Source: Sulfurospirillum sp. (GTDB lineage Bacteria > Campylobacterota > Campylobacteria > Campylobacterales > Arcobacteraceae). From it: DNA of 64,000 nucleotides. The notes beneath the pieces were generated by a model that had not been told where the DNA came from, made no database searches, and worked only from the letters and a program-made list of their open reading frames with translations. The position numbers and the translations under genes were made by a program. Every line of letters begins with the position of its first letter. Position 1 is the stretch's first letter. This document shows positions 1 through 64,000 of the stretch, piece by piece. The DNA is taken from NCBI GenBank assembly GCA_030491005.1, contig JAKZMJ010000021.1, forward strand, positions 62,001-126,000, read 5' to 3'.

Positions 1-71
1 ATATTTAAGATTTTACCAGATGTGTTTCAAGATATTGTTTTTGGAATGGTACAACGTGGTGAAACTTGACA
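1..71 (+). mobile_element. IS481-like element, right end only (cut by window edge)
   Basis: These bases match the last 71 bases of the IS481-like copies at 5808-6900, 13497-14588 and 25728-28376. They include the end of the transposase frame and the terminal repeat whose complement begins TGTCAAGTTTCACCACG. The rest of the element lies before the window. Its right end abuts the 3' end of another transposase gene, so this copy jumped into that element. Confidence 0.85.
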
Positions 72-1419
72 CTTTCATATCTACATTCTCTTCGGTCTGG
101 CGAGCAATAAGTATATATTCCAACATTTTATTAAAGCTTTTAAAATTAAACATTGTTGTTAAAAAATTAATACCTACAAAGAACTCTTCTCTGTTACCAA
201 TATTATCACGAAGTTCCATATATAAATCATCATCAAGTTCTTGTACTGTATGAAATAAGAAAGCTAATATATTAAGGCTACAAAGTGTTTTAGATAGATT
301 TTCTTTTCCATGACCAAAGTTGTGATCTAAATGATAGCCTTTAGTTTTTAAAGTATTGTTATTTTCATTTTCGATTTTCCATCTACTTCGTCCTGCTGTT
401 GCTATATCTATAACATTATTTACATTCAAAGATATATCAGTAACAAAGCTATTATGATATAGTTTCTTACCCGTAGCATTAGTAACTATAACTTCACACC
501 AGTTTACTTCTTGTGGTGGATGTTGTGTATCTCCTTGTGGATTTTTAATTGCTAAATTATTAATATAGTTATATGTAAAAATTTGCTTTTTACCATTAAT
601 CATTTTGGATATTATTTTTGTATCAATAGTATTTAGATTTTTTATCATTTCTATTTGTTCATATAAGTATTTATGTGATGTTGGTTTAGCTACAAATATA
701 TATGAATGGCTCTTATCTAATACTTTTTTTATCATAGGTTCTCTTGAATATAAATCATCACCTAAAATAATAAGTTTTTTATTAGTTGGATTATTAAAAC
801 TATCTAGCCATCTTTTAGAAGCATTTACTTCACAATCTTGTTTATCTTTACCATCATTATTTGATATAAACTCTTGCATCAATGGTATAACTTTTTTTAT
901 ATCAGGATGTACTATTGTTGGAGTTATAACACTATGATAGTAATGTACTTCACCTGTATCACTATTAGTTTTACTTTGACAACATTTACAAGATATATTT
1001 TTACTTGAATGATAATGAGTACCATCTAATGCTACAAGCATATAATCATCTTTAAAATAAAATTTATCTAATATTCCTATATCTCTTAACTTATCAAGTA
1101 TTATTTCATATACTTTTTTAAAACTATTGGGTGTTATTTTATCCAACATGTTTCGTATATGATTATCACTTGGTATATCAGATATTCCAAACATAGTTTG
1201 TGCATTACTGATACCTTTTCTTGTATCAATATCCCTTTGAAAACTTAAGCAAGATTTATTTTGAAAATAAAATACACTAAATGCTGATAATATAATATCT
1301 TTTAAACTATAAACTAGATTTGTTCTTTGTTTTCTAGTATCTTCTACATTTGATATATTATCTGTAAATGATTCTATTAAAAAATCGAAAATATTTGTCT
1401 GTCTCATTTGTTTAAACAC
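13..1419 (-). CDS. DDE transposase, ISNCY-like, C-terminus altered
   Basis: Transposase of 468 residues predicted to move the surrounding element. The likely first catalytic aspartate is in LVALDGTHYHSS, followed by a Cys-rich stretch (CKCCQ), a KQDCE segment and a late SRWKIENENNN block carrying the acidic residue. It differs from the copy at 25776-27137 by only a few residues. The native end (VDMKGYIM) is replaced by residues read from the adjoining IS481 end, but the catalytic region is untouched. The start at 1419 sits behind a GGAGT ribosome site. I do not firmly recognise the family; a 9-bp target duplication is seen at the other copy. Confidence 0.75.
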   Translation of the reverse strand: MFKQMRQTNIFDFLIESFTDNISNVEDTRKQRTNLVYSLKDIILSAFSVFYFQNKSCLSFQRDIDTRKGISNAQTMFGISDIPSDNHIRNMLDKITPNSFKKVYEIILDKLRDIGILDKFYFKDDYMLVALDGTHYHSSKNISCKCCQSKTNSDTGEVHYYHSVITPTIVHPDIKKVIPLMQEFISNNDGKDKQDCEVNASKRWLDSFNNPTNKKLIILGDDLYSREPMIKKVLDKSHSYIFVAKPTSHKYLYEQIEMIKNLNTIDTKIISKMINGKKQIFTYNYINNLAIKNPQGDTQHPPQEVNWCEVIVTNATGKKLYHNSFVTDISLNVNNVIDIATAGRSRWKIENENNNTLKTKGYHLDHNFGHGKENLSKTLCSLNILAFLFHTVQELDDDLYMELRDNIGNREEFFVGINFLTTMFNFKSFNKMLEYILIARQTEENVDMKVSSFTTLYHSKNNILKHIW

Positions 1420-1580
1420 TCCTGTTTATGGGCTTTTATAGGATATATTATAGCTAAAATTAGGTATTAAAAAGCTTGATAAAGCCTTTAAATAAAGGGT
1501 ATTAGTGAATTTGTTTAGTAGTGATTTTTGATATTATTTTGGAAGATTTTAGCTATATAAATTTTCACTTAGAATTGCTG
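72..1580 (-). mobile_element. DDE insertion sequence copy 1 (ISNCY-like), left end displaced by IS481
   Basis: This is nearly identical to the complete copy at 25751-27298. The right terminal repeat TTAGAATTGCTG ends at 1580. The first 39 bases of the element, including the left terminal repeat, are missing because an IS481-like element sits at the junction (71/72). The missing part may lie on the far side of that IS481, before the window. Base 1581 onward is coding sequence of hsdR, so this element itself jumped into hsdR. Family assignment is uncertain. Confidence 0.8.
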
Positions 1581-2022
1581 GGCAGAAGCTATTGAAAATA
1601 ATATGAGAAAACTTATCATTGATGAGAATCCAGTAAATCCAAAATACTTTGATAAGATGTCAGAACTTCTTGATGAGCTAATCAAAGAAAGAAAAGATGG
1701 CGCATTAGAGTATAAAAAATATTTGGAAAAAATAAAAGAGTTAGCTTCAAAAGTAACTAAGCCAAATAGAGGTAAAAACTCTGATTATCCAACTTCTTTA
1801 GATACTTCTGCAAAAAGAGCATTGTACGATAATCTTGATAATGATGAAGTCTTAGCTATTAAAATGGATACAGCGATTAGATATAATAAAGATGATAGTT
1901 GGATAGGTAATATGATGAAAGAGAGGAAAATCTCTAAAGTAGTTAAATTAGAATTAGGTAATAAAGCAGATAAATTAGATGAAATAATGGAGTTGATAAA
2001 ACATCAAGATGAATATCGTTAA
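1581..2022 (+). pseudogene. hsdR: Type I restriction enzyme R subunit, 3' fragment
   Basis: The frame reads AEAIENNMRKLIIDE right from the insertion-sequence boundary and continues to a stop at 2022. The pattern (xPKYFDKMSELLDELIKER, then a lysine-rich EYKKYLEKIKELA segment) is that of the C-terminal helical region of HsdR, the ATP-dependent translocase/nuclease subunit. Only about 146 residues of a protein usually near 1,000 residues remain. The helicase and nuclease domains are absent from the window. An ATG at 1603 could start a short open frame, but it would encode no catalytic part. The stop overlaps the following metallopeptidase start by 14 bases, so the two genes were one operon. Confidence 0.8.
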
Positions 2023-2722
2023 TACTAGTATAATCAATGTAAGTAATATTGAAATACAAATAGATAGAAAAGATATTAAGAATCTTCATGTAGGGGTATA
2101 TCCTCCATATGGGAGAGTTAGAGTTGCATCGCCATTACATATAGATGATGAAGCAGTTCGACTTGCTATCATTTCAAGACTATCATGGATAAAAAAACAA
2201 AAAAAATCCTTTGAAGAACAACCACGACAAAGTAAAAGAGAAATGGTATCTGGAGAAAGTCATTATTTTTTAGGTAAAAGATATTTGCTTAATGTAATTC
2301 ATGGAAATTCAAAATATAAAATAATACAAAACCATTCAAAATTAGAGCTATATGTTAGAGATAATACATCAGTAGAAAATAAACAAAAAGTTTTAAATAA
2401 ATGGTATCGACAAGAGTTAAAAAAAGAAGTTTCAAAATTAATTCCTAAATGTGAAAAACTTATTAATGTAAAAATTGAAAGTTACGAAATTAAAAAAATG
2501 AGAACTAAGTGGGGAAGCTGTAATATTGAAAATAAGAAAATATTACTAAATCTTGAACTTGCTAAAAAACCTATTGAATGTATTGAGTATATTATTATTC
2601 ATGAGTTAGTTCATCTATTAGAAAGACACCATAATGAAAACTTTAAAAATCTTATGGATAAATTTAATCCTAATTGGAGAGAGCGAAGAGATGAACTTAA
2701 TAGTGGAATTTTAGAGTATTAG
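2009..2722 (+). CDS. YgjP-type (DUF45) zinc metallopeptidase
   Basis: 237 residues with a zinc-peptidase motif IIHELVHLLERHH near residue 198 (HExxH plus a later His) and the upstream family signature KMRTKWGSCN. This matches YgjP/DUF45 proteins of the M48-like group, which often follow hsdR in type I restriction loci; their role there is not established. The start overlaps the end of hsdR in another frame, indicating translational coupling. The N-terminal half is a strand-rich region without recognisable motifs. The gene looks intact, although its partner hsdR has lost most of its length. Confidence 0.85.
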   Translation: MNIVNTSIINVSNIEIQIDRKDIKNLHVGVYPPYGRVRVASPLHIDDEAVRLAIISRLSWIKKQKKSFEEQPRQSKREMVSGESHYFLGKRYLLNVIHGNSKYKIIQNHSKLELYVRDNTSVENKQKVLNKWYRQELKKEVSKLIPKCEKLINVKIESYEIKKMRTKWGSCNIENKKILLNLELAKKPIECIEYIIIHELVHLLERHHNENFKNLMDKFNPNWRERRDELNSGILEY

Positions 2723-2813
2723 GATTGGCGATATTAATCTCTGCTTTATTGAATACCTTAAAGAGGTAACTCACTCATGCTATACTTTGTAAAATTAAAA
2801 GCAAAGGATTCTC

Positions 2814-3851
2814 TTGAACAAAGAACTAAAAGTACTAACTCTTGATGGTGGTGGTGTCAGAGGCTATTTAAGTGCTAAAATCTTAGCTAATATTGAACAA
2901 TTGCTAAATGAAGCTAATAATGAAAATATTAATATTGGACAAAGATTTGATTTAATAGCTGGTACATCTACTGGTGGAATAATCGCATGTGCATTATCAA
3001 TAGGAAAATCAGCAAAAGAAATTTTCAACCTTTATGAAACTCTCATTCCAGAAGTTTTTATTCCTCAGAATAATGGAATTTTTCAATCAAAATATTCTAG
3101 TGAAATACTAAAAGAAAAACTTGATGATATATTAGGTAGAAATACATTAGCAGATGTAATCACAGATTTATGTATCACAAGTGTTGATGTTGAAAATAGT
3201 TCTCCAAGATTTCATAAGAGTAGTTACTTTGGAAGAAACACAATAAGACTAGATGAAAAATTAATCGATTTAGCATTAGCTACATCTGCTGCTCCCACTT
3301 ACTTTCCTCTTGTTGATACATTACATTCGACAAACTTAACAGATGGTGGTATGGTTGCTAACAATCCATCTTTGGTGGCACTCATTGATGCTATGGAACT
3401 CACAGATAATAATCTTAAAAATATATCATTGATTTCAATAGGTACTGGCGAACAATGTCATATGCCATATGATATAGAAAGTCTAAAAAATGGTGGTAAA
3501 CAAGATTGGATAGTTGATATTGGAACAAATACTAAAGCATCTAAAGTCGTAGAAAATATTAAATGTGGTAAATCAAAATTAAAAATTGCAAAAGATTGGT
3601 TCTTAAGTGATGATGAACAGTTTTCTTCAAAGGGTTCACCTATACTTGAGCTATTAATGGAAAGTCAATCAAAGTTAGCTCATTTTCAAACACAATTTTT
3701 ATTGAAAGATACTTATCTTAGAATAAATCCAAAATTAAGTATACCTATTGAACTTGATGCAGTTGATAAAATAAATAGTTTGAAAAACTTAGCAGATTTA
3801 GAACAACAACAGATTGAAAAAATCAAAAAACTACTTGAGAGAAAGGATTAA
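2814..3851 (+). CDS. capV: Patatin-like phospholipase, CBASS effector CapV
   Basis: 345 residues of the patatin family. The glycine-rich oxyanion motif DGGGVRG is near residue 10, the nucleophile motif GTSTGG has its serine at residue 52, and the catalytic aspartate is in TDGGMVANNP (about 177). Patatins beside a CD-NTase are CBASS effectors that degrade membrane phospholipids once a cyclic nucleotide signals phage infection. The TTG start is supported by AAGGA five bases upstream. The gene is first in the operon and ends 2 bases before the CD-NTase start. All catalytic motifs are present, so it appears functional. Activation by cGAMP specifically is inferred from characterised CapV proteins, not from this sequence. 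Confidence 0.9.
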   Translation: MNKELKVLTLDGGGVRGYLSAKILANIEQLLNEANNENINIGQRFDLIAGTSTGGIIACALSIGKSAKEIFNLYETLIPEVFIPQNNGIFQSKYSSEILKEKLDDILGRNTLADVITDLCITSVDVENSSPRFHKSSYFGRNTIRLDEKLIDLALATSAAPTYFPLVDTLHSTNLTDGGMVANNPSLVALIDAMELTDNNLKNISLISIGTGEQCHMPYDIESLKNGGKQDWIVDIGTNTKASKVVENIKCGKSKLKIAKDWFLSDDEQFSSKGSPILELLMESQSKLAHFQTQFLLKDTYLRINPKLSIPIELDAVDKINSLKNLADLEQQQIEKIKKLLERKD

Positions 3852-3853
3852 TT

Positions 3854-4825
3854 ATGGATTTTGGAAAAGAGTTTGGAGCATTTTATAAAGTCATTAGAAT
3901 TGATAAAGAAAAGAGAATAAGTCTTTTATCAAATAAAAAGGCTCTAAGAACTAAAATAAAAAATAACTTTGAAAAGAAAGACAGAACAAAACCTAAGTTT
4001 TTCATTCAAGGCTCTATGGATACAGAGGTTGCAACTGGTATAAATCCTTTAAATGAAGACTATGATATAGATGATGGTGTTTATTTACAAGATATTAATA
4101 GACAAAGTATTACTCCTGAAACAGCTCATAAATGGGTATATGATGCTGTAGATGGTCATACAAAAGAAACAAAAGATAAATCTAAATGTGTAAGAGTGAT
4201 TTATGCAAATAACGAAAAGCATGTTGATTTACCAATATATGTAGAAGAAGATGGAATATACTACTTAGCAATTAAAGGGAAAGGCTGGATTGAAAATAAC
4301 CCAAAAAAAATCTCTAAATGGTTTCAGGATGAGAGAAAAGCAAAAGGTCACGATTTTAGAAAAGCAGTAAGATATTTAAAAGCATGGAAAGATAAAAGAG
4401 AAAATGATAATAGTAATTTAGAATTATTTGGTGGTTTTCAACTATCAATCTTAGCAAGTGATTATTTTCCAGACTCATATGACAACCTTGAAGAAATGTA
4501 CTTTAAACTTGTTGATAAAATTAATGATAACTCATGGGCTTACCCTAGTTTAGACAATCCTATAAATAGTCTGCAAGATACCATTGAATATTATTCAGAA
4601 GCAAGAATAAAAACTTTTAAAGAAGAGTTTTCCAAAATGTATGAGCAAGCAAAAGATGCTTACGAAGAGACAGATAGTAGTAAAAAGCATACTAAGTGGA
4701 CAAAAATATTTGGTGATAGATTTCCAGAACCTACTGATGATGAGAATGAAGCAAAAAGTTTTGAAACTCCATTAGTTATAAAAGGCACTACTGATATATC
4801 TAAAACATCTGGAAGACAGGCATAA
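3854..4825 (+). CDS. cdnA: CD-NTase (cGAS/DncV-like cyclic nucleotide synthase) of CBASS
   Basis: 323 residues with the nucleotidyltransferase signature FIQGSMDTEVATG (GS at 53-54), then DYDIDDGVYL carrying the metal-binding aspartates (about 71-74), and a third acidic residue in HVDLPIYV (about 124). These proteins make cyclic di- or trinucleotide alarm signals when phage infection is sensed. The DIDDGV motif and the gene order patatin, CD-NTase, Cap2, Cap3 resemble the DncV type, but the protein is shorter than DncV and its product cannot be read from the sequence. The C-terminal tail (SGRQA) may be the site joined to a target by Cap2, as known for type II CBASS. The next gene starts 4 bases on. 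Confidence 0.9.
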   Translation: MDFGKEFGAFYKVIRIDKEKRISLLSNKKALRTKIKNNFEKKDRTKPKFFIQGSMDTEVATGINPLNEDYDIDDGVYLQDINRQSITPETAHKWVYDAVDGHTKETKDKSKCVRVIYANNEKHVDLPIYVEEDGIYYLAIKGKGWIENNPKKISKWFQDERKAKGHDFRKAVRYLKAWKDKRENDNSNLELFGGFQLSILASDYFPDSYDNLEEMYFKLVDKINDNSWAYPSLDNPINSLQDTIEYYSEARIKTFKEEFSKMYEQAKDAYEETDSSKKHTKWTKIFGDRFPEPTDDENEAKSFETPLVIKGTTDISKTSGRQA

Positions 4826-4829
4826 GAGT

Positions 4830-5846
4830 ATGGATAATAATGTTAATCAATGGCTAGAAAATGAGCAAAAAAAAACTTTTGATTATCTCTATTCACAAGA
4901 TTTTAAATTTAGTGAATCTCAAAATATATATTATAAAAAAATAACTTTTAATTCAAAGAATATTGATTTAAAAGTTTTAATTCCAAATGAATATCCATTA
5001 AAATATCCTAAATTTTATATTGATGATAAAAGTTGGCACCTTACATACCCACATGTAGAAGAATATAAAACCTCTCTTGGTTCATCTATATGCTACTTAG
5101 AAGATGAGGATAAAGTACCTATTATGGATGGTGCTACTATCATAAAAAATGAGCTTACAAGAATACTATCTATAATTGATGAATATCATAATAATACTTT
5201 TCAAAAAGACGATTTCTTACTAGAATTTGATTCATATTGGGGTGATGAAATAATTTATTTAGATTTATATAATCAACTTCAAGAAGCACAGATTTTAAAA
5301 ATATCTAATGTTCAAAAGTTTGGTCGGGTAATTAGTACTAACATTGATAATACTATAAATAATTTTACTGTTTTAAATCATGAAATAACTAAAACTGAAG
5401 ATATATTATTTTTACCTTTTAGGAACTATATAAGCTATCCTTTACCAACTACATATTCAAAAATAATGAATATTATCAGAGAATTAGGGTATGAAGATTT
5501 TTTAAGAAGTAATATCAACAAATGCAAGATGTCTAAGATTATTTTGTTTTCTTTTTTTATCGGTAAAGAAATTCATTTTGGAACTTTTACTTTACATAGT
5601 ATAAAAAATATTGTTACGAAATTCATCCATAATTATGATATAAAAAAAGGGAGAGTTAAGAGGATTGATAGAGAAAGAATATTTACTAGAGGTGGAAATA
5701 ATTTAACAAGATATATTTCAATGAATGAAATTACAGTTGGAATTATTGGGTGTGGTTCACTTGCTTTTAAACTGGCAAAAAGTGGAGTAAAAAACTTTAT
5801 ACTTATTTGTCCAGTTTCACCACGTTATGGTTGCCTAGTTTCATAA
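4830..5846 (+). pseudogene. cap2: CBASS Cap2 (E2-E1 fusion), 5' part, interrupted by IS481
   Basis: The genuine gene part runs from 4830 to 5807; the last codons to 5846 belong to the inserted IS. The first third is a ubiquitin-conjugating (E2)-like domain with a likely catalytic cysteine in GSSICYLED (residue 88). The E1-like adenylation domain begins at EITVGIIGCGSLA, an ATP-binding glycine motif, and breaks at KNFILI. Removing the IS and one 7-bp duplication gives FILIDKDFLDIGNIARH and a continuous 532-residue frame ending at 7528. Cap2 joins the CD-NTase C-terminus to other molecules to prime it. As it stands the product lacks most of the adenylation domain and the E1 cysteine, so it should be inactive. 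Confidence 0.9.
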
Positions 5847-6900
5847 ATAAGAAAGTGATAGATTAAACAACATAAGTGTAAAATCTTTACAACACATAAG
5901 GATTTAAAATATGTCACAAACCTATCACTCTAATGCTAGAACAAACCAGCACATAAGAGAAATAATACAGAAATCTAATTTAACAAATGTTGAATTAGCA
6001 AATAATTATAATCTAAATATTAAAACTATCTCTAAATGGAAAGATAGGGATTTTATTGAAGATAAAAGTTCAAGACCACATAATATAAAAACAACTTTAA
6101 CATCTTTAGAAAAAGAGTTAATAAAAGTAGTTAGGACAATGACTTGGATGGAGCTAGATGACTTAACAGATACAATAGTTGATATTATCCCAAATGCAAA
6201 TAGAAGTAATATCTATAGAACTTTAAAAGCATTTGATATAAATAGAGTCCCACAAGAACAAAAAGAAAAAGCAAAGAAATTTAAAGAATACGAACCTGGA
6301 TATTTGCATATAGATGTAACCTATTTACCAAAGTTTGATAAACAAAAGTTTTATCTATTTGTAGCAATAGACAGAGCTACAAGGCTACTATATTACAAAG
6401 TATATGAAAACAAATCATCTAATAATGCAGTTGAATTTCTAAAAGTTTGTAAAGAGTTTTTTCCTTTTTACTTAACTCATATTTTAACAGATAATGGATT
6501 GGAATTTACAGATAAATGGGCAAGAGGCAAAGGAATTGTAAGTGGTAATCACAAGTTTGATGTAGAATGTAAAGAAGATAGTATAGAACATAGACTAACA
6601 GCTCCATATACACCACAAACCAATGGAATGGTAGAAAGAGTAAACGGAACTATTAAAAATGCTACAATCAAAGCCCAAGACTATGAAAATATAGATGATG
6701 TTAAAAAAGATTTAAATAAATTTTTGATATACTACAACTTCAATAGAAGACATGGTTCTTTAAGAAAAGAATTAAAAGTCAGAACTCCATTTAATGCAGT
6801 TCAAAGTTGGTTTCAAACGAAGCCTGAAATATTTAAGATTTTACCAGATGTGTTTGAAAGATATTGTTTTTGGAATGGTACAACGTGGTGAAACTTGACA
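5808..6900 (+). mobile_element. IS481-like element, copy A, in cap2
   Basis: The element is 1,093 bp. Its left end begins TGTCCAGTTTCACCACG and its right end is the complement of TGTCAAGTTTCACCACG, giving imperfect terminal inverted repeats. It is flanked by exact 7-bp duplications ACTTATT at 5801-5807 and 6901-6907, proving simple transposition into cap2 with no later rearrangement at this copy. Confidence 0.95.
5911..6891 (+). CDS. IS481-type transposase, copy A
   Basis: 326-residue rve-type DDE transposase. An N-terminal helix-turn-helix (residues about 15-50, NVELANNYNLNIKTISKW) precedes the integrase core, with aspartates in YLHIDVTYL and LTDNGLEF and a late glutamate in NGMVERVNG. It is almost identical to copies B and C, but one extra base near 6857 shifts the last dozen residues (VFERYCFWNGTTW instead of VFQDIVFGMVQ). 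The core is complete, so it may still be active. Confidence 0.9.
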   Translation: MSQTYHSNARTNQHIREIIQKSNLTNVELANNYNLNIKTISKWKDRDFIEDKSSRPHNIKTTLTSLEKELIKVVRTMTWMELDDLTDTIVDIIPNANRSNIYRTLKAFDINRVPQEQKEKAKKFKEYEPGYLHIDVTYLPKFDKQKFYLFVAIDRATRLLYYKVYENKSSNNAVEFLKVCKEFFPFYLTHILTDNGLEFTDKWARGKGIVSGNHKFDVECKEDSIEHRLTAPYTPQTNGMVERVNGTIKNATIKAQDYENIDDVKKDLNKFLIYYNFNRRHGSLRKELKVRTPFNAVQSWFQTKPEIFKILPDVFERYCFWNGTTW

Positions 6901-6907
6901 ACTTATT

Positions 6908-7528
6908 GATAAAGATTTTTTAGATATTGGAAATATTGCTAGACATATATGTGGTATGAAATATTTTAAATTAAGTAAGGTGGAAGCGGTAAAGATGCTA
7001 ATTTTAGAGCATTTTCCAGATTGTAATATTGAAATATCAAATCAAGATGCTATTGATTCTCTAGAACTCATAGATAAAGCAAATTTAATTGTATCTGCAA
7101 TAGGAAGTGAAGGAAATATATTTGAACATTTTTTCTCTCAACTCAATGATCGACCAAAGATTTTCACTTGGTTTGAAGCAGATATTGCTGGTCAAATAAT
7201 TTTTACAAAATCAAAAATAGAAGACTTTAATAAATTAACTTCCAAAATAAGAGTAACAAAAGAAGAATATATAAGTAATTTATCAAAAAATGACATAGGT
7301 TGTAACTCTATGTACACACCTTATAGTTTTATAGATGCAGAAAATACAGTAAATCATGTAGCAAGATTTATTACAAACTTTATATCAAAAAAAGGTAATT
7401 TAAAAGAAGAAGTTTGGACAATATTTGGAGACAATGAATTAAATAAAGATAAGATAGAGATAGAGTATCAAGATAGCCCAGCATTTTCTATTAAAAAAAG
7501 ACCTTTATTAGGATTGTCAGATGATTAA
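6908..7528 (+). pseudogene. cap2: CBASS Cap2 (E2-E1 fusion), 3' part
   Basis: This continues the E1 adenylation domain directly after the IS481 duplication: DKDFLDIGNIARH joins in frame to the 5' part. It holds the rest of the nucleotide-binding fold (LIDKANLIVSAIGSEGN) and a cysteine in NDIGCNSMYTP that may be the E1 catalytic cysteine. An ATG at 6956 could start a 190-residue product, but that would lack the ATP-binding motif. The end overlaps the cap3 start by 8 bases. Confidence 0.88.
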
Positions 7529-7970
7529 ATTGGATGAAAACAAATTTTATATAAAGTTTGATGAAAATGCAATTAATGAGTTAAAAAAATATCAGCAAAA
7601 AGAAGGAAGTTATGAATCTGGTGGTATTTTGATTGGCGAAATATATTTAGAAAGTTCCAAAGTAATTGTAAAAGAAGTAATTTTTTCAAAAAAAGCGAAA
7701 AGAAGCTATTTTGGCATTAATATAGATAAAAAAGAGATGCAAAAAGAACTAGATAAACTTAGAAAAAAATCCAAATATACAATGAACTATTTAGGCGATT
7801 GGCATTCCCATCCAGAGCCACAACCAACACCATCCTTCGTTGACAACATATCGTATAACATCACATTAAAAAAAGCTAAAATTCAAACTAATTTTATTAT
7901 CTTTTTAATCATTGGAAATCATAGTAATATACATGAAAGTATGTGGATTAAAACTTGTTTTATTTCGTAA
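7521..7970 (+). CDS. cap3: CBASS Cap3, JAB/MPN metallopeptidase
   Basis: 149 residues with the full JAMM zinc signature: glutamate in GGILIGE (about 40), then DWHSHPEPQPTPSFVD giving His95, His97, Ser105 and Asp108. Cap3 proteins of type II CBASS cut the Cap2-made bond between the CD-NTase and its target, acting as deconjugases. The ATG lies inside the last codons of cap2, so translation is normally coupled. With cap2 split upstream, expression may depend on read-through from the IS. The frame itself is intact. A hairpin right after the stop probably ends the operon. Confidence 0.9.
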   Translation: MIKLDENKFYIKFDENAINELKKYQQKEGSYESGGILIGEIYLESSKVIVKEVIFSKKAKRSYFGINIDKKEMQKELDKLRKKSKYTMNYLGDWHSHPEPQPTPSFVDNISYNITLKKAKIQTNFIIFLIIGNHSNIHESMWIKTCFIS

Positions 7971-7998
7971 AAAAGAATTGATAAGCATTAATTCTTTT
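7971..7998 (+). terminator. Probable terminator of the CBASS operon
   Basis: Perfect 9-bp stem AAAAGAATT / AATTCTTTT with a 10-base loop, directly after the cap3 stop. The T run is within the 3' arm itself. Confidence 0.6.
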
Positions 7999-8421
7999 CA
8001 AACTCTCTCCTAATCTCATTATGTATTTTTTTATCATATGTTTTGACTATTTTCATATAAAATGTTCAGAAGTTGAAATCTAGTTATTCCTCTCTCCTCT
8101 CAGATTGTTTTACCATATCAGTAATAAAAAGCTTTAAAGTCTCTATTTTTTTCTATCGTCTCTATGGATTTTACCATTTCTTTCATACCTAATAATTACA
8201 CTATAAAACTGTTTCATCTTTAATGCTAAAGGCACCTCTGTTTGTCCTTTCATTTTTTCGTCTGTTTTAACTAATAATTCTCTTAATTTCATTTTTGTTT
8301 CCTCTTATTTTTGAATTGTTTTTTTGCTTTTTATTTAATCTTGGGTTATATTCTTTTAATATATCTCTGTAATAAAGTGACTTAATGAAAAAAATGTAAG
8401 AAAAATAAAATGTAAAAAATA
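7999..8421. other. Gene-free stretch with decayed coding remnants
   Basis: No convincing gene is seen. On the minus strand several short, frameshifted pieces follow one another between about 8294 and 7987, for example MKGQTEVPLALKMKQFYSV starting at 8253 and a piece ending REFEKN. They look like one small decayed gene. I do not recognise it. Confidence 0.4.
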
Positions 8422-8976
8422 TTAGTATATTTTATAAATTTTATTTATTTTTTGTTTGATTTTAAAAGTAAAGATTATAACAATAAGAAAGATATAAACA
8501 TATTGTAAAATTGACAATGACTTTTGTGCCATAATAAAATGCACACAAGCTAAAAATAATGCTAAATATACGAATTGATGATATTTTTTATATTTTTTAA
8601 AAAGTTTTGCCCTTGAACTTAGAGCCATAAATAATAATATAAAAAATGATATCATTCCTAAATATACAAAAGGTTTATCTAAACTTTCTTCTATGATAAA
8701 CATTATATCAAATCGAGCATCTAAGATAACAAAGTTTAATAAATGCAAAAGTGCATAAAAAAAAGCAAATAAACCAACAGTTTTTCTGTATTTTAATAAG
8801 TTTATCCATTTTTTTATCAATGGTATACTAATACTTATAAGTAATAATACAATAGCCGTTGCACCACTTATACTAAATATATACTTTATAGGGTCATTTA
8901 CTTCAATAATAAAAAGTTTTATAAATAGAAAAACTAAAGGAGCTAATAAGAGGGCAAAAATAAAAAAATATTTCAT
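8422..8976 (-). CDS. msrQ: MsrQ, heme-binding membrane subunit of the MsrPQ repair system
   Basis: 184 residues of mostly hydrophobic helices (about six), consistent with the ferric-reductase-like YedZ/MsrQ family. Histidines within membrane segments (YALLHLLNF and YHQFVYLALFLACVHF) are likely heme ligands. MsrQ passes electrons from the quinone pool to periplasmic MsrP, which repairs oxidised methionines. The ATG overlaps the msrP stop in TAATG, so the pair is translationally coupled. Nothing abnormal is seen. Confidence 0.9.
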   Translation of the reverse strand: MKYFFIFALLLAPLVFLFIKLFIIEVNDPIKYIFSISGATAIVLLLISISIPLIKKWINLLKYRKTVGLFAFFYALLHLLNFVILDARFDIMFIIEESLDKPFVYLGMISFFILLFMALSSRAKLFKKYKKYHQFVYLALFLACVHFIMAQKSLSILQYVYIFLIVIIFTFKIKQKINKIYKIY

Positions 8977-9953
8977 TAAATATATTTTGTTAAATCCATA
9001 TTTTTATAAAGATGTGCTACTTCTTTTTCGTAAGAATTAAATAGTTGTGTTTTTTGTTTAAAAAACTTTCCTAAAACTCTTTCTTTTTTTTGTGACCATC
9101 TTGGGTGATCAACATTTGGATTAACATTAGCATAAAATCCATATTCTTTTGAATTTGCTTTTTGCCAAGAATTTATAGGTTCTTTTTCCACAAAACTTAT
9201 TTTTGAAATAGATTTAATAGACTTAAAACCATATTTCCATGGCACTATTAGTCTTAATGGGGCTCCATTTTGATTTGGAATTAATGAGCCATATAATCCA
9301 AGAGCTAAAATGCTTAAGTCATTCATAGCTTCATCCATTCGTAAAGCTTCAACATAAGGATAATCCATAGTAGCAAAAACTCCTCTTGCTTGATCTGGAA
9401 ACATTTCGTCATCAAATTTTGTTTCAAATCTTATATATTTTGCTTTTGAAAGTGGTTTTGCTAATTTTATTAAATGTGATAAAGAAAACCCAATCCAAGG
9501 TACAACCATAGACCAACCCTCAACACATCTAAATCTATAAATTCTTTCTTCTAATGTAAATTTTTTAATTAAACTTTCAATATCTATACTAAAAGGTTTC
9601 TCTACTAATCCATCAATTTGTATTTTCCAATCATTTGTGTTTAAAGTATGAGATAGTTTTTTAACTCTTTCTTTATTTGTTGTGAACTCATAAAAGTTGT
9701 TATATGAAGTAATTTGTTTATAGGTATTTAAATCTAAGTTTTTTAAGTTCTTATCTTTTTTAAATAGCAGTTTTTTTATGTCACCTTTAACTTTTGAAGT
9801 TTGTATTTTTGAAGTTTCTTGTGCAAAAGATTCAAATATATATGAGCTTGTAAGTACACTTGCAATTCCTAATTTTAAAAAATCTCTTCTTTTATTAAAG
9901 ATATTTACAGGAGTTACTTCGTTTTCACTTATATGCCATGATTTCTTTTTCAT
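8976..9953 (-). CDS. msrP: MsrP, periplasmic molybdopterin methionine sulfoxide reductase
   Basis: 325 residues. A twin-arginine signal (NKRRDFLKLGIASVL, about residues 20-34) predicts export of the folded molybdoenzyme. The molybdenum-binding cysteine is in YRFRCVEGWSMVVPW (about 143), and the downstream GAPLRLIVPWKYGFKS block is typical of the YedY/MsrP family. It reduces methionine sulfoxide in periplasmic proteins using electrons from MsrQ, encoded next with a one-base overlap. Length and motifs are normal for the family. Confidence 0.93.
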   Translation of the reverse strand: MKKKSWHISENEVTPVNIFNKRRDFLKLGIASVLTSSYIFESFAQETSKIQTSKVKGDIKKLLFKKDKNLKNLDLNTYKQITSYNNFYEFTTNKERVKKLSHTLNTNDWKIQIDGLVEKPFSIDIESLIKKFTLEERIYRFRCVEGWSMVVPWIGFSLSHLIKLAKPLSKAKYIRFETKFDDEMFPDQARGVFATMDYPYVEALRMDEAMNDLSILALGLYGSLIPNQNGAPLRLIVPWKYGFKSIKSISKISFVEKEPINSWQKANSKEYGFYANVNPNVDHPRWSQKKERVLGKFFKQKTQLFNSYEKEVAHLYKNMDLTKYI

Positions 9954-10001
9954 TTTGTTATCCTTTCACATTTTTATCTTTTAACATTTTATTTGGACTT
10001 A

Positions 10002-10895
10002 TTAATTTAACATCTCATAAGCTTCATTTATACTTTTTACTTTATTTGCACTATGTAGTAATAAAGCTACATTTAATTTGGCAAGTTTTTCTAATGTGGG
10101 CGATGGATTATTTATAAAATCTAATGATTGTTCAAGAGATATTTTATTATCAACACTTTCATATTTTATACCAAAATATTGTGGGTCTATTGTGTACTCT
10201 TCTAAAACATTATTTTTATTTATCCAATATCTACACTTAGCAAATACTTCAGCCGTTCCCTCACTGCCTTTAACAATGCTTAATTGTTTATATCTATTTG
10301 CAAATATTGTATTATATTTTTCTACATAAGGTTTATGAAAAGCACTTACAATAGCAAAATCGGAATTTGCAGGATTTAAAAGCTTTTCACAAGTATTAAA
10401 GATGGTTCTTAATCCTAAAATATTTCTAATTTTTGTTAAATTGCTTAATTCTATAAAATAATCTTTTCTATCAAAATACTTTATATTCTCATCTAAAATG
10501 ATATTAGTGCATATATCTTTTGTAGTTATTCCTTTTTTTGCAGGTTGTAAATAATCCCCTGATATTATTAGACTTAAATCAAATTGTTTTAAATATTTTG
10601 CATATAAAGGAAACAAATAAGGAGTTTTTGCTTTACCATCATAGGGATAAGCTAACTCTATTGAGTTTGGAATATTCTTTTTAATAATATATTTATCAAA
10701 TACTTCAAGTGTAGCTTTTAATTCTTCATTGCTTTCAAGCCTAACCCTCCAACCTAATAAAAATGCACATATTCTCTCAGATAAAACTTTTTTCTCTAAT
10801 ATTTGTGTAATTGCATCGTATACTTCTTCTTTTGTAAGTTCTCTATTTAGTTTAGGTCCAGTTCCTACAGCTCTAATATATGTTTGAAAATCCAT
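10002..10895 (-). CDS. TrpD2/YbiB-like phosphoribosyltransferase-fold protein
   Basis: 297 residues resembling anthranilate phosphoribosyltransferase: a helical N-terminus (LTKEEVYDAITQILEKKV) and a glycine-rich VKGSEGTAEVF segment near the end. The usual GTGGD phosphoribosyl-binding motif of TrpD is not obvious; YPYDGKAKTP lies where it would be expected. That fits the YbiB/TrpD2 branch, which binds nucleic acid rather than acting in tryptophan synthesis. It stands alone, without other trp genes. The exact role is unknown. Confidence 0.65.
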   Translation of the reverse strand: MDFQTYIRAVGTGPKLNRELTKEEVYDAITQILEKKVLSERICAFLLGWRVRLESNEELKATLEVFDKYIIKKNIPNSIELAYPYDGKAKTPYLFPLYAKYLKQFDLSLIISGDYLQPAKKGITTKDICTNIILDENIKYFDRKDYFIELSNLTKIRNILGLRTIFNTCEKLLNPANSDFAIVSAFHKPYVEKYNTIFANRYKQLSIVKGSEGTAEVFAKCRYWINKNNVLEEYTIDPQYFGIKYESVDNKISLEQSLDFINNPSPTLEKLAKLNVALLLHSANKVKSINEAYEMLN

Positions 10896-10976
10896 TGCTT
10901 TACTTTTTATTTATTGTAAGTTTAGTTGATATATGTACTATTTATAAATAATCTTAAGTATTACTTATCAGAAATA

Positions 10977-12539
10977 TTATTTTGAATATTTTTCTACCCT
11001 CTCCCAAACCATTTTAGATATATTCCTACTTTTTGTATCAAACTCTATACCTAAGAGATAAATAGGTAAATTTTTATCTAAATACTTCTCATGATAATTT
11101 TTCTCTTTTATTTGTGCTAAGGCACTTGTACCATCTACTTTAAATTCTATTACATATATAGAATTATCAAGTTTAATAGTAAGGTCAATTCTTCCTTTGT
11201 TTGTACAATCCTCACCTATTAAATCAAATCCTAAGGCTTTCATATAAGAGTAAAATACACTTACATAATATCCCTCTTTAGTGTGCATATCATTTTTAGT
11301 AAATAAGTTATAAGGAATCGAAGCATATAAGGCTTTTAGATGTAACACCAGTGTATCAAAGTCTTGAGTGAATAATGCTTTTTTAATATGGTTAGAATTT
11401 ACTACAGTATTGTGATTTTTAGTCATAAAATCAGCGACACTTCCAAGCAGTGATTGTCTTACTTCTTGGTTTGGAATACCTAGATGATACTGTATGCTAT
11501 CAAACACAGTCTGTGTATGAGTTATGGTTAAATACCCTGTTTGCCACATAAGAGTTTCTAGTTCTATATAATCTACATCAAAACTATTTAACATTCTTTC
11601 ATCTTTTACTATGTTCTCTAAGTTTGGTAAGAAATAATTACTTTTTTCTATTAGTTTAAGTAAGAATGTAGGAGTGGCAGTTGCAAACCAGTAGTTATGG
11701 TACACAAAACCTTTTTGAATAAAAAGTAATATATCAAAAGGATTATAAACTCCTTCTCCTAAGAACTTATATCCGTTATACCATTTTCTTATCTTATTAA
11801 AGTCTTGACCTTTTAAATGCTCCTTAAAAGATGTCTCAACATCGTTTTGAGTATATCCACAAATAGTAGAATAACTTTTATCTAAAGTTATATCATTTAT
11901 ATTATTAAGTCCTGAAAATAAAGATACTTTTGAGAACTTAGAAACTCCTGTTATAAATACGAAGCGTAAGTACTCATCTGCTCCTTTAATAACACTATAA
12001 AAGTTCTTTAACTCATCTCGCAGTATCCTTGCTACATCAGGATTTTCTATATTATCTAAGATAGGTTTATCGTATTCATCTACAAGAATAATTACTTGTT
12101 GTTTATATTTTTTATGGGCTTCTTTTATAAGTCTGGCAAAACAATCCGAGCTATTAAACTCTTTTGGGCAAGATATTCCTAAGTCTTGTTGATTATCATC
12201 TAAAATCGCATATACTCTTCTATGAAAAGCTTCTTTAGAAGAAAAATCTCCATTATTAAAACTAATTCTAATTATAGGATACTTTACAAAGTCATATTTA
12301 TCATAAATATAAAGACCCTTAAAAACTTCCTTATCACCCTCAAAAATAGTTCTTAAAGTATCTAAAAACAAAGACTTACCAAATCTTCGAGGTCGTGAGA
12401 GAAAATAATAACCACCATCACCATTTATAAGATCAAGTGCAATTTCAGTCTTATCTACATACAAATAATCATTTTGTATGATTTTTCTTAAAGTAGATAT
12501 TCCTATTGGTAGTTTTTTTAGTTTCATATCTTTTATCAT
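10977..12539 (-). CDS. AAA-ATPase-like protein with C-terminal PD-(D/E)XK domain
   Basis: 520 residues. The N-terminal AAA-ATPase-like domain has a P-loop in SRPRRFGKSLFL (about residues 48-59) and a Walker B segment QVIILVDEYDKPI. The C-terminus carries a PD-(D/E)XK-type nuclease motif, GRIDLTIKLDNSIYVIEFKVDG. This two-domain layout is common in large families of uncertain function in gut and aquatic bacteria. An ATG 12 bases inside (12527, MKLKKLPIG) may be the real start. It borders an insertion-sequence block, so it may be accessory. Biological role unknown. Confidence 0.75.
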   Translation of the reverse strand: MIKDMKLKKLPIGISTLRKIIQNDYLYVDKTEIALDLINGDGGYYFLSRPRRFGKSLFLDTLRTIFEGDKEVFKGLYIYDKYDFVKYPIIRISFNNGDFSSKEAFHRRVYAILDDNQQDLGISCPKEFNSSDCFARLIKEAHKKYKQQVIILVDEYDKPILDNIENPDVARILRDELKNFYSVIKGADEYLRFVFITGVSKFSKVSLFSGLNNINDITLDKSYSTICGYTQNDVETSFKEHLKGQDFNKIRKWYNGYKFLGEGVYNPFDILLFIQKGFVYHNYWFATATPTFLLKLIEKSNYFLPNLENIVKDERMLNSFDVDYIELETLMWQTGYLTITHTQTVFDSIQYHLGIPNQEVRQSLLGSVADFMTKNHNTVVNSNHIKKALFTQDFDTLVLHLKALYASIPYNLFTKNDMHTKEGYYVSVFYSYMKALGFDLIGEDCTNKGRIDLTIKLDNSIYVIEFKVDGTSALAQIKEKNYHEKYLDKNLPIYLLGIEFDTKSRNISKMVWERVEKYSK

Positions 12540-12640
12540 ATTCTTATTTATCCTAAACTATATTTTAGTACTTAGATGTAATTATATCTAAGTTTTAATA
12601 TTCTCCTATACTTTTTCATGTGATAGTATTTTAATTTTAG

Positions 12641-13496
12641 GAGACCACTGCACAGTATAATCCAACAAAGCAACCTATTTAAAGGCATTAAAAGCACTTT
12701 TCAGCTAAAATAACTTCACTAAGAAGAGGTAAAAAGTGGCATTTAAAGATACAAACAATACATTTTCAGATATAGCAGTAACATCAAGATTAGAAAAAGT
12801 AAATTCATTTCTTAAAGAGTTGGACTCTATTATAGACTTTGATAAATTACGACCAGTACTAAATAGAAATGGAATTGCTAAAAGTAATGTAGCTGGAGCA
12901 CCTGCTTATGATAATGTACTGATGTTTAGAGTACTGTTACTCCAGAAGTATTACAATCTCTTTGATCAAGCCACCCAAGATGCACTCTATGTAAACCTAC
13001 TCTTTATTAGATTTGTAGGACTTAGCCTAGAGGATAGTGTACCAGACGAGAGTACAATCTGTAGATTTAGAAATTCCCTACTCAAGAACCGACTTTATGA
13101 TAAATTATTTAACTCTGTAAATAAACAATTAGAGAGTAAAAACCTGATAGCTAAAAAAGGAAAATCTGTTTTAATTGATGCTACTCTCATTAGAAGTGAT
13201 AACACGCAAATAAAAAATAAGACTAAAGAAGTATACAAAGAAGACAAGAAAGGTATTCAAACAATAAATGCTGAGTTAAATATAAAACTTGAAGTAGAGC
13301 TTCAATCCAAAAAGCCTTCAAAAAAGAAGATTCAAAGAATTCTTAATGCTAAAGCCCATAACTCCAAGACATACAAGAATGCACAACTTGATACACTACA
13401 AGGTATTGATACTAAAGATATAAAGACTTCTCAAATTATTATAAAGAATGAAGAAGATAGCTATAATCATCAAGATAAAATAGATAGTGAAGTAAG
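12641..13496 (+). mobile_element. IS5-like element, 5' part, cut by IS481
   Basis: Starts at about GAGACCACTGCACAG (12641), a likely terminal repeat, and runs through the front of a transposase gene to the IS481 end at 13497. The other half is not in the window. It is a different element from the one at 17247-18629. Confidence 0.6.
12736..13496 (+). pseudogene. IS5-family transposase, truncated
   Basis: GTG start behind AAGAGGT; about 254 native residues remain. The N-terminal DUF772-like region (LQKYYNLFDQATQDALYVN ... DESTICRFRNSL) and the first catalytic aspartate (SVLIDATLI) are present. The remaining catalytic residues are lost where IS481 copy B begins. The open frame continues to 13563 only through the IS481 end. 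Confidence 0.8.
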
Positions 13497-14588
13497 TGTC
13501 AAGTTTCACCACGTTGTACCATTCCAAAAACAATATCTTGAAACACATCTGGTAAAATCTTAAATATTTCAGGCTTCGTTTGAAACCAACTATGAACTGC
13601 ATTAAATGGAGTTCTGACTTTCAATTCTTTTCTTAAAGAACCATGTCTTCTATTGAAGTTGTAGTATATCAAAAATTTATTTAAATCTTTTTTAACATCA
13701 TCTATATTTTCATAGTCTTGGGCTTTGATTGTAGCATTTTTAATAGTTCCGTTTACTCTTTCTACCATTCCATTGGTTTGTGGTGTATATGGAGCTGTTA
13801 GTCTATGTTCTATACTATCTTCTTTACATTCTACATCAAACTTGTGATTACCACTTACAATTCCTTTGCCTCTTGCCCATTTATCTGTAAATTCCAATCC
13901 ATTATCTGTTAAAATATGAGTTAAGTAAAAAGGAAAAAACTCTTTACAAACTTTTAGAAATTCAACTGCATTATTAGATGATTTGTTTTCATATACTTTG
14001 TAATATAGTAGCCTTGTAGCTCTGTCTATTGCTACAAATAGATAAAACTTTTGTTTATTAAACTTTGGTAAATATGTTACATCTATATGCAAATATCCAG
14101 GTTCGTATTCTTTAAATTTCTTTGCTTTTTCTTTTTGTTCTTGTGGGACTCTATTTATATCAAATGCTTTTAGAGTTCTATAGATATTACTTCTATTTGC
14201 ATTTGGGATAATATCAACCATTGTATCTACTAGGTCATCTAGTTCCATCCAAGTCATTGTTCTCACTACTTTTATTAACTCTTTTTCTAAAGATGTTAAA
14301 GTTGTTTTTATATTATGTGGTCTTGAACTTTTATCTTCAATAAAATCCCTATCTTTCCATTTAGAGATAGTTTTAATATTTAGATTATAATTATTTGCTA
14401 ATTCAACATTTGTTAAATTAGATTTCTGTATTATTTCTCTTATGTGCTGGTTTGTTCTAGCATTAGAGTGATAGGTTTGTGACATATTTTAAATCCTTAT
14501 GTGTTGTAAAGATTTTACACTTATGTTGTTTAATCTATCACTTTCTTATTTATGAAACTAGGCAACCATAACGTGGTGAAACTGGACA
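13497..14588 (-). mobile_element. IS481-like element, copy B, between IS5 fragment and hsdS
   Basis: 1,092 bp, complete at both ends (TGTCAAGTTTCACC at 13497; complement of TGTCCAGTTTCACC ending at 14588). The flanks AGTAAG and CATAGTT do not match, so there is no target duplication. The two sides were therefore joined by recombination or deletion rather than by simple insertion. Confidence 0.93.
13499..14485 (-). CDS. IS481-type transposase, copy B
   Basis: Full 328-residue version, ending FGMVQRGET with its stop inside the terminal repeat. It has the same helix-turn-helix and DDE core as copy A, with a few substitutions (LVDTMVD, AVHSWF). No defects are visible, so this copy could supply transposase for all the others. 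Confidence 0.92.
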   Translation of the reverse strand: MSQTYHSNARTNQHIREIIQKSNLTNVELANNYNLNIKTISKWKDRDFIEDKSSRPHNIKTTLTSLEKELIKVVRTMTWMELDDLVDTMVDIIPNANRSNIYRTLKAFDINRVPQEQKEKAKKFKEYEPGYLHIDVTYLPKFNKQKFYLFVAIDRATRLLYYKVYENKSSNNAVEFLKVCKEFFPFYLTHILTDNGLEFTDKWARGKGIVSGNHKFDVECKEDSIEHRLTAPYTPQTNGMVERVNGTIKNATIKAQDYENIDDVKKDLNKFLIYYNFNRRHGSLRKELKVRTPFNAVHSWFQTKPEIFKILPDVFQDIVFGMVQRGET

Positions 14589-15399
14589 CATAGTTATTAA
14601 TTCTATAAAATTCTTTAGCACAAGTATAAAATCTATACTTGCCATCTTTACACATTGCATTAGCATCCAATTTTCCAGTTGTGATATTGGTACTAATATC
14701 TCCAAGCTTCTTATATATCCATTCTCCACTAAATCCATCAAGTCGTTTTTTACCAGTAAGAAGTTGTTGCATTGTGGCTATTTTAATATCCTCTTTTTTA
14801 GATATTAATTTTTCAAATGAATTTATAAGTTCATATGTATCATTTAATGCTGTGGCTATGGCTTTTTGTTCTTCTTTTTGAGGTACTGGTATCTGAACTA
14901 TTTTAAGATTACCCTTAGAAACTCCATATACTTTCATTCCCGTTGCTAATCTGTCAAATTGTTTTTTTATTAAAATATTTGAAGATAAATATCCTTTAAA
15001 TCCTTGTTCAAGAAGTTCATTTTTATCTCTTAACAAAAATGTATGTAATCCTGAAATGACTTTTTTATTTCTAATATTTTTAACTTCTATACTTTTACAA
15101 ATACCATCATAATCTTCTGAAGCATCCGCCATAAGAATATCTCCATCTTTTAATAATGGGTATCTTTTTAATTGGTTATTTTTAATAGTAGGAAGTTCTT
15201 CTTTATCAAAATCTAAAACAAAATTGTATTTTGTATGAATATCTCCGTAGTGTAAATACTGAATATTATCATTAGTAGTTAATTCTGCTCTTGAGTATGT
15301 TGCAGTTGTTAAAAAACTAAATATTTCATCATAAGTTTTTATATCCCAATCACTTGGAAGAATTCCAATATCAGTTTGTGTATATCCATCTTTTACCAT
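14589..15399 (-). pseudogene. hsdS: Type I specificity subunit HsdS, 5' part, cut by IS481
   Basis: The native part has about 270 residues and reads on to 14530 only through IS sequence. The start MVKDGYTQTDIGILPSDWDI is the usual opening of the first target-recognition domain. The central conserved helix (QKEEQKAIATALNDTYELI, then KKEDIKIATMQQLLTGKKRL) is present, and a second recognition domain begins (WIYKKLGDISTNI) but stops after about 45 residues. Both recognition domains are normally needed for DNA sequence choice, so function is doubtful. The ATG overlaps the last codons of hsdM. Confidence 0.88.
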
Positions 15400-15946
15400 G
15401 ATAAGCCCATACTTTTTAGGTGTTCTTCTACTTTAGTAGTTAATATTTTCACTTCACTATCTAATTCTGGTAAAGTGTCTGTGTATCTATCTGTCAGTTG
15501 TTTAATACGATTAGCTAAAGTTTGTGCTACTCTTTCAATTTCATCTGCAATAGAGTTTAATAAATAAATATGCCATTTATCATCTATCACCAATACTTTA
15601 ATCTCATCAATACTTAGAACAGGATACTTTTTAAATACCTCTAAGTCTAGTTTTGATTGAATCTCTTTTAAAACTTTTTTAGCTTTTGCATCATCTTCAA
15701 ATAGTTTTTTACATTGTTTTAAAACTATTATTTCATCTTCATCATCTGATTCTTTTAATCTTTTAGCAATACTTGCTTTATTGATATTGTCTTTTTCATT
15801 TCGTGCATCTTCAAGAAGTCCATCATCACCAGTATTTTTTTCTATAAAAGTTTCTAGCTCTTGAGCTTTTGCTTCTGCTTGATTTTGTAATTCATTAATT
15901 TTATTTTGTTCATCTTGAAAATAAGAAGCAACTAATGATGCTCCAC
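15393..15946 (-). pseudogene. hsdM: HsdM, C-terminal fragment
   Basis: The open frame reads WVGGASLVASYFQDEQNK from the IS200-like boundary, continues through coiled-coil-like sequence (LQNQAEAKAQELETFIEK) and ends HLKSMGLSW at 15393. This is the conserved tail of type I methyltransferase subunits, which contacts HsdS. It has no usable start of its own apart from an internal ATG at 15593, and is separated from the rest of hsdM by the IS200-like element. Confidence 0.82.
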
Positions 15947-16472
15947 CGACCCAAGGGTACGGGGTATCTTTTTCTATAAATCAAACTTTAATTGTCCATC
16001 ATATATTTTGACATATTCTTTTTCATTTGAGCCTTGATTTTTAATATAATTTTTAATTGTATCTTTACTTGCGTAGAGTCCAACTGTATTTACATAATAT
16101 CCACTTGTCCAAAGACTTGAACCCCACATTTCTTTTTTTAATTGAGGAAATTGTTTAAATATCTCTCTTGCTGTTATACTTTTTATTGTAGTTACTAGTT
16201 TAGTTACAGATATTGTTGGTACACTTTGAACTAAAAAATGTACATGATCTTCATCATTACCAATTTCTACAAATACAATTTCATATCTTTGAGATATATC
16301 AATACATACTTCTCTAAGTTTTTTATCTATTTTATTATCAAATACTTTTTTTCTATATTTAGCTGGAAATACCAAATGATATAGTAGTAAAGTCTTATTA
16401 TGACTTTTATATATATGTTCATCTCTCATATCTCTATTATAGCTAACTTGTTAACGACCCAAGGGTACGGGG
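15947..16472 (-). mobile_element. IS200/IS605-like element in hsdM
   Basis: A Y1 transposase gene bounded on both sides by the same 18-bp direct repeat CGACCCAAGGGTACGGGG (15947-15964 and 16455-16472). The repeat contains a small palindrome (ACCCAAGGGT). The exact ends are not certain, because IS200-type elements make no target duplication and use subterminal hairpins. Confidence 0.75.
15974..16429 (-). CDS. tnpA: IS200-type Y1 transposase TnpA
   Basis: 151 residues, the normal size for the family. The HUH metal-binding motif is in DEDHVHFLVQ, and the catalytic tyrosine lies in the helix YASKDTIKNYIKNQ. TnpA moves a single-stranded circle of the element. No TnpB gene is linked. The frame is intact. 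Confidence 0.9.
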   Translation of the reverse strand: MRDEHIYKSHNKTLLLYHLVFPAKYRKKVFDNKIDKKLREVCIDISQRYEIVFVEIGNDEDHVHFLVQSVPTISVTKLVTTIKSITAREIFKQFPQLKKEMWGSSLWTSGYYVNTVGLYASKDTIKNYIKNQGSNEKEYVKIYDGQLKFDL

Positions 16473-16485
16473 AATTAACCCTTTT

Positions 16486-17246
16486 TTAGATTAATGACGG
16501 TGGTATTAAGTCAGCTTTATATCTTTTTTTGTTTATCTCAAAATCATGAGTCTCTTTATAAACATTTTTACCTTTTACTTTTATTGGAACTAATTCTCTA
16601 ACATTATTTCCAGCACTCCATCCATCTTGAGATATAAGGTAAATATCATCTTGAAGTATATTAGTCCAGTAGTTTCTAAGTATCTGATAAATATCATATT
16701 TTTCTATTAGCTTTGTATCATTGAAGCTATTTAGTAAATCTTCTGCTAGTGAATGTATAAAAGATTTACTACTTACTCCTATATCAAGATTACAAAAAGT
16801 TTCATCATGTCTATTTTTCCATGACATATATTTTTGTATAGTTTCATCTTTGAATTTTTTAAATTCATCTGATTCTAAAATCGTTTGTTTTATTTGACTT
16901 GATTCTACTTTTATATCACTATATCCATTTTTTTGACTTTGTCTAAAAAGGTCATTTTTAACTGTTGGAAAAACTTCCCAAAAAGAGTTTAAATTTTCTA
17001 TATCAAAGGCAGGTATTCCACCATTTAAGTGAGCAGTTAAATCATGTAAATCTTCTACCTTACTGCTATCTATATACCTTGGTATATTAAGGTTGTATTC
17101 ATTGTTCTCAACTTCACTTAATGTTACCATTCTTGAATACTTTGATATTTCATTACTGTTGTTAAAAGTATCAACTATCTTATGAACATCTTGGTCTCTT
17201 AGTCTATTCTTATTACCATCTTTTTTAAACCCCTTACTTGCATCTA
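16486..17246 (-). pseudogene. hsdM: HsdM, middle fragment
   Basis: From the IS5-like boundary the frame reads DASKGFKKDGNKNRLRDQDV, then SRMVTLSEVENNEYNLNIPRYID and PAFDIENLNSFWEVFP, all typical of the region after the HsdM catalytic domain. It ends with IPPSLI and a stop at 16486 formed at the IS200-like insertion. An internal ATG at 17130 could give a 214-residue product without a methyltransferase fold. Confidence 0.88.
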
Positions 17247-18629
17247 GGGAACCTCTAAAAATAGCATTTAAAAACCACTTTCCAAATATTTATTAAAAAA
17301 TATCAGAATATAAATTTTATTTGAGAAAATATGACAATTTCAACTATAAATTATCTATAATTTACTCTTGAAATAGTGATAATATTCACTATTTTGTTGA
17401 TATATTATCAACTTTTCATAATTGGTATATTTTTTAACCTTACTAATTGTTCATATCGTATAAAGTTATAAGTAAGATTTAAAAGTCCTGTTAGGGATTT
17501 AATCCTATCAATGCCAATAGCTTTTAAAGATAGAGCTTTATTCATAGAGGTTGTGAATGTTCCAAATATATGTTCTACTCTTACTCTAGTTTTTGAATAT
17601 TTATGATTGAGTTTGTGTTGAGCATTAGTAAGTGGTTTATTTCTATATGCTCGATTGATAACTTTTGAGTTTACATTATTTTTTTGAAGATAGTCTTCTA
17701 TCTCTTTTGATTTGTATGCTGAATCAGCATACAATGTAGTATCATCTTCATTGATAAGTTCTTTAATTACTTGTGAATCATGAGTTGATGAGGGTGTTAC
17801 AGTATAAGTAGATATTACTTTAGTTTTTTGATCAACTGATATATGATTTTTATATCCAAATTCTCTAGTTTTATACTTGGTAACCCATCTGGCATCTATA
17901 TCTTTTTGAGCTAATTTATTTTTATTCTTTCCAAACTCTAAAGGAATAGCACCTTTTTTAATATCAGCATTATCTTGCCTTTTATTTCTTTGTTTAGGTA
18001 CTTTGATGAAGCTAGCGTCTACAAGTGTTCCCTCTTTAGCAATAACACCATTAGATAAAAGTTTAGCAGTAAAAATATCAAATAGTTTTTTTGATAAATC
18101 TTTCTCTTTTAGTTCTTCTTTAAATAGCCAAATTGTATTTCTATCAGGTACATTATCACCTATTTGGAGACCTAGAAAATTCATAAAAGATAATCTATCT
18201 TTGATTTGAAACTCTGTTTGTTCATCCGATAAATTGTAGTATCTTTGAAGTATAATTATTTTGAACATTAAGAGTTTATCATATGGTTTCCTACCAGCAT
18301 TACTTTTTTTATCTTCTTTCATTAATGATTCTTCAATAGGTTGTCTAAATAATTCCCAATCAATAATTTCATTTAACTTTTGTAAAGGTGGTTGATGCTT
18401 TTTAATCTTTTCTAGCTGAAACTCATAATCAAATAATCCTGCCATAATATACTCACTTTTTATAATAATTTATGTTGTAATTATAGCTAAATAGTGGTAT
18501 CAAATGCTTTAAATAATAGCTTTATAGAGAGTTATTTGTAAATTTATTTGGATTAAATAAAAGACTTATTTTATGATTTTCTAAGTATTTGAAAATTATG
18601 TGATTTTTTGTCTATTTTTAGAGGTGCCC
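17247..18629 (-). mobile_element. IS5-like element in hsdM, complete
   Basis: 1,383 bp. The ends GGGAACCTCTAAAAATAG and the complement of GGGCACCTCTAAAAATAG form terminal inverted repeats, and 5-bp duplications ATCTA flank it (17242-17246 and 18630-18634). Removing it restores GIFIIDASKGFKKDG across the junction. Confidence 0.92.
17408..18445 (-). CDS. IS5-family transposase
   Basis: 345 residues. A DUF772-type N-terminal domain (KIIILQRYYNLSDEQTEFQ ... DRNTIWLFKEEL) is followed by the DDE domain: aspartate in TLVDASFIKVP, aspartate in LYADSAYKSKEIED, and glutamate in RVRVEHIFGTF with the conserved Y/R context. Length and motifs are normal and the gene appears active. Confidence 0.9.
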   Translation of the reverse strand: MAGLFDYEFQLEKIKKHQPPLQKLNEIIDWELFRQPIEESLMKEDKKSNAGRKPYDKLLMFKIIILQRYYNLSDEQTEFQIKDRLSFMNFLGLQIGDNVPDRNTIWLFKEELKEKDLSKKLFDIFTAKLLSNGVIAKEGTLVDASFIKVPKQRNKRQDNADIKKGAIPLEFGKNKNKLAQKDIDARWVTKYKTREFGYKNHISVDQKTKVISTYTVTPSSTHDSQVIKELINEDDTTLYADSAYKSKEIEDYLQKNNVNSKVINRAYRNKPLTNAQHKLNHKYSKTRVRVEHIFGTFTTSMNKALSLKAIGIDRIKSLTGLLNLTYNFIRYEQLVRLKNIPIMKS

Positions 18630-19885
18630 ATCTATTATAAATATACCAGTTCTTGCACTCGCATTTTCTTTATCCATGATAATAATACATGCAGGTATTC
18701 CAGTTTGTTTGCCCTTTTTTTTCTAATCCTAAAAATTTCCATGATAATAATACATGCAGGTATTCCAGTACCATAAAAAAGATTAGCAGGTAATCCTATG
18801 ATACCTTTGATATATCCTTTTTTGATAAGTTTAGTTCTGATAGTTCCCTCCGTATTTCCACGAAACAATACACCATGAGGTAAAATAACAGCAGCTTTTC
18901 CTGTACTTTTAAGTGACTTTACCATGTGAAGTAAAAAAGCATAATCTCCATTTTTTTCAGGTGGTACATCAAATCCCTCAAATCTTTCATATCTATCAGG
19001 AGACTCCACCCCATTAGTCCAAGCCTTCAGAGAAAAGGGAGGATTTGCAACAACGAAATCAAAAGTTTTAAGTTTATTAATATCATCGGAATGCGTAAAT
19101 GATGGTTTTGCTAATGTGCTTTGTCCACCGACTGCTATCTCTGCTGTAGCATTGTCATGAAGTATCATATTCATTCTACAAAGTGCTGTTGTTGCCACTT
19201 CTTTTTCTTGTCCATAGATACTTAATCCATTTGGTGCTTCTGATGAAGCTTTTAACAGTAGTGAACCAGAACCACAAGTTGGGTCATAAACTGTTTGGTC
19301 TTGAGTTGTATTTTTATCTATTCCTATCACTTTTGGCATAATAGTTGAAACTTCTGATGGTGTATAAAATTGACCTTTACTTTTACCTGATTCAGTTGCA
19401 AAATGTCTCATTAGATACTCATAAGCATCTCCAAGTAAATCATCATCATCTGCATTGTTTGAACCTAACTCAAGAGTGTCAAATATTCTTACAAGTTTAG
19501 AGAGTCTATCAACCATCTCTTTATCAGAACCAAGTTTAGTATTATCATTGAAATCAGCTGTATCAATAATCCCCTTTAAACCATTAGCCTCAGCAAGAGC
19601 AGAGATAATCTTATTTATCTTATCCCCTATTTCATCATCACCAGCAAGAGCAACCATATCAGAAAAACTTGCCCCTTCAGGAATATCAATCAAACTATTA
19701 GGGTCATCAACTTTATCAGATACATATTTCATAAAGAGTAGTGTCAATACATAGTTTTTATACTCACTAGCATCCATACCACCACGAAGCTCATTAGCAC
19801 TTGCCCATAGTGAGCTATATAATTCTGTTTTTTTTGATTGCCATTTGTTTGTTCCTAAATTTGTTTGATTTATATCTTTTTTCAT
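18630..19885 (-). pseudogene. hsdM: Type I methyltransferase HsdM, 5' part, frameshifted and IS-cut
   Basis: Starts MKKDINQTNLGTNKW and includes the N-terminal helical domain, the AdoMet-binding motif DPTCGSGSLLLKA and the catalytic NPPFSLKAW motif of N6-adenine methyltransferases. Near the end an insertion with repeats 65 bases apart shifts the frame after PACIIIMEIF, giving a false tail that ends at 18635. The original frame resumes in the second repeat as GIPACIIIMDKENASARTG and runs into the IS5-like element. hsdM is therefore broken three times, and DNA methylation by this system is very probably lost. Confidence 0.9.
18673..18769. repeat. 32-bp direct repeat with spacer inside hsdM
   Basis: TCCATGATAATAATACATGC and the next 12 bases occur at 18673 and again at 18738, 65 bases apart. 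The 33-base spacer does not resemble hsdM. The insertion is not a multiple of three and shifts the frame. Confidence 0.85.
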
Positions 19886-19913
19886 TAAGCAAATTTTAGC
19901 TTAATTGAATTAC

Positions 19914-20849
19914 CTAAGCAAGGAATTCACTACTTTTAAGATACTTCTCTATATTCATTTTTACTTCAAGTTTCAGTTCGATAGGTTCGATAACTTGTAT
20001 GTAAGGCATATACCTCTGTATCGTAGGTATTATTTCCATAAAATCGGTTATTATAAATTCTATCTCCATTGAAGCATCATCATACTCTTTTATTATTCTC
20101 TGAGTAGTAGATAAGGCTTTTCTCTTAAAAAATCTTGATACCTTTTTATCTAAAAGAAGTTGTACCATTATCGGTTCATTCTCTGGTTTAAAGTATGCTG
20201 TAATCGCATTATCAAAACTATCAACTATATCTGTATTGTAAATATATGTTTCATCTAATATCTCGGTTACTTTTATGGTATTTAAATGAAATGTTTTGAT
20301 TTTTTCATCTTTAGGTTCATATATAATTAAATACCAGTATCCTTCAAGATTTAGTATTTTAAGTGGATAAACTTCTCTATTCTTTCCAGTATATAAACAC
20401 TTGATTATATTTTTTGATTCAATAGCATTTTTGATTTGTATAATTTCATCTTTAAATTCATCAATTCTCTCAACAGAAGATTTTTGATAAATATGATTTG
20501 ATAACTGTTCTTCAAACATATGAAAAAGCATATCTGTTTTTTCAAATAAATCACTATCACTATGTTTGTCTTTGGATTTTGCTTTTAGGATAGATATAAC
20601 AGCTAATTCATCAGCACTAAATAATGTTTTTGTTAAGAAGTTATTTTTAGCACAATATGTTTTTGAAGAGTAATCATAGTAAATTTTGCTATCAGAAAAT
20701 AGTGGCAAGATATATTCTTTAAAGTCTGTTTGAATGATTTTTTTTGAGATTTCAAACCTATCTACTAATCTAGGTGTTGATAGCCCATTCCCTTTAGAGA
20801 GAAGTGTAAGTATCGCAGATATACGGCTTATTCTATTATTATTTTTCAA
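19914..20849 (-). CDS. WYL-domain transcriptional regulator
   Basis: 311 residues. A winged-helix N-terminus (ISAILTLLSKGNGLSTPRLV ... SKKIIQTDFKEYILP, about residues 8-50) is followed by a WYL ligand-sensing domain (YPLKILNLEGYWYLIIYEP, about 165-185) and a WCX-type C-terminal region. WYL regulators such as CapW and BrxR control phage-defence operons. This one lies 28 bases upstream of hsdM on the same strand, so it probably regulates the type I system, and perhaps CBASS before the island was split. Intact. Confidence 0.85.
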   Translation of the reverse strand: MKNNNRISRISAILTLLSKGNGLSTPRLVDRFEISKKIIQTDFKEYILPLFSDSKIYYDYSSKTYCAKNNFLTKTLFSADELAVISILKAKSKDKHSDSDLFEKTDMLFHMFEEQLSNHIYQKSSVERIDEFKDEIIQIKNAIESKNIIKCLYTGKNREVYPLKILNLEGYWYLIIYEPKDEKIKTFHLNTIKVTEILDETYIYNTDIVDSFDNAITAYFKPENEPIMVQLLLDKKVSRFFKRKALSTTQRIIKEYDDASMEIEFIITDFMEIIPTIQRYMPYIQVIEPIELKLEVKMNIEKYLKSSEFLA

Positions 20850-20880
20850 AATTAGTAAACCTCATTCAATTAAGTTTTTT

Positions 20881-21510
20881 CTAAAATACAAACATCTCTT
20901 CTTTAATTTCTAAATCTTTTATCAACTTACTAATTGGTTCTGTAACTTCTGTTGGGTACTCATTTAACTTCTCTATATCTTCGCTTAAACCAGAGTTATC
21001 ATAACTTTGGATTAATTTTATTTGATTTATATCTGTAAGAGTTATAGTAGTGTTATTGAATTTAATAGTAAAATAGTTTGTATCAAAAATAATAGATTTT
21101 ATTTTCACACTACTTAAATCTATTTTTGATGAATTAGTTTGAATTGATAAATTAATATTTGACTTCAATTTGATTAATGATAATAATAAGTCTAAAGAGT
21201 ATGAGATAGAATCAATTATTTTTTCAGAGTATTTTTTTGTATCATCTAATTTTATTGATTTAGCTAAAATAAATTTATTAGTATTAGGTTTTCTTTTCTC
21301 TTTTTTCTCAACTTTTCTTTCATTCTTAAATACTTTATTTCCAACAGTTACTTCATATTCTTCATAACTATCATGTTGATATATTTTATAGTCTTTTTTC
21401 AATGTTGTTGATTTTACTATCCCACCTTTTTCTAACTTTTCAAAAGTTCTTTGAATTTTAATTCTTTCAGATTTACTAATTAGGTAAGGGTTGTATCCAT
21501 TAATAATCAT
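20881..21510 (-). CDS. Unknown protein upstream of the WYL regulator
   Basis: 209 residues, not recognised. The N-terminus (KSERIKIQRTFEKLEKGGIV) could be a small winged helix like those of DNA-binding proteins. The middle is lysine-rich (KNERKVEKKEKRKPNTNK) and the C-terminal half is a strand-rich region with many Thr/Ile/Asp residues. No signal peptide or membrane helix. The gene ends 31 bases before the WYL regulator on the same strand, so it probably begins the hsdM operon. It is bounded upstream by an insertion sequence at 21556, which may have removed its promoter. Confidence 0.6.
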   Translation of the reverse strand: MIINGYNPYLISKSERIKIQRTFEKLEKGGIVKSTTLKKDYKIYQHDSYEEYEVTVGNKVFKNERKVEKKEKRKPNTNKFILAKSIKLDDTKKYSEKIIDSISYSLDLLLSLIKLKSNINLSIQTNSSKIDLSSVKIKSIIFDTNYFTIKFNNTTITLTDINQIKLIQSYDNSGLSEDIEKLNEYPTEVTEPISKLIKDLEIKEEMFVF

Positions 21511-21555
21511 ATGTGAGATGATTTAATTCTTAATTTCATTATCTGTAACATCTAA

Positions 21556-23049
21556 GAGCTACTTGCAAATTCAATCACAATCAAATATATAATTCTTAAT
21601 AGTAACTATTTTAAGCTTTAAAAAAATAGTTATTATTTCTAACTTGCATAATTTACAATATATTTACCAAATTTATTAAAAAATCACATTTTTTCTCCAT
21701 TCCTTATGGTTAAATTGTAAAATTCAGTATTTTTATATAAATTTCTATTAATGGTCATGTAATAAGTTTTAAACTTTGATGTATACAAATAGATAAAATT
21801 CCAAATGCTAAAACGCAAGCTACCTTATTTGCCCCTTGATAGTATATTTTATCACATCCAAAGTCATCTTTTAAGTATTTATTTACTCGCTCTACCATAC
21901 TTATTTGGTTATAGTGATGTTTATCTGATGCTTGAGTCAAATTTAAATATTCAAATTTTTCTTTTTCCTCTTTTGCTAAAGCTATTTTTTCTTTTAGCAC
22001 TTTAGAGTTTTTAGGATTTATATCTATGATTGGTTTATGATTTAACTCTTCAGAATACTCTGCAATAATATCACTATCATATCCAGCATCAAGTAAATCA
22101 TGAAGATACATTACTCTTTTGCTAGTTTCATTTATAAGTGGAAGTGCTACAGAACTATCATGAACATTTGCACCACTATAAAATGCAACTACTGGTATAT
22201 CTCCATCAACAACACTAATATGAAGTTTACCACCTATCCAAACTTCTCTATTACCTTTTGAATTTTGTTTAATACCAACTCCACATGATGTTGATACAAG
22301 TGATAACATATCATTAGTAGTTTTCATATCTTTTTGAAGTTCAAGAATCTTTGGTTTTATAGCTTCTCTTTTCTCACCTTTTTTAGGTCTTCCAACTTTA
22401 TTTTTTGCTTTCTCTTTTTTCTCAACTTTTACAGGTTTTTCCCTAAGTGGTATTTTAGTAGCATCACTTGCATTGTACATAAATATAGTATCTGACAAAT
22501 ACTCTTCTATGAATTTTTGATGAGTTTTCTCAGCTATTTTCATATCACTAAGTTGTTCAAACACTCTACTAAATTTAGATTCACTAGGAATATCTATTTT
22601 ATATCTCCATCCACATAATACTCGCAATATTCTATCCCTATGCAGTCTATGAATTAAATCTCTTGTTGTTTGTATATTATAAACTGTATTTAGCAATAAA
22701 TGCCCTTGCTATTTCTTCTCTATCTTTTGGAGTGTTTGTAATTGTTACAATTGTAACATGCTTTTCTATTTGTGCAAAATCTAATATTTTTATTAATTTT
22801 TCTTCTTTAGTGCTTAGTGTTCCTAGTTGTTCTTTTATCTCAGGAAATAAACAATTTTCATGGTTTATAATCCTAAGCCACATTTTTGAAAGATTTGAAG
22901 ATAATTTTGGTATAATATTTTTCATAAGTTGAATCTCTTTTCTGTTAAATTTTAGGATATAAAATTATAACTTATTTGAAATTTGATTCAACTTTTTTTA
23001 CAAATAAAAACCTAAATTATGAACTTATTTGCTAATTTGCAAGTGGCTC
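21556..23049 (-). mobile_element. Unassigned DDE insertion sequence, uninterrupted copy
   Basis: 1,494 bp with ends GAGCTACTTGCAAATT and the complement of GAGCCACTTGCAAATT, flanked by 4-bp duplications CTAA (21552-21555 and 23050-23053). A second, interrupted copy lies at 25491-29502. Confidence 0.88.
21755..22925 (-). pseudogene. DDE transposase of unassigned family, frameshifted
   Basis: Two frames, 22925-22677 (82 residues, MKNIIPKLSSNL...) and 22696-21755 (313 residues), overlap by 20 bases and together make one transposase of about 390 residues. Catalytic candidates are the aspartate in VVDGDIPVVAF, aspartates in LLDAGYDSD and glutamate in SMVERVNKYLK. A basic KNKVGRPKKGEK linker lies between domains. 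The break between frames (AKYSL stop; NTVYNIQTTRD) may be a mutation or a programmed shift. The second copy lacks this spot and cannot decide it. Confidence 0.75.
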
Positions 23050-23143
23050 CTAATAAAACTATATTTATACTCTTAGTCTCTTTTACCATTAATGCACCCT
23101 ATAAATTATTTCACTTCATTTTATCTTCATTTTGTTAAAAAAC

Positions 23144-23178
23144 TGATGAACTGGTGTGGAACAAAACCAGTTCCATCA
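23144..23178. other. Hairpin-forming inverted repeat
   Basis: TGATGAACTGGT pairs with ACCAGTTCCATCA, apart from one bulged base, over a 10-base loop. There is no T run after it, so an operator or messenger structure is as likely as a terminator. Confidence 0.4.
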
Positions 23179-23199
23179 TATCTGTAAAATATAACTACG

Positions 23200-23221
23200 A
23201 ATAAGGGATAACACCCTTATT
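23200..23221. other. Perfect 8-bp hairpin upstream of the gene at 23245
   Basis: AATAAGGG / CCCTTATT around a 6-base loop, 23 bases before the start codon of the next gene. It could be an operator or leader hairpin. Confidence 0.4.
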
Positions 23222-23244
23222 AATAACATACTAAGGATTGAATT

Positions 23245-23640
23245 ATGAAAAAAATAGATTTAACTATATCAACTCAAACAGAGTTATCAACACATATTCA
23301 AAGTATCTGTAATGAGATAGTAGATTTTAAGAAAAATGAAACTGTAAGAGTTGAAAATGCTCTTAATATACTTACAGATGGATTTGATTTGCATAGTAGT
23401 GAGATTGAAAAAATAACTTCAATCCTAGAACCTAAACAAAATGATAGTTATGAAAAATTAGTAAGTGATAGAAAACCCTTACTTAGTAGTTTATGTAATA
23501 TTCTAAATCTCAATATGTTTGATAAGGGTAGAATAAATTGGATATGGAAAATCTTAAAAAGAGAGTTGCTAACAAAAAACACAGAGTTTCTCTTACAACC
23601 AATACCTCTACTAGAAATGTGGCTTAATGAAAATTTTTGA
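23245..23640 (+). CDS. Unknown small helical protein
   Basis: 131 residues starting MKKIDLTISTQTELSTHIQS; an AAGGA ribosome site lies about 8 bases upstream. The sequence is predicted to be mainly helical, with no signal peptide or membrane segment. I do not recognise it. Its stop lies within the start of a histidine-kinase fragment in another frame, so the last few residues may be foreign and the original C-terminus lost. Confidence 0.45.
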   Translation: MKKIDLTISTQTELSTHIQSICNEIVDFKKNETVRVENALNILTDGFDLHSSEIEKITSILEPKQNDSYEKLVSDRKPLLSSLCNILNLNMFDKGRINWIWKILKRELLTKNTEFLLQPIPLLEMWLNENF

Positions 23641-23779
23641 CCCATATTTTACTACAAAATATGAGTATGGTACAGGTATTGGTTTGTATATGACAAAATT
23701 AATCATAGAAGATAAAATGAATGGTCAAATTTTAGTTTCTAATACAAAATATGGAGCTAGATTTGTAATTACAATTTGA
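23627..23779 (+). pseudogene. Histidine kinase, C-terminal ATPase fragment
   Basis: 51 codons reading MKIFDPYFTTKYEYGTGIGL, then YMTKLIIEDKMNGQ and GARFVITI to a stop. These are the F box and G2 box of the HATPase_c domain at the very end of sensor kinases. Nothing of the rest of the kinase is nearby, so it is a deletion remnant. Confidence 0.8.
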
Positions 23780-23882
23780 TTTTATAAATAGTCGTATGTA
23801 GATATTGGGGTAGAATATAGTTCTTTAATTGGTTTGTTTATGTGAGGACATTATGTTGTTCAGAATATATAAAAACATTAAA

Positions 23883-23970
23883 TGGAGGACAAGGAGAGAT
23901 TCGAACTCTCGGTAGTTTTTGCTACGGCTGCCTTCCAAGCAACTGGTTTAAACCACTCACCAACTTGTCC
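23883..23970 (-). tRNA. tRNA-Ser (anticodon GGA)
   Basis: On the minus strand GGACAAG and CTTGTCC form the 7-bp acceptor stem, CCA is encoded at the 3' end, the loop TTGGAAG holds anticodon GGA, a long variable arm (GTAGCAAAAACTAC) is typical of serine tRNAs, and GTTCGAATC forms the T arm. It is flanked on both sides by mobile or broken genes. Confidence 0.95.
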
Positions 23971-24123
23971 AAATAAAAAGCGTATAAAGTTTTAACAAAA
24001 TCTTACTTTAATATCAATTAAACTATTTCAAATGTACTAGTAAAACTAGCAGAATCTATTAAAAACTCCCAATCAAATTTACACTACTTTTTAGCTATAA
24101 TATCTATATAAAAAGGAGATGTT

Positions 24124-25297
24124 ATGGCAAATAAATTTAGAGAGAAATTAGCAGGAAAAAGAAGTAAAAAAGGTTATGAAGAGTTTGCGAAGAAAAATAG
24201 ATTATTACAATTATTAAGTGAAATTCCTGACCATAGAAAAGGGCAAGGTAAACTTCATAAATTAGAGCATATATTATTTTTATCAGTAATTGCACAATTA
24301 ATGGGAGCAGTAAACTATAAAGAAATTTGGATATGGATAGTAAAGCATATTCAAAAAGATAATATTAAAAAACTTTTAGGTGTAGAATTTATAAGAACAC
24401 CAAGTAGAAGTGCTGTTGCTGAGATATTAGCAGAAGTAAAATATATAGAATTAGAAAAAGTTTTTAGAATATGGATAAATGAACTTGTTGATATATCTCA
24501 ATTAGAACAATTAGCAGTTGATGGTAAAGTTATGAATGGAAGTAGTGTTAATGCAAATAAGTCAACAGAAGTATTAAATGCAGTATTAGCTAATAGTGGG
24601 ATAATACTAGCACATAAAAAAATTGCTGATAAATCTAATGAAGTACCAGCACTAAGAGAACTTATTGATGAATTAGATGATAGCTTTATCTATACCTTTG
24701 ATGCCATGAACTCAAAAAAAAACATTAAATAAAATTGAGAATAAGAATAATAATAAATATTATGCTAAATTAAAAGGAAATCAGAAAAAACTTTTAAAAA
24801 AAGCAATAAGTATATCAAATACAAAAGAACTTACAGATATCTACATATCACCTTTAAATCAAGAAGGTAAAAACTTAGTTAAAAGAAAAATATCAACTTT
24901 TACAAATGATAGTTGCTTTTACCATAATAAAATGACACATATAAAAACTATTATTAGAATTGATAAAACTATTCACAAAACTGATAAAAAGACAGGAGAG
25001 ACAAAAGAAATAAACACAATATCATTTGCAATTTCAAATTTTAAAGATAATGCAAAATTCTTTCATGATTTAGGACTAAAACATTGGAAAGTTGAAACTA
25101 TGCACTTTCATAAAGATAAATCACTTTGTGAAGATTTACATACTGCAAATATTAACCCCATGACAATGACAATTTTAAGAAGCTTTGTTATAAATATTTT
25201 ACATCTAAATAAAGTAAAATCTATTAAAAATCAACTACTTGAAAATAGATGGGATTTAGATACTACTTTGTCGCTTTTATTAGGAATTAGTTTTTAG
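24124..25297 (+). pseudogene. ISAs1-family transposase, frameshifted
   Basis: The frame starts at 24124 (MANKFREKLAGKRSKKGYEE) after an AAAGGAG ribosome site and carries LLSEIPDHRKGQGKLHKLEH and the first catalytic aspartate in LAVDGKVMNGS, both typical of ISAs1. At an A9 run (24714-24722) the frame shifts; the second frame (KTLNKIENKNNNKYYAKLKG ... HWKVETMHFHKDKS ... LLLGISF) supplies the remaining catalytic part to 25297. Either the gene is dead or slippage on the A run gives full-length protein. The ends of the element were not located. Confidence 0.8.
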
Positions 25298-25301
25298 TGG
25301 A

Positions 25302-25490
25302 TTAAACTATATAATCTACTTTATTAGAATGTTTAAACATTATACGATTATTTTTAAAACGATCTTTATAGTGTATCTGACCATTATCTTTATGTAACAC
25401 TAAATTTTTATCTATAAAAAACCTACTAGGGTATTCCAATTGATCTTTTTTTGGAGTTGGAGTAAAATTATCATTTACATTAATACCTAT
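25302..25490 (-). pseudogene. Small exported protein, 3' part, split by nested IS
   Basis: Reads GINVNDNFTPTPKKDQLEYP ... KHSNKVDYIV to a stop at 25302. Joining 25486 to 29503 after removing the IS and one 4-bp duplication gives one uninterrupted 107-residue frame whose front half is at 29503-29641. Not recognised. It ends 5 bases from the stop of the ISAs1 transposase on the other strand. Confidence 0.7.
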
Positions 25491-25614
25491 GAGCCACTTG
25501 CAAATTAGCAAATAAGTTCATAATTTAGGTTTTTATTTGTAAAAAAAGTTGAATCAAATTTCAAATAAGTTATAATTTTATATCCTAAAATTTAACAGAA
25601 AAGAGATTCAACTT

Positions 25615-25727
25615 ATGAAAAATATTATACCAAAATTATCTTCAAATCTTTCAAAAATGTGGCTTAGGATTATAAACCATGAAAATTGTTTATTTCCTGA
25701 GATAAAAGAACAATTAGGAACACTAAG
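25615..25727 (+). pseudogene. DDE transposase of the outer IS, 5' fragment
   Basis: About 37 codons (MKNIIPKLSSNLSKMWLRII ... KEQLGTL) identical to the front of the copy ending at 22925; cut by the IS481 end at 25728. Confidence 0.8.
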
Positions 25728-25750
25728 TGTCAAGTTTCACCACGTTGTAC

Positions 25751-27298
25751 CAGCAATTCTAACCCAAAAATAAAACTACATAATATATCCTTTCATATCT
25801 ACATTCTCTTCGGTCTGGCGAGCAATAAGTATATATTCCAACATTTTATTAAAGCTTTTAAAATTAAACATTGTTGTTAAAAAATTAATACCTACAAAGA
25901 ACTCTTCTCTGGTACCAATATTATCACGAAGTTCCATATATAAATCATCATCAAGTTCTTGTACTGTATGAAATAAGAAAGCTAATATATTAAGGCTACA
26001 AAGTGTTTTAGATAGATTTTCTTTTCCATGACCAAAGTTGTGATCTAAATGATAGCCTTTAGTTTTTAAAGTATTGTTATTTTCATTTTCGATTTTCCAT
26101 CTACTTCGTCCTGCTGTTGCTATATCTATAACATTATTTACATTCAAAGATATATCAGTAACAAAGCTATTATGATATAGTTTATTACCCGTAGCATTAG
26201 TAACTATAACTTCACACCAGTTTACTTCTTGTGGTGGATGTTGTGTATCTCCTTGTGGATTTTTAATTGCTAAATTATTAATATAGTTATATGTAAAAAT
26301 TTGCTTTTTACCATTAATCATTTTGGATATTATTTTTGTATCAATAGTATTTAGATTTTTTATCATTTCTATTTGTTCATATAAGTATTTATGTGATGTT
26401 GGTTTAGCTACAAATATATATGAATGGCTCTTATCTAATACTTTTTTTATCATAGGTTCTCTTGAATATAAATCATCACCTAAAATAATAAGTTTTTTAT
26501 TAGTTGGATTATTAAAACTATCTAGCCATCTTTTAGAAGCATTTACTTCACAATCTTGTTTATCTTTACCATCATCATTTGATATAAACTCTTGCATCAA
26601 TGGTATAACTTTTTTTATATCAGGATGTACTATTGTTGGAGTTATAACACTATGATAGTAATGTACTTCACCTGTATCACTATTAGTTTTACTTTGACAA
26701 CATTTACAAGATATATTTTTACTTGAATGATAATGAGTACCATCTAATGCTACAAGCATATAATCATCTTTAAAATAAAATTTATCTAATATTCCTATAT
26801 CTCTTAACTTAACAAGTATTATTTCATATACTTTTTTGAAACTATTGGGTGTTATTTTATCCAACATGTTTCGTATATGATTATCACTTGGTATATCAGA
26901 TATTCCAAACATAGTTTGTGCATTACTGATACCTTTTCTTGTATCAATATCCCTTTGAAAACTTAAGCAAGATTTATTTTGAAAATAAAATACACTAAAT
27001 GCTGATAATATAATATCTTTTAAACTATAAACTAGATTTGTTCTTTGTTTTCTAGTATCTTCTACATTTGATATATTATCTGTAAATGATTCTATTAAAA
27101 AATCGAAAATATTTGTCTGTCTCATTTGTTTAAACACTCCTGTTTATGGGCTTTTATAGGATATATTATAGCTAAAATTAGGTATTAAAAAGCTTGATAA
27201 AGCCTTTAAATAAAGGGTTTTAGTGAATTTGCTTAGTAGTGATTTTTGATATTATTTTGGAAGATTTTAGCTATATAAATTTTCACTTAGAATTGCTG
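25751..27298 (-). mobile_element. DDE insertion sequence copy 2 (ISNCY-like), complete, inside IS481
   Basis: 1,548 bp with perfect 12-bp terminal repeats CAGCAATTCTAA / TTAGAATTGCTG and 9-bp duplications ACGTTGTAC at 25742-25750 and 27299-27307. The duplicated bases belong to the IS481 right end, so this is the innermost and youngest of three nested elements. Confidence 0.93.
25776..27137 (-). CDS. DDE transposase, ISNCY-like, intact
   Basis: 453 residues ending VDMKGYIM, the undamaged version of the gene at 13-1419. It has the same LVALDGTHYHSS, KQDCEVNASKRW and RWKIENENNN blocks, with only scattered substitutions, such as LVKLRD for LDKLRD. A GGAGT ribosome site precedes the ATG. This copy is likely active. 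Family name uncertain. Confidence 0.82.
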   Translation of the reverse strand: MFKQMRQTNIFDFLIESFTDNISNVEDTRKQRTNLVYSLKDIILSAFSVFYFQNKSCLSFQRDIDTRKGISNAQTMFGISDIPSDNHIRNMLDKITPNSFKKVYEIILVKLRDIGILDKFYFKDDYMLVALDGTHYHSSKNISCKCCQSKTNSDTGEVHYYHSVITPTIVHPDIKKVIPLMQEFISNDDGKDKQDCEVNASKRWLDSFNNPTNKKLIILGDDLYSREPMIKKVLDKSHSYIFVAKPTSHKYLYEQIEMIKNLNTIDTKIISKMINGKKQIFTYNYINNLAIKNPQGDTQHPPQEVNWCEVIVTNATGNKLYHNSFVTDISLNVNNVIDIATAGRSRWKIENENNNTLKTKGYHLDHNFGHGKENLSKTLCSLNILAFLFHTVQELDDDLYMELRDNIGTREEFFVGINFLTTMFNFKSFNKMLEYILIARQTEENVDMKGYIM

Positions 27299-28273
27299 AC
27301 GTTGTACCATTCCAAAAACAATATCTTGAAACACATCTGGTAAAATCTTAAATATTTCAGGCTTCGTTTGAAACCAACTTTGAACTGCATTAAATGGAGT
27401 TCTGACTTTTAATTCTTTTCTTAAAGAACCATGTCTTCTATTGAAGTTGTAGTATATCAAAAATTTATTTAAATCTTTTTTAACATCATCTATATTTTCA
27501 TAGTCTTGGGCTTTGATTGTAGCATTTTTAATAGTTCCGTTTACTCTTTCTACCATTCCATTGGTTTGTGGTGTATATGGAGCTGTTAGTCTATGTTCTA
27601 TACTATCTTCTTTACATTCTACATCAAACTTGTGATTACCACTTACAATTCCTTTGCCTCTTGCCCATTTATCTGTAAATTCCAATCCATTATCTGTTAA
27701 AATATGAGTTAAGTAAAAAGGAAAAAACTCTTTACAAACTTTTAGAAATTCAACTGCATTATTAGATGATTTGTTTTCATATACTTTGTAATATAGTAGC
27801 CTTGTAGCTCTGTCTATTGCTACAAATAGATAAAACTTTTGTTTATCAAACTTTGGTAAATAGGTTACATCTATATGCAAATATCCAGGTTCGTATTCTT
27901 TAAATTTCTTTGCTTTTTCTTTTTGTTCTTGTGGGACTCTATTTATATCAAAGGCTTTTAGAGTTCTATAGATATTACTTCTATTTGCATTTGGGATAAT
28001 ATCAACCATTGTATCTACTAGGTCATCTAGTTCCATCCAAGTCATTGTCCTAACTACTTTTATTAACTCTTTTTCTAAAGATGTTAAAGTTGTTTTTATA
28101 TTATGTGGTCTTGAACTTTTATCTTCAATAAAATCCCTATCTTTCCATTTAGAGATAGTTTTAATATTTAGATTATAATTATTTGCTAATTCAACATTTG
28201 TTAAATTAGATTTCTGTATTATTTCTCTTATGTGCTGGTTTGTTCTAGCATTAGAGTGATAGGTTTGTGACAT
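27287..28273 (-). CDS. IS481-type transposase, copy C, last residues replaced
   Basis: 328 residues, identical in layout to copy B, but the final residues GET are replaced by QQF because the inner IS was inserted at the end of the gene. All catalytic residues are present. The element's right terminal repeat is now split from the gene by 1.5 kb, which may hinder transposition of the whole. Confidence 0.88.
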   Translation of the reverse strand: MSQTYHSNARTNQHIREIIQKSNLTNVELANNYNLNIKTISKWKDRDFIEDKSSRPHNIKTTLTSLEKELIKVVRTMTWMELDDLVDTMVDIIPNANRSNIYRTLKAFDINRVPQEQKEKAKKFKEYEPGYLHIDVTYLPKFDKQKFYLFVAIDRATRLLYYKVYENKSSNNAVEFLKVCKEFFPFYLTHILTDNGLEFTDKWARGKGIVSGNHKFDVECKEDSIEHRLTAPYTPQTNGMVERVNGTIKNATIKAQDYENIDDVKKDLNKFLIYYNFNRRHGSLRKELKVRTPFNAVQSWFQTKPEIFKILPDVFQDIVFGMVQRQQF

Positions 28274-28376
28274 ATTTTAAATCCTTATGTGTTGTAAAGA
28301 TTTTACACTTATGTTGTTTAATCTATCACTTTCTTATTTATGAAACTAGGCAACCATAACGTGGTGAAACTGGACA

Positions 28377-29302
28377 ATAATATACAAACAACAAGAGATT
28401 TAATTCATAGACTGCATAGGGATAGAATATTGCGAGTATTATGTGGATGGAGATATAAAATAGATATTCCTAGTGAATCTAAATTTAGTAGAGTGTTTGA
28501 ACAACTTAGTGATATGAAAATAGCTGAGAAAACTCATCAAAAATTCATAGAAGAATATTTGTCAGATACTATATTTATGTACAATGCAAGTGATGCTACT
28601 AAAATACCACTTAGGGAAAAACCTGTAAAAGTTGAGAAAAAAGAGAAAGCAAAAAATAAGGTTGGAAGACCTAAAAAAGGTGAGAAAAGAGAAGCTATAA
28701 AACCAAAGATTCTTGAACTTCAAAAAGATATGAAAACTACTAATGATATGTTATCACTTGTATCAACATCATGTGGAGTTGGTATTAAACAAAATTCAAA
28801 AGGTAATAGAGAAGTTTGGATAGGTGGTAAACTTCATATTAGTGTTGTTGATGGAGATATACCAGTAGTTGCATTTTATAGTGGTGCAAATGTTCATGAT
28901 AGTTCTGTAGCACTTCCACTTATAAATGAAACTAGCAAAAGAGTAATGTATCTTCATGATTTACTTGATGCTGGATATGATAGTGATATTATTGCAGAGT
29001 ATTCTGAAGAGTTAAATCATAAACCAATCATAGATATAAATCCTAAAAACTCTAAAGTGCTAAAAGAAAAAATAGCTTTAGCAAAAGAGGAAAAAGAAAA
29101 ATTTGAATATTTAAATTTGACTCAAGCATCAGATAAACATCACTACAAGCAAAGAAGTATGGTAGAGCGAGTAAATAAATACTTAAAAGATGACTTTGGA
29201 TGTGATAAAATATACTATCAAGGGGCAAATAAGGTAGCTTGTGTTTTAGCATTTGGAATTTTATCTATTTGTATACATCAAAGTTTAAAACTTATTACAT
29301 GA
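28377..29302 (+). pseudogene. DDE transposase of the outer IS, 3' part
   Basis: Reads NIQTTRDLIHRLHRDRILRV onward to QSLKLIT, nearly identical to 22680-21755. An open frame extends upstream to 28340 through the IS481 end (MKLGNHNVVKLDN), which could give a chimaeric start. The N-terminal domain is missing, so it is probably inactive. Confidence 0.8.
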
Positions 29303-29502
29303 CCATTAATAGAAATTTATATAAAAATACTGAATTTTACAATTTAACCATAAGGAATGGAGAAAAAAATGTGATTTTTTAATAAATTTGATAAATATAT
29401 TGTAAATTATGCAAGTTAGAAATAATAACTATTTTTTTAAAGCTTAAAATAGTTACTATTAAGAATTATATATTTGATTGTGATTGAATTTGCAAGTATC
29501 TC

Positions 29503-29641
29503 CTATATTAAAACATACATATTTTTGGTTTACTATTAATTTTTTACTACCAGATTCTAGTATAATATCTCCATTTTTTAAACTTTGAGCATTTAGGTTT
29601 ATTGAAAACATTATAATCAATATTCCGATTGTTTTGGTCAT
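29503..29641 (-). pseudogene. Small exported protein, 5' part
   Basis: Starts MTKTIGILIIMFSINLNAQS, a clear signal peptide, then LKNGDIILESGSKKLIVNQ up to the IS boundary. The open frame to 29459 ends in IS sequence. The complete gene (107 residues with 25302-25486) would encode a small periplasmic or secreted protein of unknown function. It starts 18 bases after the stop of the exported-protein gene at 29660-30547, so the two probably form an operon. Confidence 0.72.
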
Positions 29642-29659
29642 TTATGTATCCTTTTAATT

Positions 29660-30547
29660 TTATTTGTACTTTTGTCGCCATGTACTTGTATCAGCACATT
29701 TCATAATGAAAGTATAATCATTCTTTTTTATAAAAATAAATCTCTTTCCGTTGATAGGTTTTAGAGTAATTGTCATATTTTTATTTTGATATACCTGTGG
29801 TGCAATATTTACTAATTTATCACCATTTTTAATATTTAAAACTATATTATTATTAATATAGAATTTTAATATCTTTTGAAAGTTATTATTTAGCATATCT
29901 TTTTCTTTTTTACAAATATATTTTTGATTTATCATAAATCCAATATTTAAATGAGAACTAGATTTATCTTTTTTTTGCTCATTGATAAAATCTTGTAATA
30001 TTAGCTCTTGATTTAAACTTAATATTTCTTCATTTTTTTTACTAATTTTAGTTTTCTTTTCTTTTAAAATTTTATTTAATCTTTTTATATCTTGTTGAGA
30101 AGCTTTGGTTTTTATTGCTTCCAGCAATAAAAACATAGTTTGTTCTTCATTTATTTTTACAATTGCTTTAATGTAGTATGTAACACCATTCCATTTTTCT
30201 TCTAATATTTTCAATTTAGTGATACTTTCACTAAGTTGGTTTATCTCTTTTTTAACATATTTATTATGTGAATTTTGTTTTATTTCAAAGCTACTTTGGA
30301 TATGTACCCCAACTTCTTCACTTAAAATACTTTTTAATTGTGCTATTGCTTTTTTTCTTGAACTTACTTTACTATCTGTATCACTTGCATTATACTTATA
30401 TTCTCTTATAAATATTTTATCATTTTTTGATGATGGTACATTTATCGTACTGTTATTATAGTTTCTTTCATATTCATTTTTAGCTTGTAAAAGTGTAAAA
30501 GTTCCTATTGATATTGCTAATGCTATTTTTAAAATCTTATTTGACAT
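29660..30547 (-). CDS. Exported protein with LPP20-like N-terminal repeat region, unknown role
   Basis: 295 residues. An N-terminal signal segment (KILKIALAISIGTFTLLQA) predicts export. The SRKKAIAQLKSILSEEVGVHI stretch resembles the helix found in LPP20-type surface proteins. A lysine-rich coiled region follows (residues about 150-195), then a C-terminal part with two cysteines (YICKK, KCADTS) that could form a disulfide. No enzyme motif is seen. It starts 25 bases beyond an attC-like palindrome, as cassette genes do. Function unknown. Confidence 0.65.
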   Translation of the reverse strand: MSNKILKIALAISIGTFTLLQAKNEYERNYNNSTINVPSSKNDKIFIREYKYNASDTDSKVSSRKKAIAQLKSILSEEVGVHIQSSFEIKQNSHNKYVKKEINQLSESITKLKILEEKWNGVTYYIKAIVKINEEQTMFLLLEAIKTKASQQDIKRLNKILKEKKTKISKKNEEILSLNQELILQDFINEQKKDKSSSHLNIGFMINQKYICKKEKDMLNNNFQKILKFYINNNIVLNIKNGDKLVNIAPQVYQNKNMTITLKPINGKRFIFIKKNDYTFIMKCADTSTWRQKYK

Positions 30548-30571
30548 TTATATCGTATCCTTAAAATTAAA

Positions 30572-30667
30572 TTATAACTCTTAGTTAAGCAACATTTTAG
30601 CATACATAATATTAAAATATTATGTAAGTTTAAATGCTAAAATGTTTGCTTCTACGCCTTGTTATAT
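30572..30667 (-). repeat. attC-like imperfect palindrome
   Basis: Outer boxes TTATAAC and GTTATAT pair over 6 bases. Next come unpaired 5-base spacers (TCTTA and GCCTT), then inner boxes GTTAAGC and GCTTCTAC that pair with an extra unpaired base, then a long stem (AACATTTTAGCAT / ATGCTAAAATGTT) and a loop containing a further palindrome, ACATAATATT / AATATTATGT. This is the architecture of integron attC sites. No integrase gene is in the window, and a plain terminator hairpin is the alternative. Orientation is a guess from the neighbouring genes. Confidence 0.5.
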
Positions 30668-30857
30668 GAACCATTCCAATAAAAGGATAAATATCATTAT
30701 ATATTTTCATATTAGAATCTAAGATATATTTATTTATAGAACTTATAAAAAGTCGTAATATTTCAATATTTAGTATTAGTTTATTGTATAGCTTTTTACT
30801 ATTTTTTAAAATTTTAATTAGTAAAAAAATAACTAAATCAATCTTATAAACTATCAT
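30630..30857 (-). CDS. Doubtful small ORF ending inside the attC-like site
   Basis: 75 codons: a hydrophobic N-terminus rich in Ile/Leu/Lys, ending HITRRRSKHFSI within the palindrome. No recognisable domain. Ending inside the recombination site is common for cassette genes, but the composition is also what random A/T-rich sequence gives. Confidence 0.25.
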   Translation of the reverse strand: MIVYKIDLVIFLLIKILKNSKKLYNKLILNIEILRLFISSINKYILDSNMKIYNDIYPFIGMVHITRRRSKHFSI

Positions 30858-30863
30858 TAAAAT

Positions 30864-31449
30864 TCATCTTTTTTTTATATTTTGTATAGTTTGGGTCATT
30901 AATCCTTGAACTACCTTATTATATCTATCTACAACTAAAACCGTTTGGCTTTTAGTACATTTACATTTTTTACACTTAGGTTTGGATTGATTTATTGTGT
31001 CTTTGTCTTGTGTGATTATCTTTATATTTTTTATTTGTGATAACTTTTGAATTACACCATAATATCTAATTATTCCTCTTCTGATACCTCTTTTTCTTGT
31101 GTTATTTTGTGAGCAGTTTGGACAAGTTTTAGTATTTTTTTACAGCCATTTATAAATAAACCTTTTTAAACCCTTATAGTACCTAATCTAACTTAAGTTT
31201 TTAGGCACCCAAAAGTTTCTTTAAGCCGAAATAGCAGTTTTATGTGTATATAAACTAAGATACTCTGCTATCTTTTTACTTGTTGGAAATTGGAATTTAA
31301 TAAATATGACCCATTTCCTATTCGTAATATTATCTATAAAACTTTCGATTTAATTTATATTCATCAGCATATTTATTGAAAATATCTTGAATCTCATAAT
31401 AAGGTTTTTTATTTTGTTTATCATCATTTTTAAGTTCAATTTTACACAT
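30864..31449 (-). pseudogene. IS91-type transposase, decayed remnant
   Basis: Three consecutive minus-strand pieces in different frames. MCKIELKNDDKQ ... YYEIQDIFNKYADEY (31449-31330) resembles the IS91 N-terminus. KFQFPTSKKIAEYLSLYTHK (about 31300-31220) resembles the IS91 AYLxRYTHRxAIS block. TCPNCSQN ... IRYYGVIQKL ... CKKCKCTKSQ (to 30864) looks like its C-terminal zinc-ribbon region. Much of the catalytic centre is deleted, so it is inactive. Confidence 0.55.
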
Positions 31450-31605
31450 AAGAATATTATAATATGAAAATAATGATTTTTATGAAAATATGACATATTA
31501 TAATGTTTTTTAGGAATTATAAGGGAATATTTAGGCTTTAAGTCCTGCTGTTAGGCTTCATATAACAACGAAAAATAAAGAAGAATACAATTTAAAGAGC
31601 AAATT
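31450..31605. other. A/T-rich spacer with a GTTAGGC core-like site
   Basis: No gene. A GTTAGGC heptamer, matching the attC right-core consensus, lies at 31550-31556 beside an 8-base direct repeat TTAGGCTT, but no partner left core was found within 200 bases. Confidence 0.3.
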
Positions 31606-31956
31606 ATGCTTACAAAAGAAGATTTAGCAAAAACAATTTTAGAATTAGGTATAAGTATGGATAAAAGACATGCTAAAACAGAATCTACTGTTGAAAAAGT
31701 AGCAAAATTAGTTGGAAATATATCAAATAATCAAAGAGATATAGCAGAAGAGTTTTCTATAAAAAAATCTCAGCAAATCCTACATTAAATAGTATCAATT
31801 ATAATTTTACAGATAAAAATATCACAAGAAAAAGATTTGGTATTGAAGATGAATTTGATATGGTTTTAATAAATAGTAAATGTAGCAATAATAGAAACAA
31901 AATACAAAGCACACTCAAAAGATATCATAAAATTAGTTACAAAAAAACTGACTTAA
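31606..31956 (+). pseudogene. PD-(D/E)XK-like nuclease-fold protein, frameshifted
   Basis: Starts MLTKEDLAKTILELGISMDK with a coiled-coil stretch, but the first frame stops at 31788. The sequence continues in a second frame (ITRKRFGIEDEFDMVLINSK) and a third (VAIIETKYKAHSKDIIKLVT). EFDMVLIN followed by VAIIETKYK is the D...ExK core of a family of small restriction-like fold proteins common in this bacterial group. At least two frameshifts make it non-functional. Confidence 0.65.
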
Positions 31957-32079
31957 TGAAACTTTATAAACTCCCTCATTTTAAGTTAAATTTGATATTT
32001 TAAAAGTAAAATCACAAGTTAAAATAACCTTTATTAAATTTAAGATATAATATTCTACATTTTTAATAAAGGCTTATAT

Positions 32080-32343
32080 ATGAAACTTTTAACAATACTA
32101 TTTTTAGGTGTTACATTTTTACTATCATCAGTAGATATAAACAATGCAACAGCAAAAGAATTTACAACACTAAAAGGAATTGGTGATAAAAAAGCCAATA
32201 CAATTGTAGAATATAGAAAAACTATACAATGCTTTAAATCAATAGATGAACTAAGAAAAGTAAAAGGTATAGGAAAAGCAACAATATCTAAAAATAAAAA
32301 TAATCTAAGCCTTGGCAAGTGTAAAAAAGACAATGCAAAATAG
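32080..32343 (+). CDS. comEA: ComEA-like helix-hairpin-helix DNA-binding protein
   Basis: 87 residues. A signal peptide (MKLLTILFLGVTFLLSSV) is followed by DINNATAKEFTTLKGIGDKK and VKGIGKATI, the paired helix-hairpin-helix DNA-binding motif of ComEA. Such short periplasmic proteins bind incoming DNA during natural transformation and pull it across the periplasm. It stands alone with no linked competence genes. The frame is intact; the length is normal for the short ComEA form of Gram-negative bacteria. Confidence 0.85.
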   Translation: MKLLTILFLGVTFLLSSVDINNATAKEFTTLKGIGDKKANTIVEYRKTIQCFKSIDELRKVKGIGKATISKNKNNLSLGKCKKDNAK

Positions 32344-32371
32344 AAAAAAATAGAAAACTAATTTCATTAGA

Positions 32372-32445
32372 GGGAGTGTTCAAAAATCTGCGTCAGACTT
32401 ATATAATAAAATACATAAGGATTGATATAGATTTTGAACACTCCC
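32372..32445. repeat. 74-bp inverted-repeat element (MITE-like or terminator)
   Basis: GGGAGTGTTCAAAAATCT at the left pairs with AGATTTTGAACACTCCC at the right, with one bulged base, around 39 bases. The repeat is unusually long for a terminator and resembles two transposon ends back to back. No target duplication was seen. A T run follows on the plus strand, so it could also stop comEA transcription. Confidence 0.5.
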
Positions 32446-32588
32446 ACTCTCTTTTTTTATCCTTATTTGGTTTTTATTTATATATATTGTTACATTTATA
32501 ATGTCACTGCATATAATAAAGCAAGATTTTTTGACACTTTATGAAAGGCTTATTTTATAGACTCTATTAGTTGCTTGGGATAAGACTT

Positions 32589-33545
32589 TTACCATTCAAA
32601 CTGAAAAGTTGTATGAACTATTTTATACTTATTTTTAAGTTCACTATTTATATCTTTTAAAAGTTGTTCATAATTTACCAAAGAACTTTTGGATATCTTT
32701 ACATGAGCAGTCATATTATACATATCTTGTGTTATTTCCCAAATATGAACATCGTGCAGTTCTATGATTTCTGTATGTTTTTCAATAAATATTTTAACTT
32801 CTTTTATATCAAGAGGTGAGCTTTCCATTAAAGTATTAACTGAACTTTTTAATATTCCTATAGCCCATTTTCCAATAACAAGTGCAACTATTAATGCCAA
32901 AACCATATCTATAAAGTACCACGAAGTATAATAAATTATTACATAGCCAAGTATAATAGCAAGAGAAGACAAGGCATCACTTAACATATGGATAAAAGAA
33001 GATTTTAGATTTATATTTTCTTTATCTCCTTGCATAAGTATTATGCCTGTAATAATATTAACAATAAAACCAATAATAGCAACTATCATTGCTGTTTGTA
33101 TATCTATGCTTTGAGGATTTAAAAATCTTTCAACTGCCTCATATACTATCCAAATAATAGAAAGTATAATCGTTATACCATTTATAAAAGCAGCAAGTAC
33201 TTCAGCCCTATAATAACCAAAAGTTTTACTACTTGGAGCTTTTTTACTAGCAATGACAATAGCTAGTAAGGAAATAATTAAAGAAAAAGAGTGAGTAAAC
33301 ATATGAATTGCATCAGAAACCAAGGCAAGTGAATTACTCAAAAATCCATAAAAAAACTCTGCTAGCATAGTAATAAAAGTTATAACTAGTGCTATTTTTA
33401 ATACTTTTTTATCTATACTTCTATGGTCGTGTGTATGTCCATCTTCATGTGAATGTGAACAAGAATCTTTATGTGTATGTGTATTTTTTGTTTTTACATT
33501 TAAAAATGGTTTATGTTCATTTAAGCCAAAGTCACAATTTGTCAT
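32589..33545 (-). CDS. Cation diffusion facilitator (zinc-type metal exporter)
   Basis: 318 residues from the ATG at 33545, one base after the upstream regulator. A histidine-rich N-terminus (HTHKDSCSHSHEDGHTHDH) is followed by six membrane helices. The metal-site motif SLALVSDAIHMFTHS is in helix 2 and HMLSDALSS in helix 5, matching the HxxxD metal-binding pattern of zinc exporters such as ZitB/CzcD. A cytoplasmic C-terminal domain (residues about 240-318) closes the protein. It exports zinc or a similar divalent ion by proton exchange. Co-transcribed with the CsoR/RcnR-type repressor. Confidence 0.88.
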   Translation of the reverse strand: MTNCDFGLNEHKPFLNVKTKNTHTHKDSCSHSHEDGHTHDHRSIDKKVLKIALVITFITMLAEFFYGFLSNSLALVSDAIHMFTHSFSLIISLLAIVIASKKAPSSKTFGYYRAEVLAAFINGITIILSIIWIVYEAVERFLNPQSIDIQTAMIVAIIGFIVNIITGIILMQGDKENINLKSSFIHMLSDALSSLAIILGYVIIYYTSWYFIDMVLALIVALVIGKWAIGILKSSVNTLMESSPLDIKEVKIFIEKHTEIIELHDVHIWEITQDMYNMTAHVKISKSSLVNYEQLLKDINSELKNKYKIVHTTFQFEW

Positions 33546-33546
33546 T

Positions 33547-33846
33547 TTATTTACCAAATACTTTTATAATATCAAGTAAATTATCCATTTGTGCTTGTGC
33601 ATCTGCACTACTTCCATCTTTGATTTTATCAATTAAATGACCTTTTGCATAATGTTCTACATATGATGCTATCATGGAATTTACTGCACCTTTTACTGAT
33701 GTTAGCTGTCTTATTGTTTCATAAGGGTCACTATCAAGATTAAAATTTTCATCTGTAAATTTATTTTTTAATGAATTAATTTGTCCTGCAATTCTATTTA
33801 TTCTATTTTGTAATTTTTTTCTCTCAACTTCACAACAATATGCCAT
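33547..33846 (-). CDS. CsoR/RcnR-family metal-responsive repressor
   Basis: 99 residues from the ATG at 33846 (MAYCCEVERKKLQNRINRIA). An upstream extension to 33945 is open but lies across the promoter and is unlikely. The family is all-helical and tetrameric; RINRIAGQINSLKN and a long helix with KGAVNSMIASYVEHYAKGHL match. The early cysteine pair and late histidines are candidate metal ligands, suggesting a metal rather than formaldehyde sensor. It probably represses itself and the exporter that follows. A G-tract operator overlaps the promoter. Confidence 0.85.
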   Translation of the reverse strand: MAYCCEVERKKLQNRINRIAGQINSLKNKFTDENFNLDSDPYETIRQLTSVKGAVNSMIASYVEHYAKGHLIDKIKDGSSADAQAQMDNLLDIIKVFGK

Positions 33847-33870
33847 AAGTATTTCCTTTATTTTTATAAT

Positions 33871-33897
33871 ATACCATAGGGGGTATACTATATTATA
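33871..33897 (-). promoter_or_regulatory. CsoR/RcnR-type operator and -10 box
   Basis: ATACCATAGGGGGTATAC (33871-33888) has the G-tract flanked by ATAC/GTAT that this repressor family recognises. On the minus strand TATAAT lies at 33897-33892, so the operator would cover the transcription start of the regulator-exporter pair. Confidence 0.7.
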
Positions 33898-33996
33898 GCT
33901 TATTAAATTACATTTATATCTAAAATACTTTTTTCTTTTAATCAAATAAGAATATCTAAATAAGTATAATCTATAAAACTAATAAAAAGAAAAACT

Positions 33997-35310
33997 ATGA
34001 CAAATAAAGAACTTATGCAAGAAGATTTAAAATATATATTTCATCCTTGCACTCAAATGAAAGACCACGAAACATTACCTTTAATTCCTATTAAAAAAGC
34101 AAAAGCTTCTTATATAGAAGATTTTGATGGTAATAAATATTTAGATTGTATTAGTTCTTGGTGGGTTAATATTTTTGGACATAGTAATGATTATATAAAT
34201 AAAAAAATAAATGAACAACTTCAAGACTTAGAACATGTTATTTTTGCTGGCTTTACTCACGAACCTGCGATTAATTTAGCAAAACGATTAGTACATTTAA
34301 CACCACAGCCTTTAAAAAAAGTATTTTTTGCTGACAATGGTTCAAGTGCAATTGAGATAAGCTTAAAAATGTCTTTTCAGTATTTTAAAAACAAAGGTTT
34401 ATCAAGACCCCTTTTTGTTTCTTTACAAAATTCTTATCACGGTGAAACCATGGGCGCATTAGCTGTTAGTGATACAGGACTTTATAAAGATATATATGAA
34501 GATATTTTATTAAAAACAGTTCAAGCAAAATCTCCTGCCCTTCATAATGAAGATGAAGCCATTGATGATATGAGAAGGGTTTTAAATAAATATAAGACAC
34601 AAGTTAGTTGTGTGATTATTGAGCCTTTAGTTCAATGTGCAGGTTCCATGAAAATGTATGATGCTTCTTATATCACAAAATTAAGAAGCTTATGTGATGA
34701 ATTTGGTATTTTTTTAATAGCTGATGAAGTAGCCGTTGGTTTTGGAAGAACTGGTACTATGTTTGCAATTGAACAAGCTAATATTAGCCCTGATTTTTTA
34801 TGCTTATCAAAAGGAATTACAGGAGGTTATATGCCTTTATCTGTTGTATTATTTACACAAGATATTTATAATGCTTTTTATCATGATTATAATGAAGGTA
34901 AATCTTTTTTAGACTCACACTCTTATACAGGTAATACTCTTGCTTGTAGTGTAGCAAATGCTGTTTTAGATATATTTGAAAAAGAAAATACTATAAAAAA
35001 TAATCAAATTAAAATCAAACAAATACAAGATTTAACTTCAAAATTTAATTATTTAACCAATGTTTTAGAAGTTAGACAAAGAGGAATGATTTGTGCTGTT
35101 GAGCTTAAGGGATATGATATATCAAGAAGAATAGGATTAGAAATTTTTCAAAAAGCTTTAAATCAAGGAGTATATATACGACCATTGGGTAATGTTATAT
35201 ACTTTATGCCTCCTTATTGTTTTACAAAAATACAAATTGAAAAAATGATTGAAACTACATACAATATTGTTTCTACACTACATAGTAAAAAGTTAACCTT
35301 AGATTTATAA
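33997..35310 (+). CDS. bioA: Adenosylmethionine-8-amino-7-oxononanoate aminotransferase
   Basis: 437 residues, class III PLP aminotransferase. Family markers are HPCTQMKDHE near the N-terminus, SSWWVNIFGHSN, the cofactor-binding DNGSSAIEISLKM, the aspartate in LIADEVAVGFGRTG and the PLP lysine in CLSKGITGGYMP (about 271). BioA transfers an amino group from S-adenosylmethionine to make 7,8-diaminopelargonate, the penultimate precursor step in biotin synthesis. No other bio gene is adjacent. It converges tail-to-tail with dsbD, 3 bases apart. Confidence 0.93.
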   Translation: MTNKELMQEDLKYIFHPCTQMKDHETLPLIPIKKAKASYIEDFDGNKYLDCISSWWVNIFGHSNDYINKKINEQLQDLEHVIFAGFTHEPAINLAKRLVHLTPQPLKKVFFADNGSSAIEISLKMSFQYFKNKGLSRPLFVSLQNSYHGETMGALAVSDTGLYKDIYEDILLKTVQAKSPALHNEDEAIDDMRRVLNKYKTQVSCVIIEPLVQCAGSMKMYDASYITKLRSLCDEFGIFLIADEVAVGFGRTGTMFAIEQANISPDFLCLSKGITGGYMPLSVVLFTQDIYNAFYHDYNEGKSFLDSHSYTGNTLACSVANAVLDIFEKENTIKNNQIKIKQIQDLTSKFNYLTNVLEVRQRGMICAVELKGYDISRRIGLEIFQKALNQGVYIRPLGNVIYFMPPYCFTKIQIEKMIETTYNIVSTLHSKKLTLDL

Positions 35311-35313
35311 TCA

Positions 35314-37080
35314 TCATTTAAAATGCTTATTTACAATAGCTAAAAAATCTTTTGGGTTTTTATAGCCTACTATTCTAGCTTGATTAATCTCTTTATTATT
35401 TGTATCCCAAAATATTAAAGCAGGAGGACCTACTATATTAAATTTTTTTTGTAGTGCTTTATCTTGGGCATTATTATCACTAACATCAACTTTTAAAAGT
35501 GTAAATTGTGATAATTTCTTTTTAACTTTTTTATTAGCAAAGGTAATTAAATCTAATTCTTTACAAGAAACACACCAACTTGCATAAAAATCAAGCATAA
35601 CAGGTTTTGAAGAGTTTTGTATAGCCAAGTCTAATTCTTTTATATTTTTAATTTTTGTCCATATTAAAGTATTTGATTTAAAAGAAGCTCCTTGCCCACC
35701 TTGTATAAAATGCTCCAAAGGATTAAAAATATTAGAAGCTAAACTAATAGCTCCAATGAAACTTATAATCCCATATATTAAAAGTAAAATTGATAATAAT
35801 TTAATCATAATATGTTTAAAACTATTTAAATGTAAAGAACTAGCTATTAATAAAAAAGACCACAAATACATACTTAGATTTGGATCAATTACTCTTTCTA
35901 CCATCCATATAGCAATGGCTAACATAAATATTCCAAAGATTTTTGAAATATTATTCATCCACTCCCCTGCACTTGGCATATATTTTCCAGCACCAATACC
36001 AATAAGCAATAAAGGAACACCCATACCAAGGCTAAGAGTAAAAAGAGCTAAACCACCTAAGAGTGCATCTCCTGTCTGACCTATATAAATTAATGCACCA
36101 GCAAGTGGAGGAGCTACACAAGGTCCTACTATTAAAGCTGAAAGAAAGCCCATAATAGCAATTCCTAATACACCTTGCTTATCTTTTTTGCCATTATTTT
36201 TATTGAGTTTATTTTGCCAAGATGAGGGTATCTCAATTTTAAAATAACCAAATAATGAAAAAGCAAGAACCACAAATATAAAAGCAAAGGAAATTAATAC
36301 ATAAGGGTTTTGAAGTGCTACTTGTAAGTTTGCTCCAAATAGTCCTGCAAGTACACCTGCCATCGTATAAGCTAAAGACATGGATAAAACATATACTAAA
36401 GATAAGAAAAAACCTCTACTTGCAGTGATTTGTTTTTTTTGTGAAGCACTTATTATAATTGAAGATAAAATAGGAATCATAGGAAATACACAAGGAGTTA
36501 GAGATAATAAAAGCCCAAAGCCAAAAAAACTAGCAAGTATGAGTAAAAAATTTCCTTCTTTTAAAGAATTTGTAATTAGATCACTTTCATTAAAATCGCT
36601 ATTATCCTTTGTTTGTAAATCTTCATTGCTTAGTTTGCTTGTTGCACTAGATATGCCAAATTTGCTAAGGTCGAGGCTTATATTGCTAGTCATTGGAGCA
36701 TAACATAAACCTTTTGTTGAACAGCCTTGATACTGGAATTCTAAATTATAAGTATCAGACTTTAAAGTTTGCTTTATTAAAGAATAAGGAACTTCAATTT
36801 TTAAATCACTAAAATAAACATTCGTGTCTTGATAAAAAATAGCTTTAGGTAAATCAAGTTTAGAAATTATATTTATACTATTTTTACTATTTGGTTTTTT
36901 TATTAAAACTTTTAATTTATCATGATAGGCATATATTTTCTCACCTAATTTTAAATGTATGATTAATTTATCTTCTTTTTTCTCAAAACTTTGCTTTAAG
37001 GCATCTTCTGGCTCCAGAAACTTTTGCTGTATAGCAAAAGATGATATTATAAAAACTAATATAAATAAAATATTTTTCAT
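35314..37080 (-). CDS. dsbD: Thiol:disulfide interchange protein DsbD
   Basis: 588 residues. After a signal sequence comes the periplasmic N-terminal domain with cysteines in QGCSTKGLCYAP, then eight membrane helices with the key cysteines in LTPCVFPMIP and VGPCVAPPLAG, and a C-terminal periplasmic thioredoxin domain with WCVSC (about 503-506). DsbD carries electrons from cytoplasmic thioredoxin to periplasmic partners. It is last of a three-gene thioredoxin-fold operon, and its ATG overlaps the stop of the DUF255 gene by 4 bases. Confidence 0.93.
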   Translation of the reverse strand: MKNILFILVFIISSFAIQQKFLEPEDALKQSFEKKEDKLIIHLKLGEKIYAYHDKLKVLIKKPNSKNSINIISKLDLPKAIFYQDTNVYFSDLKIEVPYSLIKQTLKSDTYNLEFQYQGCSTKGLCYAPMTSNISLDLSKFGISSATSKLSNEDLQTKDNSDFNESDLITNSLKEGNFLLILASFFGFGLLLSLTPCVFPMIPILSSIIISASQKKQITASRGFFLSLVYVLSMSLAYTMAGVLAGLFGANLQVALQNPYVLISFAFIFVVLAFSLFGYFKIEIPSSWQNKLNKNNGKKDKQGVLGIAIMGFLSALIVGPCVAPPLAGALIYIGQTGDALLGGLALFTLSLGMGVPLLLIGIGAGKYMPSAGEWMNNISKIFGIFMLAIAIWMVERVIDPNLSMYLWSFLLIASSLHLNSFKHIMIKLLSILLLIYGIISFIGAISLASNIFNPLEHFIQGGQGASFKSNTLIWTKIKNIKELDLAIQNSSKPVMLDFYASWCVSCKELDLITFANKKVKKKLSQFTLLKVDVSDNNAQDKALQKKFNIVGPPALIFWDTNNKEINQARIVGYKNPKDFLAIVNKHFK

Positions 37081-39101
37081 TTATTAGCCTTAACTTCTTT
37101 GTTTATTTTAAGTATTATTTCATCAAAATCTTTAGTATATGCAAAGCAAATACCAATTTTACAGGCTAAATATTGTTTTTCTTCATATTCTTTTTTTAAT
37201 AAAAACGGATAACTTGGCATAGTTTTATCTAGTAAAATCTTTTTTTGTGCTTTTAATATTATATATTCTTGCGTATATGCTAAATAAGTTCTTAATAACC
37301 AAGGTGAGCTTGTAGTATTTCTTGTTAAAGATAAAGAATTGTTTTCTAAAGTATTTTTCACCAAATCTTGCAATTTTAAATCATCATTTAAAGATGCTAA
37401 TTTTAAAAAGTTATCTAAAGCATTTGCAAAAGAACTTTTATAAGCACTATCATAGATACTAACATTTACTTGAAATTCATCATCACTCATATACCATTGT
37501 TCATTTTTATAAAATTTTTTAATTAATTCATCATTTAGTTTATTTGCTAAATTTAAATATATTTTATCTAAAGAATAATCATAAGCTTTTAATAAAGCTG
37601 TAATTAAAAATGAATAGTCTTCAAATAAAGCTTTAACCTTAGGCTTATTTTCTCCAAGCTTTTGATGATATAAAATATCATTTGTATATAAATTTTTTAC
37701 CAAAGCATCCAAATGTTTTAATGCTTTTGTATTATACTTAGCTCTTATTTTTCCAGCTTCAAATAAAGATGATATATACATGGCATTCCAAGAAGTTAAA
37801 ATCTTATCATCTATAAAAGGATATGCTTTACTGGAGCGTAATTTTTTTAAATCACTTTTAACTTTTTTTAGATTGTTTAAAGTTATATCCTCTGATATAT
37901 AAGGGTTATTTGAATTATTTTCAAAATTCCCATCTTCTCTTATATTAAAATATTCAAAAATATTGTCTATTTCTTTTTTACTATAATTTAATTCTTCTAA
38001 ATACTTAAGCGTTTGTTTATAATCAAATACAAAATAAGCACCTTCTTCTTTTTTAGCATGAAATAAACTATCAGCATCACTTGCACTATATAATAACAAT
38101 TCATTATCAAATCTTGTATCAACAAAAGAAATAATCTCATCAACAATATTTTTATAAAAGTCATCTTTACTTAATAAATAAGCCTTAGAATACGCACTTA
38201 ATAACTCAGCATTCGTATACAACATCTTTTCAAAATGAGGTATCATCCATTCTTCATCTACACTATATCTATAAAAGCCACCTTCAATTTGATCGTATAT
38301 TCCACCTTGTGCCATAGCTTTTAACATTTGACTAGCCATCATAAAAGCTTTTTCATTTTTAGAAATATTATATATATCTAAAAGTGCTATTATACTTGAG
38401 GCATGGGGAAATTTAGGTTGCACTCCAATGCCGTGATTGTCTTCATCATAATTTTCTTCAATATCTTTTACAAATTTTTCAATTAAATTATCTTTAAGGT
38501 CTACTTTTGTACTTTGTTTGTTGTTTGTATTTTTTAAAACTTTTTCAATTTCATTTGCACTTTGTATTACTTTTTTAGGGTCATTTTTATATATATCTTG
38601 AATTTTTTTAAGTAAGTTTTTAATACCAATTTTTCCGTATTTATCTTCTAAGGGTATATAAGTTGCTGCAAAAAAAGCCTTATTCTGTGGAGTTAAAATA
38701 ATATTCAAAGGCCACCCTCCACTTCTATTATTAAGAATATTGTGAATATCTTGATAATATTTATCTAAGTGGGGCATTTCTTCTCTATCAACTTTTATAG
38801 ATATATAATTCTTATTTAATATTTTTGCTACTTCTTCATTCTCAAAAGATTCTTCTTCCATGACATGACACCAATGGCAAGTGCTGTAACCTATGGATAA
38901 AAATATTAGTTTATTCTCTTTTTTAGCTTTTTGTATTGAACTCTTATTCCATGCTTTCCAGTTAACTGGATTTAAGGAGTGTTGTTGTAAATAAGGTGAT
39001 TCCTCATTAGCTAAGTCATTTGTAAATTTATTTTGTGCTTGTAAGTTGTTTATCATCATAATACCTATATATAAAAAAATTAATTTTACTCTTAAACTCA
39101 T
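37077..39101 (-). CDS. DUF255 thioredoxin-domain protein (YyaL/SPATA20-like), exported
   Basis: 674 residues, the usual family length. An N-terminal signal segment (KLIFLYIGIMMINNLQA) predicts export. The thioredoxin-like domain opens with NEESPYLQQHSLNPVNW and has the redox motif STCHWCHVM (about 72-80). The remainder is a six-hairpin glycosidase-like barrel (GIYDQIEGGFYRYSVDEEWM). The role of this family is unknown. Its place between a periplasmic thioredoxin and DsbD suggests that DsbD keeps it reduced in the periplasm. Confidence 0.87.
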   Translation of the reverse strand: MSLRVKLIFLYIGIMMINNLQAQNKFTNDLANEESPYLQQHSLNPVNWKAWNKSSIQKAKKENKLIFLSIGYSTCHWCHVMEEESFENEEVAKILNKNYISIKVDREEMPHLDKYYQDIHNILNNRSGGWPLNIILTPQNKAFFAATYIPLEDKYGKIGIKNLLKKIQDIYKNDPKKVIQSANEIEKVLKNTNNKQSTKVDLKDNLIEKFVKDIEENYDEDNHGIGVQPKFPHASSIIALLDIYNISKNEKAFMMASQMLKAMAQGGIYDQIEGGFYRYSVDEEWMIPHFEKMLYTNAELLSAYSKAYLLSKDDFYKNIVDEIISFVDTRFDNELLLYSASDADSLFHAKKEEGAYFVFDYKQTLKYLEELNYSKKEIDNIFEYFNIREDGNFENNSNNPYISEDITLNNLKKVKSDLKKLRSSKAYPFIDDKILTSWNAMYISSLFEAGKIRAKYNTKALKHLDALVKNLYTNDILYHQKLGENKPKVKALFEDYSFLITALLKAYDYSLDKIYLNLANKLNDELIKKFYKNEQWYMSDDEFQVNVSIYDSAYKSSFANALDNFLKLASLNDDLKLQDLVKNTLENNSLSLTRNTTSSPWLLRTYLAYTQEYIILKAQKKILLDKTMPSYPFLLKKEYEEKQYLACKIGICFAYTKDFDEIILKINKEVKANK

Positions 39102-39126
39102 AATTGTTTCCTACATCATAATAAAT

Positions 39127-39534
39127 TCACCTAAAATATTTTTTAATGTTTGTTTGTAATTCTTTTACACTAACAACACCTTCTTTAATATTTACTATTT
39201 TTCCATTTTTAAAATATATAATAGTAGGATATGCTTTTATTTGAAACTTATTCATCAATGCTTTTTCTTGTGTTTCTTCTACTTTATGTAAAAAAATATC
39301 ATCATCTTTAATATATACCAATTCATTAAAATGTTTATCCATTATACGACAAGGAGCACACCATGATGCAGAAAAATTTACAATAATATTTTTATTATCT
39401 AATATTTTTTGAAAATCCTTATATTCATCAAAATCACTGTATGAAAGGTATTTTGGCTTTTTCAACTCATGTTGAGCAAAGAATATAGCAATGATTAAAA
39501 TAGAAATAATTTCTATTGCATAATATTTTCTAAT
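39127..39534 (-). CDS. Periplasmic thioredoxin-like protein (unusual start)
   Basis: Thioredoxin fold with WCAPC redox motif and cis-proline region AYPTIIYF. A TTG at 39465 gives 112 residues beginning inside the fold. The same frame stays open 23 codons upstream and reads RKYYAIEIISILIIAIFFAQ, a good signal peptide. No ATG, GTG or TTG occurs there, but an ATT codon at 39534 lies 7 bases after AGGA. I therefore favour an ATT (or ATA) start and export; this is inference. First gene of the operon with DUF255 and dsbD. Confidence 0.7.
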   Translation of the reverse strand: MRKYYAIEIISILIIAIFFAQHELKKPKYLSYSDFDEYKDFQKILDNKNIIVNFSASWCAPCRIMDKHFNELVYIKDDDIFLHKVEETQEKALMNKFQIKAYPTIIYFKNGKIVNIKEGVVSVKELQTNIKKYFR

Positions 39535-39583
39535 TATATTTTCCTAGTTTATAATAAATATGTGTAGGCTTTGTTAAGGTCAA

Positions 39584-39610
39584 ATTCTTAAAATTTTTAT
39601 TTTTAAGAAT
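39584..39610 (-). terminator. Hairpin at the end of the gene at 39603-39833
   Basis: Perfect 10-bp stem ATTCTTAAAA / TTTTAAGAAT with a 7-base loop; it overlaps the stop codon of the upstream gene. It separates that gene from the thioredoxin operon downstream. Confidence 0.55.
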
Positions 39611-39833
39611 TCTTTTTATCTTTACTTGCTTTTTGCAAAATAGCTATTACCTCATCTAAATTTTCATATGGAATATGAGATTTCCATGCTATTTCTTTAC
39701 CATTTAAAGAAATACCAATACTTACTATATCATGTGAATCTTCACCATATGGTTCATTTACATTTGAGATTGAAATTGTTCCTTTTTTTGTACCATGTAA
39801 GCTAATAGTTCCTATTTCTTGACTTGTTGACAT
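39603..39833 (-). CDS. Small conserved-looking protein of unknown function
   Basis: 76 residues, MSTSQEIGTISLHGTKKGTI and onward, a strand-rich domain ending in a helix (DEVIAILQKASKDKK). No signal peptide, cysteine or membrane helix, so probably a small cytoplasmic protein. A GGAAAT ribosome site precedes the ATG. I do not recognise it. Confidence 0.65.
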   Translation of the reverse strand: MSTSQEIGTISLHGTKKGTISISNVNEPYGEDSHDIVSIGISLNGKEIAWKSHIPYENLDEVIAILQKASKDKKNS

Positions 39834-39895
39834 AATATTTCCTTATTTTAATTTATATAATTTAACAAAATTAAGCTTTTATCTTGATTTAATAT

Positions 39896-41596
39896 TTACC
39901 AAGGTTTTAAAGTATTGTCATAATTTTTTGTATTTTGTCTTTGAAGTAAAATAGGAGTCTTTTCTTTATTTAATTTTTTAAGCCATTTTTCCTCTTCTAA
40001 ATCTGAAATTTCATCTTTTATTATTTTTTTACTCTTTTGTTCTTTTTTACTTTGCCTATCTTTTTGATTTTTCTTCTCTTTATCTTTTTTACCCTCATTC
40101 TTCTTATCTTTGTCTTTTTTATTGACTTTTTTCTTATCTTTTTTATCGTCATTTTTCTTATTTTTATCTTTTTTCTTATCCTTTTTCTTATCTTTATTTT
40201 TCTTATCTTTTTTCTTTTTTAGCTCTTTTTTAACAAGCTCCAAGTTTTTTTTACTTTCCTTATCTTTTTTTATCTTCAAGGCTTTTTCATAAAACTTTTT
40301 AGCCTCTTCTAAGTCATTTAATCTTACAGAAGTATTTCCCATATTATGAAGTTGATTAAATTCTAAATCTTTATTGTTTTTTATATCTATACTTTTGTAA
40401 GTTTCTAATGCTTTTTTATATTTTTTTTCTTTGTATAAAGAATTTGCTAAGTTATATTTAGCCTCAGGTGTATTTTGCACTTTAGTAAATTCTTTTGAAG
40501 CTTTTTCATAATTTTTATTTTCATATGCTTCTTTTGCATTTTTTATACTTTGAAAATCAAAGGCCTTTATAGATGGTGTAAAAAAAACAATAAAACAAAG
40601 AAGTATATTTTTTAGCACAGAAGACCCTCTTAAAATAGGCAGTGAATAAAAAGCAAAAAATAAAAGAAATATAGAAAAAGATAAAGGATATATGAAAAGC
40701 TCTGTATAAGTTTTAAATTTTTGAGATTTTAATTTATTTGTTTTTGATGTTTTATTTATATCATCTATAATTTGTTCTACATCACTATTGTTTAATGAAT
40801 AATTTATATATGAAGCACTTGTAGCTAAACTCAAATCTTTTATTTTCTCATTTAAAGCAACACTTACTATATTTCCTTCTTCATTGCTTAAAAAACTACC
40901 ATCTTTTAGTTTAATTGGACTTTGCTCTTTATTTGCTAAAGCTATTGTGTATACATTAATATTATTTGTATTTGCATATTTTATTTCTTTTAAAAAATCT
41001 TCATTATTCCCACCATCACTAAGTATTAAAAGATTTTTTGCTTGATGATTTTTTAATAGTTTTTGTGTTGTTTCTAAAGCAGAATAGATATTTGAACCAT
41101 TATCAAAATTTATTCCAGTATCAAAGTTTTTAAGCATCATTTTTAAGGATACTAAATCTTGAGTTATAGGAGATAAAATAAATGAATGCTTGGCAAAAAG
41201 TATAATACCTATGGCATTGTTTTTAGCATAATCAATGATATCTAATAACTTTTTCTTTGCAAATTCTAATCTATTTGGATAAATATCATTTGCCCACATA
41301 GATTTTGATACATCAATTGCTACTATTAAAGAAACAGCTTCTTGAGTAAAAGAAGTTTCTTTTTCATTTGTAACTGGTCTTCCAAGAGATATAATCATAA
41401 AAACCAAGGATAGTACCAATAAGATATACCTAGTTCTTTCTTTCATACAATTAGTATTAATAGATAGTTTTTCAATAATATCTTCACTAAAATACTTACG
41501 AAACACATCTTGATTTATTGATTTAAAAAACAATAAAAATAAAATAGGAAATATTAATAAAAATAAAACATTTTGATATAAAAACTGCAAACACAA
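39896..41596 (-). CDS. BatA/BatB-like VWA protein fused to TPR and lysine-rich tail
   Basis: 566 residues. An N-terminal membrane helix and a second one near residue 50 precede a von Willebrand A domain with the full MIDAS motif VAIDVSKSMWAND (about 90-102) and DGGNNED. A pair of membrane segments lies near residue 310. Then come TPR-type repeats (AKYNLANSLYKEKKYKKALE), and a long Lys/Asp/Asn tail (about 455-525) dominated by KKDKKN repeats. The layout equals BatB fused with BatC of aerotolerance (Bat) operons, though no BatA or MoxR gene is beside it. It is probably an inner-membrane scaffold facing the periplasm. Confidence 0.82.
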   Translation of the reverse strand: MCLQFLYQNVLFLLIFPILFLLFFKSINQDVFRKYFSEDIIEKLSINTNCMKERTRYILLVLSLVFMIISLGRPVTNEKETSFTQEAVSLIVAIDVSKSMWANDIYPNRLEFAKKKLLDIIDYAKNNAIGIILFAKHSFILSPITQDLVSLKMMLKNFDTGINFDNGSNIYSALETTQKLLKNHQAKNLLILSDGGNNEDFLKEIKYANTNNINVYTIALANKEQSPIKLKDGSFLSNEEGNIVSVALNEKIKDLSLATSASYINYSLNNSDVEQIIDDINKTSKTNKLKSQKFKTYTELFIYPLSFSIFLLFFAFYSLPILRGSSVLKNILLCFIVFFTPSIKAFDFQSIKNAKEAYENKNYEKASKEFTKVQNTPEAKYNLANSLYKEKKYKKALETYKSIDIKNNKDLEFNQLHNMGNTSVRLNDLEEAKKFYEKALKIKKDKESKKNLELVKKELKKKKDKKNKDKKKDKKKDKNKKNDDKKDKKKVNKKDKDKKNEGKKDKEKKNQKDRQSKKEQKSKKIIKDEISDLEEEKWLKKLNKEKTPILLQRQNTKNYDNTLKPW

Positions 41597-41735
41597 ACTC
41601 CTTTTAAAATTGATTTTATTAAAACTTTAGTAAAAATTAGATAAAAGTTGTGTTTTATCAATAATCAAAGAAATAAAAGTAAAATAAGTGTGAGCTTCAT
41701 ACTTTATTTATGTGTATGAAAACCACAAAATAAAC

Positions 41736-44700
41736 TTAAACATTGTAATATTTAGCCTCTTTATGGCTTACAATGATAGCACATGTAGTTTGTTCTGGGT
41801 GCATTTGAAAAGTTTCAGATAACTCTATTCCAAACTCTTCAGGATTTAATAAATCAAAAATATCTCTATTCATCTCCAAATCAGGACAAGCTGCATAACC
41901 AGGTGAGTATCTACAACCTGTATATTGTTTCATTTGAATATCTCTTAAAGTATGTCCTTCTTTACAAACAATATCTAAATCCAGTCTTACTTGCTTATGA
42001 ATTACTTCAGCTAGTGCTTCAGCTAACTCAACTCCAAGTCCATGAACTTGAAAATATTTAGTATATTTCCCCTCATCATAAATAGCTTTTTCATAATCAG
42101 TTATTTTTAAACCTGAACTTGCCAAGGTGAAAGCTACTACATCTAATCTATCATTTGCAAAATAATCAGCCAAGCATCTATGTGGTTGTTTTTTTTGTCT
42201 TGGAAATTCTAGTACTTTTATAGCTTCACTTAGTTTTGGTACTTTGTTTGCCTCTTCATCATTATTATATAAATATTTTTTATCAAAAATATATAATTTA
42301 TTATCATTAGAAATACAAGAATAATAAGCATAAATAGCAATAGGTGCAAAAATATCTTTTGTTATTAACTCTTCTTTTAATTGTTCATAAATATCCATTA
42401 CTACATTTTTTTCATGAGCTAAAAACTTTTTACTATCTTGTTTCCCTCTTTTATAGCCCCATCTTTGTCTAAATAATACTCTATGATTTATCCAAGAAAA
42501 AATTAAATCTTTATTTAAAATAGCTTTATTTGATGTAACTTTATTCCAAAAAGGAGGAATAATCAGAGCTTGTTTTTTTGGTAATTTTATTTGTTCATAA
42601 GGAGGGATTATTATCTCTTTTTCTTCTTTCATTTCTATTACTTCATCTTCAATTAAATCAGCAGCCAAAGCAGTATTACTTAAATCACCTTTTTCAATTC
42701 TTTGCATAGAAATAACACCATCAAAAGCATCCCTACAATAAAAAATAGGTCCATCATAAATTGGACGACAAAAATCATTCACGAAAGCTTTTGTTAATGC
42801 AGCCCCACCTAATAAGACAGGAATATCAATGCCTTCTGCTTTAAGCTCATCTAAATTATCTTTCATTACAGCTGTACTTTTAACCAATAAACCACTCATT
42901 CCAATAGCTTGGGCATTATTTTTTTTAACTGCAATTATAAAGTCGTTTATGTTTGCTTTTATTCCAATATTTATAACTTTAAAACCATTATTACTTAAGA
43001 TAATATCGACTAAATTTTTTCCAACATCATGTACATCACCTTTTACTGTTCCAAGTATTAGTACCGTTTCACTAGCTTTTTGCTCTTTTGGTAAATATGG
43101 ATTTAATTTATCAACAGTAGCTTTCATAGTCTCAGCACTTTGAAGTACAAAAGGAAGTTGCATCTGACCTGAGCCAAAAAGCTCACCTATGATTTTCATA
43201 CCATCAATTAACCATTCATTTACAATAACTTCAGGTTTAACTTCAAGTCTTAACTCATCAACCAAAGGCAATAATCTATCTTTATCTCCATCTAAGAGTA
43301 ACTTTTCTACTTTTGCTTTTGGACTTAGCTTTTGATACTCTTCATCGCTTTCTTCTTCTTGAGCTTCCACATTTGAAAAGTGATCAATAAAAGCAAACAA
43401 AGGGTCACCATCATCGTGATTGTTAAATATTAAATTATCACAAGCTTTTTTATCTTCTTTTGATATTTTGTTTAAGGGCAAAATATGCTTTACATTTACT
43501 ATTGCCGTACTTAATCCAGCTTTGACACAATAATCTAAATAAATAGAGTTAAGATAAGCCCTTGCTTTTATATCAAGTCCAAAAGAGATATTAGACAAGC
43601 CTAAGGTGGTACCTACATTTGGGTGCATAATTTGAAATTCTCTTATAGCTTCAAGTGTCTGTACTCCTGCTGTTCTATACTCATCATCACCTGAACCTAT
43701 TGTAAAAGTAAGCATATCAAACACTAAATCTTCTTCTTTAAAACCATGCCTATTAATACACAAGTCATAAATTCTTTGTGCAACTTTGATTTTTTCCTCT
43801 TTGCTTTTAGCCATTCCTACTTCATCTATAACTAAGCACACTAAAGCTGCTCCGTGTTTTTTTGCCAAAGCACAAACTTTATCAAATTTATCTTCTCCAT
43901 CTTCTAAGTTAACGGAGTTAATAATAGCCCTTCCACCTATTTGTTTAAGACCAGCTTCAAGTGCATAAATTTGAGTAGAATCAACCATAATAGGAAGTGG
44001 TATTTTTTGTGAATATAAAGCGATTACTTTATCCATATCTTTTTTTTCATCACGACCTGCAAAACCAACAGATACATCAATTATATGAGCCCCTGCTCTT
44101 ACTTGTTGTTGTCCAACGCTAAGTGTTCCTTCATAATCATTTGCTTTTAATAAGTTTTTAAAAGCTTTAGAACCTGTTGCATTTGATCTCTCACCTATTA
44201 GCATAGGGCTTGGGTCTTGTTTTAATGCTACTGTTCCAAAAAGTGATGCTAAGGAAGCTACTTGAAAACCACAAGGTTTTTTTGGTTTTATATTTTTAAT
44301 AGCCTTGCTTAAAGCTTCTATATGTGCAGGTGTTGTTCCACAACATCCACCTAAAAAACAAACACCATTAATGTCTAAAAATTCTTTTTGTATTTTTGTA
44401 AATTCATTAGCATCCATTGGATAATAAGGAACTCCACCTCTATTTTGTGGTAAACCAGCATTTGCATGAATAGAAATAGGAAACTTTGAGTTTTGAGATA
44501 AAGTTTTAATATGTTTATGTACTTGTTTTGGTCCAGTTCCACAATTAAAGCCAAGGCTTAAGATATTAAATGGCTCTAAAATTGCAGAGATGGTAGCAGC
44601 ATCTGTACCTATAAGCATAGTTCCTGTTAGCTCAATAGTAACAGATACCATAATAGGAATAACAGGTGCTTGATCATTTAGTGCATGTAAGGCTGCTTTT

Positions 44701-45209
44701 ATTTGAAGAGGATCTTGACAAGTTTCAAGTAAAAAAATATCAACACCACCATCAACTAATCCCTTAGCAACTTCTTTGTAACCTTCATACATTTCATCAT
44801 ATGTAATATGTCCAAGTGATGGAAGTTTAGTTCCTGGTCCAATTGAACCTAAAACAAATTTAGGATTTTCTTGTGTACTAAATTCCTCACAAGTTTGCTT
44901 AGCTAAAACAGCACCTAAGCGTGATAATTCATAAGCCTTATCCCCTATATCATATTCATCTAATACCCAAGGCATTGTTCCAAAAGTATTTGTGGTTAGA
45001 AGGTTTGCACCACTTTTTGCATATTCATCATGAATGAATCTTAAAATATCAGGAGCAGTTTCATTTAAAAGTTCATTACAACCTTCTAAATCAACTCCAT
45101 TATAGAACCATTGTTCTTGTGTGATATTAGCAATTTGAAGCTGTGTTCCCATAGCACCATCGATGATTAAGACTTTGTTTTTGATAATTTCGTTTATTTT
45201 TTTATACAT
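41736..45209 (-). CDS. metH: Cobalamin-dependent methionine synthase
   Basis: 1,157 residues with all four modules in order. The homocysteine domain has zinc cysteines in GFNCG (about 221) and GGCCGTTP (about 290). The methyltetrahydrofolate domain (about 325-620) contains GERSNATGSKAF. The B12 domain carries the cobalt-ligand histidine in DVHDVGKN (about 727), and the reactivation domain has RYSPGYAACPD (about 1105). It transfers the methyl group of methyltetrahydrofolate to homocysteine in the cytoplasm. Complete and monocistronic, divergent from the flavodoxin gene; flavodoxin is the usual reductant for MetH reactivation. Confidence 0.97.
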   Translation of the reverse strand: MYKKINEIIKNKVLIIDGAMGTQLQIANITQEQWFYNGVDLEGCNELLNETAPDILRFIHDEYAKSGANLLTTNTFGTMPWVLDEYDIGDKAYELSRLGAVLAKQTCEEFSTQENPKFVLGSIGPGTKLPSLGHITYDEMYEGYKEVAKGLVDGGVDIFLLETCQDPLQIKAALHALNDQAPVIPIMVSVTIELTGTMLIGTDAATISAILEPFNILSLGFNCGTGPKQVHKHIKTLSQNSKFPISIHANAGLPQNRGGVPYYPMDANEFTKIQKEFLDINGVCFLGGCCGTTPAHIEALSKAIKNIKPKKPCGFQVASLASLFGTVALKQDPSPMLIGERSNATGSKAFKNLLKANDYEGTLSVGQQQVRAGAHIIDVSVGFAGRDEKKDMDKVIALYSQKIPLPIMVDSTQIYALEAGLKQIGGRAIINSVNLEDGEDKFDKVCALAKKHGAALVCLVIDEVGMAKSKEEKIKVAQRIYDLCINRHGFKEEDLVFDMLTFTIGSGDDEYRTAGVQTLEAIREFQIMHPNVGTTLGLSNISFGLDIKARAYLNSIYLDYCVKAGLSTAIVNVKHILPLNKISKEDKKACDNLIFNNHDDGDPLFAFIDHFSNVEAQEEESDEEYQKLSPKAKVEKLLLDGDKDRLLPLVDELRLEVKPEVIVNEWLIDGMKIIGELFGSGQMQLPFVLQSAETMKATVDKLNPYLPKEQKASETVLILGTVKGDVHDVGKNLVDIILSNNGFKVINIGIKANINDFIIAVKKNNAQAIGMSGLLVKSTAVMKDNLDELKAEGIDIPVLLGGAALTKAFVNDFCRPIYDGPIFYCRDAFDGVISMQRIEKGDLSNTALAADLIEDEVIEMKEEKEIIIPPYEQIKLPKKQALIIPPFWNKVTSNKAILNKDLIFSWINHRVLFRQRWGYKRGKQDSKKFLAHEKNVVMDIYEQLKEELITKDIFAPIAIYAYYSCISNDNKLYIFDKKYLYNNDEEANKVPKLSEAIKVLEFPRQKKQPHRCLADYFANDRLDVVAFTLASSGLKITDYEKAIYDEGKYTKYFQVHGLGVELAEALAEVIHKQVRLDLDIVCKEGHTLRDIQMKQYTGCRYSPGYAACPDLEMNRDIFDLLNPEEFGIELSETFQMHPEQTTCAIIVSHKEAKYYNV

Positions 45210-45343
45210 TATTAATATTCTTATTATTAGTTTAAATTTTACTATATCTATTTTACAGTTAAGCTAGTGTTAAAACATACTAAATTTTAAATAAATTTTA
45301 AATAATATAAAATAATTTTATTGTTAAAACAATAAATTTCTGT

Positions 45344-45375
45344 TATACTTTAAGAAGTATTTTTAATATAGGAGG
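45344..45375 (+). promoter_or_regulatory. -10 box and ribosome site of the flavodoxin gene
   Basis: TATACT at 45344-45349 is a fair -10 box in A/T-rich sequence, and GGAGG ends 6 bases before the ATG. No clear -35 box is seen, as is usual in this bacterial group. Confidence 0.45.
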
Positions 45376-45379
45376 AAGA

Positions 45380-45880
45380 ATGAAATCTATTGCTATATTT
45401 TACGCAAGTACTTCAGGACACACAAAAACACTTGCACAAACAATATCAGATAAATTAGATGGTTCTAAAATTTATGATATCAATATAACGGGACCAGAAT
45501 ATATAAATGATTATACAAATATAATTTTTGGTATATCTGATCAAGAAGATTTGAGTATGCAAGAGCATTGGAATGAAATTTGGAATGACTTTTTACAAAT
45601 TGATTTTAGAGAAAAAAATGTAGCAATTTTTGGCTTAGGAAATCAAAAAAATAGTAAGAATAATTTTGTAGATTCTATGTATCCTTTATACAAGCATCTT
45701 GAAGAATCAAAAGCTAATATACTTGGTTTTACATCAACAGATAAATATGATTTTATTGACTCAAAAGCATGTATTAATGGACAATTTGTTGGTTTAGCTA
45801 TTGATGTTGAGGACAAAGACCACCTAAATGAGATAAGAATAAATAACTGGGTAGAAGACTTAAAAAAAGTGTTTGATTAG
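45380..45880 (+). CDS. Flavodoxin
   Basis: 166 residues, the normal long-chain size. The FMN phosphate-binding loop is YASTSGHTKTLAQTI (about residues 8-22); the second loop EDLSMQEHWNEIWNDF and the third GLGNQKNSKNNFVDS follow. Flavodoxins carry electrons in the cytoplasm. Next to the divergent metH it is an obvious candidate for the reductant that reactivates MetH. A strong GGAGG ribosome site precedes the ATG. Confidence 0.93.
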   Translation: MKSIAIFYASTSGHTKTLAQTISDKLDGSKIYDINITGPEYINDYTNIIFGISDQEDLSMQEHWNEIWNDFLQIDFREKNVAIFGLGNQKNSKNNFVDSMYPLYKHLEESKANILGFTSTDKYDFIDSKACINGQFVGLAIDVEDKDHLNEIRINNWVEDLKKVFD

Positions 45881-45936
45881 ACAAATCTTAAGCTTTTAAA
45901 TTTAATTTTATAGTAATAAAATCTAAGGAAACAATA

Positions 45937-47328
45937 GTGCAAGCAATATTTGATGAAGATGAGGGATTAACAGTTGATGATATGAGGGAATTGATTTCCA
46001 AACATAAGGTAAAAAAAATAAAAATTGCATATACTGATATAAATGGTATATTAAGAGGTCAATATATATCTATAAATTATTTCTTTTCTGTTATTAAGAA
46101 CGGTTTAACTATTAGTGATAATATTTTTAATTTAGATTATAAAAATAAAATATATGAAAGCCAAAGAAACTTAAAATTTAAAAAATATTTAAAAAATGAA
46201 AATGTAATTATAGATTTATCTTCTAGTAGAATGCTTCCTTTGGAAAAAGATACAATGTTATTTTTATGTGATTTTGAAAAAAATAAAAATTGTAAAAATT
46301 TATGTCCACGATCTTTATTAAAAAAAACCTTAAAAGAAGCTACAAAAATAAACATACATTTTAATTCTTCACTTTTATTTGATTTTACTATTTTTAATGA
46401 AACCATGCAAAGTATCAAAGATAAAAATTTTGAAAATTTAGAATATTTTATGTCAGATACCTTAGGATATTCAATTTTACAAAATTCGGTTAATAATGAG
46501 TTCTACCATGAATTAATTAATTTTTATGAACAAATGAATATACCAATTAATAGCTTGTTTAATAATATAGAAGATGGTAGTTTTAGAGCAACTTTATGCG
46601 ATGCAGACATATTAGAGTCTGCTGATAATGCAATTTTGTTTAAAACTTTTACAAAAGTTCTAGTTCAAAAAAATAAATTATTTGCTACATTTATGAAACA
46701 GCATTCACACGAACATAAAAGCCAAATAAGCAGTATATCAATAAATGCTAATAATATATTTGGAAAATCTATTTTTTATGATCCAGATAAAAAAAATGGT
46801 ATGTCAGATATAATGAGATGGTTTATAGGAGGTCAACAATTATTGATGAAAGATATATCTTTGATGATTTTACCAATAGCAAATTCATATACACAAGATA
46901 GAAATAGCAAACAAGCAACACAAGCTTCTTGGGGTATCCAAAATAACGATGCAACAATCAATATTATAAATTCAGATATAAGGAACTATAAAATAGAATA
47001 TAAAATGCTAGCTTCAGATATGAACCCATATATTGCTTTATCTGCTATTATTGGTACAGGTATATGGGGCATTAAAAATAAAATTGAACCAACTGAAATG
47101 CTTCAAACAGACAATAATGATGATACAAGCATAGAATTAGATGAAAAGTTTGATTTGCCAACAAACTTTGAACAAGCAATTGATTCATTAATTACTTCAA
47201 AAACTATAAAATTTATTTTTGGTAATTTTTTTATTGATTATTATTATTTTACAAGAAAATATGAATTTGATATAAAAAATCATACAGTAACAAATTGGGA
47301 AATAAATAGGTATTTTGACATTATTTAA
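45937..47328 (+). CDS. Glutamine synthetase-like protein with altered active site
   Basis: 463 residues from a GTG start. The N-terminal beta-grasp signature KIAYTDINGILRGQYI and the C-terminal DMNPYIALSAIIGTGIWGI block are clearly of the GlnA/PuuA family. But where the family has the ATP-site motif KPxxGxxGSGxHxHxS, this protein has MKQHSHEHKSQISSISINAN, and the NRSA/IRIP stretch is also degenerate (SWGIQNNDATINI). It may be a gamma-glutamyl ligase with a changed substrate or an inactive homologue. It lies between flavodoxin and a LysE exporter. Function unclear. Confidence 0.75.
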   Translation: MQAIFDEDEGLTVDDMRELISKHKVKKIKIAYTDINGILRGQYISINYFFSVIKNGLTISDNIFNLDYKNKIYESQRNLKFKKYLKNENVIIDLSSSRMLPLEKDTMLFLCDFEKNKNCKNLCPRSLLKKTLKEATKINIHFNSSLLFDFTIFNETMQSIKDKNFENLEYFMSDTLGYSILQNSVNNEFYHELINFYEQMNIPINSLFNNIEDGSFRATLCDADILESADNAILFKTFTKVLVQKNKLFATFMKQHSHEHKSQISSISINANNIFGKSIFYDPDKKNGMSDIMRWFIGGQQLLMKDISLMILPIANSYTQDRNSKQATQASWGIQNNDATINIINSDIRNYKIEYKMLASDMNPYIALSAIIGTGIWGIKNKIEPTEMLQTDNNDDTSIELDEKFDLPTNFEQAIDSLITSKTIKFIFGNFFIDYYYFTRKYEFDIKNHTVTNWEINRYFDII

Positions 47329-47365
47329 TACAAAATTACTATAATAAACTTTAACTAGGTATATA

Positions 47366-47986
47366 ATGCAAGAAAATTTTTATACTCTAACAATGATAAT
47401 ATCGATTATAACCTTTGCATTCTCAACAGCCATGACACCTGGACCTAATAATATTATGCTTTTATCTTCTGGTCTTACTTTTGGTTTTCAAAAAACATTA
47501 GCACATATGTTTGGTATTATTTTAGGATTTCCTTCTATGGTTTTAATTCTTGGTTTTGGCTTAGGAAGTTTATTTGAAACATTTCCTAGTATTTTCAAAA
47601 CTCTAAAAATTATAGGCGTTTTATATCTTATTTGGATGGCTTATAAAATAGCAAATAATAAAAGTACCTATGAATGTGATACAAAATCAAATTCTGTGCC
47701 ATTTACATTAATACAAAGTGCAATGTTTCAGTGGGTAAATCCAAAAGCTTGGATAATGGCTATTACGGCTATATCTATTTTTGTTTCATCAGATGAAAAT
47801 AGTACATATCAAGTTCTTATTATAGCTTTTATATATTTTTTAGTTTCATTCATATCAACTTCTGCTTGGACATTAGGAGGTGTTTTAATTAAAAAATTCA
47901 TTCAAAATGAAAAAATTGTTCAAAGATTTAATATAATTATGGCTTTTTTACTTGTATTATCAGTGCTACCAATTATTTTTGAATAA
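47366..47986 (+). CDS. LysE/RhtB-family amino-acid exporter
   Basis: 206 residues with six predicted membrane helices. The family signature STAMTPGPNNIMLLSSGLTF is near the N-terminus, and WVNPKAWIMAI follows in the middle. LysE/RhtB proteins export amino acids or their analogues through the inner membrane. It follows the glutamine-synthetase-like gene by 37 bases and may be co-transcribed, hinting that the pair handles an amino-acid derivative. Substrate unknown. Confidence 0.88.
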   Translation: MQENFYTLTMIISIITFAFSTAMTPGPNNIMLLSSGLTFGFQKTLAHMFGIILGFPSMVLILGFGLGSLFETFPSIFKTLKIIGVLYLIWMAYKIANNKSTYECDTKSNSVPFTLIQSAMFQWVNPKAWIMAITAISIFVSSDENSTYQVLIIAFIYFLVSFISTSAWTLGGVLIKKFIQNEKIVQRFNIIMAFLLVLSVLPIIFE

Positions 47987-48083
47987 TAAAAATTAAATAA
48001 ATATGTATATAAAATAGGTCTAATAAAAATAATTTTACTTATGTTTATTCATTAAATTTTTTGTTTTATAAAATAAAGCAATT

Positions 48084-48443
48084 TTATATATTTTCAAGAT
48101 ATTTAATTGTTTTTTCAGATTTTATATTACCTGTATTAATTGTACCTATTGGTTCAAATAGCATAGCTAAAACTTCATTTTTTGCAACTGGTTTATGTTC
48201 GACACCTTTAGGAATAATAAAAAATTCATTTTTATTTAATACTATGTCTTTATCTCTTAATTTAATTATCATAGTACCTTCAATTACAAAAAACATTTCA
48301 TCTTCATTTTCATGATGATGCCATACAAACTCACCTTGAAATTTCACAATTTTAATTGCTTGATTATTTAGCTCACCTACTAATTTGGGTGACCAATGCT
48401 CATTAATTAAAGCAAATTTTTCTGCTAAATTTACTACTTTCAT
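48084..48443 (-). CDS. Cupin-domain protein
   Basis: 119 residues. The metal-binding cupin motif VWHHHENEDEMFFVIEG (about 41-57) and the second motif FFIIPKGVEHKPVA form a single small beta-barrel domain. Such proteins range from isomerases to sensors and the substrate cannot be told. An AGGAG ribosome site lies upstream of the ATG. Intact. Confidence 0.85.
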   Translation of the reverse strand: MKVVNLAEKFALINEHWSPKLVGELNNQAIKIVKFQGEFVWHHHENEDEMFFVIEGTMIIKLRDKDIVLNKNEFFIIPKGVEHKPVAKNEVLAMLFEPIGTINTGNIKSEKTIKYLENI

Positions 48444-48494
48444 CTTTTATCACTCCTTATACATAAAATATAAAAGAATATTCTACTTATATTT

Positions 48495-49235
48495 CTATAT
48501 GATTTCATATAGTATTTCTTTTTTATTTTTTTGTTCTTTTATTTCTATGATTGATAAATTGTTTATTTGTAAATTCAATAATTCATCAAAAGATTGAATA
48601 TGATTTTTTGCAAGTAAATTTAATATTATTCCTCTATAAGCCTTAGCCCAATGTGAAACAACTTTATCATTTTTAACAAATTTCATAGTAATATATGGCT
48701 TATTTATTTTATAAAATTTTTCATAAAATCCTGCTCTTAAATCAAGGATATCATCATCTTTTAAAAACTCATCTAATTCTTTTGAGAAATTTTCATTATA
48801 ATATTTTTCAATATTTAAATTATTTATTTTTGCACCTTGTTTTAACTTATAATCTGGTAATCCAGAATCTCCTGCTAATATAGGTCCAAAAAGATTTGAA
48901 AATATTAGAACATTTTTATCAATATATTTTTTTTCTTTTTCTTTTAAGTTTGAATACTTCAAGTACTCAAAAGCTACACCACTATATCTATTTATAACTT
49001 TGGAAGTATTTTGCTTAAATATATTATTTGTATAATAATCAATTACATTTTGTTTTTTTGTACCAAATAGTTTTATCAAATCTTCTTGCGAAGCATTAGC
49101 TATATAATCCTTATACTGAAGAAGTATATTTTTTCGTGCTTCAAATAAGTTGGGAAAAATAAAACTATTTTTAGAAAAAATATCTCCAGTGCTAGTTGGG
49201 TTTTTAGCTTCACTTGGTGAAAAAAGAATTTTCAT
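48495..49235 (-). CDS. yaaA: YaaA-family peroxide-stress protein
   Basis: 246 residues, the usual size for the YaaA/DUF328 family. The start MKILFSPSEAKNP, the middle YSGVAFEYLKY and the late VVSHWAKAYRGIILN are conserved markers. YaaA lowers free intracellular iron during hydrogen peroxide stress in E. coli and binds DNA. The ATG overlaps the stop codon of lapD by one base, so it is probably the third gene of the lapG-lapD transcript. Confidence 0.88.
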   Translation of the reverse strand: MKILFSPSEAKNPTSTGDIFSKNSFIFPNLFEARKNILLQYKDYIANASQEDLIKLFGTKKQNVIDYYTNNIFKQNTSKVINRYSGVAFEYLKYSNLKEKEKKYIDKNVLIFSNLFGPILAGDSGLPDYKLKQGAKINNLNIEKYYNENFSKELDEFLKDDDILDLRAGFYEKFYKINKPYITMKFVKNDKVVSHWAKAYRGIILNLLAKNHIQSFDELLNLQINNLSIIEIKEQKNKKEILYEII

Positions 49236-51448
49236 TATCTACTTGCACCATAAATATTTATTTTCTTAATTACTTCAAAGTCTTTTTCATTTTTAACATT
49301 TTCTGCAAATATTTTTATATTAAGAAGTTTAGTTAATTCGTGTATAGATTCTACAAATGCTATTTTAGATGGATCTTCAGATATATTATTAGTATAATCT
49401 CTTGCTAATCTAATGTAATCAAGATTAAAATTTTGTATATCATCCAAAGAAATAAATTTTGTCTCAAATCTTTTTATAATAATTTTTGAATCAAGTTTAT
49501 GTATTAGTGTTGAAAATTCTATAAATTTAACTGTATTTTTAGCAACAGCATAAGCTGTAATTGAAAAAACAAATTGACTAGAAATACTTTTATTCTTAAT
49601 AATTGTAGATTTTAACCAAGATGTAAAGTCACTATTTATCATAGATTCTAATGATAAATTAATTGATATACTATGTTTTATATCATTAGCTTTGATATAA
49701 GATATGACTTTTGTAATAACAGCTTTATCAAAATCTATAATTTTATTATACTGCTCTGCAATTGATACAAAAGTACCAATTGGAATATCATTGTTTTCTT
49801 TGTCTTTTGTACTTGTAAATGCTTCTTGCATAACAAGAGCATTTTCTTCTTCAAAAGTATGTGCATCTCCAATATAATCAACATTAAAATTATTATTATC
49901 AACAATATCAAAAACTAATTCCTTCCAATCTTCCATTTGTCTTAATAAATCATTTGCTTTTTCTATATGAAACTCATTTGGACCTATTTGTTTAGCTTTT
50001 TCATATGCTTCATTTGAGGCTAATAACATTTGAGGAATGGTGCCTAACTTATTAAAAGGTGTTCCTCCAATATGGGCTATTTCGTTTATTTTAATTGTTT
50101 TTCCAAAGTTCGTAAAATTATCCTTTAATATTTTAAGCACATTATTTATATTATTTTCATCTGCATTTTTTGCAATTAAAGCAAATTCCGAACCGTAAAA
50201 TCTATATGCCATAATTTGAACTTGCTCAATTTGAATGTTAGTTAAAATTAATGCAATACCTTTAATAAAACCGTTTACTTCAGTATTTGTATGAGTTTTT
50301 GCATATTGTGCTAAATCATTTATCTTAATAGTAAAAATATAACCTGAATCTTTATTCATAAACATAGATTTTAAATCTGTTTCAAAACTTTGTTTAAGTT
50401 GTAAGTTTGTTAGTGTATCTACGGATAATTTTTTTGTCATATTTTCTAAATTTGCATTTAGTTTTGAAATCATAGCTTCTATTTTATCAGACATCTCATT
50501 CATAGCTAAAGTAACATTTTTAATTTCAGTCGTCCAAGATAGAGTTTTAATAGTTCCAAATTTTCCATTTGATATATTTTTGGCAAGATTTTCTACTTCC
50601 TTGAGTGGTTTTAATAAAAATCTAATAAAAATAAATAAAAATACCATAGCTATAAAAAATGCAAATAAAGCATAAGTAACTGCTCCTTTTGCCTGCTCAT
50701 ATAATTTTGCATAAGCATCACCTGCATTTGCACTTACATATAATATAGCAGTAGTTTTCCATCCATCAGTAATTTCACTTTTTTGCTCTTTTAAAACCAT
50801 AGGTATCATATCAATAAACCAAGAAGGAACATAATCAAATTTTTCACTTCTTATTACTTGAACTAAAATTTTATTCATAGGTACTACTGCTGAAGTATGT
50901 ATTATTTGTCCATTATTATTAGCTGTAAAATGAACTAAAATAGTTTTAATATTCTTATAATTTGGACTTGTTATAAATTCATATGTGCTTTCTTTTTTCT
51001 CATAATTTTCATTCTTTTGTTCTTCATTGTCATCTTCTAAAAAAGACAATTCTCTATCTAAATTATCATCATCATCATTTTTTCTAATTTCACCAAATTT
51101 TTTATTAATTCTAAGCTTAGATATTTCCCATTTTTTACTAATGGAAAGTTTAGATAAGGTAATTAATTGAGTATCTGAGATACTCAAAGTTGTATCTTCT
51201 AATCTAATTTCTTTGTAAAAACCTCTATTTGCAATAGCTTTTATAATAGATTTTATTTCTGGATCTTTTTTATCTTTTATAATAGATTTTAAACTCATAC
51301 CTAAAGCATGCGCCGTATCTTGTGCTTTTGTTGTTGATTCAACTTCTAAGTATTCTTTAGTATTTTTCACACTAATAACAAAATTTCCTATAAATATCAT
51401 AAAAAATATAAATGACATAATAATATATAACTGTTTTGATAAAGACAT
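49235..51448 (-). CDS. lapD: LapD-like membrane receptor with GGDEF and EAL domains
   Basis: About 737 residues from the ATG at 51448; a longer start at 51487 lies inside lapG and is less likely. A membrane helix opens the protein, a periplasmic LapD/MoxY domain follows (about 40-240), then a second helix, a HAMP region, a degenerate GGDEF domain (FYGSEFALIAK instead of GGDEF) and a degenerate EAL domain. Degenerate catalytic sites are the LapD hallmark: it senses cyclic di-GMP inside and holds the protease LapG outside, which controls release of a surface adhesin. The linked lapG gene supports the call. Confidence 0.87.
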   Translation of the reverse strand: MSLSKQLYIIMSFIFFMIFIGNFVISVKNTKEYLEVESTTKAQDTAHALGMSLKSIIKDKKDPEIKSIIKAIANRGFYKEIRLEDTTLSISDTQLITLSKLSISKKWEISKLRINKKFGEIRKNDDDDNLDRELSFLEDDNEEQKNENYEKKESTYEFITSPNYKNIKTILVHFTANNNGQIIHTSAVVPMNKILVQVIRSEKFDYVPSWFIDMIPMVLKEQKSEITDGWKTTAILYVSANAGDAYAKLYEQAKGAVTYALFAFFIAMVFLFIFIRFLLKPLKEVENLAKNISNGKFGTIKTLSWTTEIKNVTLAMNEMSDKIEAMISKLNANLENMTKKLSVDTLTNLQLKQSFETDLKSMFMNKDSGYIFTIKINDLAQYAKTHTNTEVNGFIKGIALILTNIQIEQVQIMAYRFYGSEFALIAKNADENNINNVLKILKDNFTNFGKTIKINEIAHIGGTPFNKLGTIPQMLLASNEAYEKAKQIGPNEFHIEKANDLLRQMEDWKELVFDIVDNNNFNVDYIGDAHTFEEENALVMQEAFTSTKDKENNDIPIGTFVSIAEQYNKIIDFDKAVITKVISYIKANDIKHSISINLSLESMINSDFTSWLKSTIIKNKSISSQFVFSITAYAVAKNTVKFIEFSTLIHKLDSKIIIKRFETKFISLDDIQNFNLDYIRLARDYTNNISEDPSKIAFVESIHELTKLLNIKIFAENVKNEKDFEVIKKINIYGASR

Positions 51449-51459
51449 AAGTATTCCTT

Positions 51460-52110
51460 TTAAATTCTTCTCATCATAGATTTCCAATTTTTAAGATTAT
51501 TCTTACCTACTTTTAAAGAACTTCTTCCTTTATTTTTTGCCTGCCATAAGCCATTTGCATTAAAACTATAAACAGGCTTTAAATCTCTTCTTTTAGTAGA
51601 TAATTTTAATTTTTTATTAACATTATCCAACACAATAGGTGTTGAATTTGGCTTATGAAAATATGTCAAAACCATATGAGCTTCTTCATATTTAGTTCTA
51701 CGCCTTAATAACTTTACATAAGTAATTCTAAGTTTATTCTCAGGAATTCCCAGTTTTATTAGAGAAAAATATTTTGCTATTGCATAATCTTCACAATCAC
51801 CAGCACCTGTACCCATAAATTCAAAAGGAGATGCCCAATAATCTTTTTTCTTCCAATGTGCTTTATCTCTTTTGTATTTTATTTTATTAAAAAAATCATT
51901 TATATTTTTTAGTTTTTTCAAAGAACTTAATTTTTTTGATTTATTTAATAAATTATCCCAAAGAACTACTCTTTTATAAGCTTTACTTCCATATTTATTT
52001 GAAATATCATTTAATCTATTTTCTGATATAAAAAAAGTACTTTTTGCCGTTGGCTTTATCGATAAAGATAGTATGATTAAAAATGAAAGTAGAAGTTTAT
52101 TTTTCATCAT
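51460..52110 (-). CDS. lapG: LapG-like periplasmic cysteine protease
   Basis: 216 residues. A signal sequence (LLLSFLIILSLSIKPTAKS) is followed by the transglutaminase-like (DUF920) domain: catalytic cysteine in GTGAGDCEDYAIAKY (about 102), histidine in EEAHMVLTYF and aspartate in IVLDNVN. LapG cleaves the N-terminus of large adhesins and releases them from the surface when LapD lets it go. The target adhesin gene is not in the window. It precedes lapD by 11 bases on the same strand. Confidence 0.9.
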   Translation of the reverse strand: MMKNKLLLSFLIILSLSIKPTAKSTFFISENRLNDISNKYGSKAYKRVVLWDNLLNKSKKLSSLKKLKNINDFFNKIKYKRDKAHWKKKDYWASPFEFMGTGAGDCEDYAIAKYFSLIKLGIPENKLRITYVKLLRRRTKYEEAHMVLTYFHKPNSTPIVLDNVNKKLKLSTKRRDLKPVYSFNANGLWQAKNKGRSSLKVGKNNLKNWKSMMRRI

Positions 52111-52162
52111 ATGCCTTTTTTAATTTTAATAGAGCATTATATCATTATTTATTAAAAAAAAA

Positions 52163-53476
52163 TTATTTTAAAAGATTTTTTATCGTTTCTTCACTTAAAT
52201 GTTCATTATTATATTTAACAATCGCTATATTTTCAGTATCATTAATATACCATTCATCAATATATTCTAAATTATTTAATTCATTTAGTTTGTTTTTTGC
52301 ATATTCATCTAAACTTAAATATAATAAATGTTTTTTATTTGGATTTGGTATTGTAAAAACAAGAAATATCCATAAAATACATATAGCCACAATTACCATT
52401 ACAATAGTATTTAAATCAACTTTTTCAAAAAATACACCTCCAGCTAAACCACCTACGAACGTTCCTAAATAGCCAAAAGAATTAAAAATACCTAGCATTA
52501 AACCTCTTTGATGTACTTTTGTAAACTTAGATGCTAAAGATTGCATAATTGGTTCGTGCATATTAAAGCCAATAAAAAAAACAACCACACCAATAGTAAA
52601 ACCAATTGCACTTGAGCTTAAAGCAATTATTAAATAAGATAAAGTAAAAAACACAATTCCTATTATTAATATTTCTTTAAATTTGCCTTTTTTTTCAGCA
52701 ATAATAGCAGCAGGTACCATAGCAATAAGACCACATATCATAGCAGGAAGATATACTTTCCACAATTCATTTAAATCCCATTGAAAATCATTTACTAATA
52801 CCATGGGTATTATCATAAAAGCAAATGTCATCAAGGCTTTTTGTAAAAAATTTGTTATATTCATTTTCATTAACTTTGAATCTTGCATAATAAGTTTAAA
52901 ATTTGCTTTTTTATTGTAAGTATGTGTAATTTTAGGGGGATTTGGAACCATTTTTAATAAAATAAAAATTGAGACTAAAGCTAAAGACATTGTTATATAA
53001 AATAATGTAGAAACTCCAAAAGAAGACCCAATAGTAGGACCAGCTAACATAGAAACAGCAAAACTTAATCCAATAAACGAACCCATAACTGCCATTGCTT
53101 TTGGTCTTTGCTCTTCTCTTACAATATCAGATATCATCGCAGTTACAACTGCTGCAATTGCTCCAGCACCTTGTAAAAATCGCCCAATTATTAAAGTCAT
53201 TATATCATCTGAAAGTGCGCATACCAAAGACCCAAATGCAAATAATATCAAACCTGCTATTATAGTTTTTTTTCTTCCTAACTTATCACTTATTATTCCA
53301 AAAGGTATCTGAAAAATCATCTGAGTTAAGGCATAGCCTCCAATTGCAATTCCAACTAAGGTTGTTGTAGCATCTTGTAAATTTATAGCATAAATTGACA
53401 AAACAGGTAAAACTAAAAATAAGCCTAAAAACCTAAATGCTATAATCAAACTCAGTGGTAAAATAGATTTAATCAT
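52163..53476 (-). CDS. MFS transporter (drug-efflux type)
   Basis: 437 residues with 12 predicted membrane helices. The motif GIISDKLGRKKTIIAGLI between helices 2 and 3 is the MFS signature, and LQGAGAIAAVVTAMISD resembles motif C of drug:proton antiporters. A C-terminal cytoplasmic domain of about 60 residues follows the last helix (from NPNKKHLLYLSLDEYA), an extension seen in some proteobacterial MFS exporters. Substrate unknown. Divergent from rdgB. Confidence 0.88.
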   Translation of the reverse strand: MIKSILPLSLIIAFRFLGLFLVLPVLSIYAINLQDATTTLVGIAIGGYALTQMIFQIPFGIISDKLGRKKTIIAGLILFAFGSLVCALSDDIMTLIIGRFLQGAGAIAAVVTAMISDIVREEQRPKAMAVMGSFIGLSFAVSMLAGPTIGSSFGVSTLFYITMSLALVSIFILLKMVPNPPKITHTYNKKANFKLIMQDSKLMKMNITNFLQKALMTFAFMIIPMVLVNDFQWDLNELWKVYLPAMICGLIAMVPAAIIAEKKGKFKEILIIGIVFFTLSYLIIALSSSAIGFTIGVVVFFIGFNMHEPIMQSLASKFTKVHQRGLMLGIFNSFGYLGTFVGGLAGGVFFEKVDLNTIVMVIVAICILWIFLVFTIPNPNKKHLLYLSLDEYAKNKLNELNNLEYIDEWYINDTENIAIVKYNNEHLSEETIKNLLK

Positions 53477-53550
53477 GTATAATCCTACTAATTTAAATAA
53501 AAATAGATTATATATTAAGTATATTAATAAGATATTAAAAGGAAGTACTT

Positions 53551-54192
53551 TTGAAAATAATTTTAGCTTCTAGTAATAAAGGTAAAATAAAAGAATTTCA
53601 AGAACTAATGCCAGATGATGAAATTATAGCTTATAAAACTGTTCTTGGTGATATAGAAATTATAGAAGACCAAGATAGTTTTCAAAAAAATGCTATAAAA
53701 AAAGCACATAGCATATATAAGAAGTTAGAAGAATTAGACTGTTATGATATTGATGATTTACTTGTTCTTTCTGATGATTCAGGTATTAGCGTTCCTGTAT
53801 TAAATAACGAACCAGGAATTTATAGTGCTAGGTACGCTGGAGAAGAAGCTAAACCCAAGGATAATAATAAAAAGTTAATCCATAAATTAAATACTATAAA
53901 AACAAAAAACACACCTGCATATTATACTTGCTGTATTGCAATAATTTATAAAAACATAACATATACTGTTCATGGCTGGATGCATGGATATGTTATAAAT
54001 GAAGAACTTGGAAGTTTAGGATTTGGTTATGACCCTTTATTTATACCTCAAAATCATACAAAAACATTAGCACAATTAGACCCAAAGTTTAAAAAATCCT
54101 TTTCTCATAGAAGTAAAGCGCTAAACTTAGCAAAAAAAATTTTAGATATTATAACAATCAAGAAAATAACAAGCTTTCATTTGATAAAATAG
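53551..54192 (+). CDS. rdgB: Non-canonical purine NTP pyrophosphatase RdgB/HAM1
   Basis: 213 residues from a TTG start supported by GGAAG five bases upstream. Family motifs are ASSNKGKIKEFQEL (about 5-18), SDDSGISVPVLNNEPGIYSA, LGFGYDPLFIP and SHRSKALN. The enzyme hydrolyses dITP, XTP and related nucleotides to monophosphates and so keeps them out of DNA. It ends a few bases before bamD. Complete. Confidence 0.94.
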   Translation: MKIILASSNKGKIKEFQELMPDDEIIAYKTVLGDIEIIEDQDSFQKNAIKKAHSIYKKLEELDCYDIDDLLVLSDDSGISVPVLNNEPGIYSARYAGEEAKPKDNNKKLIHKLNTIKTKNTPAYYTCCIAIIYKNITYTVHGWMHGYVINEELGSLGFGYDPLFIPQNHTKTLAQLDPKFKKSFSHRSKALNLAKKILDIITIKKITSFHLIK

Positions 54193-54220
54193 GATTTTGT
54201 TAAAAAAGGAATGTAGAAAA

Positions 54221-54880
54221 ATGAATAAACTTTTAGACTTTAAAAATATATTGCTAATGTTTTGTTTGGTATTTATCTTAATATCTTGTGCAAATAAAAA
54301 AGAATTTATTGAAGAATATAATAAACCAGCAACTTATTGGTACAATAAAATGATTATACAAATTTCAGGTAATTATTTAGACGATGCTGATGATTTATAT
54401 ACATCTTTAGAAAGTGAACATAGAAATTCACCTTTACTTCCAACAGCTTTGCTTATATTAGCAAATGGACATATTAATCAAGAAGAATATGCTTTAGCTA
54501 ATTTTTATTTAGATGAGTATATTACAAAATATGCCTTAAGTAAGAATATTGATTATGTAAGATTTCTAAAAATAAAAGCAAATTTCTTAGGTTTTTCATA
54601 CCAATTAAGAGAACAAGAATTAATAGAAAGTACTATTATAGAAATTAAAAAGTTTAAGTTAAAGTTTCCAAATTCTGAATATATAAACTTAGTAAATACT
54701 ATGAATGCAAGGTTACATATGGCAAAAGCATATATGGACTATGAAATTGCAAACTTGTACAAAAAATTAGTCAAGCCTAAAGCAGCTGATTTATATACAA
54801 AAAAAGCACAAAATGCTTGGATTAATCCAAAAGAAATAATTAAACCAAAAGTGCCTTTTTATAGAGCAGTTTTTGAATAA
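54221..54880 (+). CDS. bamD: Outer-membrane assembly lipoprotein BamD
   Basis: 219 residues from the ATG at 54221; an upstream TTG at 54197 would add a hydrophilic stretch before the signal and is less likely. The lipoprotein signal ends FILISC, with the cysteine at residue 23. TPR-like helical repeats follow (YLDDADDLYTSLESEH, EEYALANFYLDEYI), typical of BamD in this group. BamD is part of the beta-barrel assembly machinery at the inner leaflet of the outer membrane. Upstream of lon by 31 bases, probably the same transcript. Confidence 0.85.
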   Translation: MNKLLDFKNILLMFCLVFILISCANKKEFIEEYNKPATYWYNKMIIQISGNYLDDADDLYTSLESEHRNSPLLPTALLILANGHINQEEYALANFYLDEYITKYALSKNIDYVRFLKIKANFLGFSYQLREQELIESTIIEIKKFKLKFPNSEYINLVNTMNARLHMAKAYMDYEIANLYKKLVKPKAADLYTKKAQNAWINPKEIIKPKVPFYRAVFE

Positions 54881-54911
54881 TTTGATAAATAATAATATTT
54901 AAGGAATATAA

Positions 54912-57326
54912 ATGCAATTAGAAAATTATGATACTTTTCCCCAAAACATACCTTTAATTATAGAAGAAGAACTTTTTTTATATCCTTTTATGATAGCACC
55001 ACTTTTTTTAGAAGATGAAAATAATATCAAAGCAGTTGAGTATGCAATGAGCGAAAATAAATTGGTCATTGTTAGTGTTTCTAAATCAAGTACTAAAAAA
55101 GAAAGAAACAAAGATGATTTTTATGATGTAGGAGTTATTGGAAATATTATGAGAAAAGTATCTCTTCCTGATGGGAAAATAAAGGTACTTTTTCAAGGTT
55201 TAACTAAGGGTAAAATTTTAAACTTTGAACAAAATAATCCTATATTTGCAGATGTTGATATATTAGTTGATACAATATCTCCAAAAACAAATATTTCTTC
55301 AGTAATTGAGATTTTAATAGAACAGATTAAAAAGCTATCAAGAATTAATTCTAAATTTCCAGTTGATTTAATAAAAACTGTTGAAGAAAATGATGAGCCT
55401 TCAAGAATAGCTGATTTAATCTCATCTGTTTTAAGAGTAAAAAAAGATGAAGCATATGCTTTATTTTCTCAGACAAATGTTGAAAAAAGATTATTAGATT
55501 TGATTGAAATTATTAAAAAAGAAATTGAGAGTTTTAAAATAAAAAAAGAAATAACACAAAAAGTTAATTCAAAAATTGAAAAAACTCATAAAGACTATTT
55601 TTTAAAAGAACAAATAAAAGCAATTCAGAAAGAATTAGGAACTGATAATAAACAAGATAAAGATATTAAGACCTATGCACAACAACTAAAAAAGTTAAAG
55701 CCTTTTATGCCAAAAGATGGTTATAAAGAAACAAAAAAACAAATTGATAAACTATCAAGAATGCACCAAGACTCTCCTGATGCTTCTTTACTTCAAACAT
55801 ATATAGAACAAGTTTTAGACATACCTTTTGGCAATTTTGCTAATGAAAAAATATCTGTTAAAAATGTAGAAGAACAGCTTAATAAAGACCATTATTCTTT
55901 AGAAAAAGCTAAAGAGAGAGTGGCTGAATTTTTTGCAGTTAAAGAATTGTTGGAGCTTAGAAAAATAGATAATATTAAAACAAAAGGTACAGTATTGTGT
56001 TTTTTAGGACCTCCTGGTATTGGTAAAACATCACTTGCAAACTCTATTGCAAAAGCTTTACATAGACCACTTGTAAGAATTGCACTTGGTGGTATGGAAG
56101 ATGTTAATGAACTAAGAGGACATAGACGAACTTATGTAGGGGCAATGCCTGGAAGATTAGTTCATGGTTTAATTAATGCAAAGAAAATGAACCCCGTTAT
56201 TGTTTTAGATGAGATTGATAAAATTGGAGCGAACAATAGAGGCGACCCAAGTTCTGTTATGCTTGAAATTTTAGACCCTGAACAAAATGATCAATTTAGA
56301 GATTTGTATTTGAATTTTTCTATTGATTTATCTCAGTGTATATTCGTAGCAACAGCAAATGATGCAAGAACTATCTCACCCGCACTAAGAGATAGAATGG
56401 AGTTTATAGAAATAACTTCATATACTCCAAATGAAAAGTATCATATAGCAAAAAACTATTTACTTCCCCAAGAATTAGATAAGCATGGATTAAATAAGAA
56501 TGAATTAAGTCTTAGTAAGGCAACTCTTGAAACTATTATCGCAAACTATACAAGAGAATCAGGAGTTAGAAATTTAAGAAGAGTATTTGCTAAACTTTGT
56601 AGAAAAGTTGTTAAAAAAATAGTTTCTGAAAAAATAAATAAAGTATCAATTTCTACAAAAAATTTAAAGACTTATCTTGATAATCCAATTTTTGAAATAG
56701 ATTTAGCTGATAAAAAAAATATAATCGGAGTTACTAATGGTCTAGCATGGACTTCTGTTGGTGGTGATATATTAAAAATAGAAGCAGTTAAAATCAAAGG
56801 TAAGGGAGGCTTAAGAGTAACTGGAAATATTGGAGATGTAATGAAAGAATCATCTGCTATTTCTTTTTCTGTTGTAAAACTATTAATTGATAATAAAAAG
56901 TTAATAATAAATAAAGACCTTATTCCTAAAACACTTGAAGAAAAAGAGGCTAATAGTATAGTTGATATAAGTGAAGTATACAAAAGATATGATATTCATT
57001 TACATATTCCTGAGGGTGCTACACCAAAAGATGGACCTAGTGCTGGTATTTCTATGGCTACAACTATTGCATCAATATTGAGCAATAAAAAAGTATACTC
57101 AGATATTGCAATGACAGGTGAGCTTACTTTAACAGGAAAAGTATTACCAATTGGTGGCTTAAAAGAAAAACTAATAGCAGCTTTTAAAGCAAAAATGACA
57201 AAAGTTTTAATACCAAGGAAAAATTTTAAAAGAGATTTAGATGAAATACCTGATGAAGTTAAAAAAGCATTAGAATTAAAACCAGTTGATACAATTGAAG
57301 ATGTTATAAAAGAAGCTTTACAATAA
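54912..57326 (+). CDS. lon: ATP-dependent protease Lon
   Basis: 804 residues. An N-terminal LON substrate-binding domain (about 10-200), a coiled segment, then the AAA+ module with Walker A GPPGIGKTS (about 366-374) and Walker B VIVLDEIDKI (about 430-440), and the C-terminal Ser-Lys protease with the catalytic serine in KDGPSAGISMA (about 711) and the lysine in GGLKEKLIAA (about 754). Lon degrades damaged and regulatory proteins in the cytoplasm. Length and motifs are complete. Confidence 0.97.
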   Translation: MQLENYDTFPQNIPLIIEEELFLYPFMIAPLFLEDENNIKAVEYAMSENKLVIVSVSKSSTKKERNKDDFYDVGVIGNIMRKVSLPDGKIKVLFQGLTKGKILNFEQNNPIFADVDILVDTISPKTNISSVIEILIEQIKKLSRINSKFPVDLIKTVEENDEPSRIADLISSVLRVKKDEAYALFSQTNVEKRLLDLIEIIKKEIESFKIKKEITQKVNSKIEKTHKDYFLKEQIKAIQKELGTDNKQDKDIKTYAQQLKKLKPFMPKDGYKETKKQIDKLSRMHQDSPDASLLQTYIEQVLDIPFGNFANEKISVKNVEEQLNKDHYSLEKAKERVAEFFAVKELLELRKIDNIKTKGTVLCFLGPPGIGKTSLANSIAKALHRPLVRIALGGMEDVNELRGHRRTYVGAMPGRLVHGLINAKKMNPVIVLDEIDKIGANNRGDPSSVMLEILDPEQNDQFRDLYLNFSIDLSQCIFVATANDARTISPALRDRMEFIEITSYTPNEKYHIAKNYLLPQELDKHGLNKNELSLSKATLETIIANYTRESGVRNLRRVFAKLCRKVVKKIVSEKINKVSISTKNLKTYLDNPIFEIDLADKKNIIGVTNGLAWTSVGGDILKIEAVKIKGKGGLRVTGNIGDVMKESSAISFSVVKLLIDNKKLIINKDLIPKTLEEKEANSIVDISEVYKRYDIHLHIPEGATPKDGPSAGISMATTIASILSNKKVYSDIAMTGELTLTGKVLPIGGLKEKLIAAFKAKMTKVLIPRKNFKRDLDEIPDEVKKALELKPVDTIEDVIKEALQ

Positions 57327-57332
57327 TTAGTT

Positions 57333-57899
57333 TTGAAAAGACAAGGAGCAAGAGATAGTCAAATTGTAAACAACTTGTTCTCACTTGCAACGATTGTCAT
57401 CGTTACGAGTGTTTTGATAGTTTATGTAAAATATATAGCTCCTGATACTACAATAAAAAAGAATCAAGAATTTCAAAAATTGCCTTGTCAAGATAATATT
57501 TATTCGTATGAAAAAGTATTTAAGCAAAAACTTTTAAATAAAGCAATAACTGCATTACAAAAAGCTTATTACAAAGTTGAAGGCTCTTATATAAAATCTT
57601 TAAATAAAAAATCAAATATTGAAAGTATAGTAAGTATAGATGAACTTTCAACAATGTATGAAAATGCTATTGGAATAAAAGCTAAAAAAAATATATCAAA
57701 GTTTTTAAAAATAGATTATCATATAATAGAAAATGACAAAAACAATACAATGAAAGCAGCTTCACTTATGACTTCTTTTAAAGCTAATGATATAGAAATT
57801 TTTAAATTTTATATTGATATTAAATTTTTATACAAAGAAGAAATAAAAAACAAAATAAAATGTACAATAGAGGTATTTAAACACAAATTGAGTTTTTGA
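57333..57899 (+). CDS. Membrane-anchored protein of unknown function
   Basis: 188 residues from a TTG start 6 bases after the lon stop. One membrane helix (LFSLATIVIVTSVLIVYVKY, about 16-35) anchors a mostly helical, lysine-rich domain probably outside the cytoplasm. Two cysteines (LPCQD, KCTIEV) lie far apart. No known domain is recognised. The close spacing suggests co-transcription with lon. Confidence 0.65.
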   Translation: MKRQGARDSQIVNNLFSLATIVIVTSVLIVYVKYIAPDTTIKKNQEFQKLPCQDNIYSYEKVFKQKLLNKAITALQKAYYKVEGSYIKSLNKKSNIESIVSIDELSTMYENAIGIKAKKNISKFLKIDYHIIENDKNNTMKAASLMTSFKANDIEIFKFYIDIKFLYKEEIKNKIKCTIEVFKHKLSF

Positions 57900-57945
57900 T
57901 TTAAATTAAACTACACTATAATAAACATTATACTAAAGGATATTT

Positions 57946-58713
57946 ATGGAATTTACCTTTGAACTTACAAATACTTGGATGATTATATTTATACTTACTG
58001 GTTTTATTGCAGGTTATATTGACTCAATTGCAGGAGGTGGTGGTATGATACAAGTGCCTATTTTATTATACAGTGGAATACCTCCTGTTTTTGTTTTAGC
58101 TACTAGTAAAGTTCCAAGTTTATTAGGTACATTAGTGGCAACATTTAAATATGCACTAAGTAAAAAAATATTATGGAAAATAGTTTTTATAGCAATTATT
58201 CCTTGTTTGATAGCTTCATATATAGGTTCAAGTCTTGTTATGTATTTATCAGACGATATAATACAATGGGCTATTTTATTATCCATTCCACTTGCTTTAT
58301 TTTTTTTACTTAAAAAAAGTACTAAAAAAGATGATACGAATATAAAATTATCAAAAAAAAATATTATTCTTTCAACTGCACCAATTGGTTTTTATGATGG
58401 CTTATTAGGACCTGGAACAGGAACTTATATGACTATTTGTTTAAAAAAGTTTTTACATTTAGATTATATAATAGCAACTGCTACAACTAAACCTTTAAAT
58501 CTAGCTACAAATATAGGCTCAGCTCTTGCATTTTTATTTGCTGGAAAAATAATATGGATGATTGCTATTCCTATGGCAATAGCTAATGTATTTGGATCTT
58601 ATATTGGAAGCCATTATGCTATTAAGGGTGGAGAGGCTTTTATAAAAAAAGTACTTATAATTGTGTTAGTTTTTATGTTACTTGCAAATCTTATAAAAAT
58701 TTTATTTAAATAA
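57946..58713 (+). CDS. TSUP (TauE/SafE) family permease
   Basis: 255 residues with about eight membrane helices. The N-terminal signature FIAGYIDSIAGGGGMIQVP and the internally repeated GFYDGLLGPGTGTYMTI are the two half-repeats of the TSUP family. These permeases move sulfite, sulfonates or other small organic sulfur anions through the inner membrane; the substrate here is not evident. No sulfur-metabolism gene is adjacent. Confidence 0.9.
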   Translation: MEFTFELTNTWMIIFILTGFIAGYIDSIAGGGGMIQVPILLYSGIPPVFVLATSKVPSLLGTLVATFKYALSKKILWKIVFIAIIPCLIASYIGSSLVMYLSDDIIQWAILLSIPLALFFLLKKSTKKDDTNIKLSKKNIILSTAPIGFYDGLLGPGTGTYMTICLKKFLHLDYIIATATTKPLNLATNIGSALAFLFAGKIIWMIAIPMAIANVFGSYIGSHYAIKGGEAFIKKVLIIVLVFMLLANLIKILFK

Positions 58714-58781
58714 AGTTAATTATGATAAAATCATATTTTTAAAGAATTAAATAATTAACAAAAATAATCCGTGGAGATACA

Positions 58782-59603
58782 ATGATAAAAAAATGCTTAT
58801 TCCCAGCAGCTGGTTATGGTACAAGATTTTTACCAGCAACTAAAGCTACCCCAAAAGAAATGTTGCCTATTTTAACAAAACCCTTAATACAATATGGAGT
58901 TGAAGAAGCTATACAAGCAGGTATGAATACTATGGCTATTATAACTGGACGGGGGAAAAGAGCTATTGAAGATCACTTTGATATTTCTTATGAGTTAGAG
59001 CATCAAATTAAAAACACACTAAAAGAGCATTATTTAGATGAAATTAGAGCCGTCATAGGACAGTGTACTTTTTCATATACCAGACAAATTGAAATGAAAG
59101 GTTTAGGACATGCTATTTTATGTGGTCAAAGTCTAATAGGAGATGAAGCTTTTGCTGTGGTTTTAGCAGATGATTTATGCCATGCTAAAGGTGATGGTGT
59201 ATTATCTCAAATGGTAAAACTATATCAAAAATACAAATGCTCAATAGTTGCAATTGAAGAAATACCAAAAGAAGATACTGGCAAATATGGAATAATTGAA
59301 GGCAATGAAATTGAAGATGGTATTTTTATGATATCAAATATGATAGAAAAACCAGAACCAAAAGATGCACCATCTAATTTAGCAATTATAGGAAGATATA
59401 TATTAACTCCTGATATTTTTGATATTTTAAAAACTACAAAAGCAGGAAAAGCAGGTGAAATTCAAATCACAGATGCACTTTTAACACAAGCTAAAAATAA
59501 TATGGTATTAGCATATAAGTTTGATGGTAAAAGATTTGATTGTGGTAGTATAGATGGTTTTGTTGAGGCTACTAATTATTTTTATGATAAAACAAAAAAG
59601 TAA
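58782..59603 (+). CDS. galU: UTP--glucose-1-phosphate uridylyltransferase
   Basis: 273 residues. The nucleotide-binding signature AAGYGTRFLPATKATPKEMLP (broken here as AAGYGTRFLPATK then ATPKEMLP, about 8-28) and the sugar-phosphate site IEKPEPKDAPSNLAIIGRYI are those of GalU. It makes UDP-glucose for cell-surface polysaccharides in the cytoplasm. It stands upstream of trmD with an 18-base gap. Complete. Confidence 0.94.
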   Translation: MIKKCLFPAAGYGTRFLPATKATPKEMLPILTKPLIQYGVEEAIQAGMNTMAIITGRGKRAIEDHFDISYELEHQIKNTLKEHYLDEIRAVIGQCTFSYTRQIEMKGLGHAILCGQSLIGDEAFAVVLADDLCHAKGDGVLSQMVKLYQKYKCSIVAIEEIPKEDTGKYGIIEGNEIEDGIFMISNMIEKPEPKDAPSNLAIIGRYILTPDIFDILKTTKAGKAGEIQITDALLTQAKNNMVLAYKFDGKRFDCGSIDGFVEATNYFYDKTKK

Positions 59604-59621
59604 GTATCATAAAGTTTTAAT

Positions 59622-60299
59622 TTGAAATTTATTTTTGTTACACTATTTTCTAATTTAATACAGCCTTATTTTAAAGACTCTATTTTAAAAAGAGCAGTTG
59701 ATGCAAATCTTATATCTTATGAGTTTTATAATCCACGAGAATTCTCTACAAATAGGCATAAAAAAGTTGATAATCAAATTATAAGTGGAGGTGCTGGTAT
59801 GTTGATGACTTGTCAGCCATTATTTGATTGTATTGATGAAATAAAAAGAAAAAACTCTAATGCTTACATAATATTTCCACTTGCTAGTGCTAAATTATTT
59901 ACACAAAACGATGCAAAACGTTTAGCAAAAAAAGAAAATCTAGTATTTGTTAGTGGGAGATATGAAGGAATTGATGAGAGAGTTATAGAAAAATATGCTA
60001 ACGAAGTATTTTGTATTGGAGAGTTTGTTTTAACAGGAGGTGAGCTACCATCACTTACTATGTGCGATGCAATATCAAGAAATATAAAAGGTGTACTTGG
60101 AAATGCAAAATCTTTAGACATAGAAAGTTACGAAAATAAGCTTTTAGAAGCTCCATCTTTTGCAAAACCCAATGAAATACAAAATTTATGTGTAGTAAAA
60201 GAATTTCTAAAGGGAAATCATAGTAGAATATCCGACTTAAAATCGAAGATGTCAAGTTGTAAAACAAAATATTATAGACCAAATAAGGAAAAAAAATGA
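59622..60299 (+). CDS. trmD: tRNA (guanine37-N1)-methyltransferase TrmD
   Basis: 225 residues from a TTG start. The deep-knot AdoMet site is [13 protein letters not shown] followed by [13 protein letters not shown] (about 105-148), and the C-terminal helical domain has KGNHSRI for tRNA binding. TrmD methylates G37 beside the anticodon and prevents frameshifting. The stop overlaps the rplS start by 4 bases. The usual upstream partners rpsP and rimM are not here; galU takes their place. Confidence 0.95.
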
Positions 60300-60652
60300 A
60301 AAATAGATATATAGCTAGTTTTGAAGAAAGTCAAGTTGAGCAAAAAGAAATACCTGAATTTAGAGCAGGTGATAATGTAAGACTTGGTATAGAAATTAAA
60401 GAAGGTACTAAAAAAAGAGTTCAAACTTTTGAAGGTATTGTTATAGCAAGACATGGTCAAGGTGTTGATTCTACATTTACAATAAGAAAAATTAGTGCTA
60501 ATTCAGTTGGTGTTGAGAGAATTTTCCCTTTATATTCTGATTCTATAAAAAAGTTTGAAGTATTAAGAAAAGGTAAAGTAAGAAGAGCTAAGCTTCATTA
60601 TTTACGAGAGTTAAAAGGAAAAGCAGCTAGAATTAAAGAACTTAAAAAATAG
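60296..60652 (+). CDS. rplS: Ribosomal protein L19
   Basis: 118 residues, the normal size. [20 protein letters not shown] (about 21-40), [20 protein letters not shown] and the final [20 protein letters not shown] are conserved L19 features. L19 sits at the interface between ribosomal subunits. Coupled to trmD; a strong terminator follows. Confidence 0.97.
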
Positions 60653-60655
60653 TTT

Positions 60656-60685
60656 ACTAAGGTTTTTTACCTTAGTTTATTTTTA
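60656..60685 (+). terminator. Rho-independent terminator after rplS
   Basis: Stem ACTAAGGT / ACCTTAGT with a short T-rich loop, followed by TTATTTTT. It ends the trmD-rplS transcript 3 bases after the rplS stop codon. Confidence 0.85.
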
Positions 60686-60700
60686 AATATTAAATTTTAA

Positions 60701-61225
60701 ATGTCAAAAACTTTAATTCACACAGCTTTATTGTGTGAAGCTCAGATAATCATAGATTATTTTAAATTAAAAAAAGATAATCTGATGTCTACTTCTTACA
60801 AACTTTATACTAATGATAATATTTTATTAATAGTATCAGGTATGGGTGAAAAAAATACTACTAAAGCTATATCTTATATATTTGAATATTATAAAATAAA
60901 CAAAGCTATTAATTTTGGAATAGCAGGAACTTCTGATAAAAGTATAAATATAGGAACATTGTTTTGTACGAATAGAATTTTAGATAATATTCCTTTAGCT
61001 TCTATTACAAGTGTAGATAAAGCATTAGATTTTAAAGATAATTTAGATACATTATTAGTTGATATGGAAGCTAAATATTTTACTATTCTTTGTAAAGAAT
61101 ATAATATAAAAGACTTTTATATCTTTAAAATAGTTTCAGATTATTTAAACCTAAGTATTCCTAAAAAATCTTTTGTTATCCAAGAAGTAAAAAAATCTTT
61201 TTCTAAATGGAAAAAATATATATGA
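60701..61225 (+). CDS. Short nucleoside phosphorylase/nucleosidase-like protein
   Basis: 174 residues. NILLIVSGMGEKNTTKAISY and AINFGIAGTSDKSINIGTLF match the N-terminal half of the MTA/SAH nucleosidase fold; VDMEAKYF and KIVSDYLNL match its late glutamate and aspartate motifs. The protein is about 50 residues shorter than usual, lacking part of the middle. It probably hydrolyses a purine nucleoside such as futalosine or methylthioadenosine, but this is inferred. Its stop overlaps the next start (ATGA). Confidence 0.7.
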   Translation: MSKTLIHTALLCEAQIIIDYFKLKKDNLMSTSYKLYTNDNILLIVSGMGEKNTTKAISYIFEYYKINKAINFGIAGTSDKSINIGTLFCTNRILDNIPLASITSVDKALDFKDNLDTLLVDMEAKYFTILCKEYNIKDFYIFKIVSDYLNLSIPKKSFVIQEVKKSFSKWKKYI

Positions 61226-62463
61226 GTTATAAGCAAAAATTTGATAAAAATATTTTAAATACAAACTTTAAAAATTTAAGTACAAATAATAAAATATTTA
61301 TGAAAGATATTTCTTTTAAATACCAATTCACATTTCAAGAGTTAAAACAATTAATTGATTTTGCTATTGATTTTAATATGTGGAATGAAGCAGATATAAC
61401 AAAAGTCTTTAAGACAGATTATGCAAATAGAAAAAATGCTTTTGCCGATATACGAAATATCTGGAATGATTTAAAAAATACAAGTAATTCTTATAAATCT
61501 TTTTCAAAAGACTTATATAAAGATGATTTAAGAAAGTTTTCTTTTACTTCTTATAAAAGTGATAAGATATCTTTAGGAGCCTGTCCTGTAGCAAGTAGCA
61601 ACACTAGATGTTGTAATTTAATAACACTAGATGCTGTGCAGTCTTGTGGATTTGATTGTTCATATTGTTCGATACAGTCTTTTTATAATGAAGATAAAAT
61701 AGCTTTTGATGTCAATTTTAAACAAAACCTTGAAAACTTACACTTAGATCCAAATGAAACTTATCATATAGGTACAGGGCAGAGTTCTGATTCTTTGATG
61801 TGGGGAAATAAAAATGGTATATTAGAGGCTCTTTTTGCTTTTGCTAAAAAAAACAAAAATGTCATTTTGGAATTTAAAACAAAATCTAAGAATATAAAAT
61901 ATTTTTTAGAAAATGATGTTCCTTCAAATATAATTTGCACATGGTCGCTAAATACTACAACAATTATTAATAATGAAGAACATTTAACAGCTAGTTTAGA
62001 CGAGCGAATAAATGCTGCAAAACAATTAAGCTTAAAAGGTGTTTTAGTTGGTTTTCACTTTCATCCAATAGTTAAATATGAAAACTACTTAAATGAATAT
62101 GCAAAAGTATATGAAACATTAATTAATACTTTTAAGCCCTGCAATGTAGTTCTTATATCTTTTGGAACATTAACTTTTATAAAACCAGTAATCTCAAAAA
62201 TACGAAGTAGAAGTTTTAAAAGTAAGATTTTACAAATGCCTTTTGTAGACGCAAATAAAAAACAATCTTATTCTTTAGATATTAAAAAAGAAATGTTCAA
62301 ACATGCTTATAATAGCTTTAAAGCTTGGCATAATGATGTGTATTTTTATCTTTGTATGGAAGACCAAAGTTTGTGGAAAGAAGTATTTGGATATGAATAT
62401 GCTTCAAATAATCAAATGGAAGATATGATGAAAATGTCGTATTTAAATAAAATTACAAAGTGA
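61222..62463 (+). CDS. Radical SAM protein, spore photoproduct lyase (SPL)-like family
   Basis: 413 residues from the ATG at 61222. A Cys cluster CGFDCSYC (Cys142, Cys146, Cys149) fits the Cx3Cx2C iron-sulfur motif of AdoMet radical enzymes. The surrounding SSNTRCCNLITLDAVQSCGF and later FHFHPIVKYENYLNEY are features of the SPL-like family. True SPL repairs thymine spore photoproduct, but this group does not make spores, so the substrate is unknown. Translationally coupled on both sides (ATGA, GTGA). Confidence 0.82.
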   Translation: MSYKQKFDKNILNTNFKNLSTNNKIFMKDISFKYQFTFQELKQLIDFAIDFNMWNEADITKVFKTDYANRKNAFADIRNIWNDLKNTSNSYKSFSKDLYKDDLRKFSFTSYKSDKISLGACPVASSNTRCCNLITLDAVQSCGFDCSYCSIQSFYNEDKIAFDVNFKQNLENLHLDPNETYHIGTGQSSDSLMWGNKNGILEALFAFAKKNKNVILEFKTKSKNIKYFLENDVPSNIICTWSLNTTTIINNEEHLTASLDERINAAKQLSLKGVLVGFHFHPIVKYENYLNEYAKVYETLINTFKPCNVVLISFGTLTFIKPVISKIRSRSFKSKILQMPFVDANKKQSYSLDIKKEMFKHAYNSFKAWHNDVYFYLCMEDQSLWKEVFGYEYASNNQMEDMMKMSYLNKITK

Positions 62464-63701
62464 AAATAGGAATTATTGGAGCAGGAGCTTCAGGAATAAT
62501 GGCAGCTATACAAATAAAACGAATAAATAAAAATATACAAATAGATTTATTTGATATTAACAAAAGTATAGGTAAAAAGATTTTAGCTTCTGGTAATGGA
62601 AGGTGCAATATATCAAATACGACTCTTAGTTCAAAAAACTACAGAGGAGAAGATATAGCATTTTGCGAGTATGCTTTAGATAAATTTTCATTTAAAGAAT
62701 TTGAAAAGTTTTGTATAAGTATTGGATTATTACTTGATATAAAAGATACGAATAAAGTTTATCCCTTATCAAATGAAGCAAAATCAGTTGTAAATTTACT
62801 GCAAAGTCAAGTTTTGCATTTAAATATAAATGTTATTTGTGAAACTAGAATTATAAAAGTTATTAAAGAAAAAAAGAAATTTTGCTTAAAAAGCAAAGAT
62901 AAAAAGTTTGCTAATTATGATAAGGTTTTAATTTCTTCAGGCTTAAGTGCAGCTCCTCAATTAAATTCAACACAAGATGCCTTGATAATTGCTAAAACAT
63001 TTGGACATAATATAAATCTTACATATCCGTCACTTGTTGGTTTATGTATGAATTCTAATTATCATCATAAACTAGCTGGTTTTAAAAAAGAAGTTAAACT
63101 TACACTTTTGATAAATAATATTATAAAAGATGAGCAACAAGGCGATCTTCTTTTTACTAAATATGGAGTTTCTGGTTTTGCCGTTTTAGATATAAGTCAA
63201 CAAGCTTCATATTATTTATCTTTAAAAAAAAATGTGTTAATTGATATTGATTTTTTTCCAAATTTATCAAAAGAAGAATTAGATAAAAAAATAAGAATTT
63301 TAGTAAAATCAAACAAGAATGAAAAACTAAGTACTTTATTAGGTGGTTTAGTATCAAATAAACTACCCCTTGTTTTATTACAAGAATGTAATTTAGATAT
63401 TAATATAAAAGCCAAAGATATATATGACAAAGATATAAATACTATTGTAAGTAAACTATTAGCTTGGAGAATAAATATTATCGAAACTCAAGGTTTTAAA
63501 CACGCAGAAGTTAGTGGTGGAGGTATTAAAACTTATGAAATAAATAATAAAACTTATGAAAGTAAAAAATGTAAAAATCTATATTTTTCAGGTGAAGCTA
63601 TAGATATAGTAGGATATAGAGGTGGATATAATTTACATTTTGCATGGGCTAGTGGATATACTTGTGCTAAGGCTATAACTAACGGCTTACAGGACAGCTA
63701 A
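62460..63701 (+). CDS. BaiN/HI0933-family FAD-dependent oxidoreductase
   Basis: 413 residues from a GTG start. The dinucleotide-binding motif IGIIGAGASGIMAA opens the protein, followed by LASGNGRCNISNT, and the C-terminal FAD motif GEAIDIVGYRGGYNLHFAW. These are the hallmarks of the HI0933/BaiN flavoproteins, whose physiological substrate is mostly unknown. Last gene of the nucleosidase-like, radical SAM, flavoprotein operon. Complete. Confidence 0.88.
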   Translation: MKIGIIGAGASGIMAAIQIKRINKNIQIDLFDINKSIGKKILASGNGRCNISNTTLSSKNYRGEDIAFCEYALDKFSFKEFEKFCISIGLLLDIKDTNKVYPLSNEAKSVVNLLQSQVLHLNINVICETRIIKVIKEKKKFCLKSKDKKFANYDKVLISSGLSAAPQLNSTQDALIIAKTFGHNINLTYPSLVGLCMNSNYHHKLAGFKKEVKLTLLINNIIKDEQQGDLLFTKYGVSGFAVLDISQQASYYLSLKKNVLIDIDFFPNLSKEELDKKIRILVKSNKNEKLSTLLGGLVSNKLPLVLLQECNLDINIKAKDIYDKDINTIVSKLLAWRINIIETQGFKHAEVSGGGIKTYEINNKTYESKKCKNLYFSGEAIDIVGYRGGYNLHFAWASGYTCAKAITNGLQDS

Positions 63702-63705
63702 AATA

Positions 63706-64000
63706 TTATGGGGCATTACACTTATTGGTTTGTTTCGAGTTAAATTTGTGTAAATATCTAGCTTTCATACTTTCATTGCCCAATAGTCCCCCTTGATGTA
63801 TATACAAAATACAATAAGATTCTAAATCTTGGTTTTTGTGCATATAATTTTGAAGATTAATCCATCCCAAAGAATCATAAAGTAAATCAAATTCTATTTT
63901 TGTTTGCTCTAAAAGTTCCTTATGTATATCAAAAAAATCTTTATAAAGTTTTCCAAAATGATATTTTTTATCTTTATTTATATTTAGAATTTTAGGATGT
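63706..64000 (-). CDS. ACC deaminase/D-cysteine desulfhydrase-like protein, 3' end only
   Basis: The last 97 codons of a gene that begins beyond the window. IYIHQGGLLGNESMKARYL near the C-terminus is the signature of PLP-dependent 1-aminocyclopropane-1-carboxylate deaminase/D-cysteine desulfhydrase proteins; YDSLGWINLQN is a further match. It stops at 63706, converging with the flavoprotein gene 4 bases away. The PLP lysine lies outside the window. Confidence 0.75.
   Translation of the reverse strand, partial: HPKILNINKDKKYHFGKLYKDFFDIHKELLEQTKIEFDLLYDSLGWINLQNYMHKNQDLESYCILYIHQGGLLGNESMKARYLHKFNSKQTNKCNAP

Follow-up and report, generated by a model that had tools for sequence, protein, structure and literature searches.

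Integrons and their recombination sites

The attC recombination sites of integron gene cassettes are defined by their fold, in which the extra-helical bases lie on the R''-L'' arm, one of them in the L'' box and one 6-8 nt further on (PMC2727003). Integrons have already been listed for Campylobacterota (PMC8618304) and epsilon-proteobacteria (PMC2426708). Cassette genes with attC sites and no intI nearby, known as CALIN (cluster of attC sites lacking an integrase; Cury et al., IntegronFinder), are explained as degraded integrons (PMC8618304, PMC9024848). The default of IntegronFinder 2 for a CALIN is two sites, with single-site cases accepted as possible true positives (PMC9024848). Integrase genes themselves also decay: in one survey about one third of intI genes were pseudogenes, and decayed integrons with intI nonsense mutations and multiple copies per genome have been described (Nemergut et al. 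2008, PMC2426708).

Closer to the genome discussed here, relatives carry intact IntI scoring over the TIGR02249 cut-off. Its close relatives are found in Sulfurimonas, Sulfurospirillum, Sulfurovum and Nitratifractor genomes, and our covariance model R1 (see below) finds attC arrays beside several of them. Within the same family, genome G008 holds a complete integron (C1:368626-374876) with an intact intI and mostly single-gene cassettes, in which R1 finds nine attC, eight of the nine being part of the R1 training set.

We set these systems beside a 96-nt hairpin in a 64-kb stretch of DNA (the window, meaning the whole analysed stretch), which lies on contig C21 of an assembly that comprises 2.69 Mb in 33 contigs and is 97% complete. 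With the G008-type chromosomal attC, the hairpin shares the box layout, the spacers and the extra-helical positions, and like them it follows a gene in a co-oriented array. Those sites, however, are mostly ~69 nt long (some ~133) and lie in an intact integron beside an intact intI, whereas the window site measures 96 nt and stands alone. With the attC of class 1 cassettes (aadA1, aadA2, cmlA and others) it has in common the order R''-spacer-L''-L'-spacer-R', the GTT/AAC cores and the two extra-helical positions, yet it is A+T-rich, its variable stem is longer, and the extra-helical base of the top-strand L'' is G and not the C of class 1 sites. A G in this position also occurs in attC sites of relatives (alignment A2). 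Like a CALIN, the locus combines attC and a cassette gene without intI nearby, but its single attC falls under the two-site default. The decayed integrons of Nemergut et al. resemble it in their damaged and multiplied intI; here, by contrast, one nonsense codon recurs in six copies or fragments, and several contigs each hold a part of the scattered array.

Considering its anatomy, the R1 match, the common breakpoint of its copies, and the other attC arrays and decayed intI in the genome, we regard 30572-30667 as very probably an integron attC, the recombination site of a gene cassette. An earlier interpretation made from the letters alone (the sequence-only reading) had proposed an attC-like site possibly marking an undescribed cassette cluster, orphan cassettes being rarely noted in this bacterial group. 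Integrons as such are already on record for the group; in the open-licence literature, we found no paper describing Arcobacter attC arrays.

Anatomy of the hairpin and its neighborhood

The features of the locus, with the evidence for each in brackets, are as follows.

28377-29497, plus strand: insertion sequence terminating the cassette remnant, with a DDE_Tnp_1 transposase at 28340-29302 (domain search, repeat comparison)
29498-29641, minus strand: second small ORF with a signal-peptide-like start, cut off by the insertion sequence at about 29497 (sequence, ORFs; insertion-sequence boundary by repeat comparison)
29660-30547, minus strand: cassette gene for a 295-aa protein that falls in no Pfam or PHROG family (ORF and profile searches)
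30572-30667, minus strand: very probable attC site, 96 nt, R''-L''-L'-R' (R1 match, fold, copies and breakpoints)
30572-30578, minus strand: R' box GTTATAA, crossover expected between G 30578 and T 30577 (the identity of five genomic copies ends here)
30584-30590, minus strand: L' box GCTTAAC (sequence, R1 alignment)
30591-30647, minus strand: long stem and variable terminal structure, including an 8-nt bulge on one side and a 9-bp hairpin at the tip (fold)
30648-30655, minus strand: L'' box GTAGAAGC, in which G 30652 is extra-helical; one A of 30645-30647 is the second such base (R1 alignment, fold)
30661-30667, minus strand: R'' box ATATAAC (sequence; pairs with R' in the fold and the R1 alignment)
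30668-30736, minus strand: 3' remnant of the upstream cassette, containing the end of the 75-aa ORF (comparison with the second full copy)
30857-30630, minus strand: 75-aa ORF ending inside the hairpin (ORF list)

Sequence inspection confirmed the 96-base palindrome. Folded as single-stranded DNA, its + strand reaches -19.9 kcal/mol where shuffles average -6.4 (z -7.1), and its minus strand -20.1 kcal/mol where they average -6.8 (z -6.3); none of 200 shuffles matched this stability. The layered build that had been claimed for it, with cores, 5-base spacers, an extra-helical base and a long stem, is found in the sequence and fold throughout. Only the pairing of the outer cores needs trimming: six of the seven bases pair, and the outermost base of each 7-mer does not. 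Both 5-base spacers are unpaired, the inner box consists of 2 bp and an extra-helical base, and the long stem contains a second single-base bulge as well as the 8-base one-sided bulge.

The sequence-only reading had written out the + strand of the element. Its orientation as an attC is that of the minus strand, on which both flanking reading frames also lie, as cassettes should. Integrases use the bottom strand of attC, which is here the + strand. Read on the minus strand, the site is ATATAAC-AAGGC-GTA[G]AAGC ... GCTTAAC-TAAGA-GTTATAA, or R''-spacer-L''-(stem)-L'-spacer-R'. As in attC, the core pair ATATAAC/GTTATAA ends in AAC, begins with GTT and is mutually complementary, and the inner pair GTAGAAGC/GCTTAAC is set off from the R boxes by 5-nt spacers on each side. 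Compared with the consensus RYYYAAC/GTTRRRY, R'' deviates at one position (A at 3) and R' at two (T at 5, A at 7). The two extra-helical bases expected of attC are G 30652 and one A of 30645-30647. Both lie on the R''-L'' arm, the first in L'' and the other about six nt on; the latter is an A on the minus strand and a T on the bottom strand, matching known sites.

The description of the flanks also stood, as the minus-strand gene starts at 30547 with 24 bases between it and the hairpin, and the 75-aa ORF does end within the palindrome. Within the bacterial family, the 295-aa cassette protein has only weak or partial matches, the best of them partial and 43% identical, in two genomes; no relative was found in the named genomes searched. 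The upstream-cassette remnant is common to the second full attC copy (C21:5641-5715), bar an indel adjoining R''. Farther out, window 21555-29500 is crowded with insertion sequences, whose transposases are of the DDE_Tnp_1, rve and DDE_Tnp_1-associated kinds and which recur at several places in the window and contig with 98-99.5% identity. On the other side, window 30880-31230 resembles, by eye, a decayed transposase with a zinc-ribbon start, and 31063-31230 matches C23:17257-17423 at 92%.

Model searches for attC

R1 is a covariance model built from eight class 1 integron attC (enterobacterial plasmids) and ten sites near relatives' intI, with no sequence from the source genome in its training set. 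A covariance-model check, as had been proposed for the site, was run with it, and its sole match in the 64-kb window covers 30667-30572 of the minus strand, with 23.1 bits and an E-value of 0.0071. At whole-genome scale the E-value of this match is about 0.3, and the model evidence by itself is suggestive and not proof of attC. A second attC model, R2, made from sites with the loop cut out, did not report 30572-30667 when run on the window, probably because the stem-loop is too long for it; R2 also lost the 135-nt site C15:1709-1843, despite the trimmed ends of that site being in its training set. Our home-made scanner ranks the window site first in the window, with an equal or higher score in 2 of 12 shuffled 64-kb sequences. 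A first, simple scanner was dropped, as it failed to tell true sites from shuffles where the DNA is A+T-rich.

With one R1 match in 64 kb, the locus lacks the two neighboring attC of a CALIN, so that the suggested cassette cluster does not hold at this place, while it does elsewhere in the genome. Nor is this a complete integron, in which intI and attI would stand beside the array: intI is absent from the window and its copies lie on other contigs, in agreement with the earlier remark that no integrase is nearby. Phage records searched with the window attC gave no match. A 30-base DNA match to the site in another genus (G024:C25) was rejected, as it forms no clear attC.

Other attC sites and decayed integrases

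The genome-wide counts given here rest on sequence searches of the genome and of selected stretches. R1 and the scanner find an array of five attC on C15 (176-43, 1843-1709, 2291-2157, 3125-2994 and 3871-3737), which alternate with single minus-strand genes and run away from a decayed intI at 4807. They further find three attC on C13 and five at C5:104-113 kb, besides single sites on C16, at C15:342224 and on the window's own contig (C21:856-724). Sites spaced by one gene, which had been named as support for the attC reading, are thus present at several places. That reading is borne out by the R1 match at the exact coordinates together with these further attC.

The genome holds three near-complete intI copies (C15:4807, C2:166389 and C23:29443), all with stop codons, and three fragments (C15:343599, C23:26407 and C23:19495). 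One TAG codon, which is CAG in the sister species, is common to all six; in C2 and C23 the gene is interrupted by another stop codon as well, and each of the three fragments runs out into a 196-bp element. Since the same TAG recurs in all six, the integrase was most likely inactivated prior to its duplication. The copies look mosaic, the 5' end of the C15 intI being identical to the C2/C23 pair and its middle part different, and a 6.8-kb block is common to C2 and C23 with 99% identity. Inside the cassette array of L022, two small overlapping genes (2838-3369) look by eye like a RelB/RelE-type toxin-antitoxin pair, with a diverged copy of the RelB-like antitoxin, again by eye, at L022 1143-1460.

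Could the site still be mobile, with an intact integrase acting on it in trans, either one that lies outside the assembly or one that arrives on mobile DNA? The assembly is split into 33 contigs and 97% complete, and relatives do have intact IntI, which leaves some room for this. We nevertheless consider it unlikely in view of the six intI copies and fragments, which share one nonsense codon or end, three of them being cut by the 196-bp element as well. An attC that is probably no longer mobile is the reading that we prefer.

The 196-bp element is present in about 30 copies (including L022 967-1173), at C5:1993-13994, C30:206889-212463, C23:19692-27515, C15:336817-348103 and C21:50686 and 54974. 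It has 24-bp terminal inverted repeats, keeps one orientation per cluster, and codes for a 61-aa helix-turn-helix tail. This tail matches the C-terminal part of a Y1-type (REP-associated) transposase of 260 aa, encoded at C15:347108. The copies cluster in cassette arrays; the element breaks intI at three places and also interrupts some attC halves (L022 3379, 5798 and 9776; L099). These repeats, of the same orientation and about one gene apart, were themselves weighed as homogeneous attC sites and rejected: their terminal inverted repeats are long and perfect, they lack R/L boxes, and their sequence matches the final part of the 260-aa Y1-type transposase gene. As a speculative and rather doubtful idea, the element (from a REP-type Y1 transposase gene) may preferentially enter integron attC sites and cassette arrays, and its spread may, with duplication of the already inactive integron, have scattered cassettes like the one in the window over the chromosome.

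Copies of the site and their common breakpoint

Stronger evidence, independent of the covariance model, comes from the copies of the site. Its right half occurs five times in the genome: in the window, at C21:5504 (full length, 98%), at C5:12215 and C10:3679 (one duplicated piece), and at C1:136445. All five agree through ...AACTAAGAG|TTA and then split into four different sequences, each followed by a same-strand gene start about 16-70 nt past the breakpoint. In integron recombination the crossover falls at G|TT, and as far as the compared sequences go, this common breakpoint is that point; the comparison of copies alone indicates cassette exchange at the G|TT of R'. The two full copies have the upstream cassette end in common (with one indel) and differ in their downstream genes. 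Such a common upstream end with different downstream genes is expected from cassette exchange and is hard to fit with a terminator or with a mobile element with fixed ends.

Beyond C21:5504 and its 203-aa gene lies an attC-like hairpin, C21:4859-4788 (CTAAC-AAATT-GCT[G]TAC...GTAAGC-AAAGC-GTTATCC). By eye it is canonical, though none of the models picked it up and it folds only moderately better than shuffles do (14 of 300 as good). On C1, the cassette gene beyond the common right half (L023 8509-8904) codes for a 131-aa, peptidyl-arginine deiminase-like protein (PF04371, profile start only) that is probably truncated.

The five partial or full copies, and the insertion sequences surrounding the locus, are also what a small palindromic mobile element (a MITE, a REP-like element or an insertion-sequence end) resembling attC by chance would bring along. 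We hold this to be very improbable: the copies are without two defined ends, as two extend leftwards into one upstream sequence and three lack the left half; the right ends all fall at G|TT, and past this point each copy has a gene of the same orientation that is unrelated to the others; and the abundant MITE-like element of the genome has a different sequence. A transcription terminator or regulatory RNA hairpin, suggested by the stable single-strand fold between two co-oriented reading frames, is likewise very improbable, with no G+C-rich stem plus T run within 30300-31000 and no Rfam family matched, and it leaves the layered boxes, the spacers, the extra-helical bases and the exact G|TT breakpoint unexplained. 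The sequence-only reading would have fallen back on a plain terminator hairpin if neither a covariance match nor other sites had turned up; both did.

How the junctions arose and what remains of them

The sequences suggest that IntI made the cassette junctions at G|TT. With a live intI, the + (bottom) strand would have folded into the hairpin 30572-30667, and the two extra-helical bases and an unpaired spacer would have guided IntI on the folded strand. IntI would then have cut and joined at the G|TT of R', by the mechanism of the attC literature, and the incoming cassette would have been placed just downstream of attC, here with the gene 30547-29660. The nonsense codon in every intI copy found implies that the window attC is presumably idle now.

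What survives in the window is one attC, together with the tail of one cassette and the next cassette's gene; the insertion sequence cuts this remnant off at about 29497. Its lone attC is best explained by a chromosomal integron that was fragmented by insertion sequences and the 196-bp element, with segmental duplication in addition.

The hairpin is a clear new example of a known element type and not a new type, and the biology is the ordinary decay of a known system. It shows chromosomal-integron decay in an Arcobacter-like bacterium, with a shared nonsense codon and with cassettes stranded by insertion sequences. The attC junctions of such a decayed integron are still legible through their exact breakpoints. 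As a divergent, true attC, recognized by a reader of the raw letters, is scored only modestly by a general model, similar lone sites are probably under-counted.
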